Shown here: positions 1-48,162 of the stretch, in pieces | How positions within the stretch are numbered: position 1 is the stretch's first letter | How the letters are laid out: each line of letters starts with the position of its first letter | NCBI GenBank assembly: GCA_023475835.1 | Contig: JAMCVM010000011.1 | Span: 1-48,162, forward strand | Length of the DNA stretch: 48,162 bases | DNA from: Bacillota bacterium | GTDB lineage: Bacteria > Bacillota > Sulfobacillia > Sulfobacillales > Sulfobacillaceae | Direction of reading: 5' to 3' | Program-made: the position numbers and the translations under genes | The notes under the pieces: model-generated | What the model was told of the DNA's origin: nothing | Databases searched by the model: none | Seen by the model: only the letters and a program-made list of their open reading frames with translations

Positions 1-724
1 GGCTAGGAGCAAAACTGTGGCCTCCGAAAGAGCGAATAATTCCAGACGTGTTCAGGAATGTGCAGATCTAGGAGATTTCTGCATGGGTCTATGTAAATAT
101 GCTTAAGCACGTTATAGCGGGTTAAAGCGTAGTCCGGGTGAATCCCGGCATGGTGCTGGTGGGATGAGCCGTGCCGAGTTCGGAAGATCACTCCGGGCTC
201 TCACGGCTCATGGACCCAGTCGTGACGATTCTCTTAGAATCTCTTCTCTTCAAGGCAGGGAGGTTGTGCGGCCGGCAACCCATATAGGATGCCGAGCATC
301 GAGCCAGTCGGTTGGACAGGTCGGTACGACCTTAGTGGTCTATGGTGTAAACGATCCGGGTTATAAAAACCTACAATCATCGCTTGCGGCTTTTTTCGGC
401 CCCTCATGGGACCCGCAGTCCTCCCCGGCGCCCCAGGACTCGCTGTCAAGCTCGTCGTCTGCTCGGGGGTGGCTCTCGCTCCAGGGAGCCAGGACAGAGA
501 AGAGCACGGCAACCCGTGTGGCCCGGCCCTCATCAGGATGCTCCGTCGCTCCTTTCGCCATGTGGTGGCGACGGGGAAATCCGGATCATCGTACCCCATC
601 ATCCACGCTAACCCCAGGGTTTATGGAAGCAGTTTCCACCTCTATTTACGCACAATGCGCTGAACCTTGCTATGGCGACGGCCCCTTGGTTAGCGTGGTG
701 ATTTCTCTCGTCGGGAAATCGCTG
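1..724. other. Gene-poor stretch with several inverted repeats
   Basis: No reading frame here looks like a conserved protein; the longer ones are low-complexity and lack a good ribosome binding site. A 62-codon minus-strand frame (3-191) has plausible composition in its last 45 residues, but it runs through the inverted repeats and I do not call it. Paired arms seen: 62-66/78-82, 84-89/213-218, 134-138/144-148 and a perfect 10-bp pair 164-173/202-211, which together could fold as one 62-218 RNA domain. A further palindrome lies at 318-332. I recognise no known riboswitch class. Confidence 0.4.
700..720 (-). terminator. Hairpin just after siroheme synthase gene
   Basis: Arms 700-707 and 713-720 (GATTTCTC/GGGAAATC, with one G-T pair) enclose a 5-nt loop, four bases beyond the stop codon of the minus-strand gene. 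No T-tract follows in the transcribed direction, so terminator function is tentative. Confidence 0.35.
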
Positions 725-2068
725 TCAAGTTGGCGAAGTCTTGGGAGTCGCGTCGGAGTTCAACGCGGATTCCATGACGTTTACGACGGCGCCAATCACA
801 ATGACCGCGGGCGATGGTAGTGGATGACGGCGCACCCGGGCCGCTAATTCACCGAGGGGAGCGCGCAATATCGCTTGCTGTTCCCATCCCGCCCAAGAGA
901 TCACTGCGGCTGGGGTGTCGAGCGGTCGTCCGGTCGCGGTGATATCGTCGACCACCTGCTCCAAGGTGGCCATGCCCATCAGGACTACCAGTGTGCCGGT
1001 GAACCTTCGCATCCAGGTCCAGTCCACGCTGCCAGAACTGGTCCGAGCACTGACGACCGCGACTTGGTCGGCAATGCGGCGCAGCGTCACCGGGATTTGG
1101 GCCAACGCGGGAGCCGCCAGAGCGGAACTTAACCCGGGGATCATCGAAAATCGGATGCCTGCGGCCGAAAGTGCCAGCATTTCTTCGCCGGCGCGGCCAA
1201 AGACGAAGGGGTCGCCGCCGTGGAGCCGAACCACTCGGTATCCAGCGCGTGCCCAATCGATCAACTGGTCGTGAATGTCTTCTTGGGTTGGATGGCCCAC
1301 ACCCGGCACTTTGCCAACGTCGATGCGACGCGCGTGTTTGGGGGCTAGATCGAGCACTGAAGGATGTACCAAGCGATCATGCAAGACCACCTCAGCATGG
1401 CTCAAAGCTTTGAGGGCACCTACGGTGAGCAGGTCGACCGAACCGGGCCCGGCTCCGACAAGAGCGACGGTGCCTGGATCCAAGCCAGGCGTTTGAAACA
1501 GCGGTGGCAGATGGGCATGGACATAATCAGCCAGGCGTTGGCGGCGTTCTGAAAACGAAGGCGTGGTCTGGCGGAGGTGGGAGCGAAGGGCAGCGACTCG
1601 CTCAATTAAATCGGACCAGGTCTCGTCGATTAAGGGTTCCAATCGTGCCCGCAGCACTTTAGCCACGCCTGGCGCCTTGCCCCCGCTAAAGATCGATACC
1701 AGCAGCGGACCTCTCCGAAAATGACTGGTGGCCACGACATCACAAAAGTTTGGATCGTCAACCGTATTGACCCAAGCGCCCCGCTCGCGGGCCATTTGGG
1801 CCACCTTGCGGTTGTAGGCGGGATCGTCGCTGGCGGCGAAGACCAAGCGCACGCCGTCAAAGTCTTCGGCGACGACCGGTCGACGCTGCCATGTGGCCTG
1901 GGAGCGACGTAAGCTTTTGGCCATGGTCGGGGTCAATGTGGGCGCAAAGACGGTAAGGGATGCCTCGGCCTCGAGCAGCGAAAGAAGTTTATGTTCGGCC
2001 TCTTGGCCTCCGCCCACAAGCACGACAGGATAGCGACTGACCTCAAACATCAAAGGATAGTAGCCCAC
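725..2068 (-). CDS. cysG: Siroheme synthase: precorrin-2 dehydrogenase/ferrochelatase fused to uroporphyrinogen-III C-methyltransferase
   Basis: A 447-residue cytosolic protein that would make siroheme from uroporphyrinogen III. The N-terminal part is a Met8/SirC-like Rossmann domain (VVLVGGGQEAEHKL near residues 10-25, then VNTVDDPNFCDVV) for NAD-dependent dehydrogenation and iron insertion. The C-terminal part is a SUMT methyltransferase (GAGPGSVDLLT, then LHGGDPFVFGRAGEE, the SAM-binding signature). I place the start at the GTG at 2066-2068, which follows an AAAGGAG site by five bases. A longer frame to 2152 would overlap the upstream gene. It starts 10 nt after the sulfite reductase stop, so the two are almost certainly co-transcribed: one enzyme makes the siroheme the other needs. 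The order of fused domains matches CysG, although separate SirC/CobA proteins are also common in Firmicutes. Confidence 0.93.
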   Translation of the reverse strand: MGYYPLMFEVSRYPVVLVGGGQEAEHKLLSLLEAEASLTVFAPTLTPTMAKSLRRSQATWQRRPVVAEDFDGVRLVFAASDDPAYNRKVAQMARERGAWVNTVDDPNFCDVVATSHFRRGPLLVSIFSGGKAPGVAKVLRARLEPLIDETWSDLIERVAALRSHLRQTTPSFSERRQRLADYVHAHLPPLFQTPGLDPGTVALVGAGPGSVDLLTVGALKALSHAEVVLHDRLVHPSVLDLAPKHARRIDVGKVPGVGHPTQEDIHDQLIDWARAGYRVVRLHGGDPFVFGRAGEEMLALSAAGIRFSMIPGLSSALAAPALAQIPVTLRRIADQVAVVSARTSSGSVDWTWMRRFTGTLVVLMGMATLEQVVDDITATGRPLDTPAAVISWAGWEQQAILRAPLGELAARVRRHPLPSPAVIVIGAVVNVMESALNSDATPKTSPT

Positions 2069-2078
2069 GATAGCTCCT

Positions 2079-3737
2079 TTACACCAGCGCTGGAAGCACC
2101 AGACGTTGGCAGAACTCGCCGAAGCTTTCTTCAGCCTGATGTTCTTCGGCATAGTGTTCGAGTAATGGCTGGACGGTGTCGACTAGGTGCTCTAGCTTGA
2201 TGTTTTCAGCGTACAATCGATTGAGTTGAGTGCCGTTGTCGCGTCCGCCCACATAGACGTTATAAGAATTGAGACTGCGGCCTACGAATCCAATCTCGGC
2301 CATAAAAGACCTGGCGCAGTTGTTCGGACATCCGGTCATACGCACTTGCAACGGGCGTTGACCCATGCCCAAAGACTCCCAAATAGCCTGAATTTTGGCT
2401 AAAACGTCGCCGAATACTCGTTCAGACTCCGTGATAGCTAAGCCGCAAGTGGGCAGTGCGGGACACGCCATCGCCATCCGCACCATCGGTGAAGATGGCA
2501 CGGCTATGTCAAACTGGGTCAGAAGAGCGTGCACCTGACTCTCGCAATCGAGCGGGAGACCGGTCAAAATGAGATTTTGTTGGGGGGTGATGACGATCTC
2601 AGGCTGATAGCGTTCGATGAGGCGGCGAAGCCCGGTTCGGACGCGGACTGGTCCGCTGTCCTGAATTCTGCCATTGGCCACATGAAGACCGATGTACCCC
2701 GTTTGTGAGTCTACTGGATGCCAACCCAAATGGTCATCCAAGGGTCCAAAATGGAGCGGGCGAGGGCGGTCGAGATCAAAGTCCAGCCGCTCTCGAACCG
2801 TGGCTTGGAAGCGACTCAGTCCCCACTTTTCGACTAAATATTTAAGGCGGGCGTAGCGGCGATCCTCGCGGTTGCCAAAATCTCTTTGCACAGTTACGAT
2901 GGCGGTGGCCAGCGCAACCACTTGACCTGCCGATACGGTGGCCAAAGGTTCGGCCAAGCGAGCATGGGTGGCCTCGACTCCATGGGATTTGGCCAAGCCT
3001 CCGCCCACGAGGACGGTAAAAGCGTCGATGGTTCCGTCGCGACCGGGATGGGCCACCAAACCAAGATCCTGGCTAAAAATGTCGACGCAGTTGTCCCCTT
3101 CTAAGGCAATGGCGGTCTTGAATTTGCGCGGCAGGTAAGTAGGGCCGTACAGCGGTTCTACATCCTCGGCTTCCGCGCTGGACCAGGCTTTGTCGCCATC
3201 GATCCATAGTTCAGCATAGGCACGGGTTTGGGGTCGAAGGGTGGCCGAGAGCACCGCGGTCCAGTGTTCAAGATCTTGACGGAGGGGATCCCGAGACGGG
3301 ACTGGGCAGCACATGAGATTACGTTCCACATCCCCACAACCGGCCAGCGTGGAGACGAGGGAGTGATTAAGATTTTTCAGCGTATCGCGCAAATGCGGCT
3401 TTTCGATCCCGTGCAGTTGGATACTTTGGCGACTGGTCAAGCGTAAGCTTGGCAGTTCCAACTGATTCATAATATCGTCAATTGCCAGGTACTGGGCAGC
3501 TCCCAGCCGGCCTCCAGGGAGCGCCAGACGGGCCATAAAAGAATGCGCCAAGGGCTCCCGCGCTCGTTGCCGCTGGCGTCGCAGATCGCGATCGTCTTGA
3601 GCATACACGCCGTGGAACTTTAAGAGCTGTCGTGTCTCCTCGCTGACCGTGGGCTGGCTCTGATCAGACAGTTCTTCGGCGAGGCGTCCTCGCAAGTACT
3701 GACTGTTTTTCTTATAGCCTTCAATCTTGCTCGCCAT
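2079..3737 (-). CDS. Siroheme-dependent sulfite/nitrite reductase
   Basis: A 552-residue hemoprotein of the assimilatory sulfite/nitrite reductase family, which carries out a six-electron reduction of sulfite to sulfide (or nitrite to ammonia) on a coupled siroheme-[4Fe-4S] centre. The cluster ligands are visible as ACPALPTCGLA and, 40-odd residues later, TGCPNNCARS. Two ferredoxin-like half domains are recognisable by LRLTSRQSIQLHG and by GYIGLHVANGRI. The ATG at 3737 follows CGGAGG. No CysJ-type flavoprotein is in the window, so the electron donor (ferredoxin or a distant reductase) cannot be told. The adjoining siroheme synthase gene and a strong promoter at 3775-3803 suggest a two-gene operon. 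Sulfite versus nitrite specificity cannot be decided from sequence alone; sulfite seems likelier because no nitrate genes are near. Confidence 0.9.
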   Translation of the reverse strand: MASKIEGYKKNSQYLRGRLAEELSDQSQPTVSEETRQLLKFHGVYAQDDRDLRRQRQRAREPLAHSFMARLALPGGRLGAAQYLAIDDIMNQLELPSLRLTSRQSIQLHGIEKPHLRDTLKNLNHSLVSTLAGCGDVERNLMCCPVPSRDPLRQDLEHWTAVLSATLRPQTRAYAELWIDGDKAWSSAEAEDVEPLYGPTYLPRKFKTAIALEGDNCVDIFSQDLGLVAHPGRDGTIDAFTVLVGGGLAKSHGVEATHARLAEPLATVSAGQVVALATAIVTVQRDFGNREDRRYARLKYLVEKWGLSRFQATVRERLDFDLDRPRPLHFGPLDDHLGWHPVDSQTGYIGLHVANGRIQDSGPVRVRTGLRRLIERYQPEIVITPQQNLILTGLPLDCESQVHALLTQFDIAVPSSPMVRMAMACPALPTCGLAITESERVFGDVLAKIQAIWESLGMGQRPLQVRMTGCPNNCARSFMAEIGFVGRSLNSYNVYVGGRDNGTQLNRLYAENIKLEHLVDTVQPLLEHYAEEHQAEESFGEFCQRLVLPALV

Positions 3738-3774
3738 CTCGAACCTCCGTTTCTATCCAAAAAAGCTTATATAC

Positions 3775-3803
3775 ATTATAGTGTTTAGATTTCGCTTTGC
3801 CAA
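3775..3803 (-). promoter_or_regulatory. Promoter of the sulfite reductase/siroheme operon
   Basis: Read on the minus strand, a -35 box TTGGCA (3798-3803) and a perfect -10 box TATAAT (3775-3780) are separated by 17 bases, about 38 bases before the ATG. A short inverted repeat, GGTG/CACC at 3811-3823, lies just upstream and could bind a regulator. Confidence 0.75.
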
Positions 3804-3945
3804 GGCGGTAGGTGTCTTGCACCACCAAAGACTGCGACTTGCTTAGGATTTTTTATGTGGGGTATAGGCCGGCGATAGTGGATCCACGATAGGGTTTGGT
3901 GGTAGGGTAAGCATTAAGGACGAACTGACTCAGGGTGGGATAATT

Positions 3946-4887
3946 ATGGAAGCATCTTCGGCCAACGAAATCGGCCAACGCTTATATGAAGAAAGGATCC
4001 GCCGGCGCCTGTCGGTGGACGAAGTCGCCGATTCCTTGAAGATGCGCCGAGAGTATGTTCTCGCTCTAGAACAAGGACAATGGGACACCTTGCCGGGAGA
4101 AGTGTACGCCCAAGGGTTTTGCCGGAGTTACGCTAGGCTGTTGGACTTGAATGCTGAGAGCCTATTGGAGCCGCGGCGAGTCGAATTGGAAGACTTGGGC
4201 CAGGCCCCTCCTTCGCACCGGGTTCGAACCGTCGTCGATGCCGGAACAGGGCGAGTGCCGATGCGATCCCGATCGAATCGCAGACGGGTAGCTACCCGTC
4301 GAGGGCGCATGCCGACCGCTAATTCTGGGCCGACGGTGCTGCCCGGTCAAAGCCTGGCGTGGCTGTTGGTTGTGATCTTGGTTTTGACGGCGGGCGGACT
4401 GTGGCTGAGCAACCGAGCCCCCAAAACACATGTAGCCCCGCCAGCAGGCACTCCGTCCAAAGTCAAGTCGACCCCTTCGACGGCTCCGCCAAAGAAGTCG
4501 ACTCTGCCGAAGAAGTCGACTGTGCCACCGTCTGCTAAAACGGGGGTGGCTCCGATAGCGAAGCCGCCGCGGTTTTTGGCTTCGCATTTCAGCAAGGGCC
4601 TTTATTATGCCGACTATCGAGTGACCAGCGGCCGTCCGGTGAAGATGGTGCTGACCTTTATTGGCACGTGTTGGGTCGCGTATTGGGTAAATGGCACGTT
4701 GGTCAACGCCGCTGGCCACACCTACAGCGCCGGAGAACGGTTGCAGCTTTCGGGTTCGCATTCGCTGGCAGTCTCCATCGGCAACGTGTTCGGTGTAAAG
4801 GTTTCGGTTGACGGCAGTACCGTGGGCCAGATTGCTCAAGATTCGAAGGGCCATTCTAGCATCTTAACCTTTACTGCGGGAGCCTAA
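3946..4887 (+). CDS. RodZ-like cell-shape protein (HTH, one membrane span, DUF4115)
   Basis: A 313-residue bitopic membrane protein. Residues 8-72 form a Xre/HTH_25-type helix-turn-helix (IGQRLYEERIRRRLSVDEVADSLKM split around the turn, then YVLALEQGQWDTLPGEVYAQGFCRSYARLL), typical of RodZ/YmfM, where this domain contacts MreB rather than DNA. A basic stretch leads into a single membrane helix near residues 130-153 (WLLVVILVLTAGGLWL), then a Pro/Lys/Thr-rich linker, then a C-terminal beta domain of the DUF4115 type. In relatives the protein helps place the elongation machinery. The ribosome site is weak (GGGTGGGA). Its 3' end overlaps the opposing gene by 17 nt. Many genomes have more than one RodZ-like protein, so an exact symbol is not given. 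Confidence 0.8.
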   Translation: MEASSANEIGQRLYEERIRRRLSVDEVADSLKMRREYVLALEQGQWDTLPGEVYAQGFCRSYARLLDLNAESLLEPRRVELEDLGQAPPSHRVRTVVDAGTGRVPMRSRSNRRRVATRRGRMPTANSGPTVLPGQSLAWLLVVILVLTAGGLWLSNRAPKTHVAPPAGTPSKVKSTPSTAPPKKSTLPKKSTVPPSAKTGVAPIAKPPRFLASHFSKGLYYADYRVTSGRPVKMVLTFIGTCWVAYWVNGTLVNAAGHTYSAGERLQLSGSHSLAVSIGNVFGVKVSVDGSTVGQIAQDSKGHSSILTFTAGA

Positions 4888-6019
4888 GTCCAGATCGCCG
4901 ATGTTTGATCGCCACCCAGGTTCCCGCGAAGATAGCGGCGCTTCGCAGTCCATATAAGACAATTACCAAGGCCCACCAGCCTGAGTGGTGGACGGCATAA
5001 AAATACGCTATGGGATAGCCAGCCGTCGAAAGCAGTGACGCCGCGATCCAGTAGCGATTGAGCGGATAATAGCTCCAAAGGGGAATCAGCCAAAGGATAA
5101 ACTGCACCGAAAACACCTTGGACGTCAACAGTAAGGTGACCAGCACCAGTAACGAGCCCGCTCGCAAGTCCAAAACGTCCATATACACCAGGAAAAGTTC
5201 CGTTCCGATAGCAAGGACCATCATCAGATCAAAGACTAGGCCGACGATGCTGCTCATCGGGGTCACTATGTTCAGAGCCCCGAAAGCGAAGAGGATTCGG
5301 GTATGAGTGAAGTTGAGCGCAGCAGCGATAGCACCGGGAAGGCTGCCGATTTCCAAAGGCCGATGGCCTAGAAATTGGTAGGGCGACAAGGCGCTGGGTC
5401 CGGCCCAACGCACCTCGACGATCAGCACCAGGAGTAGGCTGAGCATGGTAGTGGCGAGTTCTCTCCACGGCAACCTGCCTTGGCGACGGTATTGCCAGAC
5501 AAACAGCACGGGCATAAACACCGCCGGATAGAGCTTCAGCAAGAAGCCGATGCCAAGCCAAAACCACGCCCAAGCATAGCGCTCTCGCGCAGCCGATTCG
5601 ATGCCCAAGGTAGCCGCCAAGACGGCGAAAATATCGTATCGTCCGGTGATCACGGCTAAACCGCCCAAAGCGACATAGATGACGACGCGATAGGCCCATT
5701 CAGGAGGGTGTTTTCCCTGGGATAGCAAGACCAAAAACGCCAGTCCGGCGAGGAGGCCAAACGACAACTGGTAAGCGAACGGAAGCAATCGGGGCAGCAA
5801 AAAGACTGCCTCTGACAGGGTAGGGTACTCTATCGGCCAATGGGTCAGCAATGGGGGCAGAAGACCGGCGCGAGCATAGCGCGCATATTCGATGACATCG
5901 GTGGGCTCGATCCAAAAAGTGACGATCAGCGACAGGGCAATCACGGCGATCCCCAGGCTTAACACGACCCAGGGGGAACTAAACGTCTGACGCCATCTGA
6001 CCTTCGTCACCTTACTCAC
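4871..6019 (-). CDS. Polytopic membrane glycosyltransferase, GT87/DUF2029-like
   Basis: A 382-residue protein with about ten hydrophobic helices. Features typical of polyprenyl-phosphate-mannose-dependent GT87 enzymes are an acidic residue after the first helix (DVIEYARYA, Asp41), EYPTLSEAVF, and the signature WLGIGFLLKLYPAVFMPVLF, read here in two parts around LKLYPAV. Such enzymes add sugars to lipid or envelope glycans from the outer face of the membrane. The start is a GTG at 6019, inside the last 8 bases of the upstream acyltransferase gene, so the two are translationally coupled. Its substrate is unknown; pairing with an acyltransferase suggests assembly or decoration of an envelope polysaccharide or glycolipid. 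Confidence 0.65.
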   Translation of the reverse strand: MSKVTKVRWRQTFSSPWVVLSLGIAVIALSLIVTFWIEPTDVIEYARYARAGLLPPLLTHWPIEYPTLSEAVFLLPRLLPFAYQLSFGLLAGLAFLVLLSQGKHPPEWAYRVVIYVALGGLAVITGRYDIFAVLAATLGIESAARERYAWAWFWLGIGFLLKLYPAVFMPVLFVWQYRRQGRLPWRELATTMLSLLLVLIVEVRWAGPSALSPYQFLGHRPLEIGSLPGAIAAALNFTHTRILFAFGALNIVTPMSSIVGLVFDLMMVLAIGTELFLVYMDVLDLRAGSLLVLVTLLLTSKVFSVQFILWLIPLWSYYPLNRYWIAASLLSTAGYPIAYFYAVHHSGWWALVIVLYGLRSAAIFAGTWVAIKHRRSGLRLPQ

Positions 6020-7244
6020 TGCCTCGGGGATCGCTCCAGCCTGGCCGAGGGATGGCCGAATCGTGGGGCTGCAACGGATCGCGGAAGATGAGCGGCCGTC
6101 TCTTCTGACCCAAAAGATATAAACTGGCAGGAGTGAAGGCGAGGGCCGACACCACCAGATAGGAAACGGTCAGGGTCGCCATGACCACCATTCCGGTCTC
6201 GAGCATTGAGCCATACGGCCCGACTAGGCGGGGGAGAAAACCCAGTAGTACATACAAGACGAGAGGATGAAGCAAGTAGAGGCCAAAGGAATGGTGGGAG
6301 AGTCTCATGATAAGACGCCCGAAGAGACCGGACCGCCCGCCCTCTGACCATCTCCATCCCAAAGTATAGAAAAAGAGCGTCGTGGCCAAGCAATATGGGA
6401 CCATCACCGGCTGAAAGACTGAGGATGCCGCCAATACAGACAAGTGGTAGCCTTCGCGGTTCAGGACATAGGTGCTGAGCGCCGCCACCAACGTGGCCAG
6501 CCACCCGGCGACAATATATGTTCGATGTCTCGTAATCCATCGATGGAGGTGGGGAAGATAGGTGGCGGCCATGGCGCCTGACAGGATATAGAGTTGGTAG
6601 GTAAGAAACGTCAAAGCCCGATAGCGGCCGAGGACGGCGATGGCTCCCCCCTGGGGCAGACCGTGTTGATATCCTGCCATCAACAGGAGTTCGAGGCCGA
6701 TACTAACCGCCAGCAGCAACCCGTGCCGTCTGCGCGTCCGAGCGATCAGCCATTTCAACCCAGGAAACAATAGATAGATTTGCATGGTGATCAAAAGGTA
6801 GTAGAGATGATACCAAGCCTGACCTGTGATCAAATCGACACCGAGGCTCCGAAGAAAAGGAAGGGCATGATTCCAGGCAGGCTCTACGCCGACGTAGGCG
6901 TAAATGACGCTCCACAAAACATAGGGGATGGCAATGAGCGTAAAGCGCTTTCGCCAAAATGATCCCCATGAGATCACTCGTTGGGGGTATCGATAGAAAA
7001 GGACAAAGCCGGTCAAAAACAAGAACACCTCGCGAGTATAATGAAGCACCATCACCCCGGCTCCAGCCAAGGTGCTTTGCTCAGAGTGAGTGAAAAATGT
7101 GACATGGACAGTAATCACTCCGAAAACCGTCAGCGCGCGAATAAAGTCGAGTTGGTAGAGGTGATGTGAGGATGCGGCCGTCAATCGTTCGAAGGAACCC
7201 TCCGAGGGCGCTTGCCACCAAGCCGTCGGGCCCTTTGAAGGCAT
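6012..7244 (-). CDS. Membrane acyltransferase, acyltransferase-3 family
   Basis: About 410 residues with around ten transmembrane helices. The first helix region reads YQLDFIRALTVFGVITVHVTFF, the R/H-containing motif of the acyltransferase-3 family, followed by FLFLTGFVLFYRYP. Members transfer acyl groups (often acetyl) across the membrane to sugars or lipids. I choose the ATG at 7244 because it has an AAAGGGGGAA site seven bases upstream; the in-frame ATG at 7271 has none. The gene overlaps the downstream GT87-like gene by 8 nt (GTGAGTAA), giving a two-gene operon. The acceptor cannot be deduced. Confidence 0.8.
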   Translation of the reverse strand: MPSKGPTAWWQAPSEGSFERLTAASSHHLYQLDFIRALTVFGVITVHVTFFTHSEQSTLAGAGVMVLHYTREVFLFLTGFVLFYRYPQRVISWGSFWRKRFTLIAIPYVLWSVIYAYVGVEPAWNHALPFLRSLGVDLITGQAWYHLYYLLITMQIYLLFPGLKWLIARTRRRHGLLLAVSIGLELLLMAGYQHGLPQGGAIAVLGRYRALTFLTYQLYILSGAMAATYLPHLHRWITRHRTYIVAGWLATLVAALSTYVLNREGYHLSVLAASSVFQPVMVPYCLATTLFFYTLGWRWSEGGRSGLFGRLIMRLSHHSFGLYLLHPLVLYVLLGFLPRLVGPYGSMLETGMVVMATLTVSYLVVSALAFTPASLYLLGQKRRPLIFRDPLQPHDSAIPRPGWSDPRGSE

Positions 7245-7356
7245 CGAAGCGTTCCCCCTTTGTCTGAGCAAGATAAATCCTGTCTACGAATTCGCCGTTC
7301 TCGCTAGTGTATCCCATTATGACCCACCTTCATGGTCAAACAGACATCCTTCCGTA

Positions 7357-7385
7357 TTGAGAGAAAAAGTCGGCTATGCTATAGG
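7357..7385 (+). promoter_or_regulatory. Promoter candidate for glutamate formimidoyltransferase
   Basis: TTGAGA (7357-7362) and TATAGG (7380-7385) are spaced by 17 bases, giving a leader of about 115 bases before the ATG at 7508. The leader carries a short tandem AGAC-rich tract at 7463-7486. Confidence 0.5.
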
Positions 7386-7462
7386 CACCGCTTCTTTTTA
7401 ACATACGGCTGAATCGATGGTCAAGGAGAGATTTCAGTCGAACTTCAGGTGAAGATGGCACA

Positions 7463-7486
7463 TAGACAGACAGATAGACAGACAAA
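7463..7486. repeat. Short AGAC tetranucleotide tract
   Basis: Six near-perfect tandem AGAC/AGAT units lie 20 bases upstream of the next gene's start, in its leader. Such tracts can slip, but no function is apparent. Confidence 0.5.
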
Positions 7487-7507
7487 CGGAAGCACGGAGG
7501 GATCACC

Positions 7508-8422
7508 ATGTGGGTGGAAGCGGTACCGAATTTTTCTGAAGGAACGGACCCAAGTTTCCTTCAGCGCTTAGTCGAGCGTGCGCAAAGAAGCGGTGTGTTC
7601 GTGATGGGCGTAGAGGGCGACCCGGATCATAATCGTTCGGTCTTATCGTTGGCTGGATTGGGACACCTCGTGGTCGAGGCGTTAGTGTCTTTGGCAGAAC
7701 TGGCGGTAACCGAAATCGACCTTCGCCGTAGCCGAGGGATTCATCCCCGGATGGGGGCCGTGGATGTCATTCCCATCGTGCCGCTGGGGCCTTCACCAAT
7801 GGCCTATGCGGTCGAATTGACTCATCAGTTGGGAATGCGGTTGGCCCAGGAACTGTCTCTGCCGGTGTTTCTCTATGAACATTCGGCCCGCCTGCCCAAG
7901 CGAAAAAATTTGGCGGACGTCCGTCGGGGGGGCTTTGAAGGATTAGCGACGAGAATGGCTATCGATCCACCAGATTATGGTCCAAGCGCACCCCATCCCA
8001 GCGCTGGAGCCGTAGCGGTTGGAGCGCGCTGGGCGCTGGTGGCCTTCAACTGCTATTTGTCCACTCAGGACTTGTCCGTGGCGCGAGCGATCGCTCGCCA
8101 AGTGCGAGCTTCGAACGGCGGTCTGGTAGGGGTTAAGGCGTTGGGCCTGTATCCCAAGCAGCAAGGCGCAGTGCAAGTGTCGATGAACCTGGTCGATTAT
8201 CCTAAGACCACGCTGGCTCAGGCGGTGGAAGCGGTGGCGACCGAGGCCGCCCGATTGAATGTCGAGGTGATCCGGAGCGAACTGGTCGGTTTGCTGCCTT
8301 TACAGGCACTATTGGATGTGGCTGAACACTTTCTCCGTTTGCCCCATTTAGGGATCGAGCAAGTGGTGGAGTTGAACCTGAACCGAGCGGCGGTACAATC
8401 AGTGGAGGTGGGCCATCCCTAG
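7508..8422 (+). CDS. Glutamate formimidoyltransferase
   Basis: A 304-residue protein matching the formiminotransferase (FtcD N- and C-subdomain) family. It starts EAVPNFSEG, has GVEGDPDHNRSVLSLAG, and contains RRSRGIHPRMGAVDVIPIVP, split here by the catalytic-site His and the folate-site residues. The family transfers the formimino group from N-formimino-glutamate to tetrahydrofolate; some bacterial homologues act instead on 5-formyltetrahydrofolate. Length equals the stand-alone transferase, without the cyclodeaminase half. The ATG at 7508 follows GGAGGGATC. No hutH, hutU or hutI lies nearby, so a histidine-degradation role is not supported by context. An oxidoreductase gene follows after 76 bases and may share the transcript. 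Confidence 0.85.
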   Translation: MWVEAVPNFSEGTDPSFLQRLVERAQRSGVFVMGVEGDPDHNRSVLSLAGLGHLVVEALVSLAELAVTEIDLRRSRGIHPRMGAVDVIPIVPLGPSPMAYAVELTHQLGMRLAQELSLPVFLYEHSARLPKRKNLADVRRGGFEGLATRMAIDPPDYGPSAPHPSAGAVAVGARWALVAFNCYLSTQDLSVARAIARQVRASNGGLVGVKALGLYPKQQGAVQVSMNLVDYPKTTLAQAVEAVATEAARLNVEVIRSELVGLLPLQALLDVAEHFLRLPHLGIEQVVELNLNRAAVQSVEVGHP

Positions 8423-8498
8423 GCGCCAAGGAAGGAGTTTGGTGGTCCATTGAAGAAGATGTTAACACCACAGGAATTTAGAAAGGCAGGTAATGTGA

Positions 8499-9638
8499 AT
8501 GATTGGTGTTGCCATGGTCGGCACCGGAGGGATCTCCCCACGGCACCTTCAGGCCTATCTCACCTTTTCTGCACGCGCGGAAATTCGCGCTTTAGTGGAT
8601 ATTGTGCCTGAACGCGCACATGAAAAGGCGAAGACGTTAAATATTTCCGCTCCAGTGTATGATGCTTATCAGAGGATCCTCGACGATCCCAGCATTCAGC
8701 TAGTTTCGATCGCGACTCCGCCATCCACCCATGCGGAGATAGCGATGGCCGCATTGGCTGCGGGCAAGCACGTCTTGGTAGAAAAGCCCATGGCCTCGTC
8801 GTTGGCAGAATGCGATCAGATGATTCAGGGTGCAAAAGAAGCGGGCCGGGTCTTGTCAGTAGTCGCTCAAAACCGGTTTCGGACCCCGATGATGAAGCTA
8901 AAGCGGATATTGGACAGTGGCGTGATCGGGCGTGTGGTCCACGTAGCGGTGGAGTCCTATTGGTGGCGGGGACCCCAATACTATGATTTATGGTGGCGAG
9001 GAACGTGGGAGAGCGAAGGCGGTGGAGTGACCCTGAACCATGCGGTGCACCATATTGATGCTTTGCAATGGATGATGGGGTCGCCCGCTTCGCTCACTGC
9101 GGAGATGGGCAACGTCGGCCATGAAAATGCCGAGGTAGAGGATGTGTCCGTAGCCATTCTTCGGTTTCAGCAAGGAGCCATGGGTCAGTTGACAAGTTCG
9201 GTGGTCCATCATGGCCAAGAACAGAAACTGCTGTTCCAAGGAGAGCGGGCGGCGGTCGGCTTCCCGTGGCAAATTCAGGCGGAACGTTCTCAACCTAACG
9301 GTTTTCCGGTCGCGAACCGCGGTCTGGTTGAAGAAATCCAGGCCCTCTATGACAGCTATCCGGCCTTGACTTACGAGCACCATTTGGGTCAAATTGATGA
9401 TGTACTGACGGCGATTGAGCACCAGAGAGTTCCCTTGATCGATGGTCAGTCAGGTCGGCGCACACTAGAAATCATTACGGCTATCTACGAGTCAGCGACT
9501 TTAGGCAAACGGGTAATGCTGCCATTGGGCCCGGACTCCACGTTTTACCAAAAAGACGACTTATTGCGGCAGGTACCACGGTTTCATACCAAATCTCGCA
9601 GTGTCGATGCATTTTCGGTCAATGAGATTACGACCTAG
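8499..9638 (+). CDS. Gfo/Idh/MocA-family NAD(P)-dependent oxidoreductase
   Basis: A 379-residue cytosolic dehydrogenase. The Rossmann nucleotide-binding start is GVAMVGTGGISPRHL (residues 3-17); the family signature GKHVLVEKPMASSLAECDQM lies near residues 88-107, with the Glu-Lys-Pro of the active site. The middle contains the substrate domain with GGVTLNHAVHHIDALQWM, including the conserved His/Asp pair. Members oxidise or reduce sugars, inositols and related polyols. The exact substrate cannot be read from the sequence. It may be co-transcribed with the formimidoyltransferase upstream. Confidence 0.85.
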   Translation: MIGVAMVGTGGISPRHLQAYLTFSARAEIRALVDIVPERAHEKAKTLNISAPVYDAYQRILDDPSIQLVSIATPPSTHAEIAMAALAAGKHVLVEKPMASSLAECDQMIQGAKEAGRVLSVVAQNRFRTPMMKLKRILDSGVIGRVVHVAVESYWWRGPQYYDLWWRGTWESEGGGVTLNHAVHHIDALQWMMGSPASLTAEMGNVGHENAEVEDVSVAILRFQQGAMGQLTSSVVHHGQEQKLLFQGERAAVGFPWQIQAERSQPNGFPVANRGLVEEIQALYDSYPALTYEHHLGQIDDVLTAIEHQRVPLIDGQSGRRTLEIITAIYESATLGKRVMLPLGPDSTFYQKDDLLRQVPRFHTKSRSVDAFSVNEITT

Positions 9639-9670
9639 CCTTCAGGCCTACACGACCGTGGCAGCGGGCT

Positions 9671-9698
9671 CCAGGGCCCTGGTAGGCTCGAGTATAAT
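9671..9698 (+). promoter_or_regulatory. -10 box TATAAT with a 12-bp palindrome at the -35 position
   Basis: TATAAT at 9693-9698 lies 29 bases before the methyltransferase start. The expected -35 region is occupied by the perfect palindrome CCAGGGCCCTGG (9671-9682) in place of a consensus hexamer, which suggests an activator or repressor site. Confidence 0.4.
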
Positions 9699-9727
9699 GA
9701 GCATAAGAGCATCGGGAGGCGGCCAGC

Positions 9728-10318
9728 ATGGAGGAAAACTGGGATCACAAGTCTGACTGGGAACGGCTGAAACGATTGGACAACCCCGATCGCGAAGCAT
9801 TACTGCCGCATGCTCCGGTGTTGGACGCGCTAAATTTAGAGGCTGGCATGCAAGTGGCCGACATTGGTGCTGGCCTGGGTTATTTTACCTTTTCATTGGC
9901 GATTGCGGTTCGTCGTGAGGGCAGGGTGCTGGCAGTTGATCCGAACCCGCTCGCGCGTGAGGAATTGAAACGGCGAGTGGAGGAGGCAAGGATTCATAAC
10001 ATCTTCGTGCAAGAGGGATCGGCGGGTGGTGTGGCCGCAGCCGACCACACTTTGGATCGCGCACTGTGGCATGCTCTGTTGCACGACGTGGCGCATATTG
10101 CCAAAGCGGGTCGTGAGATGCATCGTGTCCTAAAGCAGCACGGATTGTGGGTCATTGTAGACTGGCGCTTAGAATCCAGCGAATGGAGCCGATTTACCGC
10201 CCAGGGATGGGACCGGGCCACGGTGGAACGCTTGGTGGTCGACTCTGGACAGTTCCGCGTGAAAGACGTGTTCGAGCCTGGACCCGCGGCGTGGGGCATT
10301 GTTTTCGAAAGACAATAA
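9728..10318 (+). CDS. Class I SAM-dependent methyltransferase
   Basis: A 196-residue protein of the UbiE/Methyltransf_11-like fold. Motif I is VADIGAGLGYFTFSLA (residues 38-53), motif II ends with VLAVDPNP (acidic residue binding the SAM ribose), and a post-motif region has LWHALLHDVAHI and GLWVIVDWR. It has no membrane segment. The ATG follows GGGAGGC. The acceptor is unknown; arsenite methyltransferase cysteines are absent. It sits 49 bases ahead of the NAD(P)HX repair gene and may be on the same transcript. Confidence 0.75.
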   Translation: MEENWDHKSDWERLKRLDNPDREALLPHAPVLDALNLEAGMQVADIGAGLGYFTFSLAIAVRREGRVLAVDPNPLAREELKRRVEEARIHNIFVQEGSAGGVAAADHTLDRALWHALLHDVAHIAKAGREMHRVLKQHGLWVIVDWRLESSEWSRFTAQGWDRATVERLVVDSGQFRVKDVFEPGPAAWGIVFERQ

Positions 10319-10367
10319 AGCGGCAAACTGACGAAGCAACCTGGCGAAGGAAGATGTCGACGAATCT

Positions 10368-11870
10368 ATGATAAAAGTCATGACGGCAGAACAATCGCAG
10401 GCTTTAGATGCAAAAGCTGAAGCGGCTGGGGTCAAATCGCCTTGGCTCATGGAAGTGGCCGGAGCGAAGGCAGCGCAATATATCGGAGAACGACTAGACG
10501 GCGACCGGGTGCTGGTGGTGGTAGGCCCGGGTAAAAATGGCGGAGACGGGTTGGTTGTTGCCCGTCACCTGGCTCGGTATTGGCCGGTGGACGTGGTGCT
10601 GGTCCGGGGCACGCCAAAATTTGAGGAAGCCGCTGGGTTGGTGGAAAGTGCTGCCCGATATGGAGCCGAGATTTATTCTGCCGAGTCGCTCATAGAGCGA
10701 TTAGGGCGGGCCACCGTGATCGTAGACGCCATCTTGGGCACAGGAATTCGCGCACCCTTGAAGCCTTGGGCCAAGACTTGCATCGAACAAATTAATGGCG
10801 CGAGTTTGCCTTGCTACGCTCTGGATGTTCCATCTGGGGTCGACGCCAATAACGGGCAAGTCGATGAGACCGCCATTCGAGCAGAGGCGACGATCACGTT
10901 TGGTGCCAGCAAGTGGGGCCATTGGTGCTATCCCGGAACCGGCATGAGGGGAAATCTGGCGGTCGCCGATATTGGACTGCCAAACGCGGCGGGCGGCGGC
11001 CGGCTGATTGACGCCGATGAGCTGCGACGCTGGATCAAACCGCTTCGCGCCGACGGGCACAAGTACCAGCGGGGACGTCTGGCCGTCATCGGAGGTTCGC
11101 CGGATATGCCCGGGGCTCCCCAAATGGTGGCCGAAGCAGGGCTGAGAATGGGCATAGGCCTGGTGCAATTGATGGTTCCGCGATCGCTCATCGCCCGGTT
11201 GTCGGTCTCCAGTGCGATGCTGGTCCATGGCAGCGACGAAGACAGCGCCGGAAGACTTCGGTTGACGGAAGCCCAATGGGTGTTGTTGAAAAAGTCTGAT
11301 GCCGTGGTCGTGGGTCCAGGATTGGGGCCGATGCCTGGGGTCGAATGGATTGAGGAGTTGGTCGATATGGGAAAACCCACGGTGATTGATGCCGATGGGC
11401 TCAGGGTTCTCAACTCCTCACCACTCAAGCCGCCCCTGCCTTCTTTGGTATTGACTCCGCACGAGGGGGAGGCGGCGAGGCTGCTTGGAATTAGCGTGGA
11501 CGAGGTGCGCGCCGATCGCCTGGCAGCCTTTATGGCCCTCGAAAAAAAATATGGGGCGGCTGTCGTGTTAAAGGGGCCGCATACGATTTCCGGAACCTCC
11601 GATCATCTCTATGTCAATGTCAGTGGAATTCCTGAGTTGGCCACCGCCGGCAGCGGGGATGTGCTGAGCGGCGTCATCGGGGGCTTGCTGGCGGCTGGCT
11701 ATCCTAATTGGCAGGCGGCAACGATGGGCGTATATATTCACGGGATGGCGGCACGCCAAGCCGCCATGGGCCATGGCCAAAGCTTGATTGCTCCCGATTT
11801 GATCGAGGCACTGAGCGGCGATTGGACCCGCTTGGTCAAGGCTACGGGTGAAGAGGTGACATGGGTGTAA
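10368..11870 (+). CDS. nnr: Bifunctional NAD(P)H-hydrate repair enzyme
   Basis: A 500-residue fusion of the YjeF_N epimerase (about residues 1-215) and the ribokinase-like NAD(P)HX dehydratase (about 225-500). The epimerase half has GPGKNGGDGLVVARHL, DAILGTGIRAPL and ALDVPSGVDANNGQV. The dehydratase half has IGGSPDMPGAP, VVVGPGLG, VIDADGL, LTPHEGEAARLL and the phosphate-binding AGSGDVLSGVIGG. It repairs hydrated NADH/NADPH formed by heat or acid. The last 10 bases overlap the alanine racemase start, implying coupled translation; Nnr next to alr is a familiar arrangement in Firmicutes. Confidence 0.95.
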   Translation: MIKVMTAEQSQALDAKAEAAGVKSPWLMEVAGAKAAQYIGERLDGDRVLVVVGPGKNGGDGLVVARHLARYWPVDVVLVRGTPKFEEAAGLVESAARYGAEIYSAESLIERLGRATVIVDAILGTGIRAPLKPWAKTCIEQINGASLPCYALDVPSGVDANNGQVDETAIRAEATITFGASKWGHWCYPGTGMRGNLAVADIGLPNAAGGGRLIDADELRRWIKPLRADGHKYQRGRLAVIGGSPDMPGAPQMVAEAGLRMGIGLVQLMVPRSLIARLSVSSAMLVHGSDEDSAGRLRLTEAQWVLLKKSDAVVVGPGLGPMPGVEWIEELVDMGKPTVIDADGLRVLNSSPLKPPLPSLVLTPHEGEAARLLGISVDEVRADRLAAFMALEKKYGAAVVLKGPHTISGTSDHLYVNVSGIPELATAGSGDVLSGVIGGLLAAGYPNWQAATMGVYIHGMAARQAAMGHGQSLIAPDLIEALSGDWTRLVKATGEEVTWV

Positions 11871-13006
11871 TGAGACCCGACGGGGAAAGTGAGCACCACG
11901 GTCGACCGACCGGCGCTTTCGTCGATGTGGCCAAGATCGCAGCGAATGCGGCTTACTTTAAGCGCCTTTTAAGCCCGTCTCAGCAGTTGATGGCGGTCGT
12001 CAAAGCCGACGGATATGGTCACGGCGGAATTGAAACGGCGAAGGCTGCAATGCGCGGGGGCGCGACTTGGCTCGGTGTAGCCTTGGCTGAAGAGGGCATC
12101 GAGTTGAGGAAAGCCGGAATCGGCGTCCCCATTTTGGTGCTTGGGCCATCCCACCCCTCGCAGATTGCCTTGGCGGTGGCGCATGAGATTGATGTGACGA
12201 TTTTTGATTGGAGTCAAATCGCTTGGGCTAAGGCTGCGGTTTTGACGCATCAGAAGCCGTGTCGCGTCCATCTGAAATTGGATACGGGTATGGGACGCAT
12301 CGGACTTCCGGCGGAACACCTGAATGAGGCGTGGGTTGAGACCCTAAAGGGGCCCGACTTTAATTGGGTGGGCTTGTCGACCCATTTTGCCTCCAGTGAT
12401 GGAAACGACCCCGAGCCCACCAAAAAGCAACTTCTCCGCTTCCTGGATGCCATCGAATGGCTTCGGGGTCAAGATGCTGTGCCGGTCCAAATCCATGCGG
12501 CGAATTCGGCGGCAACCTTAAGATTCCCCGGGACGCACTTTACTATGGTGCGCGTGGGGTTGGCGCTTTATGGATTGAAACCGTACCCCGCTGCCACCGG
12601 AATCCAAGCGGTGATGAGTTGGCATTCTGAGGTGGTCTATGTAAAATCGGTACCCGCGGGGTTTCGGGTAGGATATGGCGCGACTTATGTGACCTCAGAG
12701 CCTACGAAACTGGTAAGCGTACCCGTCGGCTATGCCGATGGCTACCGACGAGCTTGGTCGAATCGGAGTGATGTGTTGATCCGGGGCCGCCGCCATCGAG
12801 TGGTCGGAAACATTTCCATGGACCAAATCACTGTGGCAGTTCGTGATCAAGATCCGGTGGCCGTGGGCGACCAGGTGACTTTATTGGGATGCGACGGCGA
12901 TGAAGAAATCTCTGCGGAAGAACTCGCTGCTTTGATGGACTCCATCGCCTATGAGGTGGTCACAGGCATCAGCAAACGCGTCCCTCGTTCTTACCTTAGC
13001 GATTGA
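11861..13006 (+). CDS. alr: Alanine racemase
   Basis: A 381-residue PLP enzyme interconverting L- and D-alanine for peptidoglycan. The PLP lysine is Lys48 in AVVKADGYGHGG, and the second catalytic residue is the tyrosine of VGYGATY in the C-terminal beta domain. HAANSAATL and the substrate-site MDQITV are also present. The N-terminus is about 15 residues longer than most homologues. The ATG at 11861 has GAGGTGAC upstream inside nnr; another ATG at 11870 is possible. The stop codon lies inside the -35 box of the next gene's promoter. Confidence 0.95.
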   Translation: MGVMRPDGESEHHGRPTGAFVDVAKIAANAAYFKRLLSPSQQLMAVVKADGYGHGGIETAKAAMRGGATWLGVALAEEGIELRKAGIGVPILVLGPSHPSQIALAVAHEIDVTIFDWSQIAWAKAAVLTHQKPCRVHLKLDTGMGRIGLPAEHLNEAWVETLKGPDFNWVGLSTHFASSDGNDPEPTKKQLLRFLDAIEWLRGQDAVPVQIHAANSAATLRFPGTHFTMVRVGLALYGLKPYPAATGIQAVMSWHSEVVYVKSVPAGFRVGYGATYVTSEPTKLVSVPVGYADGYRRAWSNRSDVLIRGRRHRVVGNISMDQITVAVRDQDPVAVGDQVTLLGCDGDEEISAEELAALMDSIAYEVVTGISKRVPRSYLSD

Positions 13007-13032
13007 CACGAAATTTTTGCGAAGCCTATAAT
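13003..13032 (+). promoter_or_regulatory. Promoter of the toxin-antitoxin pair
   Basis: A perfect TTGACA (13003-13008) and a perfect TATAAT (13027-13032) are spaced by 18 bases. The alanine racemase stop codon TGA lies within the -35 hexamer. The antitoxin starts about 30 bases downstream. Confidence 0.8.
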
Positions 13033-13061
13033 GTGGTCGAGACAAGAAAGAGGTGGCCGGA

Positions 13062-13310
13062 TTGGACGTAAATCGTCGCGTGGTAGTTCGTCTTCCTCAC
13101 CAATTGGTGGATGCCCTCGATGTGGTAGCCGGTCAACGAGGCCGACATCGGAGCGACGTAATTCGCGAGAGCGTCGAGTTTTTCCTCGCTGAACAAGAAC
13201 GACAAACCCTGAGACAGCAGCTGATTGAGGGATATCAAGAACTGGGACACCTAGACGTTCGCACGGATTCGGAAGAGCTCTGGGACGTATGCGGATCCCG
13301 GCAGGAATAG
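13062..13310 (+). CDS. MazE/EndoAI-type ribbon-helix-helix antitoxin
   Basis: An 82-residue protein, with an N-terminal ribbon-helix-helix (VVVRLPHQLVDALDVVAGQRGRHRSDVI, read in two halves) like CopG/EndoAI, followed by an acidic/charged helix (FFLAEQERQTLRQQLIEGY) that in the family plugs the toxin's active site. I take the TTG at 13062 as start because AAAGAGGTGG sits six bases before it; the GTG at 13053 would overlap that site. It is six bases ahead of the toxin gene. It should neutralise the toxin and repress the shared promoter. Confidence 0.88.
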   Translation: MDVNRRVVVRLPHQLVDALDVVAGQRGRHRSDVIRESVEFFLAEQERQTLRQQLIEGYQELGHLDVRTDSEELWDVCGSRQE

Positions 13311-13316
13311 GGGACC

Positions 13317-13685
13317 ATGACAGAATCGGTCGAGGTGCAGGTCAAGCGTGGAGACATTTTTTTTGCCGACTTGTCGCCCGTGGTGGGATCCGAACAAGGA
13401 GGGGTGCGGCCGGTCTTAATCTTGCAGAATGATATTGGGAACAAATATAGCCCGACGACCATAGTGTGTGCGATTACCTCCCAGCGCTTCAAGAGTCGAT
13501 TGCCTATTCACGTGGAACTAACCGCCGCAGAGTCTTCGCTAAACCGGGATTCTGTGATTTTGTTGGAACAGATTCGAACGCTCGACAAACGGCGGCTCAG
13601 GGAACGCATGGCTCATCTATCACCGAACGTGATGGCGAGAATTGACCAAGCCATCCGGATTAGCTTAGGCTTGACGGCGTTATAA
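13317..13685 (+). CDS. ndoA: MazF/PemK-type endoribonuclease toxin (EndoA-like)
   Basis: A 122-residue cytosolic mRNA interferase very like Bacillus EndoA over its whole length: [20 protein letters not shown], then [11 protein letters not shown] and the AITSQ strand. The catalytic arginine (Arg31 in GGVRPVL) and threonine (Thr54 in AITSQ) are present, so the toxin looks intact. An N-terminal extension of eight residues precedes the usual start. The ATG follows GGAATAGGGGACC. The position just after alr and the antitoxin gene matches Bacillus genomes. In that genus it cleaves UACAU; specificity here is unknown. Confidence 0.95.
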
Positions 13686-13724
13686 TCGCGATAGGTCAGG
13701 ATCTTCCGGAGGGGTGGGCGTAGA

Positions 13725-14456
13725 TTGCGGCCAGTGATCGGGTTGACCGTGTCGCGCACGGGGGATGACGGCAAACTTCGAGATGGAGTGAGTGTAGCTT
13801 ACATTGACGCGGTAGTGGCAGCGGGCGGTTTGCCAGTGCTATTGCCGAATACTGGGCAGACCGAGGTCTTAAATCGGTTGGATGGGTTGATTCTGACCGG
13901 CGGTGGCGATTTTGACCCTAAGTGGTATGCTCAGCCCAATGTGGGTACGCCGCCGGGGGCGATCTCGGCGGTGCGCGATCTGGCCGAAATTCAAATCATA
14001 AGGACAGCCATGCATCTCAAACTGCCGATGGTAGGAATTTGTCGAGGCATTCAGGGCTTGGCGGTGGCTTTAGGGGGCACATTGATTCAAGATATTGCGC
14101 GCCAACGTCCGCACTCTGAGGTGTGCCACTATCAAACCGAAGGCCGAGCAGTTGTCACGCATTCGATTACGGTAGACTCACCTAGTCAACTGTTCGGAAT
14201 CTTGGCTGCGCGCAATCTTTCGGTCAATTCGTTTCACCATCAAGCGGTGGAGATGGTGCCGCCCGGATGGCGGGCGGTGGCTTGGAGCGATGATGGGGTC
14301 ATTGAAGCCATGGAATGGAGCGGAACTCATTTTGCCATCGGGGTACAGTGGCATCCCGAGGACCTGGCGGCGGACGGCGACCCCGGTGGGGCTCGGATCT
14401 TTGCAGAATTGATTGCTCAAGGGGCGAAGTTCAGAGGGAGCGCAGAGGAGAGATAA
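13725..14456 (+). CDS. Gamma-glutamyl-gamma-aminobutyrate hydrolase-like (peptidase C26)
   Basis: A 243-residue class I glutamine-amidotransferase-like hydrolase. LTGGGDFDPKWY, the nucleophile elbow MVGICRGIQGLAVALGG (Cys in GICRG) and GVQWHPED (catalytic His and downstream acid) are all present. Family members such as PuuD hydrolyse gamma-glutamyl-GABA; others cut gamma-glutamyl polyamines or poly-gamma-glutamate. The start is TTG at 13725, after GGAGGGG. The next gene begins 3 bases after its stop, so the pair is an operon with an asparaginase-like enzyme, suggesting amide or gamma-glutamyl amide nitrogen use. Confidence 0.85.
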   Translation: MRPVIGLTVSRTGDDGKLRDGVSVAYIDAVVAAGGLPVLLPNTGQTEVLNRLDGLILTGGGDFDPKWYAQPNVGTPPGAISAVRDLAEIQIIRTAMHLKLPMVGICRGIQGLAVALGGTLIQDIARQRPHSEVCHYQTEGRAVVTHSITVDSPSQLFGILAARNLSVNSFHHQAVEMVPPGWRAVAWSDDGVIEAMEWSGTHFAIGVQWHPEDLAADGDPGGARIFAELIAQGAKFRGSAEER

Positions 14457-14459
14457 TGG

Positions 14460-15497
14460 ATGGCAGAAAGAGCGGTTGAGATTTTTCGCGGTGAATGGGT
14501 CGAGAGTGTGGCGTATGCCGACGTGGCGGTAGTAGATAGTCTCGGTCGCCTGATTGCCTGGGCGGGCGACCCTGAACAAAGCACATTCTGGCGCTCCAGT
14601 GCTAAGCCGTTTCAAACCATGCCGGTCATCATGGCCGGGGCTGTGGCGAAATTTGGCTTATCGGCGGAGGATGTGGCCATCTTGACTTCTTCGCACGGCG
14701 GCGAGGTGCGCCACGTTGAGCGCGTCGAAGCCCTGTTGGCAAAAATCGGGGCTTCGCCTGAGGAACTGGCTTGCGGTATTCACTGGCCATCCACTCTTTC
14801 GTCGCGGGAGGCCCTGGTGGAAGCGGGGAAACAGCCGACGGTGCTCCATAATAATTGCTCTGGAAAGCACACGGGCATGGTGATGCTTTCGCGGCTACTT
14901 GGCGTGGTCAGCGCGGGCTATTTGGCATCTGAGCATCCGGTTCAGGTGCAGATTTTGGAAAATGTCCGTCGCATGACCGGACTGTCGGCGCAAGACCCGA
15001 TTCCCACCGCTACCGACGGGTGCGGCGTGCCGACCTTTTATCTGCCTTTGACTCGAATGGCGTTCGCCTATGCCCAACTGGTCGATCCGAGAGGATTGGA
15101 AGCAGACCAGGCGCTTGCCGCTCAGATGGTGGCAGAAGCGATTCGCACCTACCCCGAGTTAGTCTCTGGCCAAGGACGTTTAGAGGTGGAATTGGCGCAA
15201 GCCACCGGCGGGCGGCTGGTCACTAAAGGAGGAGCTGAGGCCCTATTTACCATCGGAGTGCCCGAACGCGGCTGGGGAATCGCCGTGAAGATGGCGGACG
15301 GCAATCCCCGAACGCTAGCGAGCACTGTCATCGCTAGTCTCATCCAATTAGACCTTTTGGACGACGAGACTATCCACGCGCTTCACGAGGTGATTTTTCC
15401 CACATTGAAAAATCACGCCGGCACCGAGGTCGGCGGTATGCGAGCAGTGTTGCCACTCCACCGCGCCCGCATCTCAGTTCGGCCCCGGATCCGCTAG
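14460..15497 (+). CDS. Asparaginase II-family protein
   Basis: A 345-residue protein of the thermolabile/Rhizobium-type asparaginase family (Asparaginase_II, unrelated to the E. coli enzymes). Recognisable blocks are FWRSSAKPFQTMPVI with the catalytic-region Ser-Ser-Ala-Lys, LTSSHGGEVRHVE, NNCSGKHTGMV with the zinc-site Cys/His, and DGCGVPTFYLPL. It likely hydrolyses asparagine or a related amide. The ATG follows GAGGAGAG. It is the second gene of a two-gene unit. Its stop codon lies inside a perfect inverted repeat shared with the converging gene. Confidence 0.85.
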   Translation: MAERAVEIFRGEWVESVAYADVAVVDSLGRLIAWAGDPEQSTFWRSSAKPFQTMPVIMAGAVAKFGLSAEDVAILTSSHGGEVRHVERVEALLAKIGASPEELACGIHWPSTLSSREALVEAGKQPTVLHNNCSGKHTGMVMLSRLLGVVSAGYLASEHPVQVQILENVRRMTGLSAQDPIPTATDGCGVPTFYLPLTRMAFAYAQLVDPRGLEADQALAAQMVAEAIRTYPELVSGQGRLEVELAQATGGRLVTKGGAEALFTIGVPERGWGIAVKMADGNPRTLASTVIASLIQLDLLDDETIHALHEVIFPTLKNHAGTEVGGMRAVLPLHRARISVRPRIR

Positions 15498-15519
15498 ACT
15501 GCCTAGCTGGCGGATCCGG
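15485..15519. terminator. Convergent hairpin overlapping two stop codons
   Basis: Perfect 10-bp arms CCGGATCCGC (15485-15494) and GCGGATCCGG (15510-15519) enclose 15 bases. Both the asparaginase-family stop (15495-15497) and the opposing gene's stop (15503-15505) fall in the loop. No T-tract follows on either side. A bidirectional terminator is the simplest reading. Confidence 0.6.
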
Positions 15520-15685
15520 CTAGACGGACTGGAATCAACTCTCCATCGCGAGACGGTCGATAGATGTCGCCTTGGGAATTGAACTGAATCGCGCATTGAT
15601 CGCAAAACCAGTATCCCCGTTCGCTGATTTGACCGACAGAAGTCTTCCGGCCGCATAGTGGACAAGCAAATTGTCGCTTCATCAT
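15503..15685 (-). CDS. Small zinc-ribbon protein
   Basis: A 60-residue protein with two cysteine knuckles, CPLC (8-11) and CDQC (28-31), 16 residues apart, expected to bind one zinc. The C-terminal half (FNSQGDIYRPSRDGELIPV) is not recognised. The start has an excellent AAAAGGAGG site. The function is unknown; such proteins often bind RNA or DNA or serve as small partners. It converges on the asparaginase-family gene. A possible promoter is at 15779-15808. Confidence 0.7.
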   Translation of the reverse strand: MMKRQFACPLCGRKTSVGQISERGYWFCDQCAIQFNSQGDIYRPSRDGELIPVRLAGSAS

Positions 15686-15778
15686 GATAGCCTCCTTTTG
15701 AAGACGCCATGCGTTGCGCCTTCGCTTCTCTTACAATAGTTCGTAATTGTTACCAGGTTATTGCGGGCCGATATGAAA

Positions 15779-15808
15779 TTTATAAGGAAAATTTTTTCGA
15801 CACATCAA
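15779..15808 (-). promoter_or_regulatory. Promoter candidate for the small zinc-ribbon gene
   Basis: On the minus strand TTGATG (15803-15808) and TATAAA (15779-15784) are spaced by 18 bases in an AT-rich stretch, about 93 bases before the start codon. Confidence 0.4.
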
Positions 15809-15965
15809 GACGCTCTTGAGTTTTGCCTTGAGGACGCGCATCCAATCGCACCTATCCGTGCGCCAAACCGTCGCTAGTTCGGTTGAAAACGTGCTGCTGG
15901 CGACTCGGGTTGTTTCTTTTGGTTGTCGACATGGACTCTAGGCCGTTTGCAGGCGCTCTAAACAG

Positions 15966-15989
15966 GGTTCCTAACGTTTGGTTCCTAAC
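15966..15989. repeat. Pair of 10-bp direct repeats GGTTCCTAAC
   Basis: Two identical copies start 14 bases apart (15966 and 15980). They could be half-sites for a regulator, but they are far from either neighbouring gene. Confidence 0.45.
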
Positions 15990-16077
15990 ATTTAAGAGTG
16001 TGGGAAGTGGCTGACAGATAATCGGGCTCAGGACGCCGGATCTGGCTCACTAACACCTTAGCTCATTCTCAGCAAAA

Positions 16078-16100
16078 GACGCCCGGATAGCCCGGGCGTC
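16078..16100 (-). terminator. Terminator of the small basic protein gene
   Basis: A 9-bp perfect stem (GACGCCCGG 16078-16086 and CCGGGCGTC 16092-16100) with a 5-base loop is followed by TTTT on the minus strand, 15 bases after the stop of the gene at 16115. Confidence 0.75.
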
Positions 16101-16114
16101 GGGTTAGGGTGTAG

Positions 16115-16429
16115 TTAGGACAACGAGGGGGCGAAGAGCCGTTCTTCTTTGACAGCGGCAACCAATGGCCAAGAAGGCTCGTTTACGCGCAACCAACCTT
16201 GGGTAGTTTCTCGAAAATAAGGACTGTCTAGCCCCTGCTTGAGGCGTTCACTACGGTAGCGATCAAAGCGGCGACGATTCCACCCGGTGGTCACTTCCCA
16301 ACGCGGATGGTGTTCAATAAACTCGGTCAACGAGCGATAGCTGCCGTTCGTGGCCAATTGATAAAACACCACGGGAGCGGTTCGTTCGGTTCCGGTAAAG
16401 ACCACAATCAACCTAGGAATTCTTCGCAT
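16115..16429 (-). CDS. Small basic protein of unknown function
   Basis: A 104-residue protein with no family I recognise. It begins with a hydrophobic strand (IPRLIVVFTGTE), has YRSLTEFIEHHPRWEVTTGWNRRRFDRYRSERLKQG, read here in pieces, and ends GWLRVNEPSWPLVAAVKEERLF. It is rich in Arg and Trp and has no signal or membrane span. I choose the ATG at 16429 because AAAGGAG lies nine bases upstream and a consensus promoter sits at 16472-16500; the longer frame to 16606 would start upstream of that promoter. A stand-alone gene with its own promoter, possible operator and terminator. Confidence 0.65.
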   Translation of the reverse strand: MRRIPRLIVVFTGTERTAPVVFYQLATNGSYRSLTEFIEHHPRWEVTTGWNRRRFDRYRSERLKQGLDSPYFRETTQGWLRVNEPSWPLVAAVKEERLFAPSLS

Positions 16430-16448
16430 CGGAATCATCTCCTTTTCT

Positions 16449-16474
16449 ATTGTGAATGCGCGCACAATCACAAT
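16449..16474 (-). promoter_or_regulatory. Candidate operator at the transcription start
   Basis: ATTGTG at 16449-16454 pairs with CACAAT at 16463-16468, and CACAAT recurs at 16469-16474. The repeats cover the expected transcription start and touch the -10 box of the promoter at 16472-16500, the position of a repressor site. Confidence 0.45.
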
Positions 16475-16500
16475 GTATGGCATCCCAAGAGCAATGTCAA
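16472..16500 (-). promoter_or_regulatory. Promoter of the small basic protein gene
   Basis: On the minus strand TTGACA (16495-16500) and TACATT (16472-16477) are spaced by exactly 17 bases, giving a leader of roughly 35 bases. Confidence 0.7.
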
Positions 16501-16933
16501 TCCTTAGACGATAAATTCCTGGGACTTTTTTGGATACAACCCGATTGCTCTTCATCGTGGTCCTAGTCATCCCTCCGGCCTGCCTCTCGCCGGAAACGAC
16601 GGACACGAGATGGGAAGTGCGGAGGTGCGCGGAAATGCTGTGGCTCGGATTCTGAACCGGTCGAGGCGAGAGTGTTCATGATCGGGAGTAGCGGCTAGAG
16701 ATGGGAAGGTCGCCGAGGGGAATAAAGCCGCTAGAGGGGCCAATAGAAGCTTGCACCCCATCAGTGCGGTGGAAAACGGCGAAAATGGCTCCTAGATTTC
16801 ATGGAACCATCTTCAGCGCGTAGGACAAGATTTGCTGACGGTGCCAGGGTTTCCAACTTCGGTGCCTGCGTCCTGGCAGGCATCAGCGGTACGCGCGGCG
16901 GGACATTGCGCTTAGGACAAAGTGAGGCGGTGC
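16501..16933. other. Intergenic stretch between divergent-facing units
   Basis: No convincing gene. A 64-codon minus-strand frame near 16567-16761 starts like a lipoprotein signal (MGCKLLLAPLAAL), but it lacks a ribosome site and the remainder looks non-coding. A hairpin at 16863-16882 ends the upstream acyl-CoA cluster. Confidence 0.4.
16863..16882 (-). terminator. Hairpin after the acyl-CoA cluster
   Basis: TGCCTGC (16863-16869) and GCAGGCA (16876-16882) form a perfect 7-bp stem with a 6-base loop, about 50 bases beyond the last gene of the cluster. No T-tract follows. Confidence 0.4.
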
Positions 16934-17677
16934 TCAGACCATGGTGAGACCGCCAGACACGGAAAGTACTTGACCCGTAATGTGACGGGATTGGTCTCCC
17001 GCCAGAAACAAGATGGATTGGGCAATGTCTTCGGGCTCGGCGATTTCCTTGAGCGGAATTCGGCGGATCATTTTGGCAATCAGTTCATCGGCACTGTGGC
17101 TGTTGTCTTGGAGAATGCGGGTTCGGGTGGGTCCGGGGGACACACAATTGATTCGGATATGGTGACGGGCCATTTCTTGGGCCAGGGATTTCGATAAAGC
17201 GATAATCCCACCTTTGGCCGCCGCATAGACCGCTTCGCCAGCCATTCCCACCCGGCCAGCATCCGAAACCACATTGACGACCGTTCCCGATTTTCTTTCG
17301 ACCATGGCCGGCAACACGGCGCGCGTGGTATAAATAACGCCCCACAGGTTGGTGTCGATCACTCGATTCCAGTACTCAGGCGTTTCTTGGAGAAACGGGG
17401 TCGTATCCGTGTAGCCGGCATTGTTGACGAGGACATCGATCGGTCCGAAGCGCTGCTCAATTTCGCGGTGGCCCTGCGCGACCGCAGAGGACACGCCTAC
17501 GTCTACGACCGCAGCCAAAACCTCCGACCCTAAAATGTTTTGCGCCAGAGCGGCACTTTCGGCATGCAATGCCCAGATTGCTACTTTGGCGCCCTGTTGA
17601 AGGAATAGGCGCGCGCTGGCCAGGCCAATGCCTTGTGCGCCCCCGGTAATCAGCACGGTGCGATCCGTAAAGGTCAT
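16934..17677 (-). CDS. SDR dehydrogenase, BadH-like
   Basis: A 247-residue short-chain dehydrogenase. The cofactor site is TGGAQGIG (residues 11-18); NNAG follows; the catalytic set is the Ser of NVVSDAGRVG and Tyr/Lys in YAAAKGG. The blocks VSDAGRVGMAGEAVYAAAKGG and ITGQVLSVSGGLTM resemble 2-hydroxycyclohexanecarboxyl-CoA dehydrogenase (BadH), an enzyme that oxidises a hydroxy group on an alicyclic acyl-CoA. That comparison is from memory of the family. The start codon overlaps the stop of the CoA-transferase-like beta subunit by 4 nt (ATGA). As the last gene of the cluster it probably oxidises a hydroxyacyl-CoA made upstream by the hydratase. Confidence 0.8.
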   Translation of the reverse strand: MTFTDRTVLITGGAQGIGLASARLFLQQGAKVAIWALHAESAALAQNILGSEVLAAVVDVGVSSAVAQGHREIEQRFGPIDVLVNNAGYTDTTPFLQETPEYWNRVIDTNLWGVIYTTRAVLPAMVERKSGTVVNVVSDAGRVGMAGEAVYAAAKGGIIALSKSLAQEMARHHIRINCVSPGPTRTRILQDNSHSADELIAKMIRRIPLKEIAEPEDIAQSILFLAGDQSRHITGQVLSVSGGLTMV

Positions 17678-18528
17678 AGCGCCCCCTCGCCGGCAGACGG
17701 CGCTTCGAGCAAGCTGCGCTCGTCCATCCAGGCTTGGTCCTGGTGTTTGGCTGCCCCTGAGCCTTTTTGCATCTCCATATGACGCAGACCCAAAGGATCG
17801 TGCTGACGAATGAAAGCGACCACTTCTGATGAGGGTTCGGGGGTGGTAGCGACGGGACTGGCAGCCGTTAAATGAAATCCGGTGGCCGACTCCACGGCTG
17901 TGAGATCGACGCCTGGGTGGAGTTGGCGAATTTGCATCTGGCCATGGGCCCCTTGAAAATCAAACACGCCAAGATTGGTTACGAGCACGCTGGGGGCGCC
18001 AATTCGACCCAGACGCTGTTCGCGTTCTGCAGTGTTGCCCGCTCCGCTTCGAAAATCTACTGCAGCTACGACAGTGCGCGGGTTGTGATCGAGCAAATAA
18101 TAGCAGAGTTTGGAGAGATGGCTGGTATCTTCCGGGATGCCCCGCGACCCGACCAGAGCAACCTTGGGATTCGCCCATGGTCCGATGGTACTAATGTTGA
18201 CGCTGCCCCGCTGGTCGATCTGGGCAGGGTTGATCCAGATTCGAAATTTATCTAAGAAAATGGCATCGAACACTTCTTCCATCCCTAACGCGATGCCGCG
18301 CTGCGCTAGAATGAAAAATTGGCCCAAACTTAGCGAAGGCAAAAAGTCGACGTCCATGCCGGATTCCGGAGTGGCCAACAGCGCAAGGTCTGGAGCATAG
18401 AAGGCCTTGGCCACTAGGCCGGCTAGGGCGCCAAAGGCGGTGACTGAGCTGACTAAGACTTCTCCCGACAGTTCTCGGGCCATAGCATCAATCATCAATT
18501 CATCAAAGCGGTATGGCTCCGTCGTCAT
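17674..18528 (-). CDS. CoA-transferase-fold beta subunit, IpdB-like
   Basis: A 284-residue protein of the family I CoA-transferase beta fold. The block VTNLGVFDFQGAHGQMQIR followed by LHPGVDLTAV resembles IpdB, the beta subunit of the steroid ring-opening hydrolase of actinobacteria, more than ordinary 3-oxoacid CoA-transferases. Also seen are DQRGSVNISTIGPW and GSRGIPEDTSH. IpdAB hydrolyses a cyclic beta-diketone acyl-CoA (C-C bond cleavage) and does not transfer CoA. I start at the ATG at 18528, eight bases after GGAGG; a GTG at 18537 overlaps that site. The alpha subunit gene ends 15 bases upstream. The C-terminus has about 20 extra charged residues. IpdB-like is confident at family level; substrate is inference. 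Confidence 0.8.
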   Translation of the reverse strand: MTTEPYRFDELMIDAMARELSGEVLVSSVTAFGALAGLVAKAFYAPDLALLATPESGMDVDFLPSLSLGQFFILAQRGIALGMEEVFDAIFLDKFRIWINPAQIDQRGSVNISTIGPWANPKVALVGSRGIPEDTSHLSKLCYYLLDHNPRTVVAAVDFRSGAGNTAEREQRLGRIGAPSVLVTNLGVFDFQGAHGQMQIRQLHPGVDLTAVESATGFHLTAASPVATTPEPSSEVVAFIRQHDPLGLRHMEMQKGSGAAKHQDQAWMDERSLLEAPSAGEGAL

Positions 18529-18543
18529 CGTGCTCACCTCCTG

Positions 18544-19416
18544 TTATGTTGATGAAACTCCGAGCCGTTGTTTCAGGGCTAAGGCTCCGCCTTGATGTTT
18601 CACGTAGGTCTCGTGATCTTGACCGATGACCTCCTGAGTATAGTTCAGCCAAAGATCGGGATCCGACGCCTGGTGGAGATAATCCTTCATCGCCCCCAGG
18701 TCCAGACGATAGCCAGGAGCCATGATGGTAGGATGGGCCCCCCACGGCGCCTCGATGACGCCGGCGGTGTGAATGCGCAGAATTTGGATTCCGGCGCCGA
18801 GATTTTGGAGGTCCTTGGAACTCAACACCTGTTCGCAGGATAGAAAAGTGGTTTTGGCTGCTTTGGCACAGAGCACGTCGACATGGCTGTCTCCAAGAAT
18901 GACTCCATTGCCTGCGCGGTCGGCATAGTTCGCGTGAATCAACGCAAAATCCGGAGACAGTGGGGGGATGGCGACTACGTCATCCCCGCCAAATGGATCG
19001 GCGATCACGCGAAAGGCCGGGTTGACGCTGAGGACATCGGTGGCCAGCCCCGCATGGGTGGGGATAAAAGGAATGCGTTTGATGGTCGCATCCAATCCGG
19101 CCATGATCGTGTACTCCGTCCATTCTTGAAATGCGACGCTTTGGTTCTGGCGAGCGGCTCGGAAGTGGGGAGCTAGGCCGAGAAACTCGAATCCAACGAA
19201 AGCATAGAGGACTTCGCGTACGGCTCCGACACCGATTAACAGATCAACATCGGGGCCACCGACATCGACGATTAGGCGAAGGTCCTTCACCCCACTACGC
19301 GCCAAGGCGCGAACCATGGCCATCGGCTTCCGCGAGATAGAGGACCCGCCGATAGCGACGGTGGCCCCATCCGGAATCTGGCCCGCCATATCATCGAGAA
19401 GAACTAGTTTGTTCAT
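18544..19416 (-). CDS. CoA-transferase-fold alpha subunit, IpdA-like
   Basis: A 290-residue CoA-transferase alpha-fold protein. Segments shared with IpdA include SRKPMAMVRALARSGVKDL, VGGPDVDLLIG with VLYAFVGFEF, RIPFIPTHAGL and VIEAPWGAHPTIMAPGY. A glutamate at residue 101, just before MAGLDA, lies about where I recall the catalytic Glu of IpdA; this needs an alignment. The oxyanion-type glycine loop near the N-terminus reads IGGSSISR in place of the GGFG seen in typical CoA transferases. The ATG follows GAAGGAG. With the beta subunit it should form an alpha2beta2 enzyme that hydrolytically opens a ring of a CoA-bound substrate, within the same operon as a hydratase and SDRs. Confidence 0.8.
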   Translation of the reverse strand: MNKLVLLDDMAGQIPDGATVAIGGSSISRKPMAMVRALARSGVKDLRLIVDVGGPDVDLLIGVGAVREVLYAFVGFEFLGLAPHFRAARQNQSVAFQEWTEYTIMAGLDATIKRIPFIPTHAGLATDVLSVNPAFRVIADPFGGDDVVAIPPLSPDFALIHANYADRAGNGVILGDSHVDVLCAKAAKTTFLSCEQVLSSKDLQNLGAGIQILRIHTAGVIEAPWGAHPTIMAPGYRLDLGAMKDYLHQASDPDLWLNYTQEVIGQDHETYVKHQGGALALKQRLGVSST

Positions 19417-19466
19417 CTTCGGCTCCTTCGTCGATTCTTGACACTGTCCATTGCGTTCCTTCCGGC

Positions 19467-20270
19467 TTAGGGCTCATCAGACAGCCTCTTGGTTACTTCA
19501 AAAGGTCCTGACGTGATGGTCAGCCCGCCATCGACCCGAATTACTTGCCCGGTGATGAAGCGCGCCGCATCGCTGGCTAAGAAGACGGCCACATCGGCCA
19601 CGTCGTCAGGGGTGCCTAATCGCCCCAGAGGCGTCTCGCGGCTCACCGCGCGTTCGAATTCGTCGTAGCGCTCACCCATATAGAACCGGGCTGAATCCGT
19701 TTCTACGACTCCGGGGGCGATGGTATTGCAGGTAATGTGCTTAGGCCCGAGTTCGTAGGCCAAGTATCGAGCAATGGTCTCGACCGCTCCCTTGGCCGAT
19801 CCGATGGTGGCATAAAGCGGGATAGTGTACGGAGTGCCGTGTCCTGACATGGTAATAATTCGGCCGCCGCGGTCGCCCATCAGTGGGACGGCCCGTTGCA
19901 CCGATTGGATAAGGCTTTGCACAATCAGCCGATACGTCCGTTCCACATGATAGGGCTTGACCTCGGACAGTCGCTTAAAGGCCGTGGCGGCGGCGTTGGC
20001 CATAAACACATCCAGGCGATTCCAATGCTCTTGAATGTGATCGAACATTCGGTCCACATCAGTTAAATCTTCCAGGTTAGCGGCAATGACTAAGGCGTCA
20101 CGACCCAAACCACGAATTTCCTCGGCCACCTGATTGGCCAGATCAGCTTGGCGATGATAGTGAATAGCTACATCAGCGCCCGCTCGGGCCATCGCTAAGG
20201 CCGTGGCCCGACCAATGCCGCGGGAACTGCCGGTGATTAACACCTTTTTTCCTTCTAGCGGAGCGGTCAT
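19467..20270 (-). CDS. SDR oxidoreductase, FabL-like
   Basis: A 267-residue short-chain dehydrogenase/reductase. The cofactor motif is TGSSRGIG; NNAG is replaced by ANAAA (as in FabL). The catalytic tyrosine and lysine are separated by six residues (YATIGSAK), the spacing of FabL-type enoyl-ACP reductases and not the classical three. C-terminal RFITGQVIRVDGG is typical. It may reduce or oxidise an acyl-CoA or acyl-ACP double bond; in this cluster a CoA substrate is likelier. The chosen ATG at 20270 overlaps the stop of the upstream SDR by 4 nt. A longer start at 20294 is less likely. Confidence 0.78.
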   Translation of the reverse strand: MTAPLEGKKVLITGSSRGIGRATALAMARAGADVAIHYHRQADLANQVAEEIRGLGRDALVIAANLEDLTDVDRMFDHIQEHWNRLDVFMANAAATAFKRLSEVKPYHVERTYRLIVQSLIQSVQRAVPLMGDRGGRIITMSGHGTPYTIPLYATIGSAKGAVETIARYLAYELGPKHITCNTIAPGVVETDSARFYMGERYDEFERAVSRETPLGRLGTPDDVADVAVFLASDAARFITGQVIRVDGGLTITSGPFEVTKRLSDEP

Positions 20271-21058
20271 GAGGTCAGACCCTTTCCCAGCCATTCGCCG
20301 CCATCAATGACCAGCACCTCGCCGTTGATGAAATCCGCATAAGGGGATACAAGATAGGCGGAAGCTTGGGCAACCTCTTGGACCGTGCCGAAGCGACCGA
20401 CCGGCACCTTGGCCAAGGTGCGGGCTCGGTCCTCTGGATCTTGCCACAAGGGGCGGGCTCCTTCGGTATCAGTTGGCCCGGGGCAGATGGCGTTTACGCG
20501 AATGCGATGAGGAGCCCATTCGACCGCAAGACTCCGGGTGAGGGCGACGACGCCGGCTTTGGCAGCGACGGAGTGCACTGTGCGTGGACCTCCCGTCCAA
20601 GCATAGCTCGCGACCACGGAGAGAATTCTTCCGCCTCGGCCGGAACTGATCATGGCCATACCAGCACGGCGAGCACAATAAAACGTGCCATGAAGAACAC
20701 TTTGAACGACGCTGTTCCACCCGTTTACGGAAAGTTTTTCGCTATCAACAATGAAATTGCCTGCAGCGGCGTTGACTAAGATATCGACCTGTCCGAAGGC
20801 CTCCAATGTGCGGTCGAACAAATTATCGACAGCTTCCGGTTGACGTACGTCGGTGGGAATGGCTAACACTTCGCATCCTTGGGTTCTCAGTCTGGATTCC
20901 GCCTCGGACAAGTGGTCGGGGTTGCGACTGGCCAACACGACCTTTGCGCCAAGCAGAGCTAATTCGGAAGCGATGCCAAATCCAATGCCGGTGCCTCCTC
21001 CGGTGATGATTGCGACTTGACCTTTAAGGGTGTCTATGGGGAGCATAGTGTTGGGCAT
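20267..21058 (-). CDS. SDR of the 2,4-dienoyl-CoA reductase (FadH/DECR) type
   Basis: A 263-residue protein with TGGGTGIGFGIASELA at the cofactor site and VNAAAGNF in place of NNAG, a hallmark of the DECR branch. The usual YxxxK tyrosine position holds no Tyr (HSVAAKAGVVALTRSL), as in dienoyl-CoA reductases. FINGEVLVIDGGEWL closes the domain. These enzymes reduce 2,4-dienoyl-CoAs with NADPH. The ATG at 21058 has GAAAGGAG six bases upstream; the frame extends to 21169 but would then overlap the hydratase gene. Confidence 0.8.
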   Translation of the reverse strand: MPNTMLPIDTLKGQVAIITGGGTGIGFGIASELALLGAKVVLASRNPDHLSEAESRLRTQGCEVLAIPTDVRQPEAVDNLFDRTLEAFGQVDILVNAAAGNFIVDSEKLSVNGWNSVVQSVLHGTFYCARRAGMAMISSGRGGRILSVVASYAWTGGPRTVHSVAAKAGVVALTRSLAVEWAPHRIRVNAICPGPTDTEGARPLWQDPEDRARTLAKVPVGRFGTVQEVAQASAYLVSPYADFINGEVLVIDGGEWLGKGLTS

Positions 21059-21116
21059 AAATGACTCCTTTCGCCGGGGTATCCGGATTTTACACGTAAA
21101 TATAAGTCTACAACTT

Positions 21117-21911
21117 TTACTGCCCCTTAAAACGCGGGATTTTCTTTCCCAGGAATGAAGATACCGCATCTCGATGGTCTTGGGTATGGCTGAGCCGTTC
21201 TTGGGCTGCGATTTCTTTGCTGAGAGCCAGATCCAACGATAGACCGTGGCCGTCTTGGACTAGTTGTCGAATTTCGGCGTAGGCTAGCGTGGGACCCTCG
21301 GCAAGTTCATAGGCCAATTCTCGGGCCCGCGTTTCGGCAGCCTCAGCGCTCGGATGGACCATTTCGGCCAACCCGAGTTGAACCGCCTCTTGGGCCTGAA
21401 TCGCCGATCCGGTGAGAAATATCCTAAGGGCTTGAGCATCGCCGATCATCCGCGGTAGAAGATAGGACGTGCCGGTGTCGGGAACGAGCCCGACTTTAAC
21501 AAATCCGGCGATCAACTGAGCGTCAACGCTTAAGACCCTAAAGTCGCAAGCCAAGGCCAGGGACATTCCACCGCCCACGGCCGTGCCCTGGAGCAGTGCA
21601 ATCGTTGGCTTAGGCATGGTCTGCAGGGCCTGCACCAAAGGAACGTACTCGGATCGGACCAATTCGCCGAGCGATACACGGTGTTCGGCATAGTTCTCAT
21701 CTAGCTCTTTGAGGTCTTGGCCCACCGAGAACGCGCGACCCGCACTAGAGAGCATCACCACCCGAATCGCCGAGTGGTCAGCGGCCTCTTTTAGCGCATG
21801 CTTCAGTTCCATTCGCATCTGATGATTCAGCGCATTAAGCGCTGAGGGACGGTTGAGGACAATGTGGGCTAATCGGTCCTCTTCCACATATTCAATCGTT
21901 TCGTATATCAA
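21117..21911 (-). CDS. Enoyl-CoA hydratase/isomerase, PaaG-like
   Basis: A 264-residue crotonase-fold protein. The oxyanion-hole strands are GRAFSVGQDLKEL and LLQGTAVGGGMSLALACD; the active-site region reads FVKVGLVPDTGTSYLLPR with an Asp typical of PaaG-like isomerases in place of the second hydratase Glu. The end, DAVSSFLGKKIPRFKGQ, also matches the PaaG group. Members isomerise or hydrate unsaturated or epoxy ring acyl-CoAs. The start is TTG at 21911, after AGAAAGGGA. It lies second in the cluster, 110 bases after the alpha/beta hydrolase gene. Confidence 0.85.
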   Translation of the reverse strand: MIYETIEYVEEDRLAHIVLNRPSALNALNHQMRMELKHALKEAADHSAIRVVMLSSAGRAFSVGQDLKELDENYAEHRVSLGELVRSEYVPLVQALQTMPKPTIALLQGTAVGGGMSLALACDFRVLSVDAQLIAGFVKVGLVPDTGTSYLLPRMIGDAQALRIFLTGSAIQAQEAVQLGLAEMVHPSAEAAETRARELAYELAEGPTLAYAEIRQLVQDGHGLSLDLALSKEIAAQERLSHTQDHRDAVSSFLGKKIPRFKGQ

Positions 21912-22021
21912 GAGCGTGTCCCTTTCTGTGTAGAAAATGTCACCACCGGCCCCAACGGATGAGCGTAAATCCCCCGCGCTGACGGACTGTTCTTAGTCCG
22001 CTCGAGGACGATTTTCTTCTC

Positions 22022-22807
22022 TCAGGGGGTCGAATGGTTCTCTAAAAATGTGGCGATAGCTTGATTCGTCGCCTCCGGGGATTCCATATGAGGCAAGTGC
22101 CCAACGTCCTCTAACACGACTAAGGTCGCATTTTTCAACCGAGCTTTTAAGGCTTCGCCGTAGGCCAGGGGAATGATTGGATCATGGCGTCCCCACAAAA
22201 GTAATACCGGCATGGTAAGAGTCGTCAAATCAACTTCAGGGTCGGCGATGATGCTCGCCGCCCCTTGGTATTGTGCGTACATTTTCCGACCGGCGCTAAG
22301 TTCGCGTGCGTCCTCTAAACTGCGGTATGGGGTAATTCTTCGAAATTTCTCGGGGTCATAGACCATTTTTGAGGCGAACTGGGCGGGATCGAAAGCCAAG
22401 GGGTCCCCCAGCGGAACATCCGGCAGATTTACGCCCACCGCCGCTAACAAAATAAGATGGGAGACGCGCTCGGGAGCGAGAGACGCGGCAGTTAAGGCGA
22501 CTCTTCCGCCCATGGAATTGCCCGCTAAGACCATGCGGTCGACCCGAATTCCCGCGAGCCAACTGAGCAGAGCCGGGGCGATATCTCTGACGGTTTGGAT
22601 CTCCGAGGGCCGTTCAGAACGGCCAAATCCGGGCAAATCCGGCGCCACCACGCGATAGTCAGCGCTAAAGTGACGAATTTGGCTGGAAAAGGCACGCCCC
22701 GTGCCTCCACCGCCGTGCAAGAGAACCATATTTGGACCCAACCCCTGCTCAAACCAACTCCACCGAGTTCCTAGCCAGGCGATCTCCTGACGAATGATTT
22801 CACTCAT
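22022..22807 (-). CDS. Alpha/beta hydrolase, C-C bond hydrolase-like
   Basis: A 261-residue alpha/beta hydrolase with LLHGGGGTGRAF (oxyanion loop), VVAPDLPGFGRSERP, the nucleophile elbow LAGNSMGGRVAL (Ser in GNSMGG), the acid loop LLWGRHDPIIPL and catalytic His in VGHLPHMESP. GNSMGG and this overall layout are those of meta-cleavage-product hydrolases such as MhpC, HsaD and BphD. The substrate is not provable from sequence. It starts the cluster (AGGAGG seven bases before ATG) and is divergent from thiL, sharing a 200-base promoter region. Confidence 0.8.
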   Translation of the reverse strand: MSEIIRQEIAWLGTRWSWFEQGLGPNMVLLHGGGGTGRAFSSQIRHFSADYRVVAPDLPGFGRSERPSEIQTVRDIAPALLSWLAGIRVDRMVLAGNSMGGRVALTAASLAPERVSHLILLAAVGVNLPDVPLGDPLAFDPAQFASKMVYDPEKFRRITPYRSLEDARELSAGRKMYAQYQGAASIIADPEVDLTTLTMPVLLLWGRHDPIIPLAYGEALKARLKNATLVVLEDVGHLPHMESPEATNQAIATFLENHSTP

Positions 22808-23008
22808 AATGCCCTCCTAAGGGGGAGAGTATCATATGCTCGGGCGTATGGAAAACCGTGATGGAACAAAACCCCCTACGAAGTAATGGGTCGACTTTCC
22901 GAAATACGACGGGGTTCGACCGAGTTTGCTGCAAAAATCGCCCCATTTTGGTCGATGGTGTGTCAAAATTAAGGATATGATAGAACGAGAGGACTTGAGG
23001 AGGTTCTG
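22808..23008. promoter_or_regulatory. Divergent promoter region between the acyl-CoA cluster and thiL
   Basis: A TATGAT-like -10 sits in each direction: 22976-22981 for thiL (plus) and about 22833-22838 for the hydrolase gene (minus), both without a convincing -35. No palindromic operator stood out. Confidence 0.35.
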
Positions 23009-24019
23009 GTGAATATTCGGCAACTGGGAGAACGCGGCTTAATCTCGACGATCCATCGCTTGCAGGCCACTCCGGCTATGGGATATATCGGCATCGGGGA
23101 TGACGCGGCTTTTTTACCGCCGTCCGAAAAGGGATGGCTGGCGACATCGGATATGTTGGTCGAAGGCACCCATTTTCGCTGGCAGTGGATGGACCCGGAA
23201 CAACTGGGCGAAAAAGCGGTGGCGGTTAACGTCAGCGACATTGCCGCGATGGGCGGCCTGCCTAAAGTGTGTCTAACTAGCCTGGGTGTCGATGGCGAGG
23301 TGGACGTTCAGGTGATCGAGGGCATCTATCGAGGCGTGGCTCGAGCTTTGGATCGCTATGGAGCCGTCTTAATTGGTGGGGATACCGTGGAATCGTCCGC
23401 CGGGCTCGTCTTGGATGTGATGATGCTAGGAGAGCCCTCCGCTGCCGGGCCGGTACTGCGCCGAGGGGCCCGGCCTGGGGATCGTCTGGTGGTCACGGGA
23501 CGACTGGGGGCAGCCTATGGCGGCCTGCAACTGCTAGAGAGAGGGGTGCGTTGGCCAGGCACAAGCATGCTAGAGCGATCGCTGCTCACAGCCCAGATGG
23601 CTCCGTTGGCGCGGGTGGAAGCGGGGGTGGCTTTGGCGCCTTTGGTTCATGCCATGACCGATATTAGCGACGGGTTGGTCAGTGAACTTCGCGAGCTTTC
23701 CCAGTTTGGTAGCGTGGGAGTGCGCATCACTGAATCGCTCTTGCCCATCGACCAGGCCACCCAAGAACTGGCGGCCGAATTAGACGCCCGTGTCAGCGAT
23801 TGGGCATATTATGGCGGCGAGGATTATGAATTGTTGGCGGCCATCGCCCCATCGCGGATGCCCGAGGCTCGCCGCCGATTAGAACAGATCGGGTTGGCAT
23901 TTTGCGAGGTTGGAGTGATCACCGACGAGCCCGGCGTTATTGCGGTGACGGCCGAGGGCGAGGTCTTACTGGACGACGCCCGGGCCTACGATCCATTTGC
24001 GGCGAGCCGGATCTTATGA
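23009..24019 (+). CDS. thiL: Thiamine-monophosphate kinase
   Basis: A 336-residue ATP-dependent kinase making thiamine diphosphate. Its PurM-like fold begins with IGDDAAFLPP; SDMLVEGTHFRW, EKAVAVNVSDIAAMGGLP, LIGGDTVES, and AMTDISDGL with YYGGEDYELL are the family's metal and substrate sites. The start is GTG at 23009, after GAGGAGG. It overlaps tsaE by 4 nt. The order thiL-tsaE-tsaB-rimI-tsaD is the one found in Bacillus. Confidence 0.95.
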   Translation: MNIRQLGERGLISTIHRLQATPAMGYIGIGDDAAFLPPSEKGWLATSDMLVEGTHFRWQWMDPEQLGEKAVAVNVSDIAAMGGLPKVCLTSLGVDGEVDVQVIEGIYRGVARALDRYGAVLIGGDTVESSAGLVLDVMMLGEPSAAGPVLRRGARPGDRLVVTGRLGAAYGGLQLLERGVRWPGTSMLERSLLTAQMAPLARVEAGVALAPLVHAMTDISDGLVSELRELSQFGSVGVRITESLLPIDQATQELAAELDARVSDWAYYGGEDYELLAAIAPSRMPEARRRLEQIGLAFCEVGVITDEPGVIAVTAEGEVLLDDARAYDPFAASRIL

Positions 24020-24501
24020 GTCATTTGCAATGGGAATGGCAATGGACGGAGGAATCGGCGCTTGACCTGGTGGTAAGCGATTTGGTTCAGTGCTGGTATC
24101 CGCCAGCGATAATCTTGCTCAATGGAAGCTTGGGCAGCGGAAAAACTGCGATTACGCAGAGGTTATTCGCTTGCCTGGGAGTCAAAGAACGCGTGAAGTC
24201 TCCGACTTTTGACTTGGTGCACACCTATGAGTTGAATTCGCAGCGGTTGGTTCATGTGGACTTATATCGATTGGGACCGGCTGACGATCTAAATAGTTTA
24301 GATTTGCCTAAACCCGACGAAGCCGCTACGATGTTGGTAGCAGAGTGGGGTGATGCCTTGGCGGCTTTGTATCCAGACCGTTTTGATGCGAGTATCGCCA
24401 TGGTTGGTGCCGGGGCCCGCCGGCTTACCGTCAAAGCATGGGGACAACGGTCAGAAGCGCGTTTGGCCCATTGGATTCGGGAGTCCCAAGCAGGGAAATG
24501 A
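24016..24501 (+). CDS. tsaE: tRNA t6A biosynthesis ATPase TsaE
   Basis: A 161-residue P-loop protein; Walker A is GSLGSGKT (residues 37-44), followed by SPTFDLVHTYE, the switch region, and VHVDLYRLG. It hydrolyses ATP to reset the TsaBD complex during threonylcarbamoyl-adenosine formation on tRNAs that read ANN codons. I choose the ATG at 24016, which overlaps the thiL stop (ATGA); a longer frame from 23902 would run through thiL. Confidence 0.93.
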   Translation: MSHLQWEWQWTEESALDLVVSDLVQCWYPPAIILLNGSLGSGKTAITQRLFACLGVKERVKSPTFDLVHTYELNSQRLVHVDLYRLGPADDLNSLDLPKPDEAATMLVAEWGDALAALYPDRFDASIAMVGAGARRLTVKAWGQRSEARLAHWIRESQAGK

Positions 24502-25181
24502 GCGGGAGGCACTCAGAGAGCATGGTGTTGGGACTTGACGCTTCAGGAACAGGACTGGCTGTAGGGCTGGTGGATGAACAGCGAGATGGGCACGTATTGG
24601 CCGATTGGTACTGGCTCAGTCCGCGGTCAGCTGGGACGCACCTGGTATCGTGGATCGACCAAATCCAAAGAGAATTCGGGGTGCCTGATGCGCTCGCCGT
24701 GGGCATCGGGCCGGGCTCGTTCACTGGCGTCCGGATTGCGGTGACGGCAGCCAAGGTGCTGGCATGGTCATGGTCGATTCCTATTCATGCGGTGTCCTCG
24801 CTGGCAGCTTGGGCCTGTGCGGCACCCGAGAACGAACGGGTTTTGGTGACCAGTGAACGACGGGGTGATGCCTTCTTCGGAGGTCTATATTTTAACGGGG
24901 CCTCGGGTCCGGAAGCGATCGTCAAAGATTTTCCAGTGGACGGTATTTTGCCTCCATCGTTTCCCCGTGCTGAGTCGCTATGGGTGATTGGGGCGTTGTC
25001 CGAGGATCAGGATTGGCTGGTCCGCATCGGGCCTTTGGCCAAGGGGCTAAGCAATGTCCCCTTGCTCGGGTCGAACGTAGCCCGCTTGGCATGCCTGAGC
25101 GGGCTTGGGGCGGGCACCGATCCGCTCCAAGTGGCCCCAGCCTATCTCAAGTCCGTGGCTATACGCATGCGGCCAGTTTAG
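24498..25181 (+). CDS. tsaB: tRNA t6A biosynthesis protein TsaB
   Basis: A 227-residue ASKHA-fold protein that pairs with TsaD. VLGLDASGTGLAVGLV starts the fold and the YeaZ signature is AVGIGPGSFTGVRIAVTAAK. The ATG at 24498 overlaps the tsaE stop by 4 nt; an ATG at 24522 would give the usual N-terminus (MVLGLDAS) and is an alternative, with GGGAGG 12 bases upstream. It has no catalytic metal site, as usual. Confidence 0.92.
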   Translation: MSGRHSESMVLGLDASGTGLAVGLVDEQRDGHVLADWYWLSPRSAGTHLVSWIDQIQREFGVPDALAVGIGPGSFTGVRIAVTAAKVLAWSWSIPIHAVSSLAAWACAAPENERVLVTSERRGDAFFGGLYFNGASGPEAIVKDFPVDGILPPSFPRAESLWVIGALSEDQDWLVRIGPLAKGLSNVPLLGSNVARLACLSGLGAGTDPLQVAPAYLKSVAIRMRPV

Positions 25182-25225
25182 GCTGGGCTTGTTAAAATGT
25201 TCCGTGATCAGCAACCAACATGATA

Positions 25226-25240
25226 CATTAGAACCTAATG
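25226..25240. promoter_or_regulatory. Inverted repeat before rimI
   Basis: CATTAG (25226-25231) and CTAATG (25235-25240) form a perfect 6-bp inverted repeat with three bases between, about 40 bases before the rimI start. It could be an operator or a small leader hairpin. Confidence 0.3.
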
Positions 25241-25281
25241 GAAAATAGCCGTGCCGATAGCAGGGCGGAAAGGAAGGGCCT

Positions 25282-25758
25282 ATGGCTGTGTTGGGGACGA
25301 TCGACGACGCGGACGAAATTCGTATCCGCGACATGTACTTAACGGATTTGGACCGGATTGTCGAAATTGAGTCTCGTTCGTTTCCTACGGCCTGGTCTCG
25401 AAGCGCCTTTCAAAGCGAATTGGTCGAAAACACGTTTGCGACCTATTTGGTTTTGGATTTTCACGGCAAAGTGGTGGCGTATGGCGGCATGTGGCTCATT
25501 TTGGACGAGGCTCATGTGACCAACGTTGCGGTCCATCCTGACTTCCGAGGTCACCACTTGGGTGAGACGATGATGGTTGGTCTGATGACCCGGGGCAAAC
25601 AATTGGGGGCGGCACGGATGACGTTGGAGGTTCGACGAGGCAACGACATCGCCCAAAACTTATACAAAAAGCTGGGCTTTGTTCAACTAGGAGTGCGTCG
25701 CGGATATTACACGGATACCCGGGAAGATGCTTTCATCATGTGGAAAGACCCCTTGTGA
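25282..25758 (+). CDS. rimI: Ribosomal-protein-alanine N-acetyltransferase RimI
   Basis: A 158-residue GNAT enzyme. IRDMYLTDLDRIVEIESRSF, then the acetyl-CoA site VTNVAVHPDFRGHHLGETMM and LEVRRGNDIAQNLYKKLGFV are typical RimI blocks. It acetylates the N-terminal alanine of ribosomal protein bS18. The ATG follows GGAAGG. Its place between tsaB and tsaD is the conserved one. An N-terminal extension of about nine residues precedes the usual start. Confidence 0.9.
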   Translation: MAVLGTIDDADEIRIRDMYLTDLDRIVEIESRSFPTAWSRSAFQSELVENTFATYLVLDFHGKVVAYGGMWLILDEAHVTNVAVHPDFRGHHLGETMMVGLMTRGKQLGAARMTLEVRRGNDIAQNLYKKLGFVQLGVRRGYYTDTREDAFIMWKDPL

Positions 25759-25762
25759 GCGG

Positions 25763-26239
25763 CTAGGATTCGCTTGCCTGGGTATTGTTGGCCGTGTCGC
25801 CGGTGCTTTCGCCGGACCGGGGCGGCAGTCCCGCCCACCCGGTCGCGACGGCACCGATGATGGCATTGAGACCGGCCGCGACGAGGGCGGAGAGCAGGGA
25901 TCCGGTGCGTTGGTGGAGGTGCAGTAAGATGATGGCCGCTCGTGCGGGAACTCCGGGCAAGATTTGAATGAGGGTGCTTTGAGCCATGGGAAGTCGGATC
26001 ACGTACTGATAGAGCAAGGTGCCCAGAAATGCGGAGAGAGCACCGACTAAAAGTCCCCGTAACAGTCGAGGCAGATGGTGACGGCGAAGATATCGTCCGT
26101 AAGCGACGAAGATGAGCACGCCCGCTAGGAACGCGACCAATCGGCCAGCACTGATGCCGGGATAGGTAACTGGCCAAAGACTGAGCGCACTCGGACTTGC
26201 AAACACGAGAGCAAGTGCCAGTGCATAGATAAGGGCCAC
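25763..26239 (-). CDS. Small polytopic membrane protein, unknown
   Basis: A 158-residue protein with about four hydrophobic helices (near residues 1-22, 28-47, 60-85 and 108-138) and a polar Ser/Thr-rich tail. No family is recognised. The GTG start has a strong AAGGAGG site. It is encoded on the strand opposite to the tsa operon, between rimI and tsaD, and its stop lies 4 bases from that of rimI. It therefore splits the operon into two transcripts or overlaps it antisense. Confidence 0.65.
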   Translation of the reverse strand: MALIYALALALVFASPSALSLWPVTYPGISAGRLVAFLAGVLIFVAYGRYLRRHHLPRLLRGLLVGALSAFLGTLLYQYVIRLPMAQSTLIQILPGVPARAAIILLHLHQRTGSLLSALVAAGLNAIIGAVATGWAGLPPRSGESTGDTANNTQASES

Positions 26240-26355
26240 TCAAAACACCTCCTTGAATCAGGCCTAGAGTGGGCGGACTGCTTCGACTTTATGCGCATGT
26301 TAGCTGGTTGATCAGGGGCATGCCGGAAAATCGGGCGGGAAAGGACAAGGATCCC

Positions 26356-27372
26356 ATGCTGGTGCTGGGGATTGAATCATCGTGTGACGATACCGGAGTC
26401 GGGATTGTGGCTGACGGCCGTGAAGTGTTAGCCGCTCGGGTACAATCGTCGGCGATGTTGCATGAAGAATTTGGGGGAATTGTGCCCGAACTGGCTAGTC
26501 GGGAGCATGTCATGGCGATTTTACCGGCGATTCAAAATGTGCTGACGGAATCGGGGATAGGGGTTGGCCAAATCGATGCTATAGCCGTGACTCGAGGGCC
26601 AGGCTTGTTAGGATCCTTGCTGGTTGGAGTCACAGCGGCCAAGACGTTGTCTCTAGCTCTTTCGCGTCCGTTGATCGGGGTCAATCATTTGGAAGCCCAT
26701 CTATATGCGAATGCATTGGCGGCCTCGATTGAGTTCCCGGCGGTGGCGCTGTTAGTGTCTGGCGGGCATAGTGCCATCTATCGTTGGTCGGATCATGGAC
26801 GGCTTCAGTTGTTGGGCGAGACGGTGGATGATGCGGCCGGTGAGGTGCTGGACAAAGGGGCGCGAACCTTGGGATTAGGATATCCGGGCGGGCCAGCCGT
26901 CGAACGGTTGGCGCGGACGGTGTCCATGACCGATCTGAAATTGCCCATTCCTCGCCTAAGACATCCAGAGCGTCGTTTTGATCTCAGCTTTAGTGGACTG
27001 AAGACCGCACTTGTAGATTTGCACCAAAGACATCCCGAACGCCTGGCCGAACTGGCTTACGCCCTGGAGACAGCAGTGGTGGAGTCTCTGGTGCGACAGG
27101 CAGTGGCGGCAGCGTTGAGCGAAAATGTGCGCCATTTGTACCTGGCGGGTGGGGTAAGTGCTAATCAGAGACTACGAGCGGTTTTGGAGGAACGCGCCGA
27201 AGGCCATCAAATTGAAGTTCACTGTCCGCTCCGCCAATATTCGACGGACAACGGAGCGATGGTGGCTTGCGCAGGCTATTATCACTGGCGGCTTGGCCAT
27301 TTCATGGGGCTGGACCAAGGTCCAAGGACCCCCTTTCCTCTGGGCGAGGATCTGGCCCTAACCAAGTCGTAA
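26356..27372 (+). CDS. tsaD: tRNA N6-adenosine threonylcarbamoyltransferase TsaD
   Basis: A 338-residue ASKHA enzyme that transfers the threonylcarbamoyl group to A37 of tRNA. VLGIESSCDDTGVGI, the metal-binding HLEAH (His111 and His115), LLVSGGHSAIY, GEVLDKGARTLGLGYPGGP, FSFSGLKTA-like LSFSGLKTAL and GGVSANQRLR are all present. I start at the ATG at 26356, preceded by AAGGA, which gives the family's usual length; the longer frame from 26269 adds 29 residues without homology. Confidence 0.95.
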   Translation: MLVLGIESSCDDTGVGIVADGREVLAARVQSSAMLHEEFGGIVPELASREHVMAILPAIQNVLTESGIGVGQIDAIAVTRGPGLLGSLLVGVTAAKTLSLALSRPLIGVNHLEAHLYANALAASIEFPAVALLVSGGHSAIYRWSDHGRLQLLGETVDDAAGEVLDKGARTLGLGYPGGPAVERLARTVSMTDLKLPIPRLRHPERRFDLSFSGLKTALVDLHQRHPERLAELAYALETAVVESLVRQAVAAALSENVRHLYLAGGVSANQRLRAVLEERAEGHQIEVHCPLRQYSTDNGAMVACAGYYHWRLGHFMGLDQGPRTPFPLGEDLALTKS

Positions 27373-27435
27373 TCTCAACATTTCGGGCGTGAAGATTGAG
27401 CGGCGGATGATGAAAGCAAAAGGAGGAAGAAACCC

Positions 27436-27948
27436 ATGATTTTGGCCTTTGGCGAGCATTATCCAGTACTGAAAGCGCCGGTTTTCGTGGCCCCGGGGTC
27501 TTACATCGTAGGCCGAGTAGAGATCCAAGAAGAGTCATCGGTTTGGTTCAACGCGGTGATTCGGGCGGACGGTGAGCCAATACAAATTGGCAAGCGCACC
27601 AATGTACAGGACCAATGCGTCATCCACGCCGATCCAGGATTCCCGGTGACCATTGGCGATAGGGTCACGATTGGGCACCGTGCGATCATTCACGGAGCGA
27701 GCATCGCCTCGGATGTGTTGGTTGGCATGGGAGCTGTCGTCATGAACGGTGCGGTGGTCGAATCTCAAGTCATTATTGCTGCCGGGTCGTTAATTCCAGA
27801 GAGGATGACAGTTCCCCAGGGCAGTGTGGTGATGGGAAGTCCGGCACGGCGTGTGCGTTCGATTCGGCCGGAAGAAATTGAGCAGATGTTGGCCCAGGCG
27901 GATTCCTATGTCGCGCGGTGGCTAAACCAAGGCTGGCATTTTCACTAG
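27436..27948 (+). CDS. Gamma-class carbonic anhydrase-like hexapeptide protein
   Basis: A 170-residue left-handed beta-helix protein with hexapeptide repeats. The three metal histidines of the gamma-carbonic anhydrase family are at His64 (VIHADPG), His81 and His86 (GHRAIIHG). GSVVMGSPARRVR ends the helix. Members interconvert CO2 and bicarbonate or act as related acyltransferase-fold proteins. The ATG follows AAAAGGAGG. It sits 63 bases after tsaD. Confidence 0.88.
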   Translation: MILAFGEHYPVLKAPVFVAPGSYIVGRVEIQEESSVWFNAVIRADGEPIQIGKRTNVQDQCVIHADPGFPVTIGDRVTIGHRAIIHGASIASDVLVGMGAVVMNGAVVESQVIIAAGSLIPERMTVPQGSVVMGSPARRVRSIRPEEIEQMLAQADSYVARWLNQGWHFH

Positions 27949-28018
27949 CTGAGCGAGGCATGAATTGTGGCCCAACCGCATAATCTAACTTTTACCAACT
28001 GCAGCGAGGAGTGAGACT

Positions 28019-29404
28019 ATGCGGCATGTGCATTTTATTGGGATTGGCGGATACAGCATGAGTGGTCTCGCCATCTTATTGCACCAACAAGGGATTGAAG
28101 TGAGTGGAAGCGACATGAATCGCTCCAGTCGAACCGAAAGATTACAGCGTGCCGGGATTACCGTATATTATGGACATGATAGAAACCACATCGGCGACGC
28201 CGATGTGGTGGTTTACACCACCGATGTCCCCCAAGACAATGCCGAACGGGCCCAGGCTCTTCAATTGAACCGGACCCTTTGGCATCGTTCGGAACTGCTA
28301 GCGCATATTTTACAACCCTACCGAACGATTTTGGTTGGGGGCACAGCCGGCAAGACCACAACGACTACCATGATTGGACAGGTGTTGGTTGAAGTCGGTC
28401 TGGATCCGACCGTGTTGGTGGGCGGGGAGGTGCCATATTTTTCGGGCAATGTGCGGTTGGGGCGGGGGTCATTGGCAGTGGCCGAAGCGGACGAGAGCGA
28501 CGGAAGTTTTTTGCGCTATCGGGCCTGGGTGTCGTTGGCCACCAATCTAGAGCCGGAACATTTAGAACATTATCAGGGACGCTTTGACCATCTCGTAGAC
28601 GCCTTCTCGGAGTTCTTGCGTCGGGTCCCGGACGATGGCTTAGCCATCTTGGGGACTGACTCTAAAGCGCTGGCCAGCCTAAGCCCCAGTCTCACTGCAG
28701 AACGGGTGCCCCTGATGACCTGCGGCTTTGATCCAAGTGCAGGAGTGCAGGCCAAAAATATCGCGGTCGAGGTCAGCGGTACCCGATTCGAGGTGTGGAC
28801 CAATGGCAGCCAAGTGGCCAACGTGTGGCTGCCCGTGCCCGGATTGCATAACGTGCAAAACGCATTGGCGGCGATGACGGCTTGCCATCATGCCGGCGTA
28901 GACTGGAAAGATGCGGCGGCCGTCTTGGCCCGGTTTGAAAACGCCGCCCGCCGATTTCAACGGGTCTTTGAAGATAGCCGGGTCTTGGTGGTCGATGATT
29001 ATGCGCATCATCCGGCGAAGATTATGGCGGCTCTGGGGGCGGCTCGGCAAGTGACGCGCGGGCGCGTGGTTGCGCTTTTTCAGCCCCAACGCTACGTTCG
29101 CACGAAAAATCTTTGGGAGGCTTTTGTGCAGGCTTTTCCTTTGGCGGACGAAGTCTATCTCACAGAGATTTATTCGCCAGCGGGAGAAGAACCGATTGCC
29201 GGAGTGAGCGGAGAACGCCTTGCCGAGGAAATCCGGCAGGTGCATCCGGGGCCCGTGCACTTCGTCGCCGATATGCGGCGCTTGCCGGAGATGATTCTCA
29301 GCGGCTTGGGCGTGGGGGATACGGTGATTACTATGGGCGCAGGCAATGTCTATCAAGTAGCCTACGCTCTGCGCGATGCCTTAAAGGCCGCCAAGTCGGG
29401 ATGA
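28019..29404 (+). CDS. murC: UDP-N-acetylmuramate--L-alanine ligase
   Basis: A 461-residue Mur ligase adding L-alanine to UDP-MurNAc. The N-terminal domain starts HFIGIGGYSMSGLA and SGSD; the ATP loop reads GGTAGKTTTTT near residues 108-117, where MurC usually has GTHGKTTT (Ala replaces His). EADESDGSF, TNLEPEHLEHY, DDYAHHPAKI and FQPQRYVRT identify MurC over Mpl. The ATG follows GCGAGGAGTG. It is outside a division cluster, followed 50 bases later by guaB. The family is certain; the possibility of a second, specialised copy remains. Confidence 0.93.
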   Translation: MRHVHFIGIGGYSMSGLAILLHQQGIEVSGSDMNRSSRTERLQRAGITVYYGHDRNHIGDADVVVYTTDVPQDNAERAQALQLNRTLWHRSELLAHILQPYRTILVGGTAGKTTTTTMIGQVLVEVGLDPTVLVGGEVPYFSGNVRLGRGSLAVAEADESDGSFLRYRAWVSLATNLEPEHLEHYQGRFDHLVDAFSEFLRRVPDDGLAILGTDSKALASLSPSLTAERVPLMTCGFDPSAGVQAKNIAVEVSGTRFEVWTNGSQVANVWLPVPGLHNVQNALAAMTACHHAGVDWKDAAAVLARFENAARRFQRVFEDSRVLVVDDYAHHPAKIMAALGAARQVTRGRVVALFQPQRYVRTKNLWEAFVQAFPLADEVYLTEIYSPAGEEPIAGVSGERLAEEIRQVHPGPVHFVADMRRLPEMILSGLGVGDTVITMGAGNVYQVAYALRDALKAAKSG

Positions 29405-30922
<1,518 letters not shown>

Positions 30923-30926
30923 TCGG

Positions 30927-30967
30927 CCGTCTGGGGCTTGGTGGCGCAAAGACTAAGGCCCAGACGG
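30927..30967 (+). terminator. Long-stem hairpin after guaB
   Basis: CCGTCTGGG (30927-30935) pairs perfectly with CCCAGACGG (30959-30967), and an inner CTT/AAG pair extends it past one mismatch. The outer arms are 23 bases apart. There is no T-tract. Confidence 0.5.
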
Positions 30968-31140
30968 TGATGTTTGCCATCTTATCCTCCTGGGGTAGGA
31001 ACGATCTGATGACTGCTGAGGCCACGCGGATCGTTCGTGGTTGGAAAGCAAGTAGTGTCCTTCCCCGACAAAGCGATGGCTGGGCTTGGGTAATGCAGGG
31101 AGGGCGAGGGCGAGGAAGAATTTTGAAGGCTCAGCCCGTG

Positions 31141-31162
31141 ACCCGATCGAATCGGGTATAAT
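31141..31162 (+). promoter_or_regulatory. TATAAT box overlapped by a 17-base palindrome
   Basis: A perfect -10 box (31157-31162) lies 40 bases before the transporter start. The palindrome ACCCGAT-CGA-ATCGGGT (31141-31157) fills the spacer between -10 and -35, touching the -10; no consensus -35 is present. This is a likely operator. Confidence 0.5.
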
Positions 31163-31201
31163 CCCTGTGAGATATCAAGACGTCGTGAGAGGATTGACTC
31201 A

Positions 31202-33049
31202 ATGCAGTGGCGAAAGATGGTGCTCGGACAACCGCTAAAGACGCGGGACGTAGAGTCCGGCCAGGTGGGGGTGTGGGAGGGGCTTTCGATTCTGGCTCCC
31301 GATGCCCTATCCTCAGTAGCATATGGAACTCAAGAGATTATCATCGTCTTGATGATGGCTGGAACCGCCGCATTATGGTATTCCCTTCCCATCTCCGCAA
31401 TCATCGTGCTCTTGTTGAGTTTTTTGGTGATCGGGTATCGTCAAATCATTGCCGCGTATCCCGGCGGAGGGGGAGCCTACGTCATCGGCCGAGATACCAT
31501 CGGTCCCAATGCAGGGCTTATGGCTGGCGCCGCGCTTATGGTCGATTACACTTTGACCGTAGCCGTCAGCGTCACGGCGGGTGTGGCGGCGTTGGTGTCC
31601 GCGTTTCCTTTTTTACTGCCGTGGAGTGTGCCGTTATGTGTGGTGGTGGTGCTGTTCATGACCGTGGTCAATCTTCGCGGAGTGCGGGAATCAGCCCGTC
31701 TGTTTGCCCCGCCGACGTATATCTTCATCGTGATGGTCTTGTCCATGGTGGTGGCTGGGTTGTTGAAGCATGACCCCACGGCTCAGCCTTTTCACCAAGA
31801 TATTGATCCCATCGGCTTAGCTGCCGTGGCGCCGATGCTTTTATTGCGGGCGTTTAGCTCCGGGTCTTCGGCCTTGACCGGGGTCGAGGCCATCTCCAAC
31901 GGGGTTCCGATCTTTTTGCAGCCCGGCGTGCGCCGAGCTCGGACCGCATTGATGTTGCTCGGACTGTTTTTGGGATCCATGTTTTTAGGCACGTCACTCA
32001 TCGCCTACCGATTCCATATCCATGTGACGGCCACCAGCAAGGTGACGGTGCTACAGCTGTTGGCCAACGACATTTTCGGCCATGGAATTTTCTTTTATGT
32101 GTTGTCATTCATTACCATGTCGATTTTGGCCGTCGCAGCCAACACCAGCTTTGCCGGGTTTCCCCAATTAGCGAGCGTCATGGCCCGAGATCAATGGATG
32201 CCGCGAATGTTCATGGCCCGCGGCGATCGCTTGGTCTATCAAAATGGGATTGTGGTTTTGGGCACGGTCGCCGCGATCTTGGTGATTGTGTTTAATGCGA
32301 ATACGGACTCGTTGATCCCCCTCTATGCGGTCGGGGTCTATATGAGTTTTACTATCGCGCTGATTAGTTTAGCCAAGAAACGGTTGAGCGAGCCGCACGC
32401 CCCGGGGCGTGGAGCGACCGTGGTGGTGGGGATTTTCGGGGGAATTCTGACCGCCACGGTCGTGGTGATCTCCATTATTGCCAAGTTTACCCACGGCGCA
32501 TACATGGTAGTCATCGCGATTCCGCTCATCGTGTTGGGACTTCGAGCGATCCGAAGGCATTACCAGGCCGTTACCGAGATGATTCAGATCCAACATTTCG
32601 AAATTAAACCGGTGGCCAGTCGACTGGTCGTCATTGTCCCGGTGGCGTCGGTGAACAAAATGACCCGCGAGTCCCTGTCGTATGCTTTGTCGATGAACCC
32701 GGACGAACTCGTGGTGTTGCATGTGGCCATTTCGCCCGAGCAGGCGGCACAAATCCAGGAGCGTTGGAACAAATGGGACCTGGATCGGAGGATAAAACTC
32801 GTGGTGATTCAGTCGCAATATCGGTCCGTGATACGACCTTTGGTACGCTATATTGACCATTTTCGCAATCTTCTTCATCCCGGCAAAGTGGTTGTGGTGA
32901 TTCCCGAGATGGTGGTGGACAGGTTCTGGAAGAATCTCCTGCATAATCATATGGCGATGACCTTGCAGGCGGTGTTGCTCTTCCGCCGACAAGTGGTGGT
33001 GACGGTGGTGCCGTTTAAGCTGGATCCGGAACAAATCAAGACCGATTAA
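31202..33049 (+). CDS. APC-superfamily potassium transporter, KimA-like
   Basis: A 615-residue integral membrane protein with about 12 helices and a cytosolic C-terminal domain (about residues 450-615). Blocks typical of Bacillus KimA (YdaO) are LAPDALSSVAYGTQEI, IGYRQIIAAYPGGGGAYV, SSGSSALTGVEAISNGVP, AANTSFAGFPQLASVMARDQ and MPRMFMARGDRL. KimA is a proton-coupled high-affinity K+ importer controlled in Bacillus by a c-di-AMP riboswitch and by c-di-AMP binding. I see no ydaO-type riboswitch upstream; a palindrome at the promoter may take its place. General amino-acid permease function is the alternative. Confidence 0.85.
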   Translation: MQWRKMVLGQPLKTRDVESGQVGVWEGLSILAPDALSSVAYGTQEIIIVLMMAGTAALWYSLPISAIIVLLLSFLVIGYRQIIAAYPGGGGAYVIGRDTIGPNAGLMAGAALMVDYTLTVAVSVTAGVAALVSAFPFLLPWSVPLCVVVVLFMTVVNLRGVRESARLFAPPTYIFIVMVLSMVVAGLLKHDPTAQPFHQDIDPIGLAAVAPMLLLRAFSSGSSALTGVEAISNGVPIFLQPGVRRARTALMLLGLFLGSMFLGTSLIAYRFHIHVTATSKVTVLQLLANDIFGHGIFFYVLSFITMSILAVAANTSFAGFPQLASVMARDQWMPRMFMARGDRLVYQNGIVVLGTVAAILVIVFNANTDSLIPLYAVGVYMSFTIALISLAKKRLSEPHAPGRGATVVVGIFGGILTATVVVISIIAKFTHGAYMVVIAIPLIVLGLRAIRRHYQAVTEMIQIQHFEIKPVASRLVVIVPVASVNKMTRESLSYALSMNPDELVVLHVAISPEQAAQIQERWNKWDLDRRIKLVVIQSQYRSVIRPLVRYIDHFRNLLHPGKVVVVIPEMVVDRFWKNLLHNHMAMTLQAVLLFRRQVVVTVVPFKLDPEQIKTD

Positions 33050-33091
33050 ATGAAAGGCTCGCGATAATCTAAGGAGGGAGTGAGGGGGTCG

Positions 33092-33682
33092 ATGGAAGCG
33101 CGTTTGGCGCGAGTGATTGCGATCGGAGTGGTCATTGGAGCGGTTGCGGCGATTGGCTTCACCGAGTTGGGGGTATTGCCCCGAGTGATTCCACCGGCAG
33201 TGGTCGAGGCCAAAGGCACAGTGACCTCTCCGCCAACCCGGTCGTCTATTCGACATTCATCGAGTCCGGCGGTTTCGGGTCCGCCATACGCCATTGAATA
33301 TTCGACTAACGATCTTTTGCAGTTGCATCAGTTGAGCCAGAGTTTGCATTGGCAGCCGTGGCTGCCAACCAAGGCACCGCAGCTCGACAGCTATGTCGAG
33401 AGCTATGTCTCCCAAGGCGTCTTGTCGGTGATTATCGGGCCGTACTTATTAGAAGAGTCGAATCATCCATTGTCGGTCCGCGAGGCCCCTACCAGCGTAA
33501 CGCCGGTGACATTGCCCAACGGCGATGCGGGCTCATGGTGGTGGGTGCCCGGCGAAGGGGGAAGCTCCTATCGCCTCAATTTGCAAATGGGTTCGATTTA
33601 TGTTCGAATCGCTGGATCCAATTCCCTGGCTACGCTAAGCCAGTTGGCGGAAAGCTTTCAACCGTTGATGGGACTATCGTAA
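33092..33682 (+). CDS. Membrane-anchored extracytoplasmic protein, DUF4367-like
   Basis: A 196-residue protein with an N-terminal hydrophobic helix (VIAIGVVIGAVAAIGF) that would serve as anchor or signal, a Pro/Ser-rich linker, and a C-terminal globular domain ending YVRIAGSNSLATLSQLAESF. That last block resembles DUF4367-type domains, found on anti-sigma-like or sporulation-linked lipoproteins; the match is weak. I choose the ATG at 33092 after the AAGGAGG/GGGGG purine tract; a GTG at 33080 is too close to the ribosome site. It lies 42 bases after the transporter gene and shares its transcript up to the terminator at 33710. Confidence 0.6.
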   Translation: MEARLARVIAIGVVIGAVAAIGFTELGVLPRVIPPAVVEAKGTVTSPPTRSSIRHSSSPAVSGPPYAIEYSTNDLLQLHQLSQSLHWQPWLPTKAPQLDSYVESYVSQGVLSVIIGPYLLEESNHPLSVREAPTSVTPVTLPNGDAGSWWWVPGEGGSSYRLNLQMGSIYVRIAGSNSLATLSQLAESFQPLMGLS

Positions 33683-33709
33683 CAACAAGCACCGGCGATG
33701 CCGTTAAAG

Positions 33710-33743
33710 AAGAAGGCGCCAGCAGACAGCCTGGCGCCTTCTT
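33710..33743. terminator. Bidirectional terminator
   Basis: A perfect 12-bp stem, AAGAAGGCGCCA (33710-33721) with TGGCGCCTTCTT (33732-33743), encloses a 10-base loop. It lies between converging genes, 28 bases after one stop and 46 from the other, and its A/T-rich stem bases resemble a two-way intrinsic terminator. Confidence 0.8.
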
Positions 33744-33788
33744 GGCTTCTATCTATTAGGATGGATGCGGTGCCGCCGAGAAAAAGCA

Positions 33789-34487
33789 TCAGCCTGCATC
33801 CGTCTTGGTGGGCTCTTGCCAGAATTCGTCGAACGGGTGGTCGTATAAGGCCCGACCCACGATGGCGGCGTTGACGCCCAAGCGTTGAAGTCGGAGTAGG
33901 TCGGTGCTGGTGCGGATCCCAGATCCGGCCCCTATCCACCGCGAAGGTCGCACCAAGCCTTGATACAACGCACTGTCTATGCGCGGTTTAGACCCCGGCG
34001 TGACCGCGGAGGAAACGATGAATCGTGAGATGCCAAGCTTTTCGGCGCGCTCGATGGTCTCCGGGGCCAGCGTCGGGGCTGGGCCGCTGGCACATTCTCC
34101 GGCACCTCTTTCGAGAGAGACGATGATTCGATCCGGGCCGACGCTAGAGGTGAGTTGATCGAATTTCTGAGGGTCTTGGGCGAGCCTTTGAACCACTACG
34201 GCTTGGGCACCTGCCGCGATCAGGCTTTGCGCCTCGTCGGCACTACGAACGCCGCCGCCGACCCACAAGTTCAATCCAGCGTGAGCCAACCCCAGCAGCA
34301 CTGCCGGTGCCGATGAAAATTCCAAATGGGCGGCGTCGAGGTCGATTACGTATAAAGTCTTGGCACCGAGCGCCTTAAAGCGCAACCCGACCCGCAAGGG
34401 ATTTCGGGAAACGACTTCCGTGTCGTTGCCGGGGGGGAGCCATACCGACCCTTTGGCGATGACAAGACAAGGGATGAGTTCGAACAT
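33789..34487 (-). CDS. HisA-fold paralogue with altered active site
   Basis: A 232-residue (beta/alpha)8 protein of the HisA/HisF family. WVGGGVRSADEAQSLIAAGAQAVVV, and GAGSGIRTSTDLLRLQRLGV with AAIVGRALYDHPF, are clear phosphate-site blocks. True HisA has two catalytic aspartates. Here the first (in IPALD) is Val9 within IPCLVIAKG, and the second (VSLD) is Glu126 in VSLERG; the DxSRDGT loop reads SSAVTPGS. So ordinary ProFAR isomerase activity is unlikely. No other his gene is present. The ATG at 34487 has AAAAAGGAGG upstream. Function is unknown; it may act on another phosphorylated amino-sugar. Confidence 0.75.
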   Translation of the reverse strand: MFELIPCLVIAKGSVWLPPGNDTEVVSRNPLRVGLRFKALGAKTLYVIDLDAAHLEFSSAPAVLLGLAHAGLNLWVGGGVRSADEAQSLIAAGAQAVVVQRLAQDPQKFDQLTSSVGPDRIIVSLERGAGECASGPAPTLAPETIERAEKLGISRFIVSSAVTPGSKPRIDSALYQGLVRPSRWIGAGSGIRTSTDLLRLQRLGVNAAIVGRALYDHPFDEFWQEPTKTDAG

Positions 34488-34607
34488 GAACGACCTCCTT
34501 TTTGGGTACACGGGTCAGTCAACGCTTCAGTGAGCGCATCGATGGGAGGGGAGACTAGGGAGCCCTCATGGCGATAGGCATCCCGAGTGGTCCGCCTTCG
34601 CGCTTTT

Positions 34608-35972
34608 TCAGAGAAGAACAGGAAGTCGTTCTTCAGAGTTCGCTGGTGGTCCGCCGTCGGAGTCCACGGTCGCTTCTTCGATATCGCTGACGATAGCTCG
34701 ATCGCCCACGGCCAGGATTTCGTCTGGGTATCGTAAAGGCACGACGAGCTTAATTAAGCTGAGGATCCCCCAGGTGGCTAAGCCATCGTATCCTGCGATG
34801 ATCACTAGAGCTTCAAATTGCACCAGGAACTGGTGAGGGTTGCCGTAAAAGAGGCCGGTAACGACACTGCCTCCAACATACTCGGACATGTGCGGGTCGG
34901 CTAAAAGACCGGTTAGCAATCCGCCCACGGCGCCGGCGAAGGCGTGGGTGTGGACGACGCCCAAGGTGTCGTCGACCCGATTGAAAGGCCAGCGGTGGCT
35001 GCCGCGATTCATGGTGTACCAAGGAATGGCCGCGCCCAAGATGCCTACAATGATGGCACCCCAGCCGTTGACGTAACCGGCGGCCGGCGTGATGGCGACC
35101 AAACCGCAGACCATGCCGTTGATCATCCCCACCAGATTGGGGCGGCGGTCCGTAAAGAGGTCTAATGCGAGCCACGATAAGAGCGCTGCCGCGGTGGCCA
35201 CGTTGGTATTTAAGATAGCTGCGGCGGCGTCGCCGTTTGCGAAATAAGGATCGCCTCCGTTAAAGCCGTTCCAACCGAGCCATAAGATGCCGGCACCGGC
35301 CAGAGCGATGAGCAGGTTATTGGGATTGAAGCTCTTGCGGTCCGCTCCGATTCTGGGCCCGATCACAGCCGCAGCCACAAATCCCGAGACTCCAGCGGCC
35401 ACGTGAATCACATAGCCGCCACTGAAGTCGACGGCGCCTAATTGAGCCAGCCATCCGCCACCCCACAATAGGAAGGCGTTGACCGAGTAGACGCAGGTGG
35501 ACCAGATGGGCACAAAAAGCATCCAGGCTTTCCAATGCATTCGGCCCAGCACGCCTCCAGCCAGAATCGCAGGAGTAATGGCGGCAAATACAAACTGAAA
35601 GTATATTAACGAAGCGCCAGGAAACTTAAATGCTGGCATCCCCGCGTTGACTAAAGGAATAGATGCTCGGTCCAGCATTGTGCTCGACGAGAGCGAAGAT
35701 CGAGGAACCCCAATCAAATTGGAAAAGAAACCGCTAGCGATGTGCAGCGGCGAGCCAAAGCCGATTTGGTAGCCCCATAGCATCCACACCAACAGCACAA
35801 TGCTAAATGCGTAGACCACCATCATGGCCGAATTGATTGCCCATTTCTTTTTGACCACGCCTCCATAGAGGATGGCGAGACCGGGAATTGTTTGCAGACC
35901 GACGAACGTGGCGGCGGTCAGCTGCCAGGCATTGTCCCCCGCGTTCAAATAGGCGGCGCTAGGAACGATCAT
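34608..35972 (-). CDS. amt: Ammonium transporter, Amt family
   Basis: A 454-residue polytopic protein of 11 helices. ATFVGLQTIPGLAILYGGVV starts helix 1; FQFVFAAITPAILAG, VIHVAAGVSGFVAA and HTHAFAGAVGGLLTG hold the pore residues, including the twin histidines in HVAAG and HAFAG. The C-terminal tail has the cytosolic P-II contact region (VPLRYPDEILAVGDRAIVSDIEEA read in two parts). No glnK/glnB follows. The ATG follows GGGAGGAATCC. Inverted repeats at 36001-36057 upstream could bind a nitrogen regulator. Confidence 0.95.
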   Translation of the reverse strand: MIVPSAAYLNAGDNAWQLTAATFVGLQTIPGLAILYGGVVKKKWAINSAMMVVYAFSIVLLVWMLWGYQIGFGSPLHIASGFFSNLIGVPRSSLSSSTMLDRASIPLVNAGMPAFKFPGASLIYFQFVFAAITPAILAGGVLGRMHWKAWMLFVPIWSTCVYSVNAFLLWGGGWLAQLGAVDFSGGYVIHVAAGVSGFVAAAVIGPRIGADRKSFNPNNLLIALAGAGILWLGWNGFNGGDPYFANGDAAAAILNTNVATAAALLSWLALDLFTDRRPNLVGMINGMVCGLVAITPAAGYVNGWGAIIVGILGAAIPWYTMNRGSHRWPFNRVDDTLGVVHTHAFAGAVGGLLTGLLADPHMSEYVGGSVVTGLFYGNPHQFLVQFEALVIIAGYDGLATWGILSLIKLVVPLRYPDEILAVGDRAIVSDIEEATVDSDGGPPANSEERLPVLL

Positions 35973-36000
35973 GTGTGGATTCCTCCCGAAGCGTAGTTTG

Positions 36001-36057
36001 TGTAAGACCTATTTGTTTACATGTTAGGTATCCGCGATTGGTCCTTGAAACCTAACA
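36001..36057. promoter_or_regulatory. Two inverted repeats between amt and a divergent small gene
   Basis: TGTAA (36001-36005) pairs with TTACA (36017-36021), spaced by 11 bases; TGTTAGGT (36022-36029) pairs perfectly with ACCTAACA (36050-36057). They sit next to the divergent promoter. The first resembles a TnrA/GlnR site (TGTNA-N7-TNACA) but its spacing is 11 and not 7, so I do not assign a regulator. Confidence 0.45.
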
Positions 36058-36073
36058 AACACAGGCTTATAAT
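36045..36073 (+). promoter_or_regulatory. Promoter of the small membrane protein gene
   Basis: TTGAAA (36045-36050) and a perfect TATAAT (36068-36073) are spaced by 17 bases. The leader is about 115 bases. The right arm of an inverted repeat (36050-36057) overlaps the -35. Confidence 0.7.
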
Positions 36074-36196
36074 ATGACATGAAGACCCGGAAGTAAAGAG
36101 GTTTTTGTGGCGTCGGTAAATTTCTTTATGTTAGCAATGAGCGTTGTCTGGAAGTCATTGTGTCAGGTATGTTTTCAACCTTAAGGAGGGTATTCG

Positions 36197-36457
36197 ATGG
36201 ATAAACGGGCAACGGTAGCTTTTTTGGCAATGGTGGCCGTCGTGGTCGGCGTCGGCCTGATTGTCCATTATGCTCAACCCTGGGGAGGTCTATTGGTTGG
36301 AGCGGGAATCGCCGGATGGATTGCGCTCTTAGGGACTCAGTTTCCCGAATCGGGCTTCTACGATGCGGTCACGGAAAATCCTCCCATTGAACTCGTCACC
36401 TTTATGAAGACCAGCACCGAGGAAACCGTATTGTGGGTGATGGACTACGACGCGTAA
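36197..36457 (+). CDS. Small membrane protein, unknown
   Basis: An 86-residue protein. Two hydrophobic helices (about residues 7-24 and 28-46, with GGLLVGAGIAGWIALLG) are followed by an acidic cytosolic or outer tail (TSTEETVLWVMDYDA). The start has a good TAAGGAGG site. No family is recognised. It is divergent from amt with a strong promoter and a shared control region, so a link to ammonium supply is possible but unproven. Confidence 0.65.
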   Translation: MDKRATVAFLAMVAVVVGVGLIVHYAQPWGGLLVGAGIAGWIALLGTQFPESGFYDAVTENPPIELVTFMKTSTEETVLWVMDYDA

Positions 36458-36919
36458 GTCCCACAAGCCAGTCATCAAAATAGTTGCTGCCAGCGTAAAA
36501 CCCTAAGCCGTCCCGTCGGGGTCACCACACCATCGAAGGGACGGCTTAGTCGATCGCGAAGTGGCCGCTGGGACGGGGATCAGCGTGGCTGATAGACGTT
36601 ATTTTTTCGGTATCGATCCCCAACGATCCGAGGATTCCGCCTTCTTGGCTACGAGGATCCTTTTTGGTAAGTGATTTTTCCTACCTACGGTTGGCGGAGC
36701 TTGGCCGCCATGAATGAAAGGATTCGTCCTCGGGCGCGGTTTTCGAACCATCCCGCGTCAGCCTTGGCATCAACAGGCTTTAAGCCCCTTAAAATTTTGT
36801 GTTTAAACCCGTAAAATTGGTGTCGATCCTGTAACCCAGACCGGGTTTGCGGCGTTAAATGATTAGAGGGTTCGTTTTGCTGCCAAGATTGGTCCCTTAA
36901 GAAAGGTCGGTACCGCCAG
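36458..36919. other. Intergenic stretch with hairpin
   Basis: Apart from the hairpin at 36503-36549 nothing coding is visible. An AT-rich stretch near 36785-36820 could hold the promoter of the acyltransferase gene that begins at 36920; no consensus pair is present. Confidence 0.4.
36503..36549 (+). terminator. Long-stem hairpin after the small membrane gene
   Basis: A perfect 12-bp stem, CTAAGCCGTCCC (36503-36514) with GGGACGGCTTAG (36538-36549), encloses 23 bases. There is no T-tract on either strand. Confidence 0.5.
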
Positions 36920-38056
36920 ATGCCTAAACCAATGGAATCTAAAGCCGTATATATGCCCGGCTTAGACGGGCTCCGGGCGTTAGCTGTGTTTGCTGTGGTG
37001 TTTTATCATCTTGGAGTGAGTTGGGCTCCCGGGGGACTGCTCGGGGTGGGCGTGTTTTTCACCCTTTCAGGGTATCTGATTACCGATTTGCTTCTGGCGC
37101 ATATTCGCAATCACGGGCGTATTCTGTTTGGGGAATTTTATTTTCGACGCGCCAAACGATTGCTGCCCGCTCTGTACCTGATGCTAGGGTTGATTCTCTT
37201 CTACATTACAATTTTTCAAGGCGATTTACTGTCTTCGCTGCGGGGCGATGTGATCGCCGCGGTCTTCTATGTCAGTAACTGGTGGTATATTTTTCACCAT
37301 GTCTCTTATTTCAATTCGTTCATCCCGTCGCCGTTTACCAATCTGTGGTCCTTAGCGGTGGAGGAACAATTTTATCTCATCTGGCCCTTCTTTCTCCTTG
37401 TGTTTGCCAAGTTCGTTCCCCGTACGTATGCCAAGGTACTGCTGACTCTGGCCTTGGCTGCCGCCTCAGCCGTGGCCATGGGGCTTTTTTATCACCCGGG
37501 CACGGTACCCAACCTGGTCTACTACGGCACCGACACTCGAGCCTTCGGTTTGTTGATTGGTGCCGCCTTGGCTTTCGTCTGGCCCAGCACCTCGTTGCCC
37601 CAGCTGCGCCCGGCAGCGCGTGACGGAATTGTCCTCTTGGGCGCCGCAGGCTTGGCTCTGTTCATTTGGATGGTGCTCTATACCAACGCCTATCAGACCT
37701 TCATGTATCGGGGCGGAATGGTGCTGCTGGCGGTTGGAACAATGTTCCTGGTCCAGGCCCTAACCATGCCGAACAGTTTGTTGTCGGCCATGTTAGGCGT
37801 CCGCCCATTGCGTTGGCTGGGGGTGCGCTCGTATGCCATTTATCTCTGGCACTACCCGATCATTGTTTTGTCGGCAGGGCTTTTGACAAAATTGCACGGC
37901 AATCATGGCCTCTACGATCTCATCGTCATTGTTGGCAGTGTCGTGGTGGCGGCATTGTCGTGGCATTTTGTTGAAGATCCGATTCGTCGGTTTCGTTGGA
38001 ACGCTCCCCGCACCCGTCGACATCCATCAATGCCTCTAGAAAGGAGCACGATGTAA
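36920..38056 (+). CDS. Membrane O-acetyltransferase, OatA acyltransferase domain
   Basis: A 378-residue protein with about ten helices. YMPGLDGLRALAVFAVVFYHL, LGVGVFFTLSGYLITDLLL and FYFRRAKRLLPALYLML are the signature blocks of the AT3/OatA family, and NLWSLAVEEQFYLIWPFF follows. It moves acetyl groups across the membrane. In OatA the SGNH esterase domain is fused at the C-terminus; here this protein stops after the membrane part and a separate SGNH-type gene starts at the next base. Peptidoglycan or another surface polymer is the expected acceptor. Confidence 0.88.
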   Translation: MPKPMESKAVYMPGLDGLRALAVFAVVFYHLGVSWAPGGLLGVGVFFTLSGYLITDLLLAHIRNHGRILFGEFYFRRAKRLLPALYLMLGLILFYITIFQGDLLSSLRGDVIAAVFYVSNWWYIFHHVSYFNSFIPSPFTNLWSLAVEEQFYLIWPFFLLVFAKFVPRTYAKVLLTLALAAASAVAMGLFYHPGTVPNLVYYGTDTRAFGLLIGAALAFVWPSTSLPQLRPAARDGIVLLGAAGLALFIWMVLYTNAYQTFMYRGGMVLLAVGTMFLVQALTMPNSLLSAMLGVRPLRWLGVRSYAIYLWHYPIIVLSAGLLTKLHGNHGLYDLIVIVGSVVVAALSWHFVEDPIRRFRWNAPRTRRHPSMPLERSTM

Positions 38057-38923
38057 ATGAAGAAGACGGTTGCCTTCATTTTGGGGATTGCTGCCACCGC
38101 AATCGTTGGCGTGGACGTAGCCGGGCTGGCCGGGGCTTTTGCCGAGCCAAAATTCGATGCGGCGGCCAGCACTATCCCCAAGGGCACCCCCTCGGCTTTG
38201 GGTTCGAACCGAACGGCTTCGACGCCCCCGCCCCAGGCTCATAGTGCCGGGGCAAGCAGCCACGGGGCGGGAACGGGCGCGACGAAATCTTCGTCGTCGG
38301 GCACGAAGCCGTCTTCGATTTTCCGCATCCCGCCGGCGGTGCCCGTGCCCGCCGGGGCCATTCCCACGGCGCCAATCGGCAACGGGGCTGATGTCACCAC
38401 CATTGGCGACTCGGTGATGGTGGATGCCGAACCCTATCTCGTCCAGTTGTTACCCGGTATTGTCGTCGACGGCAAGGTCAGCCGTCAACTGATTAAAACA
38501 CCGCCGGTGGTCGCGGCGCTGAAAGCCGCGGGAGAATTGCACCGGTATGTAGTGATTGAACTGGGGACCAACGGACCCTTTACGGCTTCTCAACTCCGTA
38601 CCTTGATGCACCAAGTGGGACCCCACCATGGGTTCGTCTTAGTGAACACTTCGGAGCCGAGACCGTGGGAGCAGGTGGTGAATCAAGTCATTGACCAGGT
38701 GGCAGCCACCTATCCGCATACGGTTTTGGTAAATTGGTACCAAGCAGCACAAAATATTCCCCAGGACTTTTACCCCGACCAGGTGCACCTCATGCCCGCG
38801 GGAGCCAAATATTATGCCACTCTGATTGCAGAGGCGGTGCTAAAGCTGGAACGAGAATATCCTCCCTTGAGTCAAGCGCCGGCGAAAGGCGTCGCGGACG
38901 ATGGCGGGACACGGTCCGAATGA
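38057..38923 (+). CDS. Secreted SGNH-type acyl-transfer/esterase domain, OatA-like
   Basis: A 288-residue protein. An N-terminal signal or anchor helix (TVAFILGIAATAIVGVDVAGLAG in two parts) leads to a Ser/Pro/Gly-rich linker to about residue 110, then an SGNH domain: TTIGDSVMVDAEPYL holds the Ser, VVIELGTNGPF holds the Gly/Asn block, and DFYPDQVHLMPAGAKYYA holds the Asp-His pair. It would act outside the cell with the upstream acyltransferase. The ATG directly follows the previous stop, with AAAGGAG upstream. Confidence 0.82.
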   Translation: MKKTVAFILGIAATAIVGVDVAGLAGAFAEPKFDAAASTIPKGTPSALGSNRTASTPPPQAHSAGASSHGAGTGATKSSSSGTKPSSIFRIPPAVPVPAGAIPTAPIGNGADVTTIGDSVMVDAEPYLVQLLPGIVVDGKVSRQLIKTPPVVAALKAAGELHRYVVIELGTNGPFTASQLRTLMHQVGPHHGFVLVNTSEPRPWEQVVNQVIDQVAATYPHTVLVNWYQAAQNIPQDFYPDQVHLMPAGAKYYATLIAEAVLKLEREYPPLSQAPAKGVADDGGTRSE

Positions 38924-39595
38924 AGTCGGGCGAATCCAAGATGCACCCAAAGAGGTGGCTTCGGGGGAGTGGGTACGTTTTGGGCCAAAGGGGCTTCCCA
39001 AGCCGACGGAACTCAGATAATGGGGGGTTAGAAAGGGGTGCTCGGGTGCTTCATGGCGCTAGCTCATCGGGTAGGCTTGAATGCGTGAATCGCTGGGCCC
39101 TAAGTTTGCTTCTTCCTGCATTTAGGGCGAAGATAGGAGGGGTGCGGGAAGGCGCTTTTCGGAACTGCGGCGGCGGTCAACTGCCCTGCCTTAAACGACG
39201 GGGTTTTCGCCCCGCACTTTTTCAATGAAAGGGCCTCTATGGGGCAGACCAGCATTTTTTACCGAGCCCACGACTGCGGCAGGGGAGCTCTTCGGTCGGT
39301 TGATTGCGATTTTTGCTTGGCTTGGGCTTATCCGTTTGTCACCGGGCCCTGGGGCGAGGTCGACCGAGGAGAACCCAAGGCAAGGTTCAAGAGGCGAACA
39401 TTTCGCAGATAACGGTTGGTCTCGGCGCGTTGGCCGGCAAGAGTGCGAGAGAAATGGGCTCTAGGTTTGGGGAAAGGGCAAGCGATGGCGGCCCGATTGG
39501 CAGCAGGTGATTTCAGGGGTGGCTTAGAGCCCCGACTGAGTTCTTCGGATGAGGGTTTCCCAGCCTAACATTCAGTTCAATATAGGAGGATTTCG
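38924..39595. other. Intergenic stretch with hairpins, possible IS-end remnant
   Basis: No gene with a ribosome site or recognisable product. Two structures are seen: arms GCCCTAA (39097-39103) and TTAGGGC (39122-39128), and a terminator-like hairpin at 39199-39222 preceded by CCTTAAACGACGGGG, a pattern that resembles the terminal hairpins of IS200/IS605-type elements. No transposase remains are seen. Confidence 0.4.
39199..39222 (+). terminator. Intrinsic terminator-like hairpin
   Basis: CGGGG (39199-39203) and CCCCG (39210-39214) enclose six bases, followed after CAC by five T residues (39218-39222). It is 276 bases beyond the SGNH gene. Confidence 0.5.
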
Positions 39596-40483
39596 ATGCG
39601 GATTGTCAGTGCGATTGTTCATGGGAAGTTCGAGTGGCTTTTAACCACCGATCGCGGTTATTATCGGGCCGGCGCTCTAGCCCAAAACCTTGGCGTGCCG
39701 TCGTCATCGGCCGGGATTGAGACAGTGATCGAAGGCGGAGACGCGGTCATCGACGCGTTGAAGGTTTGGCAACGGACGATTGAAGAAGAGGGCATCGCGC
39801 CCGATGAAAGTCAGGTTGAACTCACCGCTCCGGTGCCCCGGCCGGGGAAGATCATTTGCGTGGGCTTAAATTATCGCCCCCACGTCCAAGAATCTCAAAT
39901 GCAAATTCCTTCAAGTCCCGTTCTATTCAACAAATACCTCAACGCGGTGATCGGGCCCAATGCGGTCGTCAATCCTCCCTCCGACGCCGAGCAAATGGAT
40001 TACGAAGCGGAGTTAGTGGTGGTGATCGGTCGGACAGCCTCCAAGGTGGCTGAGTCCGACGCCTTGGGATACGTGTTCGGCTATATGAATGGCAATGACT
40101 TGTCGGACCGCGGTTTGCAATTTCGAACCGGCCAATGGCTGTTAGGCAAGGCCGCTGATGGCTTTGCGCCCATGGGACCTTATGTGGCAACCCGAGATGA
40201 GGTGCCCGATCCGGGAAACTTGGATATTCGCTGTTTTCGAAACGCCCGCCAAGTCCAAGGATCCAATACCCGAGAAATGATCTTTTCGGTGCCGTTTCTC
40301 ATCCACTACATCTCTCAGTACATCACCCTCGCACCTGGCGATGTCATCTTTACGGGAACTCCCGAAGGCGTTATCGTGGGTCTGCCTGAGGCGGAACGGA
40401 ACTGGCTGCGGGCAGGAGATCAGACTGAGGTTGCGATTGAGGGATTGGGGTCGCTGACGACGCGAATCGGGTCCAATCGCTAG
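39596..40483 (+). CDS. Fumarylacetoacetate hydrolase-family protein
   Basis: A 295-residue FAH-fold enzyme. An N-terminal domain of about 70 residues leads to PRPGKIICVGLNYRPHVQES, the metal residues in DYEAELVVVIG, YMNGNDLSDRGLQFRTGQW, and VIFTGTPEGVIVG. Members hydrolyse, decarboxylate or hydrate 3-keto or 2-hydroxy-dienoic acids in aromatic catabolism, or decarboxylate oxaloacetate. The ATG follows AGGAGG. The substrate is not determinable. No aromatic pathway gene adjoins it; the acyl-CoA cluster is 17 kb away. Confidence 0.88.
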   Translation: MRIVSAIVHGKFEWLLTTDRGYYRAGALAQNLGVPSSSAGIETVIEGGDAVIDALKVWQRTIEEEGIAPDESQVELTAPVPRPGKIICVGLNYRPHVQESQMQIPSSPVLFNKYLNAVIGPNAVVNPPSDAEQMDYEAELVVVIGRTASKVAESDALGYVFGYMNGNDLSDRGLQFRTGQWLLGKAADGFAPMGPYVATRDEVPDPGNLDIRCFRNARQVQGSNTREMIFSVPFLIHYISQYITLAPGDVIFTGTPEGVIVGLPEAERNWLRAGDQTEVAIEGLGSLTTRIGSNR

Positions 40484-40601
40484 CAGCAGGGCTTATAGGC
40501 ACCTGTCGTCGCGGTCGTCCGGTTTCAGGGCGGATCACGTTTGGCTCATGCGAATCATCAGCTCGTCTTGGGGCTGTATCACCTGGTAAGGAGGGTTTCT
40601 C

Positions 40602-41810
40602 TTGCGTTTTTGGATGGCAGCTGGGATATTCGGCGTCGTGGTGGTTGGGTTAGGTATCGTGCAAATCGTGCGCCCAGTAGTGGCACCCCAGATGTCGGTG
40701 GCGGTGTCGGGCACGCACACGATTCCGGGGCATTTGAAATTTCCTTGGCCTTCTGGCGTGCAAGCTGCAGAAGATGTCGTCGGACTCGGATGGATCGGTG
40801 GGGGCCAACAGGGGCCCCCGGCCCCCGAGCCCATCGGCAGTGTGGCGAAACTGATGACCGCTCTTTTGGTGGTGCAAAAATACCCCTTAGGCGAATACGC
40901 CTCAGGGCCTAGTCTGAAGATGACCAGCCAGGACGCCGCGCTCTATCAATCTGACTTGAATACGCAACAATCGGCGATGGCGGTCAGCGCCGGGCAGAGA
41001 ATCTCCGAGCGCGAGTTGTTAGAAGGACTGTTGATCCCGTCAGGGAATAATGTGGCTATCATGTTGAGCAAATGGGTAGCCGGAAGCCCCAAGGCATTTG
41101 CCGTTGAAATGAACCAAGAGGCCAAACGACTGGGATTGACTCAAACTCACTATAACGGCCCGGTGGGGCTCAGTCCACTGACTGTGAGTACGGTGGTGGA
41201 TCAGGTTAAGTTGGCCGAAAAAGTCATGCAGTCACCGGTGTTGGCGGCCATCTCGGGAATGCCGCAAATGACCTTGCCGAATGGCCAGATCACGTACAAT
41301 TACAACAATCGTTTGGGCCGTGATGGTATCTTCGGGGTCAAGACCGGATCGACCGTCATTGGCGGAGCCTCGTTCATTTGGGCAGCAAACGCGGTGCTCG
41401 GCGGTCAAAATCACACCATTTACGGTGGAGTTTTTGGCGTGACCGCTGCCGGAGACCAGTTGGGACATGCGAAAAACGACGGACAAGCTCTCATTGTGGC
41501 GGCCACCAAAGTAGTCGGTTGGCACGATCTGTGGTCGGCAGGGGCGAGCGTAGGCAGGATAAAGACGGCATGGAGTGCTCCGGTGGCCTTGGCGGTTTCC
41601 CATTCCGTGCGAATTTTAGGGTGGCCCAGCCTAAAATATCGGGTTCGCTTTATCGATCAGAAACATTTTTCTGGATCCAAGCCTGTGCCTAAAGACACGA
41701 AAGTAGGCATTCTGCGCGTGACCTACGGCAGCCAAATCATTACGGTTCCTGTCGTGACCGAATCTCGGCTACCCAGCGCTTCACTGGTGTGGAAGCTTCG
41801 TCGGGTGTAA
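40602..41810 (+). CDS. D-alanyl-D-alanine carboxypeptidase, peptidase S11
   Basis: A 402-residue low-molecular-weight penicillin-binding protein. An N-terminal helix (MAAGIFGVVVVGLGIVQIV) anchors or exports it. The catalytic motifs are S80-V-A-K83, S147-G-N149 and K247-T-G249. The C-terminal part is a PBP5-like beta domain. It trims the terminal D-Ala from peptidoglycan stem peptides. The start is a TTG at 40602, 7 bases after TAAGGAGGG. Length and motifs are those of DacA/DacF. Confidence 0.92.
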   Translation: MRFWMAAGIFGVVVVGLGIVQIVRPVVAPQMSVAVSGTHTIPGHLKFPWPSGVQAAEDVVGLGWIGGGQQGPPAPEPIGSVAKLMTALLVVQKYPLGEYASGPSLKMTSQDAALYQSDLNTQQSAMAVSAGQRISERELLEGLLIPSGNNVAIMLSKWVAGSPKAFAVEMNQEAKRLGLTQTHYNGPVGLSPLTVSTVVDQVKLAEKVMQSPVLAAISGMPQMTLPNGQITYNYNNRLGRDGIFGVKTGSTVIGGASFIWAANAVLGGQNHTIYGGVFGVTAAGDQLGHAKNDGQALIVAATKVVGWHDLWSAGASVGRIKTAWSAPVALAVSHSVRILGWPSLKYRVRFIDQKHFSGSKPVPKDTKVGILRVTYGSQIITVPVVTESRLPSASLVWKLRRV

Positions 41811-42159
41811 TCTAGAGAATTATTAGGAAAAATATTAGATGTGAAGCTCGTTGGCGACTGGTTGTGATATGGTTAAGGAGTTGCAAGAACTCGTCGGCCG
41901 TGACCGCCAGTTCTTGATAACGAGGATCTTTGTCCTCCTAGACATAATGACGGGATCGGGAAGTTACCGCGAAGGAGGACTGTCGACCATACGCCCTGGC
42001 CGACAGTCCTCGCTTGGCGGAGGGAAAAGATCAGAACGGTTCCTAAGCTATCGTGGATTCGGAAAAGGAAGTTCGACTTTTTTCGGCAACTTTGCCACAA
42101 TAGAAAGAGATCAGAGTGTAATGGTGTAATATTTCACTGACGATGGAAGCGGGGATGAT
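41811..42159. other. Gene-free stretch with three successive hairpins
   Basis: Paired arms occur at CAAGAACT 41884-41891 with 41909-41916, GAGGA 41922-41926 with 41933-41937, and the 11-bp GAGGACTGTCG 41975-41985 with 42001-42011. CCGC/GCGG (41967-41970 and 42017-42020) extend the last one. A weaker purine/T-rich hairpin lies at 42063-42083, with a T-run. This looks like a structured untranslated RNA between the carboxypeptidase and the GntR gene. I recognise no known family. Confidence 0.45.
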
Positions 42160-42858
42160 ATGACTGGGATGGGATCTGACCGAGGTACGGGAACCCAGCA
42201 CGTGAGGCCGCTCAGGCGGGTAGCAATTACCGCCGATGTCTACCAAAGCCTTCGCGATGCGATCTTCAGCGGCGAATTGAGAGCTGGAGAACGATTGGAC
42301 GTTCAGGGCCTGGCAGCCACGTTTGAGGTGAGCAACCAGCCGGTGAAAGAGGCCTTAAACCGACTAGCGTTAGAAGGATTGGTAGTCATCAAGCCAAGAA
42401 GTGGGACCTTTGTCCGCACTCTTTCCGCTGACGAGATGAATCATATTTTGGATGCGCGCTTGATGATCGAGTCGTTTGCGGTTCGCAACATGAAATCCGC
42501 CAGCGCTGAGGCGATCGTGCAACTCGATGGATTGGCCAAGGTCCTAGGCGACATCGCCAATGCTACGCCTTTCGCTTATTTGAAATATAACGAAGCCGAT
42601 ATAGCATTTCATGAGGGGCTGGTCGGCCTGGCAAAAAACCCAGAGTTGTTGCGCCTTTACCGATCATTGCATTCGCATTACGTAACTGCACGGGCTTATT
42701 TTTCCAGTGCGCAAGAAAAAACTTTGGCCAATGAGTCTGATCACCAAGAGATTGTACGAGCTATTCGCGAGGGCGAGAAGCGGCGGGCGGTGTCGCTGGT
42801 CGAGTCCCATATTTTGTCTGCCCAAAAGGGAATTGCGCACTTGTTCAAAGCCGACTAG
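42160..42858 (+). CDS. GntR-family transcriptional regulator, FCD (FadR) subfamily
   Basis: A 232-residue repressor/activator. Residues 25-88 form the winged helix (VYQSLRDAIFSGELRAGERL, then LAATFEVSNQPVKEALNRL and GLVVIKPRSGTFV). The FCD ligand domain follows, with FHEGLVGLAKNPELL and the metal-site histidines of HSHYVTA and VESHILSA. Such regulators respond to organic acids or sugar acids. A weak purine tract precedes the ATG; 18-20 extra N-terminal residues are unusual. No obvious target is adjacent. Confidence 0.85.
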   Translation: MTGMGSDRGTGTQHVRPLRRVAITADVYQSLRDAIFSGELRAGERLDVQGLAATFEVSNQPVKEALNRLALEGLVVIKPRSGTFVRTLSADEMNHILDARLMIESFAVRNMKSASAEAIVQLDGLAKVLGDIANATPFAYLKYNEADIAFHEGLVGLAKNPELLRLYRSLHSHYVTARAYFSSAQEKTLANESDHQEIVRAIREGEKRRAVSLVESHILSAQKGIAHLFKAD

Positions 42859-42952
42859 ACAGGTGTCGCCGCTCGGGGCAACCATCGAATTCGGGTAGGG
42901 CGCCTTTGGGCTTTGGCCCTGGTGCGCCCCCCGATCTCTAGTTGGCCGGGGC

Positions 42953-43957
42953 TTAAGAGGCGTCAATGACATGGGAGATCGCGTCCGCGGTCAGTGGGCC
43001 TTCGCCAATCTTACGAATCGCCGCTCCGGTTGCGTAAAACTCCAAGTTAAAGGCAGGGACTTCAACCGTCCCATTTTCCTCGTACAGATAGTTGGTGTTG
43101 TCAATGCGCATATACTGACCAGGAAATCCCCCGGTATACATAATCTCGGTTTCTTCGATATGGGTGTCAATGTGTACTCCAGCTACGCCATTTGCGCCCA
43201 TGGCGGCGGCATCGCGACGAAGCATGCGGGTGGCGACTTCTCGAGTCAGACTGAAACGCTGGCTAACCCCGGATAGTTCTTGGTTTTGGCCGTACGACGA
43301 GGTAGAAATCTGCCGTGTCCGATACCCGACCGGCATCACGTGCCAATGGTAGCCCAGGGCAAGACCCACTGGCATCCAACCGATTTGAGCCAGTTTAAAG
43401 AACTCTTCCCCCGACAGTGGGCTTACCGGAATCTTCTTGCCTTCCCGGACGCCGGTCCATTGGATGGCTGTCCCAACCACACTGACCTCAATCACCCGCT
43501 CTTGCCGAGTGACTTTGAATTGGGCGTCGATGACGGCGTGAGCGTGGGTGCCTTTGGCTTCCTGAATCAACCGGCCTACCGCTAAATCTCGACTGGCATA
43601 GTATCCGCGGATAAGGTTGCCGGCGTTGCTGTCTCCGTCAAGATATTCGCGGCCGCGAGAGTCGGTGGCGACGTGATAATACGCACTGCCTGTGACGTGG
43701 CCGAGGGGCATAATGTGTAGACCATCCGCTAAATACCAATCGGCGATGTCGAGCGTGCTCAACCAGGGGCGTTCACCGGCCTGGGTGGCCTCAATGCGAT
43801 GGAGGACACGCGTGGGCAGATTGCCGCGCTCGAGGGCATCGAGATCGTTGGCTTGGTCTTCGGGAGACAAATCATGGTAAATCGCACCCGGAGCCGGGGC
43901 TGAACCGGGGTTAGCGCTGGTCGGGTTTGGCGGCTTGGGTCGGTGAAACCAGTTCAT
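42953..43957 (-). CDS. YbjQ-like (heavy-metal-binding domain) repeat protein
   Basis: A 334-residue cytosolic protein with a Pro-rich N-terminus. Two YbjQ/UPF0145-type domains can be seen, one around residues 85-170 and one around 185-310. They share a YYHV/YHWHV motif at the strand that begins the repeat and a segment like EVATRMLRRDAAAMGANGVAGVHID. The downstream-coded relative (43991-44803) has the same layout. YbjQ is a pentameric fold sometimes called heavy-metal-binding, but no function is proven. The ATG follows GGGAGG. It is co-oriented with the other gene, 33 bases apart, so they form an operon. Confidence 0.75.
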   Translation of the reverse strand: MNWFHRPKPPNPTSANPGSAPAPGAIYHDLSPEDQANDLDALERGNLPTRVLHRIEATQAGERPWLSTLDIADWYLADGLHIMPLGHVTGSAYYHVATDSRGREYLDGDSNAGNLIRGYYASRDLAVGRLIQEAKGTHAHAVIDAQFKVTRQERVIEVSVVGTAIQWTGVREGKKIPVSPLSGEEFFKLAQIGWMPVGLALGYHWHVMPVGYRTRQISTSSYGQNQELSGVSQRFSLTREVATRMLRRDAAAMGANGVAGVHIDTHIEETEIMYTGGFPGQYMRIDNTNYLYEENGTVEVPAFNLEFYATGAAIRKIGEGPLTADAISHVIDAS

Positions 43958-43990
43958 CGAGGGTCCTCCCTTGGGAAAAGATTCTCTCGT

Positions 43991-44803
43991 CTAAGCATTG
44001 AGATCGTTGAGCGGCAAGGTAAGTTGTGGAGCGGTCAGGTTCGATTCGCGGTAGGGAACGACAGCGGTGCCTACGGCAAAGAATTCAATCACGTGATTGC
44101 CCCAGCGGTGACTGTTTTCCTCTAAATGCACCCCGACGACGCCTTTTGCCTTAGAATCCGCCGCTTCCGACTGCATCCGTTCCATGGCCAACTCGCGGGC
44201 GTCATAGAGCGCTTGGGTGAAAACGGTGAGTTCGGTGTTTTGGCCCATCTGACGAAGGGTTTGGGCCACCCCTTGATGAGCGACGTGATAGACGCACGAT
44301 CCCATTACCAGGCTAACCGGACGATACCCAGTTTGCATCAACATCCAAAAGTCTTGCCCCGAAAGATCTGAGGTAAACGGTTTGCCCTTTTGGGTTCGGT
44401 GGCTAGTGCCATCTTTGGAGCGTACGGCAGTGCCTACCGCGATGAACTCAGCGAGATGTTCGCCCCACTCGGCATGTTTGACCTCGAGGCGAACGCCTAC
44501 GATCCCGTCGGCTTTCAGCGCATCCGCCTCTTCTTCCATGCGCGTCATCGCCAGTTCGCGGGCATTGTACATGGCTTGGGAAAGCACGGTCATTTCTTGA
44601 TTTTGCCGCCAATTGGAAGCTTGATAACCGATGTGATAGATTGAAGAACCCATCACCAGACCCATGGGTTCGAAACCGGCCTGATCCACTAACACAAATT
44701 CATTGACGGTCAGGTCACTGGTGAAGACAAATGATTCGGAGGTAACGTCGAGACGGGCTAGCGCATCTTTAGGGACATCGGGAAACTGTGACTCATCTGG
44801 CAT
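43991..44803 (-). CDS. YbjQ-like tandem-domain protein
   Basis: A 270-residue protein of two similar halves. Each has a MGSxxYHxx strand (GLVMGSSIYHIGYQ and SLVMGSCVYHVAHQ), then an ARELAMxRMxxEA helix (NARELAMTRMEEEA and DARELAMERMQSEA), GIVGVRLEVKHAEWGEHLAEFIAVGTAV and GVVGVHLEENSHRWGNHVIEFFAVGTAV, read here in pieces. The halves are tandem duplicates of one YbjQ-like domain. The ATG has AGGAGG nine bases upstream. It is the first gene of a two-gene unit. Function is unknown. Confidence 0.78.
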   Translation of the reverse strand: MPDESQFPDVPKDALARLDVTSESFVFTSDLTVNEFVLVDQAGFEPMGLVMGSSIYHIGYQASNWRQNQEMTVLSQAMYNARELAMTRMEEEADALKADGIVGVRLEVKHAEWGEHLAEFIAVGTAVRSKDGTSHRTQKGKPFTSDLSGQDFWMLMQTGYRPVSLVMGSCVYHVAHQGVAQTLRQMGQNTELTVFTQALYDARELAMERMQSEAADSKAKGVVGVHLEENSHRWGNHVIEFFAVGTAVVPYRESNLTAPQLTLPLNDLNA

Positions 44804-45010
44804 GCAATGGTCCTCCTTTAGGGGACGGTATTGTCCTGATGGCGAGTTTTAGCCATCATAAAAATCGGCCAAAAAAAGAATGCTTTGGCGGACTTTCTAA
44901 CTTATTATAGCCTAACCGTTCGAATCCGCAGATTTTGCCGCCAAAGGGCAGTTGCGGAGGAGTTTTGGGCGGAGAGTCGAATCCCAAAGAATGAGGAGTG
45001 AGACGGGCGC

Positions 45011-45571
45011 ATGATTCGAGCAATTATCTGGGATTTGGGGGGAACCCTAGTCAACCCGCCGCCGGGCGGACAAGACCTAGCGCCTTTGGATACCTACCCG
45101 GGGATTCGTTTAAGGCCGGGGGCGGCTGAGGCGGTTAAAGCCATGGCCGCCCAAAGCTACCAGCAGGCCATTTTATCGAATACCGCCGTGAGCGATGACG
45201 AATCGGTGCGTCGGTTATTAGAACGGTTGGGGATCGTTCAGTTTTTTTCTGTGGTCCGGGCGACGCGGTCGGAATTGCAACCCGACCGCCCCGGAAAACC
45301 GGATGCCGCCGTTTTCATCCGTGTGCTCAACGAGTTGGGAGTGCGAGCAGAAGAGGCAGCCATGGTCGGCAACAGTTGGCCGCATGACATCGTCGGGGCG
45401 GTGGGGGTAGGCATTTTGGCGCTATGGATAACCAACCCCGAGGTTTCGGTGGGTCGGCCGACAAGGGAAACCGAGGATCACCGGGTGGTGGCGATTGATG
45501 ATGTACACCAGGTGGGATCTCAACTGGACCGATTCAACCGAACGGATGGGCCCAGATTCCCCAAAGGATGA
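45011..45571 (+). CDS. HAD-superfamily hydrolase
   Basis: A 186-residue HAD protein. The nucleophile loop is IIWDLGGTLV (Asp8), where the second aspartate of the DxDxT motif is Gly; motif II is AILSNTAV and motif III has KPDAAVF, with GNSWPHDIVGAVGVGI near the C-terminus where many have GDS. It is cytosolic. Such variants can still be phosphatases, but the missing general acid may lower the rate. The ATG follows AGGAGTGAGA. It ends 30 bases before an alcohol dehydrogenase gene. Confidence 0.75.
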   Translation: MIRAIIWDLGGTLVNPPPGGQDLAPLDTYPGIRLRPGAAEAVKAMAAQSYQQAILSNTAVSDDESVRRLLERLGIVQFFSVVRATRSELQPDRPGKPDAAVFIRVLNELGVRAEEAAMVGNSWPHDIVGAVGVGILALWITNPEVSVGRPTRETEDHRVVAIDDVHQVGSQLDRFNRTDGPRFPKG

Positions 45572-45601
45572 CGCGGCCGCTAGATATGGAGGAACGAGAC
45601 G

Positions 45602-46606
45602 ATGAAAATGAAGGCGATGGTTTTGCACGAACCGAAGCGAGCGAGTGTAGAAAGGGTAGAGAAGCCGGATGCGGCCCGCGACGGGGTGGTGGTGGCAGTG
45701 TCGCGGGCAGGAATCTGTGGCACCGACCTTAAAATCTATGACGGCGCATATTTGTCGCCGTATCCCCTAATCCCCGGTCACGAAATGTGTGGAACGGTGG
45801 TCAGTGTGGGTGCCGAGGGCGATCAACATTGGCTGGGCCAACGGGTAGGAGTGGACCCGACGATTACGTGTGGCCACTGCTATTTTTGCCAATCGCGGCA
45901 GGCCAATCACTGCGAATCCTGGAAGGCCTTAGGCGACACCATCAACGGTGGGTTTGCGGAATTTGTCGCCGCTCCCTCGGCCAATTTGTATCCATTGAGC
46001 GACGACATTTCGCCCGCGATTGGCGCATTGATCGAGCCGTTGGCCTGCGCCGAATGGGCGCTCGAGCGAATGCCCGTGCGTCCCGGATCGACGGTTTTGT
46101 TGTTTGGCATGGGGCCGATGGGCATTATTTTAATGCGACTGTTGTTGCAAGGCGGTGCTTCTAGGATCGTGGCCGTCGATTTGAGCCGAGAGCGTCTTCA
46201 GCAGGCGGAAAAATTTGGCGCTTGGAAAGCGGTGTTACCGGATGAATTGAACGATTTAAGCGGGGTCTTTCCCCGAGGCTTTGACGTGGTGGTTGACGCC
46301 ACCGGATCGGTCAAGGTGATTCGAAACGCCTTAAATTGGGTCAAAAAAGGAGGATCCTATTTGTTGTTTGGGGTCGCACCCAAAGGAGCCCTGGCAGAAG
46401 TGGAACTGTATACAGTCTATCACCGAGAGATTACCCTGTACTCGTCTATGGCCATTAATCAAAGCTACGCCCGCGCCGCAGAGATGGCAGGAATGGGAAT
46501 CCTCTCGGAAGACCTGGTCAGCCACATCTTGCCTTTGGAGCAATACTCGACCGCGATCGAATGGATTCGACGAGGAGAGGGGTTGAAGATCCAATTACAA
46601 CCGTAA
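45602..46606 (+). CDS. Zinc-dependent medium-chain alcohol/polyol dehydrogenase
   Basis: A 334-residue MDR enzyme. Catalytic zinc ligands are Cys39 (GICGTDL) and His60-Glu61 (IPGHEMCG), and a structural zinc site is formed by Cys90, Cys93, Cys96 and Cys104. The cofactor domain starts VLLFGMGPMGIILMRLLLQGG and VDLSRERL (Asp selects NAD). The pattern is that of sorbitol/threonine dehydrogenases. GGAGG precedes the ATG by nine bases. It may share a transcript with the HAD gene, giving a possible sugar-phosphate or polyol route. Confidence 0.87.
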   Translation: MKMKAMVLHEPKRASVERVEKPDAARDGVVVAVSRAGICGTDLKIYDGAYLSPYPLIPGHEMCGTVVSVGAEGDQHWLGQRVGVDPTITCGHCYFCQSRQANHCESWKALGDTINGGFAEFVAAPSANLYPLSDDISPAIGALIEPLACAEWALERMPVRPGSTVLLFGMGPMGIILMRLLLQGGASRIVAVDLSRERLQQAEKFGAWKAVLPDELNDLSGVFPRGFDVVVDATGSVKVIRNALNWVKKGGSYLLFGVAPKGALAEVELYTVYHREITLYSSMAINQSYARAAEMAGMGILSEDLVSHILPLEQYSTAIEWIRRGEGLKIQLQP

Positions 46607-46675
46607 AACCGGGGCTGATGAATCGGTTGGGCCGCTAAATTGAGGATAGCGACAGGGCTGAACCAAGATTGAGGG

Positions 46676-47578
46676 CTATTTGGCGTCGGTTCGACGGGCA
46701 TTGCCAATTTGGCGTTCCCGTCGACTGCGCTTGGCCAACTTGTCGATCAGGTGGAGATAACGAGTTAAGTCTTGCCGAGGTTCTTGAATCATCGAGGCGG
46801 TGGTGTAATCCATCACTCCCCAGGCTTGCAAGATCACTTGCAGCACTTGTTGCTGATACTCGGTAATTCCGTATCCGGCATGACTGGCAATGACTTTCAT
46901 CCGGCTAGAAAAATCCGGCATGCCAAACCCAGGCATGGTAAAAGTGGGTATCACCTTGCAAAGCGTCACCAATCGCGTGGGATCGGCGTCGATGTATGCC
47001 GCGACCGCATCGCGATAAAACGTATAGTGGAGCGTTTCGTCTTTGGCTATGGTGCGCAAGATGACGGCCAAGCCAGGGTCAGATCCAGCGACCGCCCGAG
47101 CCAAATTTAAATAAAAGACTCTGGTCGCTAATTCTTGCAAGGTGGTGTACACCATTAGGGCAAATGGGTCTCGGTATTCACTGAGCCATCCGGCTTCGAT
47201 CACGGATTTCTGTAGACTCGCGCGCCGATCAGGATCGCCGTTGCGACTCAGTAAAAGATAGACGTCTAACACGCGACCGTGCTGGTCTTCTTCTCGGGTC
47301 CAGGTATGGACAAAACGCAACAACGATGCCGGAGCTGCCGCAAAGGCATCCATTAACGTGCTGGTGAACCAGGGTAAATTGATCTCGGTCAGCATGGCAG
47401 TTTCTACGGCTAGCGTCATCTCCGGTGACAAAGTGCCCTGAGAGGCCTGCCAGGGATCGTCGATAAAGTTTCTGCCGATTTCAAAAGGCAGCAACCGATG
47501 ATATCCCCAGTCCAGATTTTGGCTCAACGTCAGATGGCGTTGGTATAGGATGTCGATGGAAGTCTCTAGTGCGCTCAC
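46676..47578 (-). CDS. Acyl-ACP desaturase-like di-iron protein
   Basis: A 300-residue ferritin-like helical protein of the plant-type acyl-ACP desaturase (FA_desaturase_2) family. The full set of di-iron ligands is present: Glu65, Glu97 with His100 (EEDQH), Glu149, and Glu181 with His184 (DETLH). In actinobacteria such proteins (DesA-like) introduce double bonds into acyl chains using oxygen and ferredoxin. The start is a GTG at 47578, after AAGGGG. No electron donor gene is nearby. It may adjust membrane fluidity, or act on another substrate such as an aryl amine. Confidence 0.85.
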   Translation of the reverse strand: MSALETSIDILYQRHLTLSQNLDWGYHRLLPFEIGRNFIDDPWQASQGTLSPEMTLAVETAMLTEINLPWFTSTLMDAFAAAPASLLRFVHTWTREEDQHGRVLDVYLLLSRNGDPDRRASLQKSVIEAGWLSEYRDPFALMVYTTLQELATRVFYLNLARAVAGSDPGLAVILRTIAKDETLHYTFYRDAVAAYIDADPTRLVTLCKVIPTFTMPGFGMPDFSSRMKVIASHAGYGITEYQQQVLQVILQAWGVMDYTTASMIQEPRQDLTRYLHLIDKLAKRSRRERQIGNARRTDAK

Positions 47579-48072
47579 AAAAGTTTCCCCTTTTTTGTCT
47601 GTCCCTTTAAGACTAGCATACCTTGCACCGTAGACCGGTCGCTTTTGGCCGTCGTCTTTCGCCCACTTGGGGCTAAAGGACCCGTAGGCTGGCGTGGCGC
47701 TAGCGTTAAAGGCTCAGGGAAATAATTTGCGAGTCGGTAGGCAATCCCAGCAGAGCGCCAGTCGGCGGCGCGCCTTCTCGGGCCCGACTGGCGCTCTTGG
47801 GCAGCTTCCGCGGTCCGCAAAAAATCTTGGTGTTGATGGTCTCCGGTCTCCGCTTCAGCTCCGGTTGCGGCGAGAGCTTGCCATCGCGCCGTCAAACGCG
47901 ACCCGACCAGCACTCTCAGCGAGCCCAATCGGACCCGAGGCCCGGGAACGACCGCGCCGTTTAACCTCTGCACGGGGGCAAAGGTTAGGGGCTTGGTCCA
48001 GGCGGTTCGCGGGCCGTCTTATGAATGGCCCCGAGCTACCACCAGATTTGAGGGCCAAGCGCCGTTCGGTGG
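47579..48072. other. GC-rich intergenic stretch with one strong hairpin
   Basis: Minus-strand frames exist (for instance 47575-47973), but they cross the 14-bp inverted repeat and look non-coding. Nothing else is recognised. The promoter of the desaturase gene should lie near its left end. Confidence 0.4.
47752..47797. terminator. 14-bp inverted repeat, possible terminator
   Basis: AGAGCGCCAGTCGG (47752-47765) pairs perfectly with CCGACTGGCGCTCT (47784-47797) around 18 bases. No T-tract follows. It lies between the right-hand SDR's stop and the desaturase start, as expected for the end of the SDR transcript. Confidence 0.5.
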
Positions 48073-48162
48073 TTAGATGCCCACCATTACCCGCCCGCCC
48101 GCCACGGGGAGAAATGCACCGGTCATAAACGAAGCGAGGTCGGAAGCTAAAAACGCCACGGT
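48073..48162 (-). CDS. C-terminus of an SDR oxidoreductase (5' part beyond the window)
   Basis: The last 29 codons of a minus-strand gene, ending TAA at 48073-48075. The peptide has VAFLASDLASFMTGAFLPV followed by AGGRVMVGI, the closing strand and helix of a short-chain dehydrogenase (the ITGQ...DGG region). The catalytic part lies outside the window, so no substrate can be suggested. Confidence 0.8.
   Translation of the reverse strand, partial: TVAFLASDLASFMTGAFLPVAGGRVMVGI

Follow-up and report, generated by a model that had tools for sequence, protein, structure and literature searches.

The locus described here raises the question of why relatives of a ring hydrolase from steroid breakdown are encoded in one operon with acyl-CoA reductases and an isomerase, and whether this operon opens rings or builds them. 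The window, meaning the whole 48,162-nucleotide stretch of DNA that was analyzed, has Sulfobacillus-type records as its relatives, which agrees with its initial annotation as Firmicute-like. Omega-cycloheptyl fatty acids, known since 1983, are membrane lipids of bacilli that thrive in acid and heat. The literature names a likely seven-ring precursor and describes the chemistry leading to it (PMC7497051), but in the open literature searched we found no gene assignment for the steps from this precursor to the fatty acid primer. We have good confidence in assigning the operon to the primer pathway. The fuller reading, in which its product is cycloheptanecarboxyl-CoA, the starter of these lipids, and the IpdAB-like pair closes the ring, we consider moderately probable. 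If this is correct, the lipid would gain its first assigned genes, within the literature searched, as a compact and testable set.

Gene content of the operon

Seven open reading frames, as first annotated, were confirmed on the minus strand and form a single operon read from 22807 to 16934. The intergenic distances from first to last gene are 110, 58, -28, 50, 15 and -4 bases. The genes, together with two codons of interest, are as follows.

22022..22807, minus strand: alpha/beta hydrolase, first gene (Pfam Abhydrolase_1, E 4e-32)
21117..21911, minus strand: PaaG-type crotonase, TTG start (best PDB match 2ej5; Thermus PaaG 6sla/3hrx)
20267..21058, minus strand: DECR-type SDR (human mitochondrial DECR 1w6u; NCBIfam PRK07677)
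19467..20294, minus strand: FabL-type SDR (B. subtilis FabL 3oic; NCBIfam FabL)
18544..19416, minus strand: alpha subunit, IpdA-like (sequence, tree, fold)
19114..19116, minus strand: codon of alpha Glu101, equivalent to IpdA Glu105, the residue mutated in 6coj (alignment; invariant in 31 sequences)
17674..18528, minus strand: beta subunit, IpdB-like (sequence, tree, fold); alternative GTG start possible at 18537
18364..18366, minus strand: beta Glu55 codon, within PESG (invariant in 31 sequences; aligned with GctB Glu54 and IpdB Glu58)
16934..17677, minus strand: BadH-type SDR (NCBIfam BadH the best match)

The crotonase matched 2ej5 at E 3e-56 and the Thermus PaaG structures at about 1e-50, and it keeps the PaaG-type Asp region (GLVPD). 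We propose from these matches that it acts as a delta3/delta2 ring isomerase or as the isomerase forming oxepin-CoA. The DECR-type SDR, which matched human mitochondrial DECR at E 6.5e-58 and retains the active-site Y, S and K, is a candidate 2,4-dienoyl-CoA reductase acting on the ring; its start at 21058 is favored over 21169 because AGGAG stands before the former. The FabL-type SDR (E 9e-46 to B. subtilis FabL; 227 bits to the NCBIfam FabL model, which is under the model cut-off) may be the enoyl-CoA reductase yielding the saturated ring. Reduction of the ring 2-oxo group is proposed for the BadH-type SDR, which retains S, Y and K and scored 247 bits against its model, under the cut-off of 431. 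A promoter and terminator scan of the operon returned fewer sites than expected by chance, and a search for viral relatives found none.

The alpha/beta pair and the IpdAB family

IpdAB (Rv3551/Rv3552; R. jostii RHA1) is the hydrolase that opens the COCHEA-CoA ring when steroid rings C and D are degraded; it hydrates and then cleaves by a retro-aldol reaction a cyclic 6-oxo-1-ene-1-carboxyl-CoA (PMC5380842). The initial annotation had linked the alpha/beta pair to this enzyme from family blocks, and these are present, with RKPM, FIPTHAGL and EAPWGAH in alpha (18544-19416) and NLGVFDF and LHPGV in beta (17674-18528). The link itself also held, as sequence, tree and fold all bring the pair nearer to IpdAB than to the Gct/Scot CoA transferases. 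The best PDB matches for alpha were IpdA of RHA1 and Mtb (E 4e-43 and 2e-37, against 2e-22 for GctA), and for beta IpdB (8e-20, against 4e-11 for GctB). By fold the lead was small, with Z scores of 32.5 for IpdA and 31.2 for Gct in alpha, and 19.9 for IpdB and 18.6 for Gct in beta. The alpha tree joins alpha to IpdA rather than to Gct, with the pair's clade as sister to steroid IpdA and not within it (support 99/99 versus 100/100; alpha identity 32-43%), and in the beta tree steroid IpdB forms its own 100/100 clade apart from the pair's beta. Clustering with Gct or Scot/Pca transferases was not seen in the sequence scores or the alpha tree. The pair is the closest relative of IpdAB found by these three measures and forms a separate sister clade; it shares with IpdAB the two-subunit CoA-transferase fold and, probably, a cyclic beta-oxo acyl-CoA as substrate type. 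The decarboxylase AibAB has the same fold (alpha Z 27.7), as does GctAB. AibAB also serves a fatty-acid starter pathway, that of isovaleryl-CoA.

The Glu expected for hydrolase activity is present: the catalytic Glu105 of IpdA corresponds to alpha Glu101, which, like alpha Glu98 and the beta PESG motif, is invariant in the 31 sequences. Gct has Gln and AibA Gly at the alpha-101 position. In beta, PESG replaces the (T/S)DGEA of IpdB. These residues bear on the main rival to a cyclase role, in which the primer pathway is unchanged and the pair is a CoA transferase: beta Glu55 would attack a CoA ester, and CoA would pass to a free ring acid or, above all where PaaK is missing from the genome, to phenylacetate. 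In three MAFFT modes the Glu of the invariant PESG falls in one column with Glu54, the nucleophile of GctB; by fold, Gct trails IpdAB narrowly; and no PaaK match was found in five genomes (G000, G001, G009, G010 and G013). However, the same column also holds IpdB Glu58, so our first view of beta as retaining the transferase nucleophile was downgraded, and the beta ESG loop differs from that of GctB by two residues. With alpha grouping with IpdA, no Glu at alpha 101 in the other transferases, and PaaK present in many cluster carriers, we regard a transferase as rather unlikely. In RHA1 IpdB the transferase nucleophile Glu is replaced by Gly57.

Distribution of the cluster and the direction of the pathway

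Conservation of the cluster extends over Sulfobacillaceae-like genomes, a small number of Alicyclobacillus and some MAGs that branch deeply. The gene order ECH-SDR-(SDR)-alpha-beta-SDR repeats in most loci examined and, because this order recurs and the clade residues are invariant in 31 sequences, the cluster is not a chance assembly. In Alicyclobacillus fabF adjoins the cluster, and in MAGs both fabF and plsX do. Two observations count against the reading that we favor: one genome (G003) contains the reductases but no alpha match, and in the ANGP1 genomes a close homolog of DECR is missing.

Where published lipid data could be matched, they agree with this distribution, as the five named producers are all positive and the three named non-producers all negative. 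Limiting this agreement, no further named species could be checked, and the carriers share related genes. Only 6 of 41 Alicyclobacillaceae genomes contain the alpha gene, and these include A. herbarius, A. kakegawensis and A. shizuokensis, which are omega-cycloheptane species (PMC5023266). Within Sulfobacillus, 11-cycloheptanoyl-undecanoate is limited to S. harzensis and S. acidophilus (PMC8489842), both of which have the complete cluster; it is absent from S. thermotolerans. The exception is found in S. benefaciens-like MAGs, which carry cluster genes split over two loci, while the type strain of S. benefaciens has no cycloheptyl acid above 1% (PMC8489842).

The alpha gene is absent from the omega-cyclohexane strains A. 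acidocaldarius (omega-cyclohexane acids about 51% and 33%) and A. acidoterrestris. The ansatrienin pathway uses an SDR reductase, ChcA, together with the delta3/delta2 isomerase ChcB. An omega-cyclohexyl primer pathway from shikimate would match these gene types and would also end in a saturated ring-carboxyl-CoA primer, but its ring is six-membered, and the two cyclohexyl producers lack both the cluster and close orthologs of the DECR-type SDR. This alternative, which we consider highly improbable, was rejected.

The first reading of the cluster was catabolic, as a pathway opening an alicyclic or polycyclic acyl-CoA, with a steroid substrate doubted. The doubt was justified: none of the linked HIP genes looked for (ipdC, echA20, fadE, thiolase) was found in the operon, and the pair forms a separate clade. 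Steroid/HIP catabolism was rejected as the main reading on these two grounds, and an IpdAB-like annotation need not imply steroid degradation. Ring cleavage in general gains from IpdAB being the nearest family, from the kept alpha Glu101, and from the use of a BadH-type SDR and a crotonase in alicyclic acid breakdown as well. Against this, the operon has no acyl-CoA dehydrogenase or thiolase, the window genome has no IpdC-like protein above 35% (the best match, at 35%, is unlinked), and the crotonase is of PaaG type, with just 30% identity to an EchA20-like protein (L046); the fabF/plsX linkage and the lipid-trait distribution indicate synthesis. The dienoyl- and enoyl-reductase SDRs, the PaaG-type isomerase, fabF/plsX and the species distribution therefore make ring building and saturation likelier than opening, and we consider the catabolic reading improbable.

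Another reading would have the pair reopen a dead-end seven-ring CoA ester and so protect CoA, with the SDRs serving a separate function. Hydrolysis is the known direction of IpdAB, the literature presents the seven-ring ester as a shunt product in phenylacetate metabolism (PMC7497051), and alpha-beta occurs by itself in S. benefaciens-like genomes. Elsewhere, however, ring-reduction genes flank alpha-beta on both sides, and A. acidocaldarius and S. thermotolerans, which bear Paa genes and have no cycloheptyl lipids, lack alpha-beta. We consider such salvage very unlikely.

Proposed route to the omega-cycloheptyl primer

Phenylacetate pathway genes accompany the cluster, with the PaaA/C family present in 33 of 34 cluster genomes compared with 30 of 45 others; the single miss is the window genome, where it falls at a contig end. 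In favor of the primer pathway, G001, G009, G010 and G013 have PaaA/C with neither a PaaK nor a PaaZ match. Fused PaaZ was dropped as a discriminator, being absent from most genomes with and without the cluster. In the primer pathway that we favor, the route to the seven-ring ester follows the published chemistry: phenylacetyl-CoA epoxidase, encoded by paaABCD at another site in the genome, would act first, isomerization would give oxepin-CoA, and hydrolysis would produce a linear 3-oxoacyl-CoA bearing a terminal aldehyde. An intramolecular Knoevenagel condensation, putatively catalyzed by the IpdAB-like pair, would then form 2-hydroxycyclohepta-1,4,6-triene-1-carboxyl-CoA. The BadH-type SDR would reduce the ring ketone, the DECR-type SDR, PaaG-type isomerase and FabL-type SDR would saturate the ring, and fatty-acid synthase would elongate the product. 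Each of these enzymatic steps, above all the ring closure, is inferred; the three SDR types and the isomerase suit ring saturation.

The pair is proposed as the ring closer because a Knoevenagel condensation is the formal reverse of IpdAB chemistry, and it would thus close a ring where IpdAB opens one; the kept alpha Glu101 also speaks for the proposal. An enzyme is not strictly needed here, because the step is spontaneous in vitro. Taken alone, closure by the pair is a tentative proposal, for which we would put the chances somewhat short of even; that it is an IpdAB-type enzyme dedicated to Knoevenagel cyclization, working in the ring-forming direction for omega-cycloheptyl lipids, is a possibility that we hold with less conviction. 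Tropone and tropolone biosynthesis shares the proposed seven-ring precursor and the dependence on paaABC, but there ring closure is spontaneous, whereas here it would be enzyme-assisted and the ring fully reduced to a fatty-acid primer. If the pair does close the ring, a ring-cleaving catabolic fold would have been redirected to ring building, providing a biocatalyst for seven-membered carbocycles and a genomic marker for a lipid trait that taxonomists use to classify juice-spoilage and biomining bacteria.

The alpha/beta hydrolase is present in only part of the clusters. HsaD- and MhpC-type models scored it far under their cut-offs, and an HsaD identity was rejected on this basis. It is perhaps a thioesterase or a hydrolase of oxepin or shunt products, and its orthologs (50-60%) adjoin the cluster at loci L024, L032, L056, L070, L079 and L120-L125.

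Gene cluster and its IpdAB-like subunit pair

The cluster consists of seven genes on the minus strand of the window, running from 22807 to 16934, and is interpreted as a single operon because the successive intergenic gaps are 110, 58, -28, 50, 15 and -4 bases. The coordinates and motifs of the initial annotation proved right on checking. The start of the DECR-type gene is most likely 21058, which is preferred over 21169 (the first start codon of the ORF) because AGGAG lies just ahead of it.

Genes of the cluster, in order along the minus strand
Gene 1, minus strand: alpha/beta hydrolase
Gene 2, minus strand: crotonase (PaaG-type)
Gene 3, minus strand: 2,4-dienoyl-CoA-reductase-type (DECR-type) SDR
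Gene 4, minus strand: FabL-type SDR
Gene 5, 18544-19416, minus strand: alpha subunit
Gene 6, 17674-18528, minus strand: beta subunit
Gene 7, minus strand: BadH-type SDR

The pair had been placed nearer to IpdA/IpdB, the ring hydrolase of steroid degradation, than to ordinary CoA transferases, and for glutaconate CoA-transferase (Gct) this is borne out by sequence matches, the alpha tree and model folds. Among sequences of solved structures, alpha matched IpdA best (RHA1 6co6, E 4e-43; Mtb 6con, 2e-37), with weaker matches to GctA (2e-22) and the decarboxylase subunit AibA (2e-21), and beta matched IpdB (8e-20) better than GctB (4e-11). In fold comparison of the AlphaFold models (pLDDT 82.8 for alpha, 70.8 for beta), IpdAB ranked highest and Gct followed narrowly, with Z 32.5 against 31.2 for alpha and 19.9 against 18.6 for beta. 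A tree built from 57 alpha sequences places the window's clade (99/99) as sister to steroid-cluster IpdA (100/100; joining node 100/99) and sets it apart from Gct-like paralogs and the pairs of coenzyme-M/alkene-type clusters, these cluster types being taken from annotations. Alpha Glu101 aligns with the residue altered in the IpdAB E105A structure 6coj and is invariant across 31 clade members. The PESG motif of beta is also invariant, and its Glu shares an alignment column with both the GctB nucleophile Glu54 and IpdB Glu58; IpdAB is reported to lack the transferase nucleophile, with Gly57 in its place (PMC5380842), and the alignment fits either loss or retention of that nucleophile in the window's beta.

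Distribution and the omega-cycloheptyl lipid trait

Alpha orthologs at E < 1e-100 were found in 28 of 61 genomes searched, all from the window's order. A scan of named genomes yielded 38 loci, carried by Sulfobacillus, many Bacillota MAGs, some ANGP1 and soil MAGs, and Alicyclobacillus (A. shizuokensis, A. kakegawensis, A. herbarius and sp. ALC3), most with the order crotonase, DECR SDR, (FabL SDR), alpha, beta, BadH SDR. The set is divided in S. benefaciens-type genomes into alpha-beta and hydrolase-crotonase-DECR-FabL-BadH, while the ANGP1/Centralia MAGs have the run fabF, FabL-type SDR, alpha, beta, BadH-type SDR, with plsX downstream at one locus (L082). A fabF homolog also adjoins the cluster on the opposite strand in Alicyclobacillus; these surroundings are a fatty-acid-synthesis neighbourhood. 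In the alpha tree, the Alicyclobacillus sequences fall next to their S. acidophilus and S. harzensis counterparts (96/89), which suggests transfer of the cluster genes between distant groups. Several Sulfobacillus-type loci (L027:13658-14422 and adjoining genes, L060, L062, L064, L086) have a second DECR-like SDR (~46%) and a HadB-like MaoC dehydratase after the cluster, which may be accessory to it.

Alpha is present in 6 of 41 Alicyclobacillaceae genomes. Species descriptions covered three of these positives, namely A. herbarius, A. kakegawensis and A. shizuokensis; a search of the same 41 found no alpha in the omega-cyclohexane type strains A. acidocaldarius and A. acidoterrestris. The genome search did not find the cluster in G023, which we take to be S. 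thermotolerans. Those three Alicyclobacillus are omega-cycloheptane species (Table 1, PMC5023266), and 11-cycloheptanoyl-undecanoate is the main fatty acid of S. harzensis, occurring otherwise in Sulfobacillus only in S. acidophilus (PMC8489842); S. harzensis and the S. acidophilus type strain both hold the full cluster. The exception is S. benefaciens, whose type strain has cycloheptyl acid not above 1% (PMC8489842) although MAGs of this kind carry cluster genes. The counts behind this match are small, with five positives (not all independent), three named negatives and one exception. A 2014 genome comparison placed omega-alicyclic fatty acid genes in all Sulfobacillus (PMC4378227), whereas the 2021 lipid table has the omega-cycloheptyl acid in two species only (PMC8489842).

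Precursor supply and proposed ring closure

The presumed precursor of omega-cycloheptyl acids is 2-hydroxycyclohepta-1,4,6-triene-1-carboxyl-CoA, which arises through phenylacetyl-CoA epoxidation, isomerisation, oxepin hydrolysis and a spontaneous intramolecular Knoevenagel condensation (PMC7497051). PaaA/PaaC of the epoxidase family matched in 33 of the 34 genomes with the cluster, against 30 of the remaining 45 (Fisher p 6e-4, uncorrected for kinship). The sole cluster genome lacking a match is the window's own, whose contig C14 stops inside the region that holds paaABCD in the sister genome G001. PaaA/C are present in its close relatives G001, G009, G010 and G013, and neither these four nor the window's genome gave a PaaK or PaaZ match, so the epoxidase in the four looks to lie outside ordinary phenylacetate catabolism. 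In the ANGP1 and Centralia MAGs G066 and G067 (L139, L140), a PaaA-like gene has a Gct-like alpha gene ~2 kb away.

No gene assignment for the omega-cycloheptyl pathway was found in the open-access literature searched. Assigning roles from family chemistry, we favour a cluster that would make cycloheptanecarboxyl-CoA, the primer of these acids. The BadH-type SDR would reduce the ring ketone, the DECR-type SDR would convert 2,4-dienoyl-CoA to 3-enoyl-CoA, the PaaG-type crotonase would shift this to 2-enoyl-CoA (a delta3 to delta2 shift known in the PaaG family; PMC7497051) and the FabL-type SDR would saturate it; the SDRs retain their catalytic residues and the PaaG-type Asp is conserved. Run in reverse, the IpdAB reaction amounts to an aldol condensation that releases water and joins the alpha carbon of a 3-oxoacyl-CoA to a distal carbonyl, which corresponds to the Knoevenagel step forming the seven-membered ring; on this match we propose the pair as the ring-closing enzyme. 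Against this, the Knoevenagel step is spontaneous in vitro (PMC7497051) and the reductases occur in a genome (G003) without an alpha match; the pair may instead be a CoA-transferase, dehydratase or salvage enzyme. In G003 every reductase, crotonase and hydrolase gene lies on contig C155 (L122) and alpha had no match genome-wide, reflecting either loss or an assembly gap.

The S. acidophilus AMDSBA3-like genome G019 has a second, divergent IpdAB-like pair (L034:7479-9130; 35%/31% to the window's). The surrounding acyl-CoA cluster is large and encodes crotonases, an acyl-CoA dehydrogenase and two each of CaiB-type CoA transferases and 3-hydroxyacyl-CoA dehydrogenases. The beta of this second pair has VGN at the position of the window's ESG, and its alpha falls together with that of a Simplicispira plasmid pair (L049). 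IpdAB-like pairs also occur in coenzyme M/alkene-type plasmid clusters of Nocardioides JS614 and M. chubuense NBB4 (L045:8980-10754 and L048:8980-10727), where Cys takes the place of alpha Glu101.
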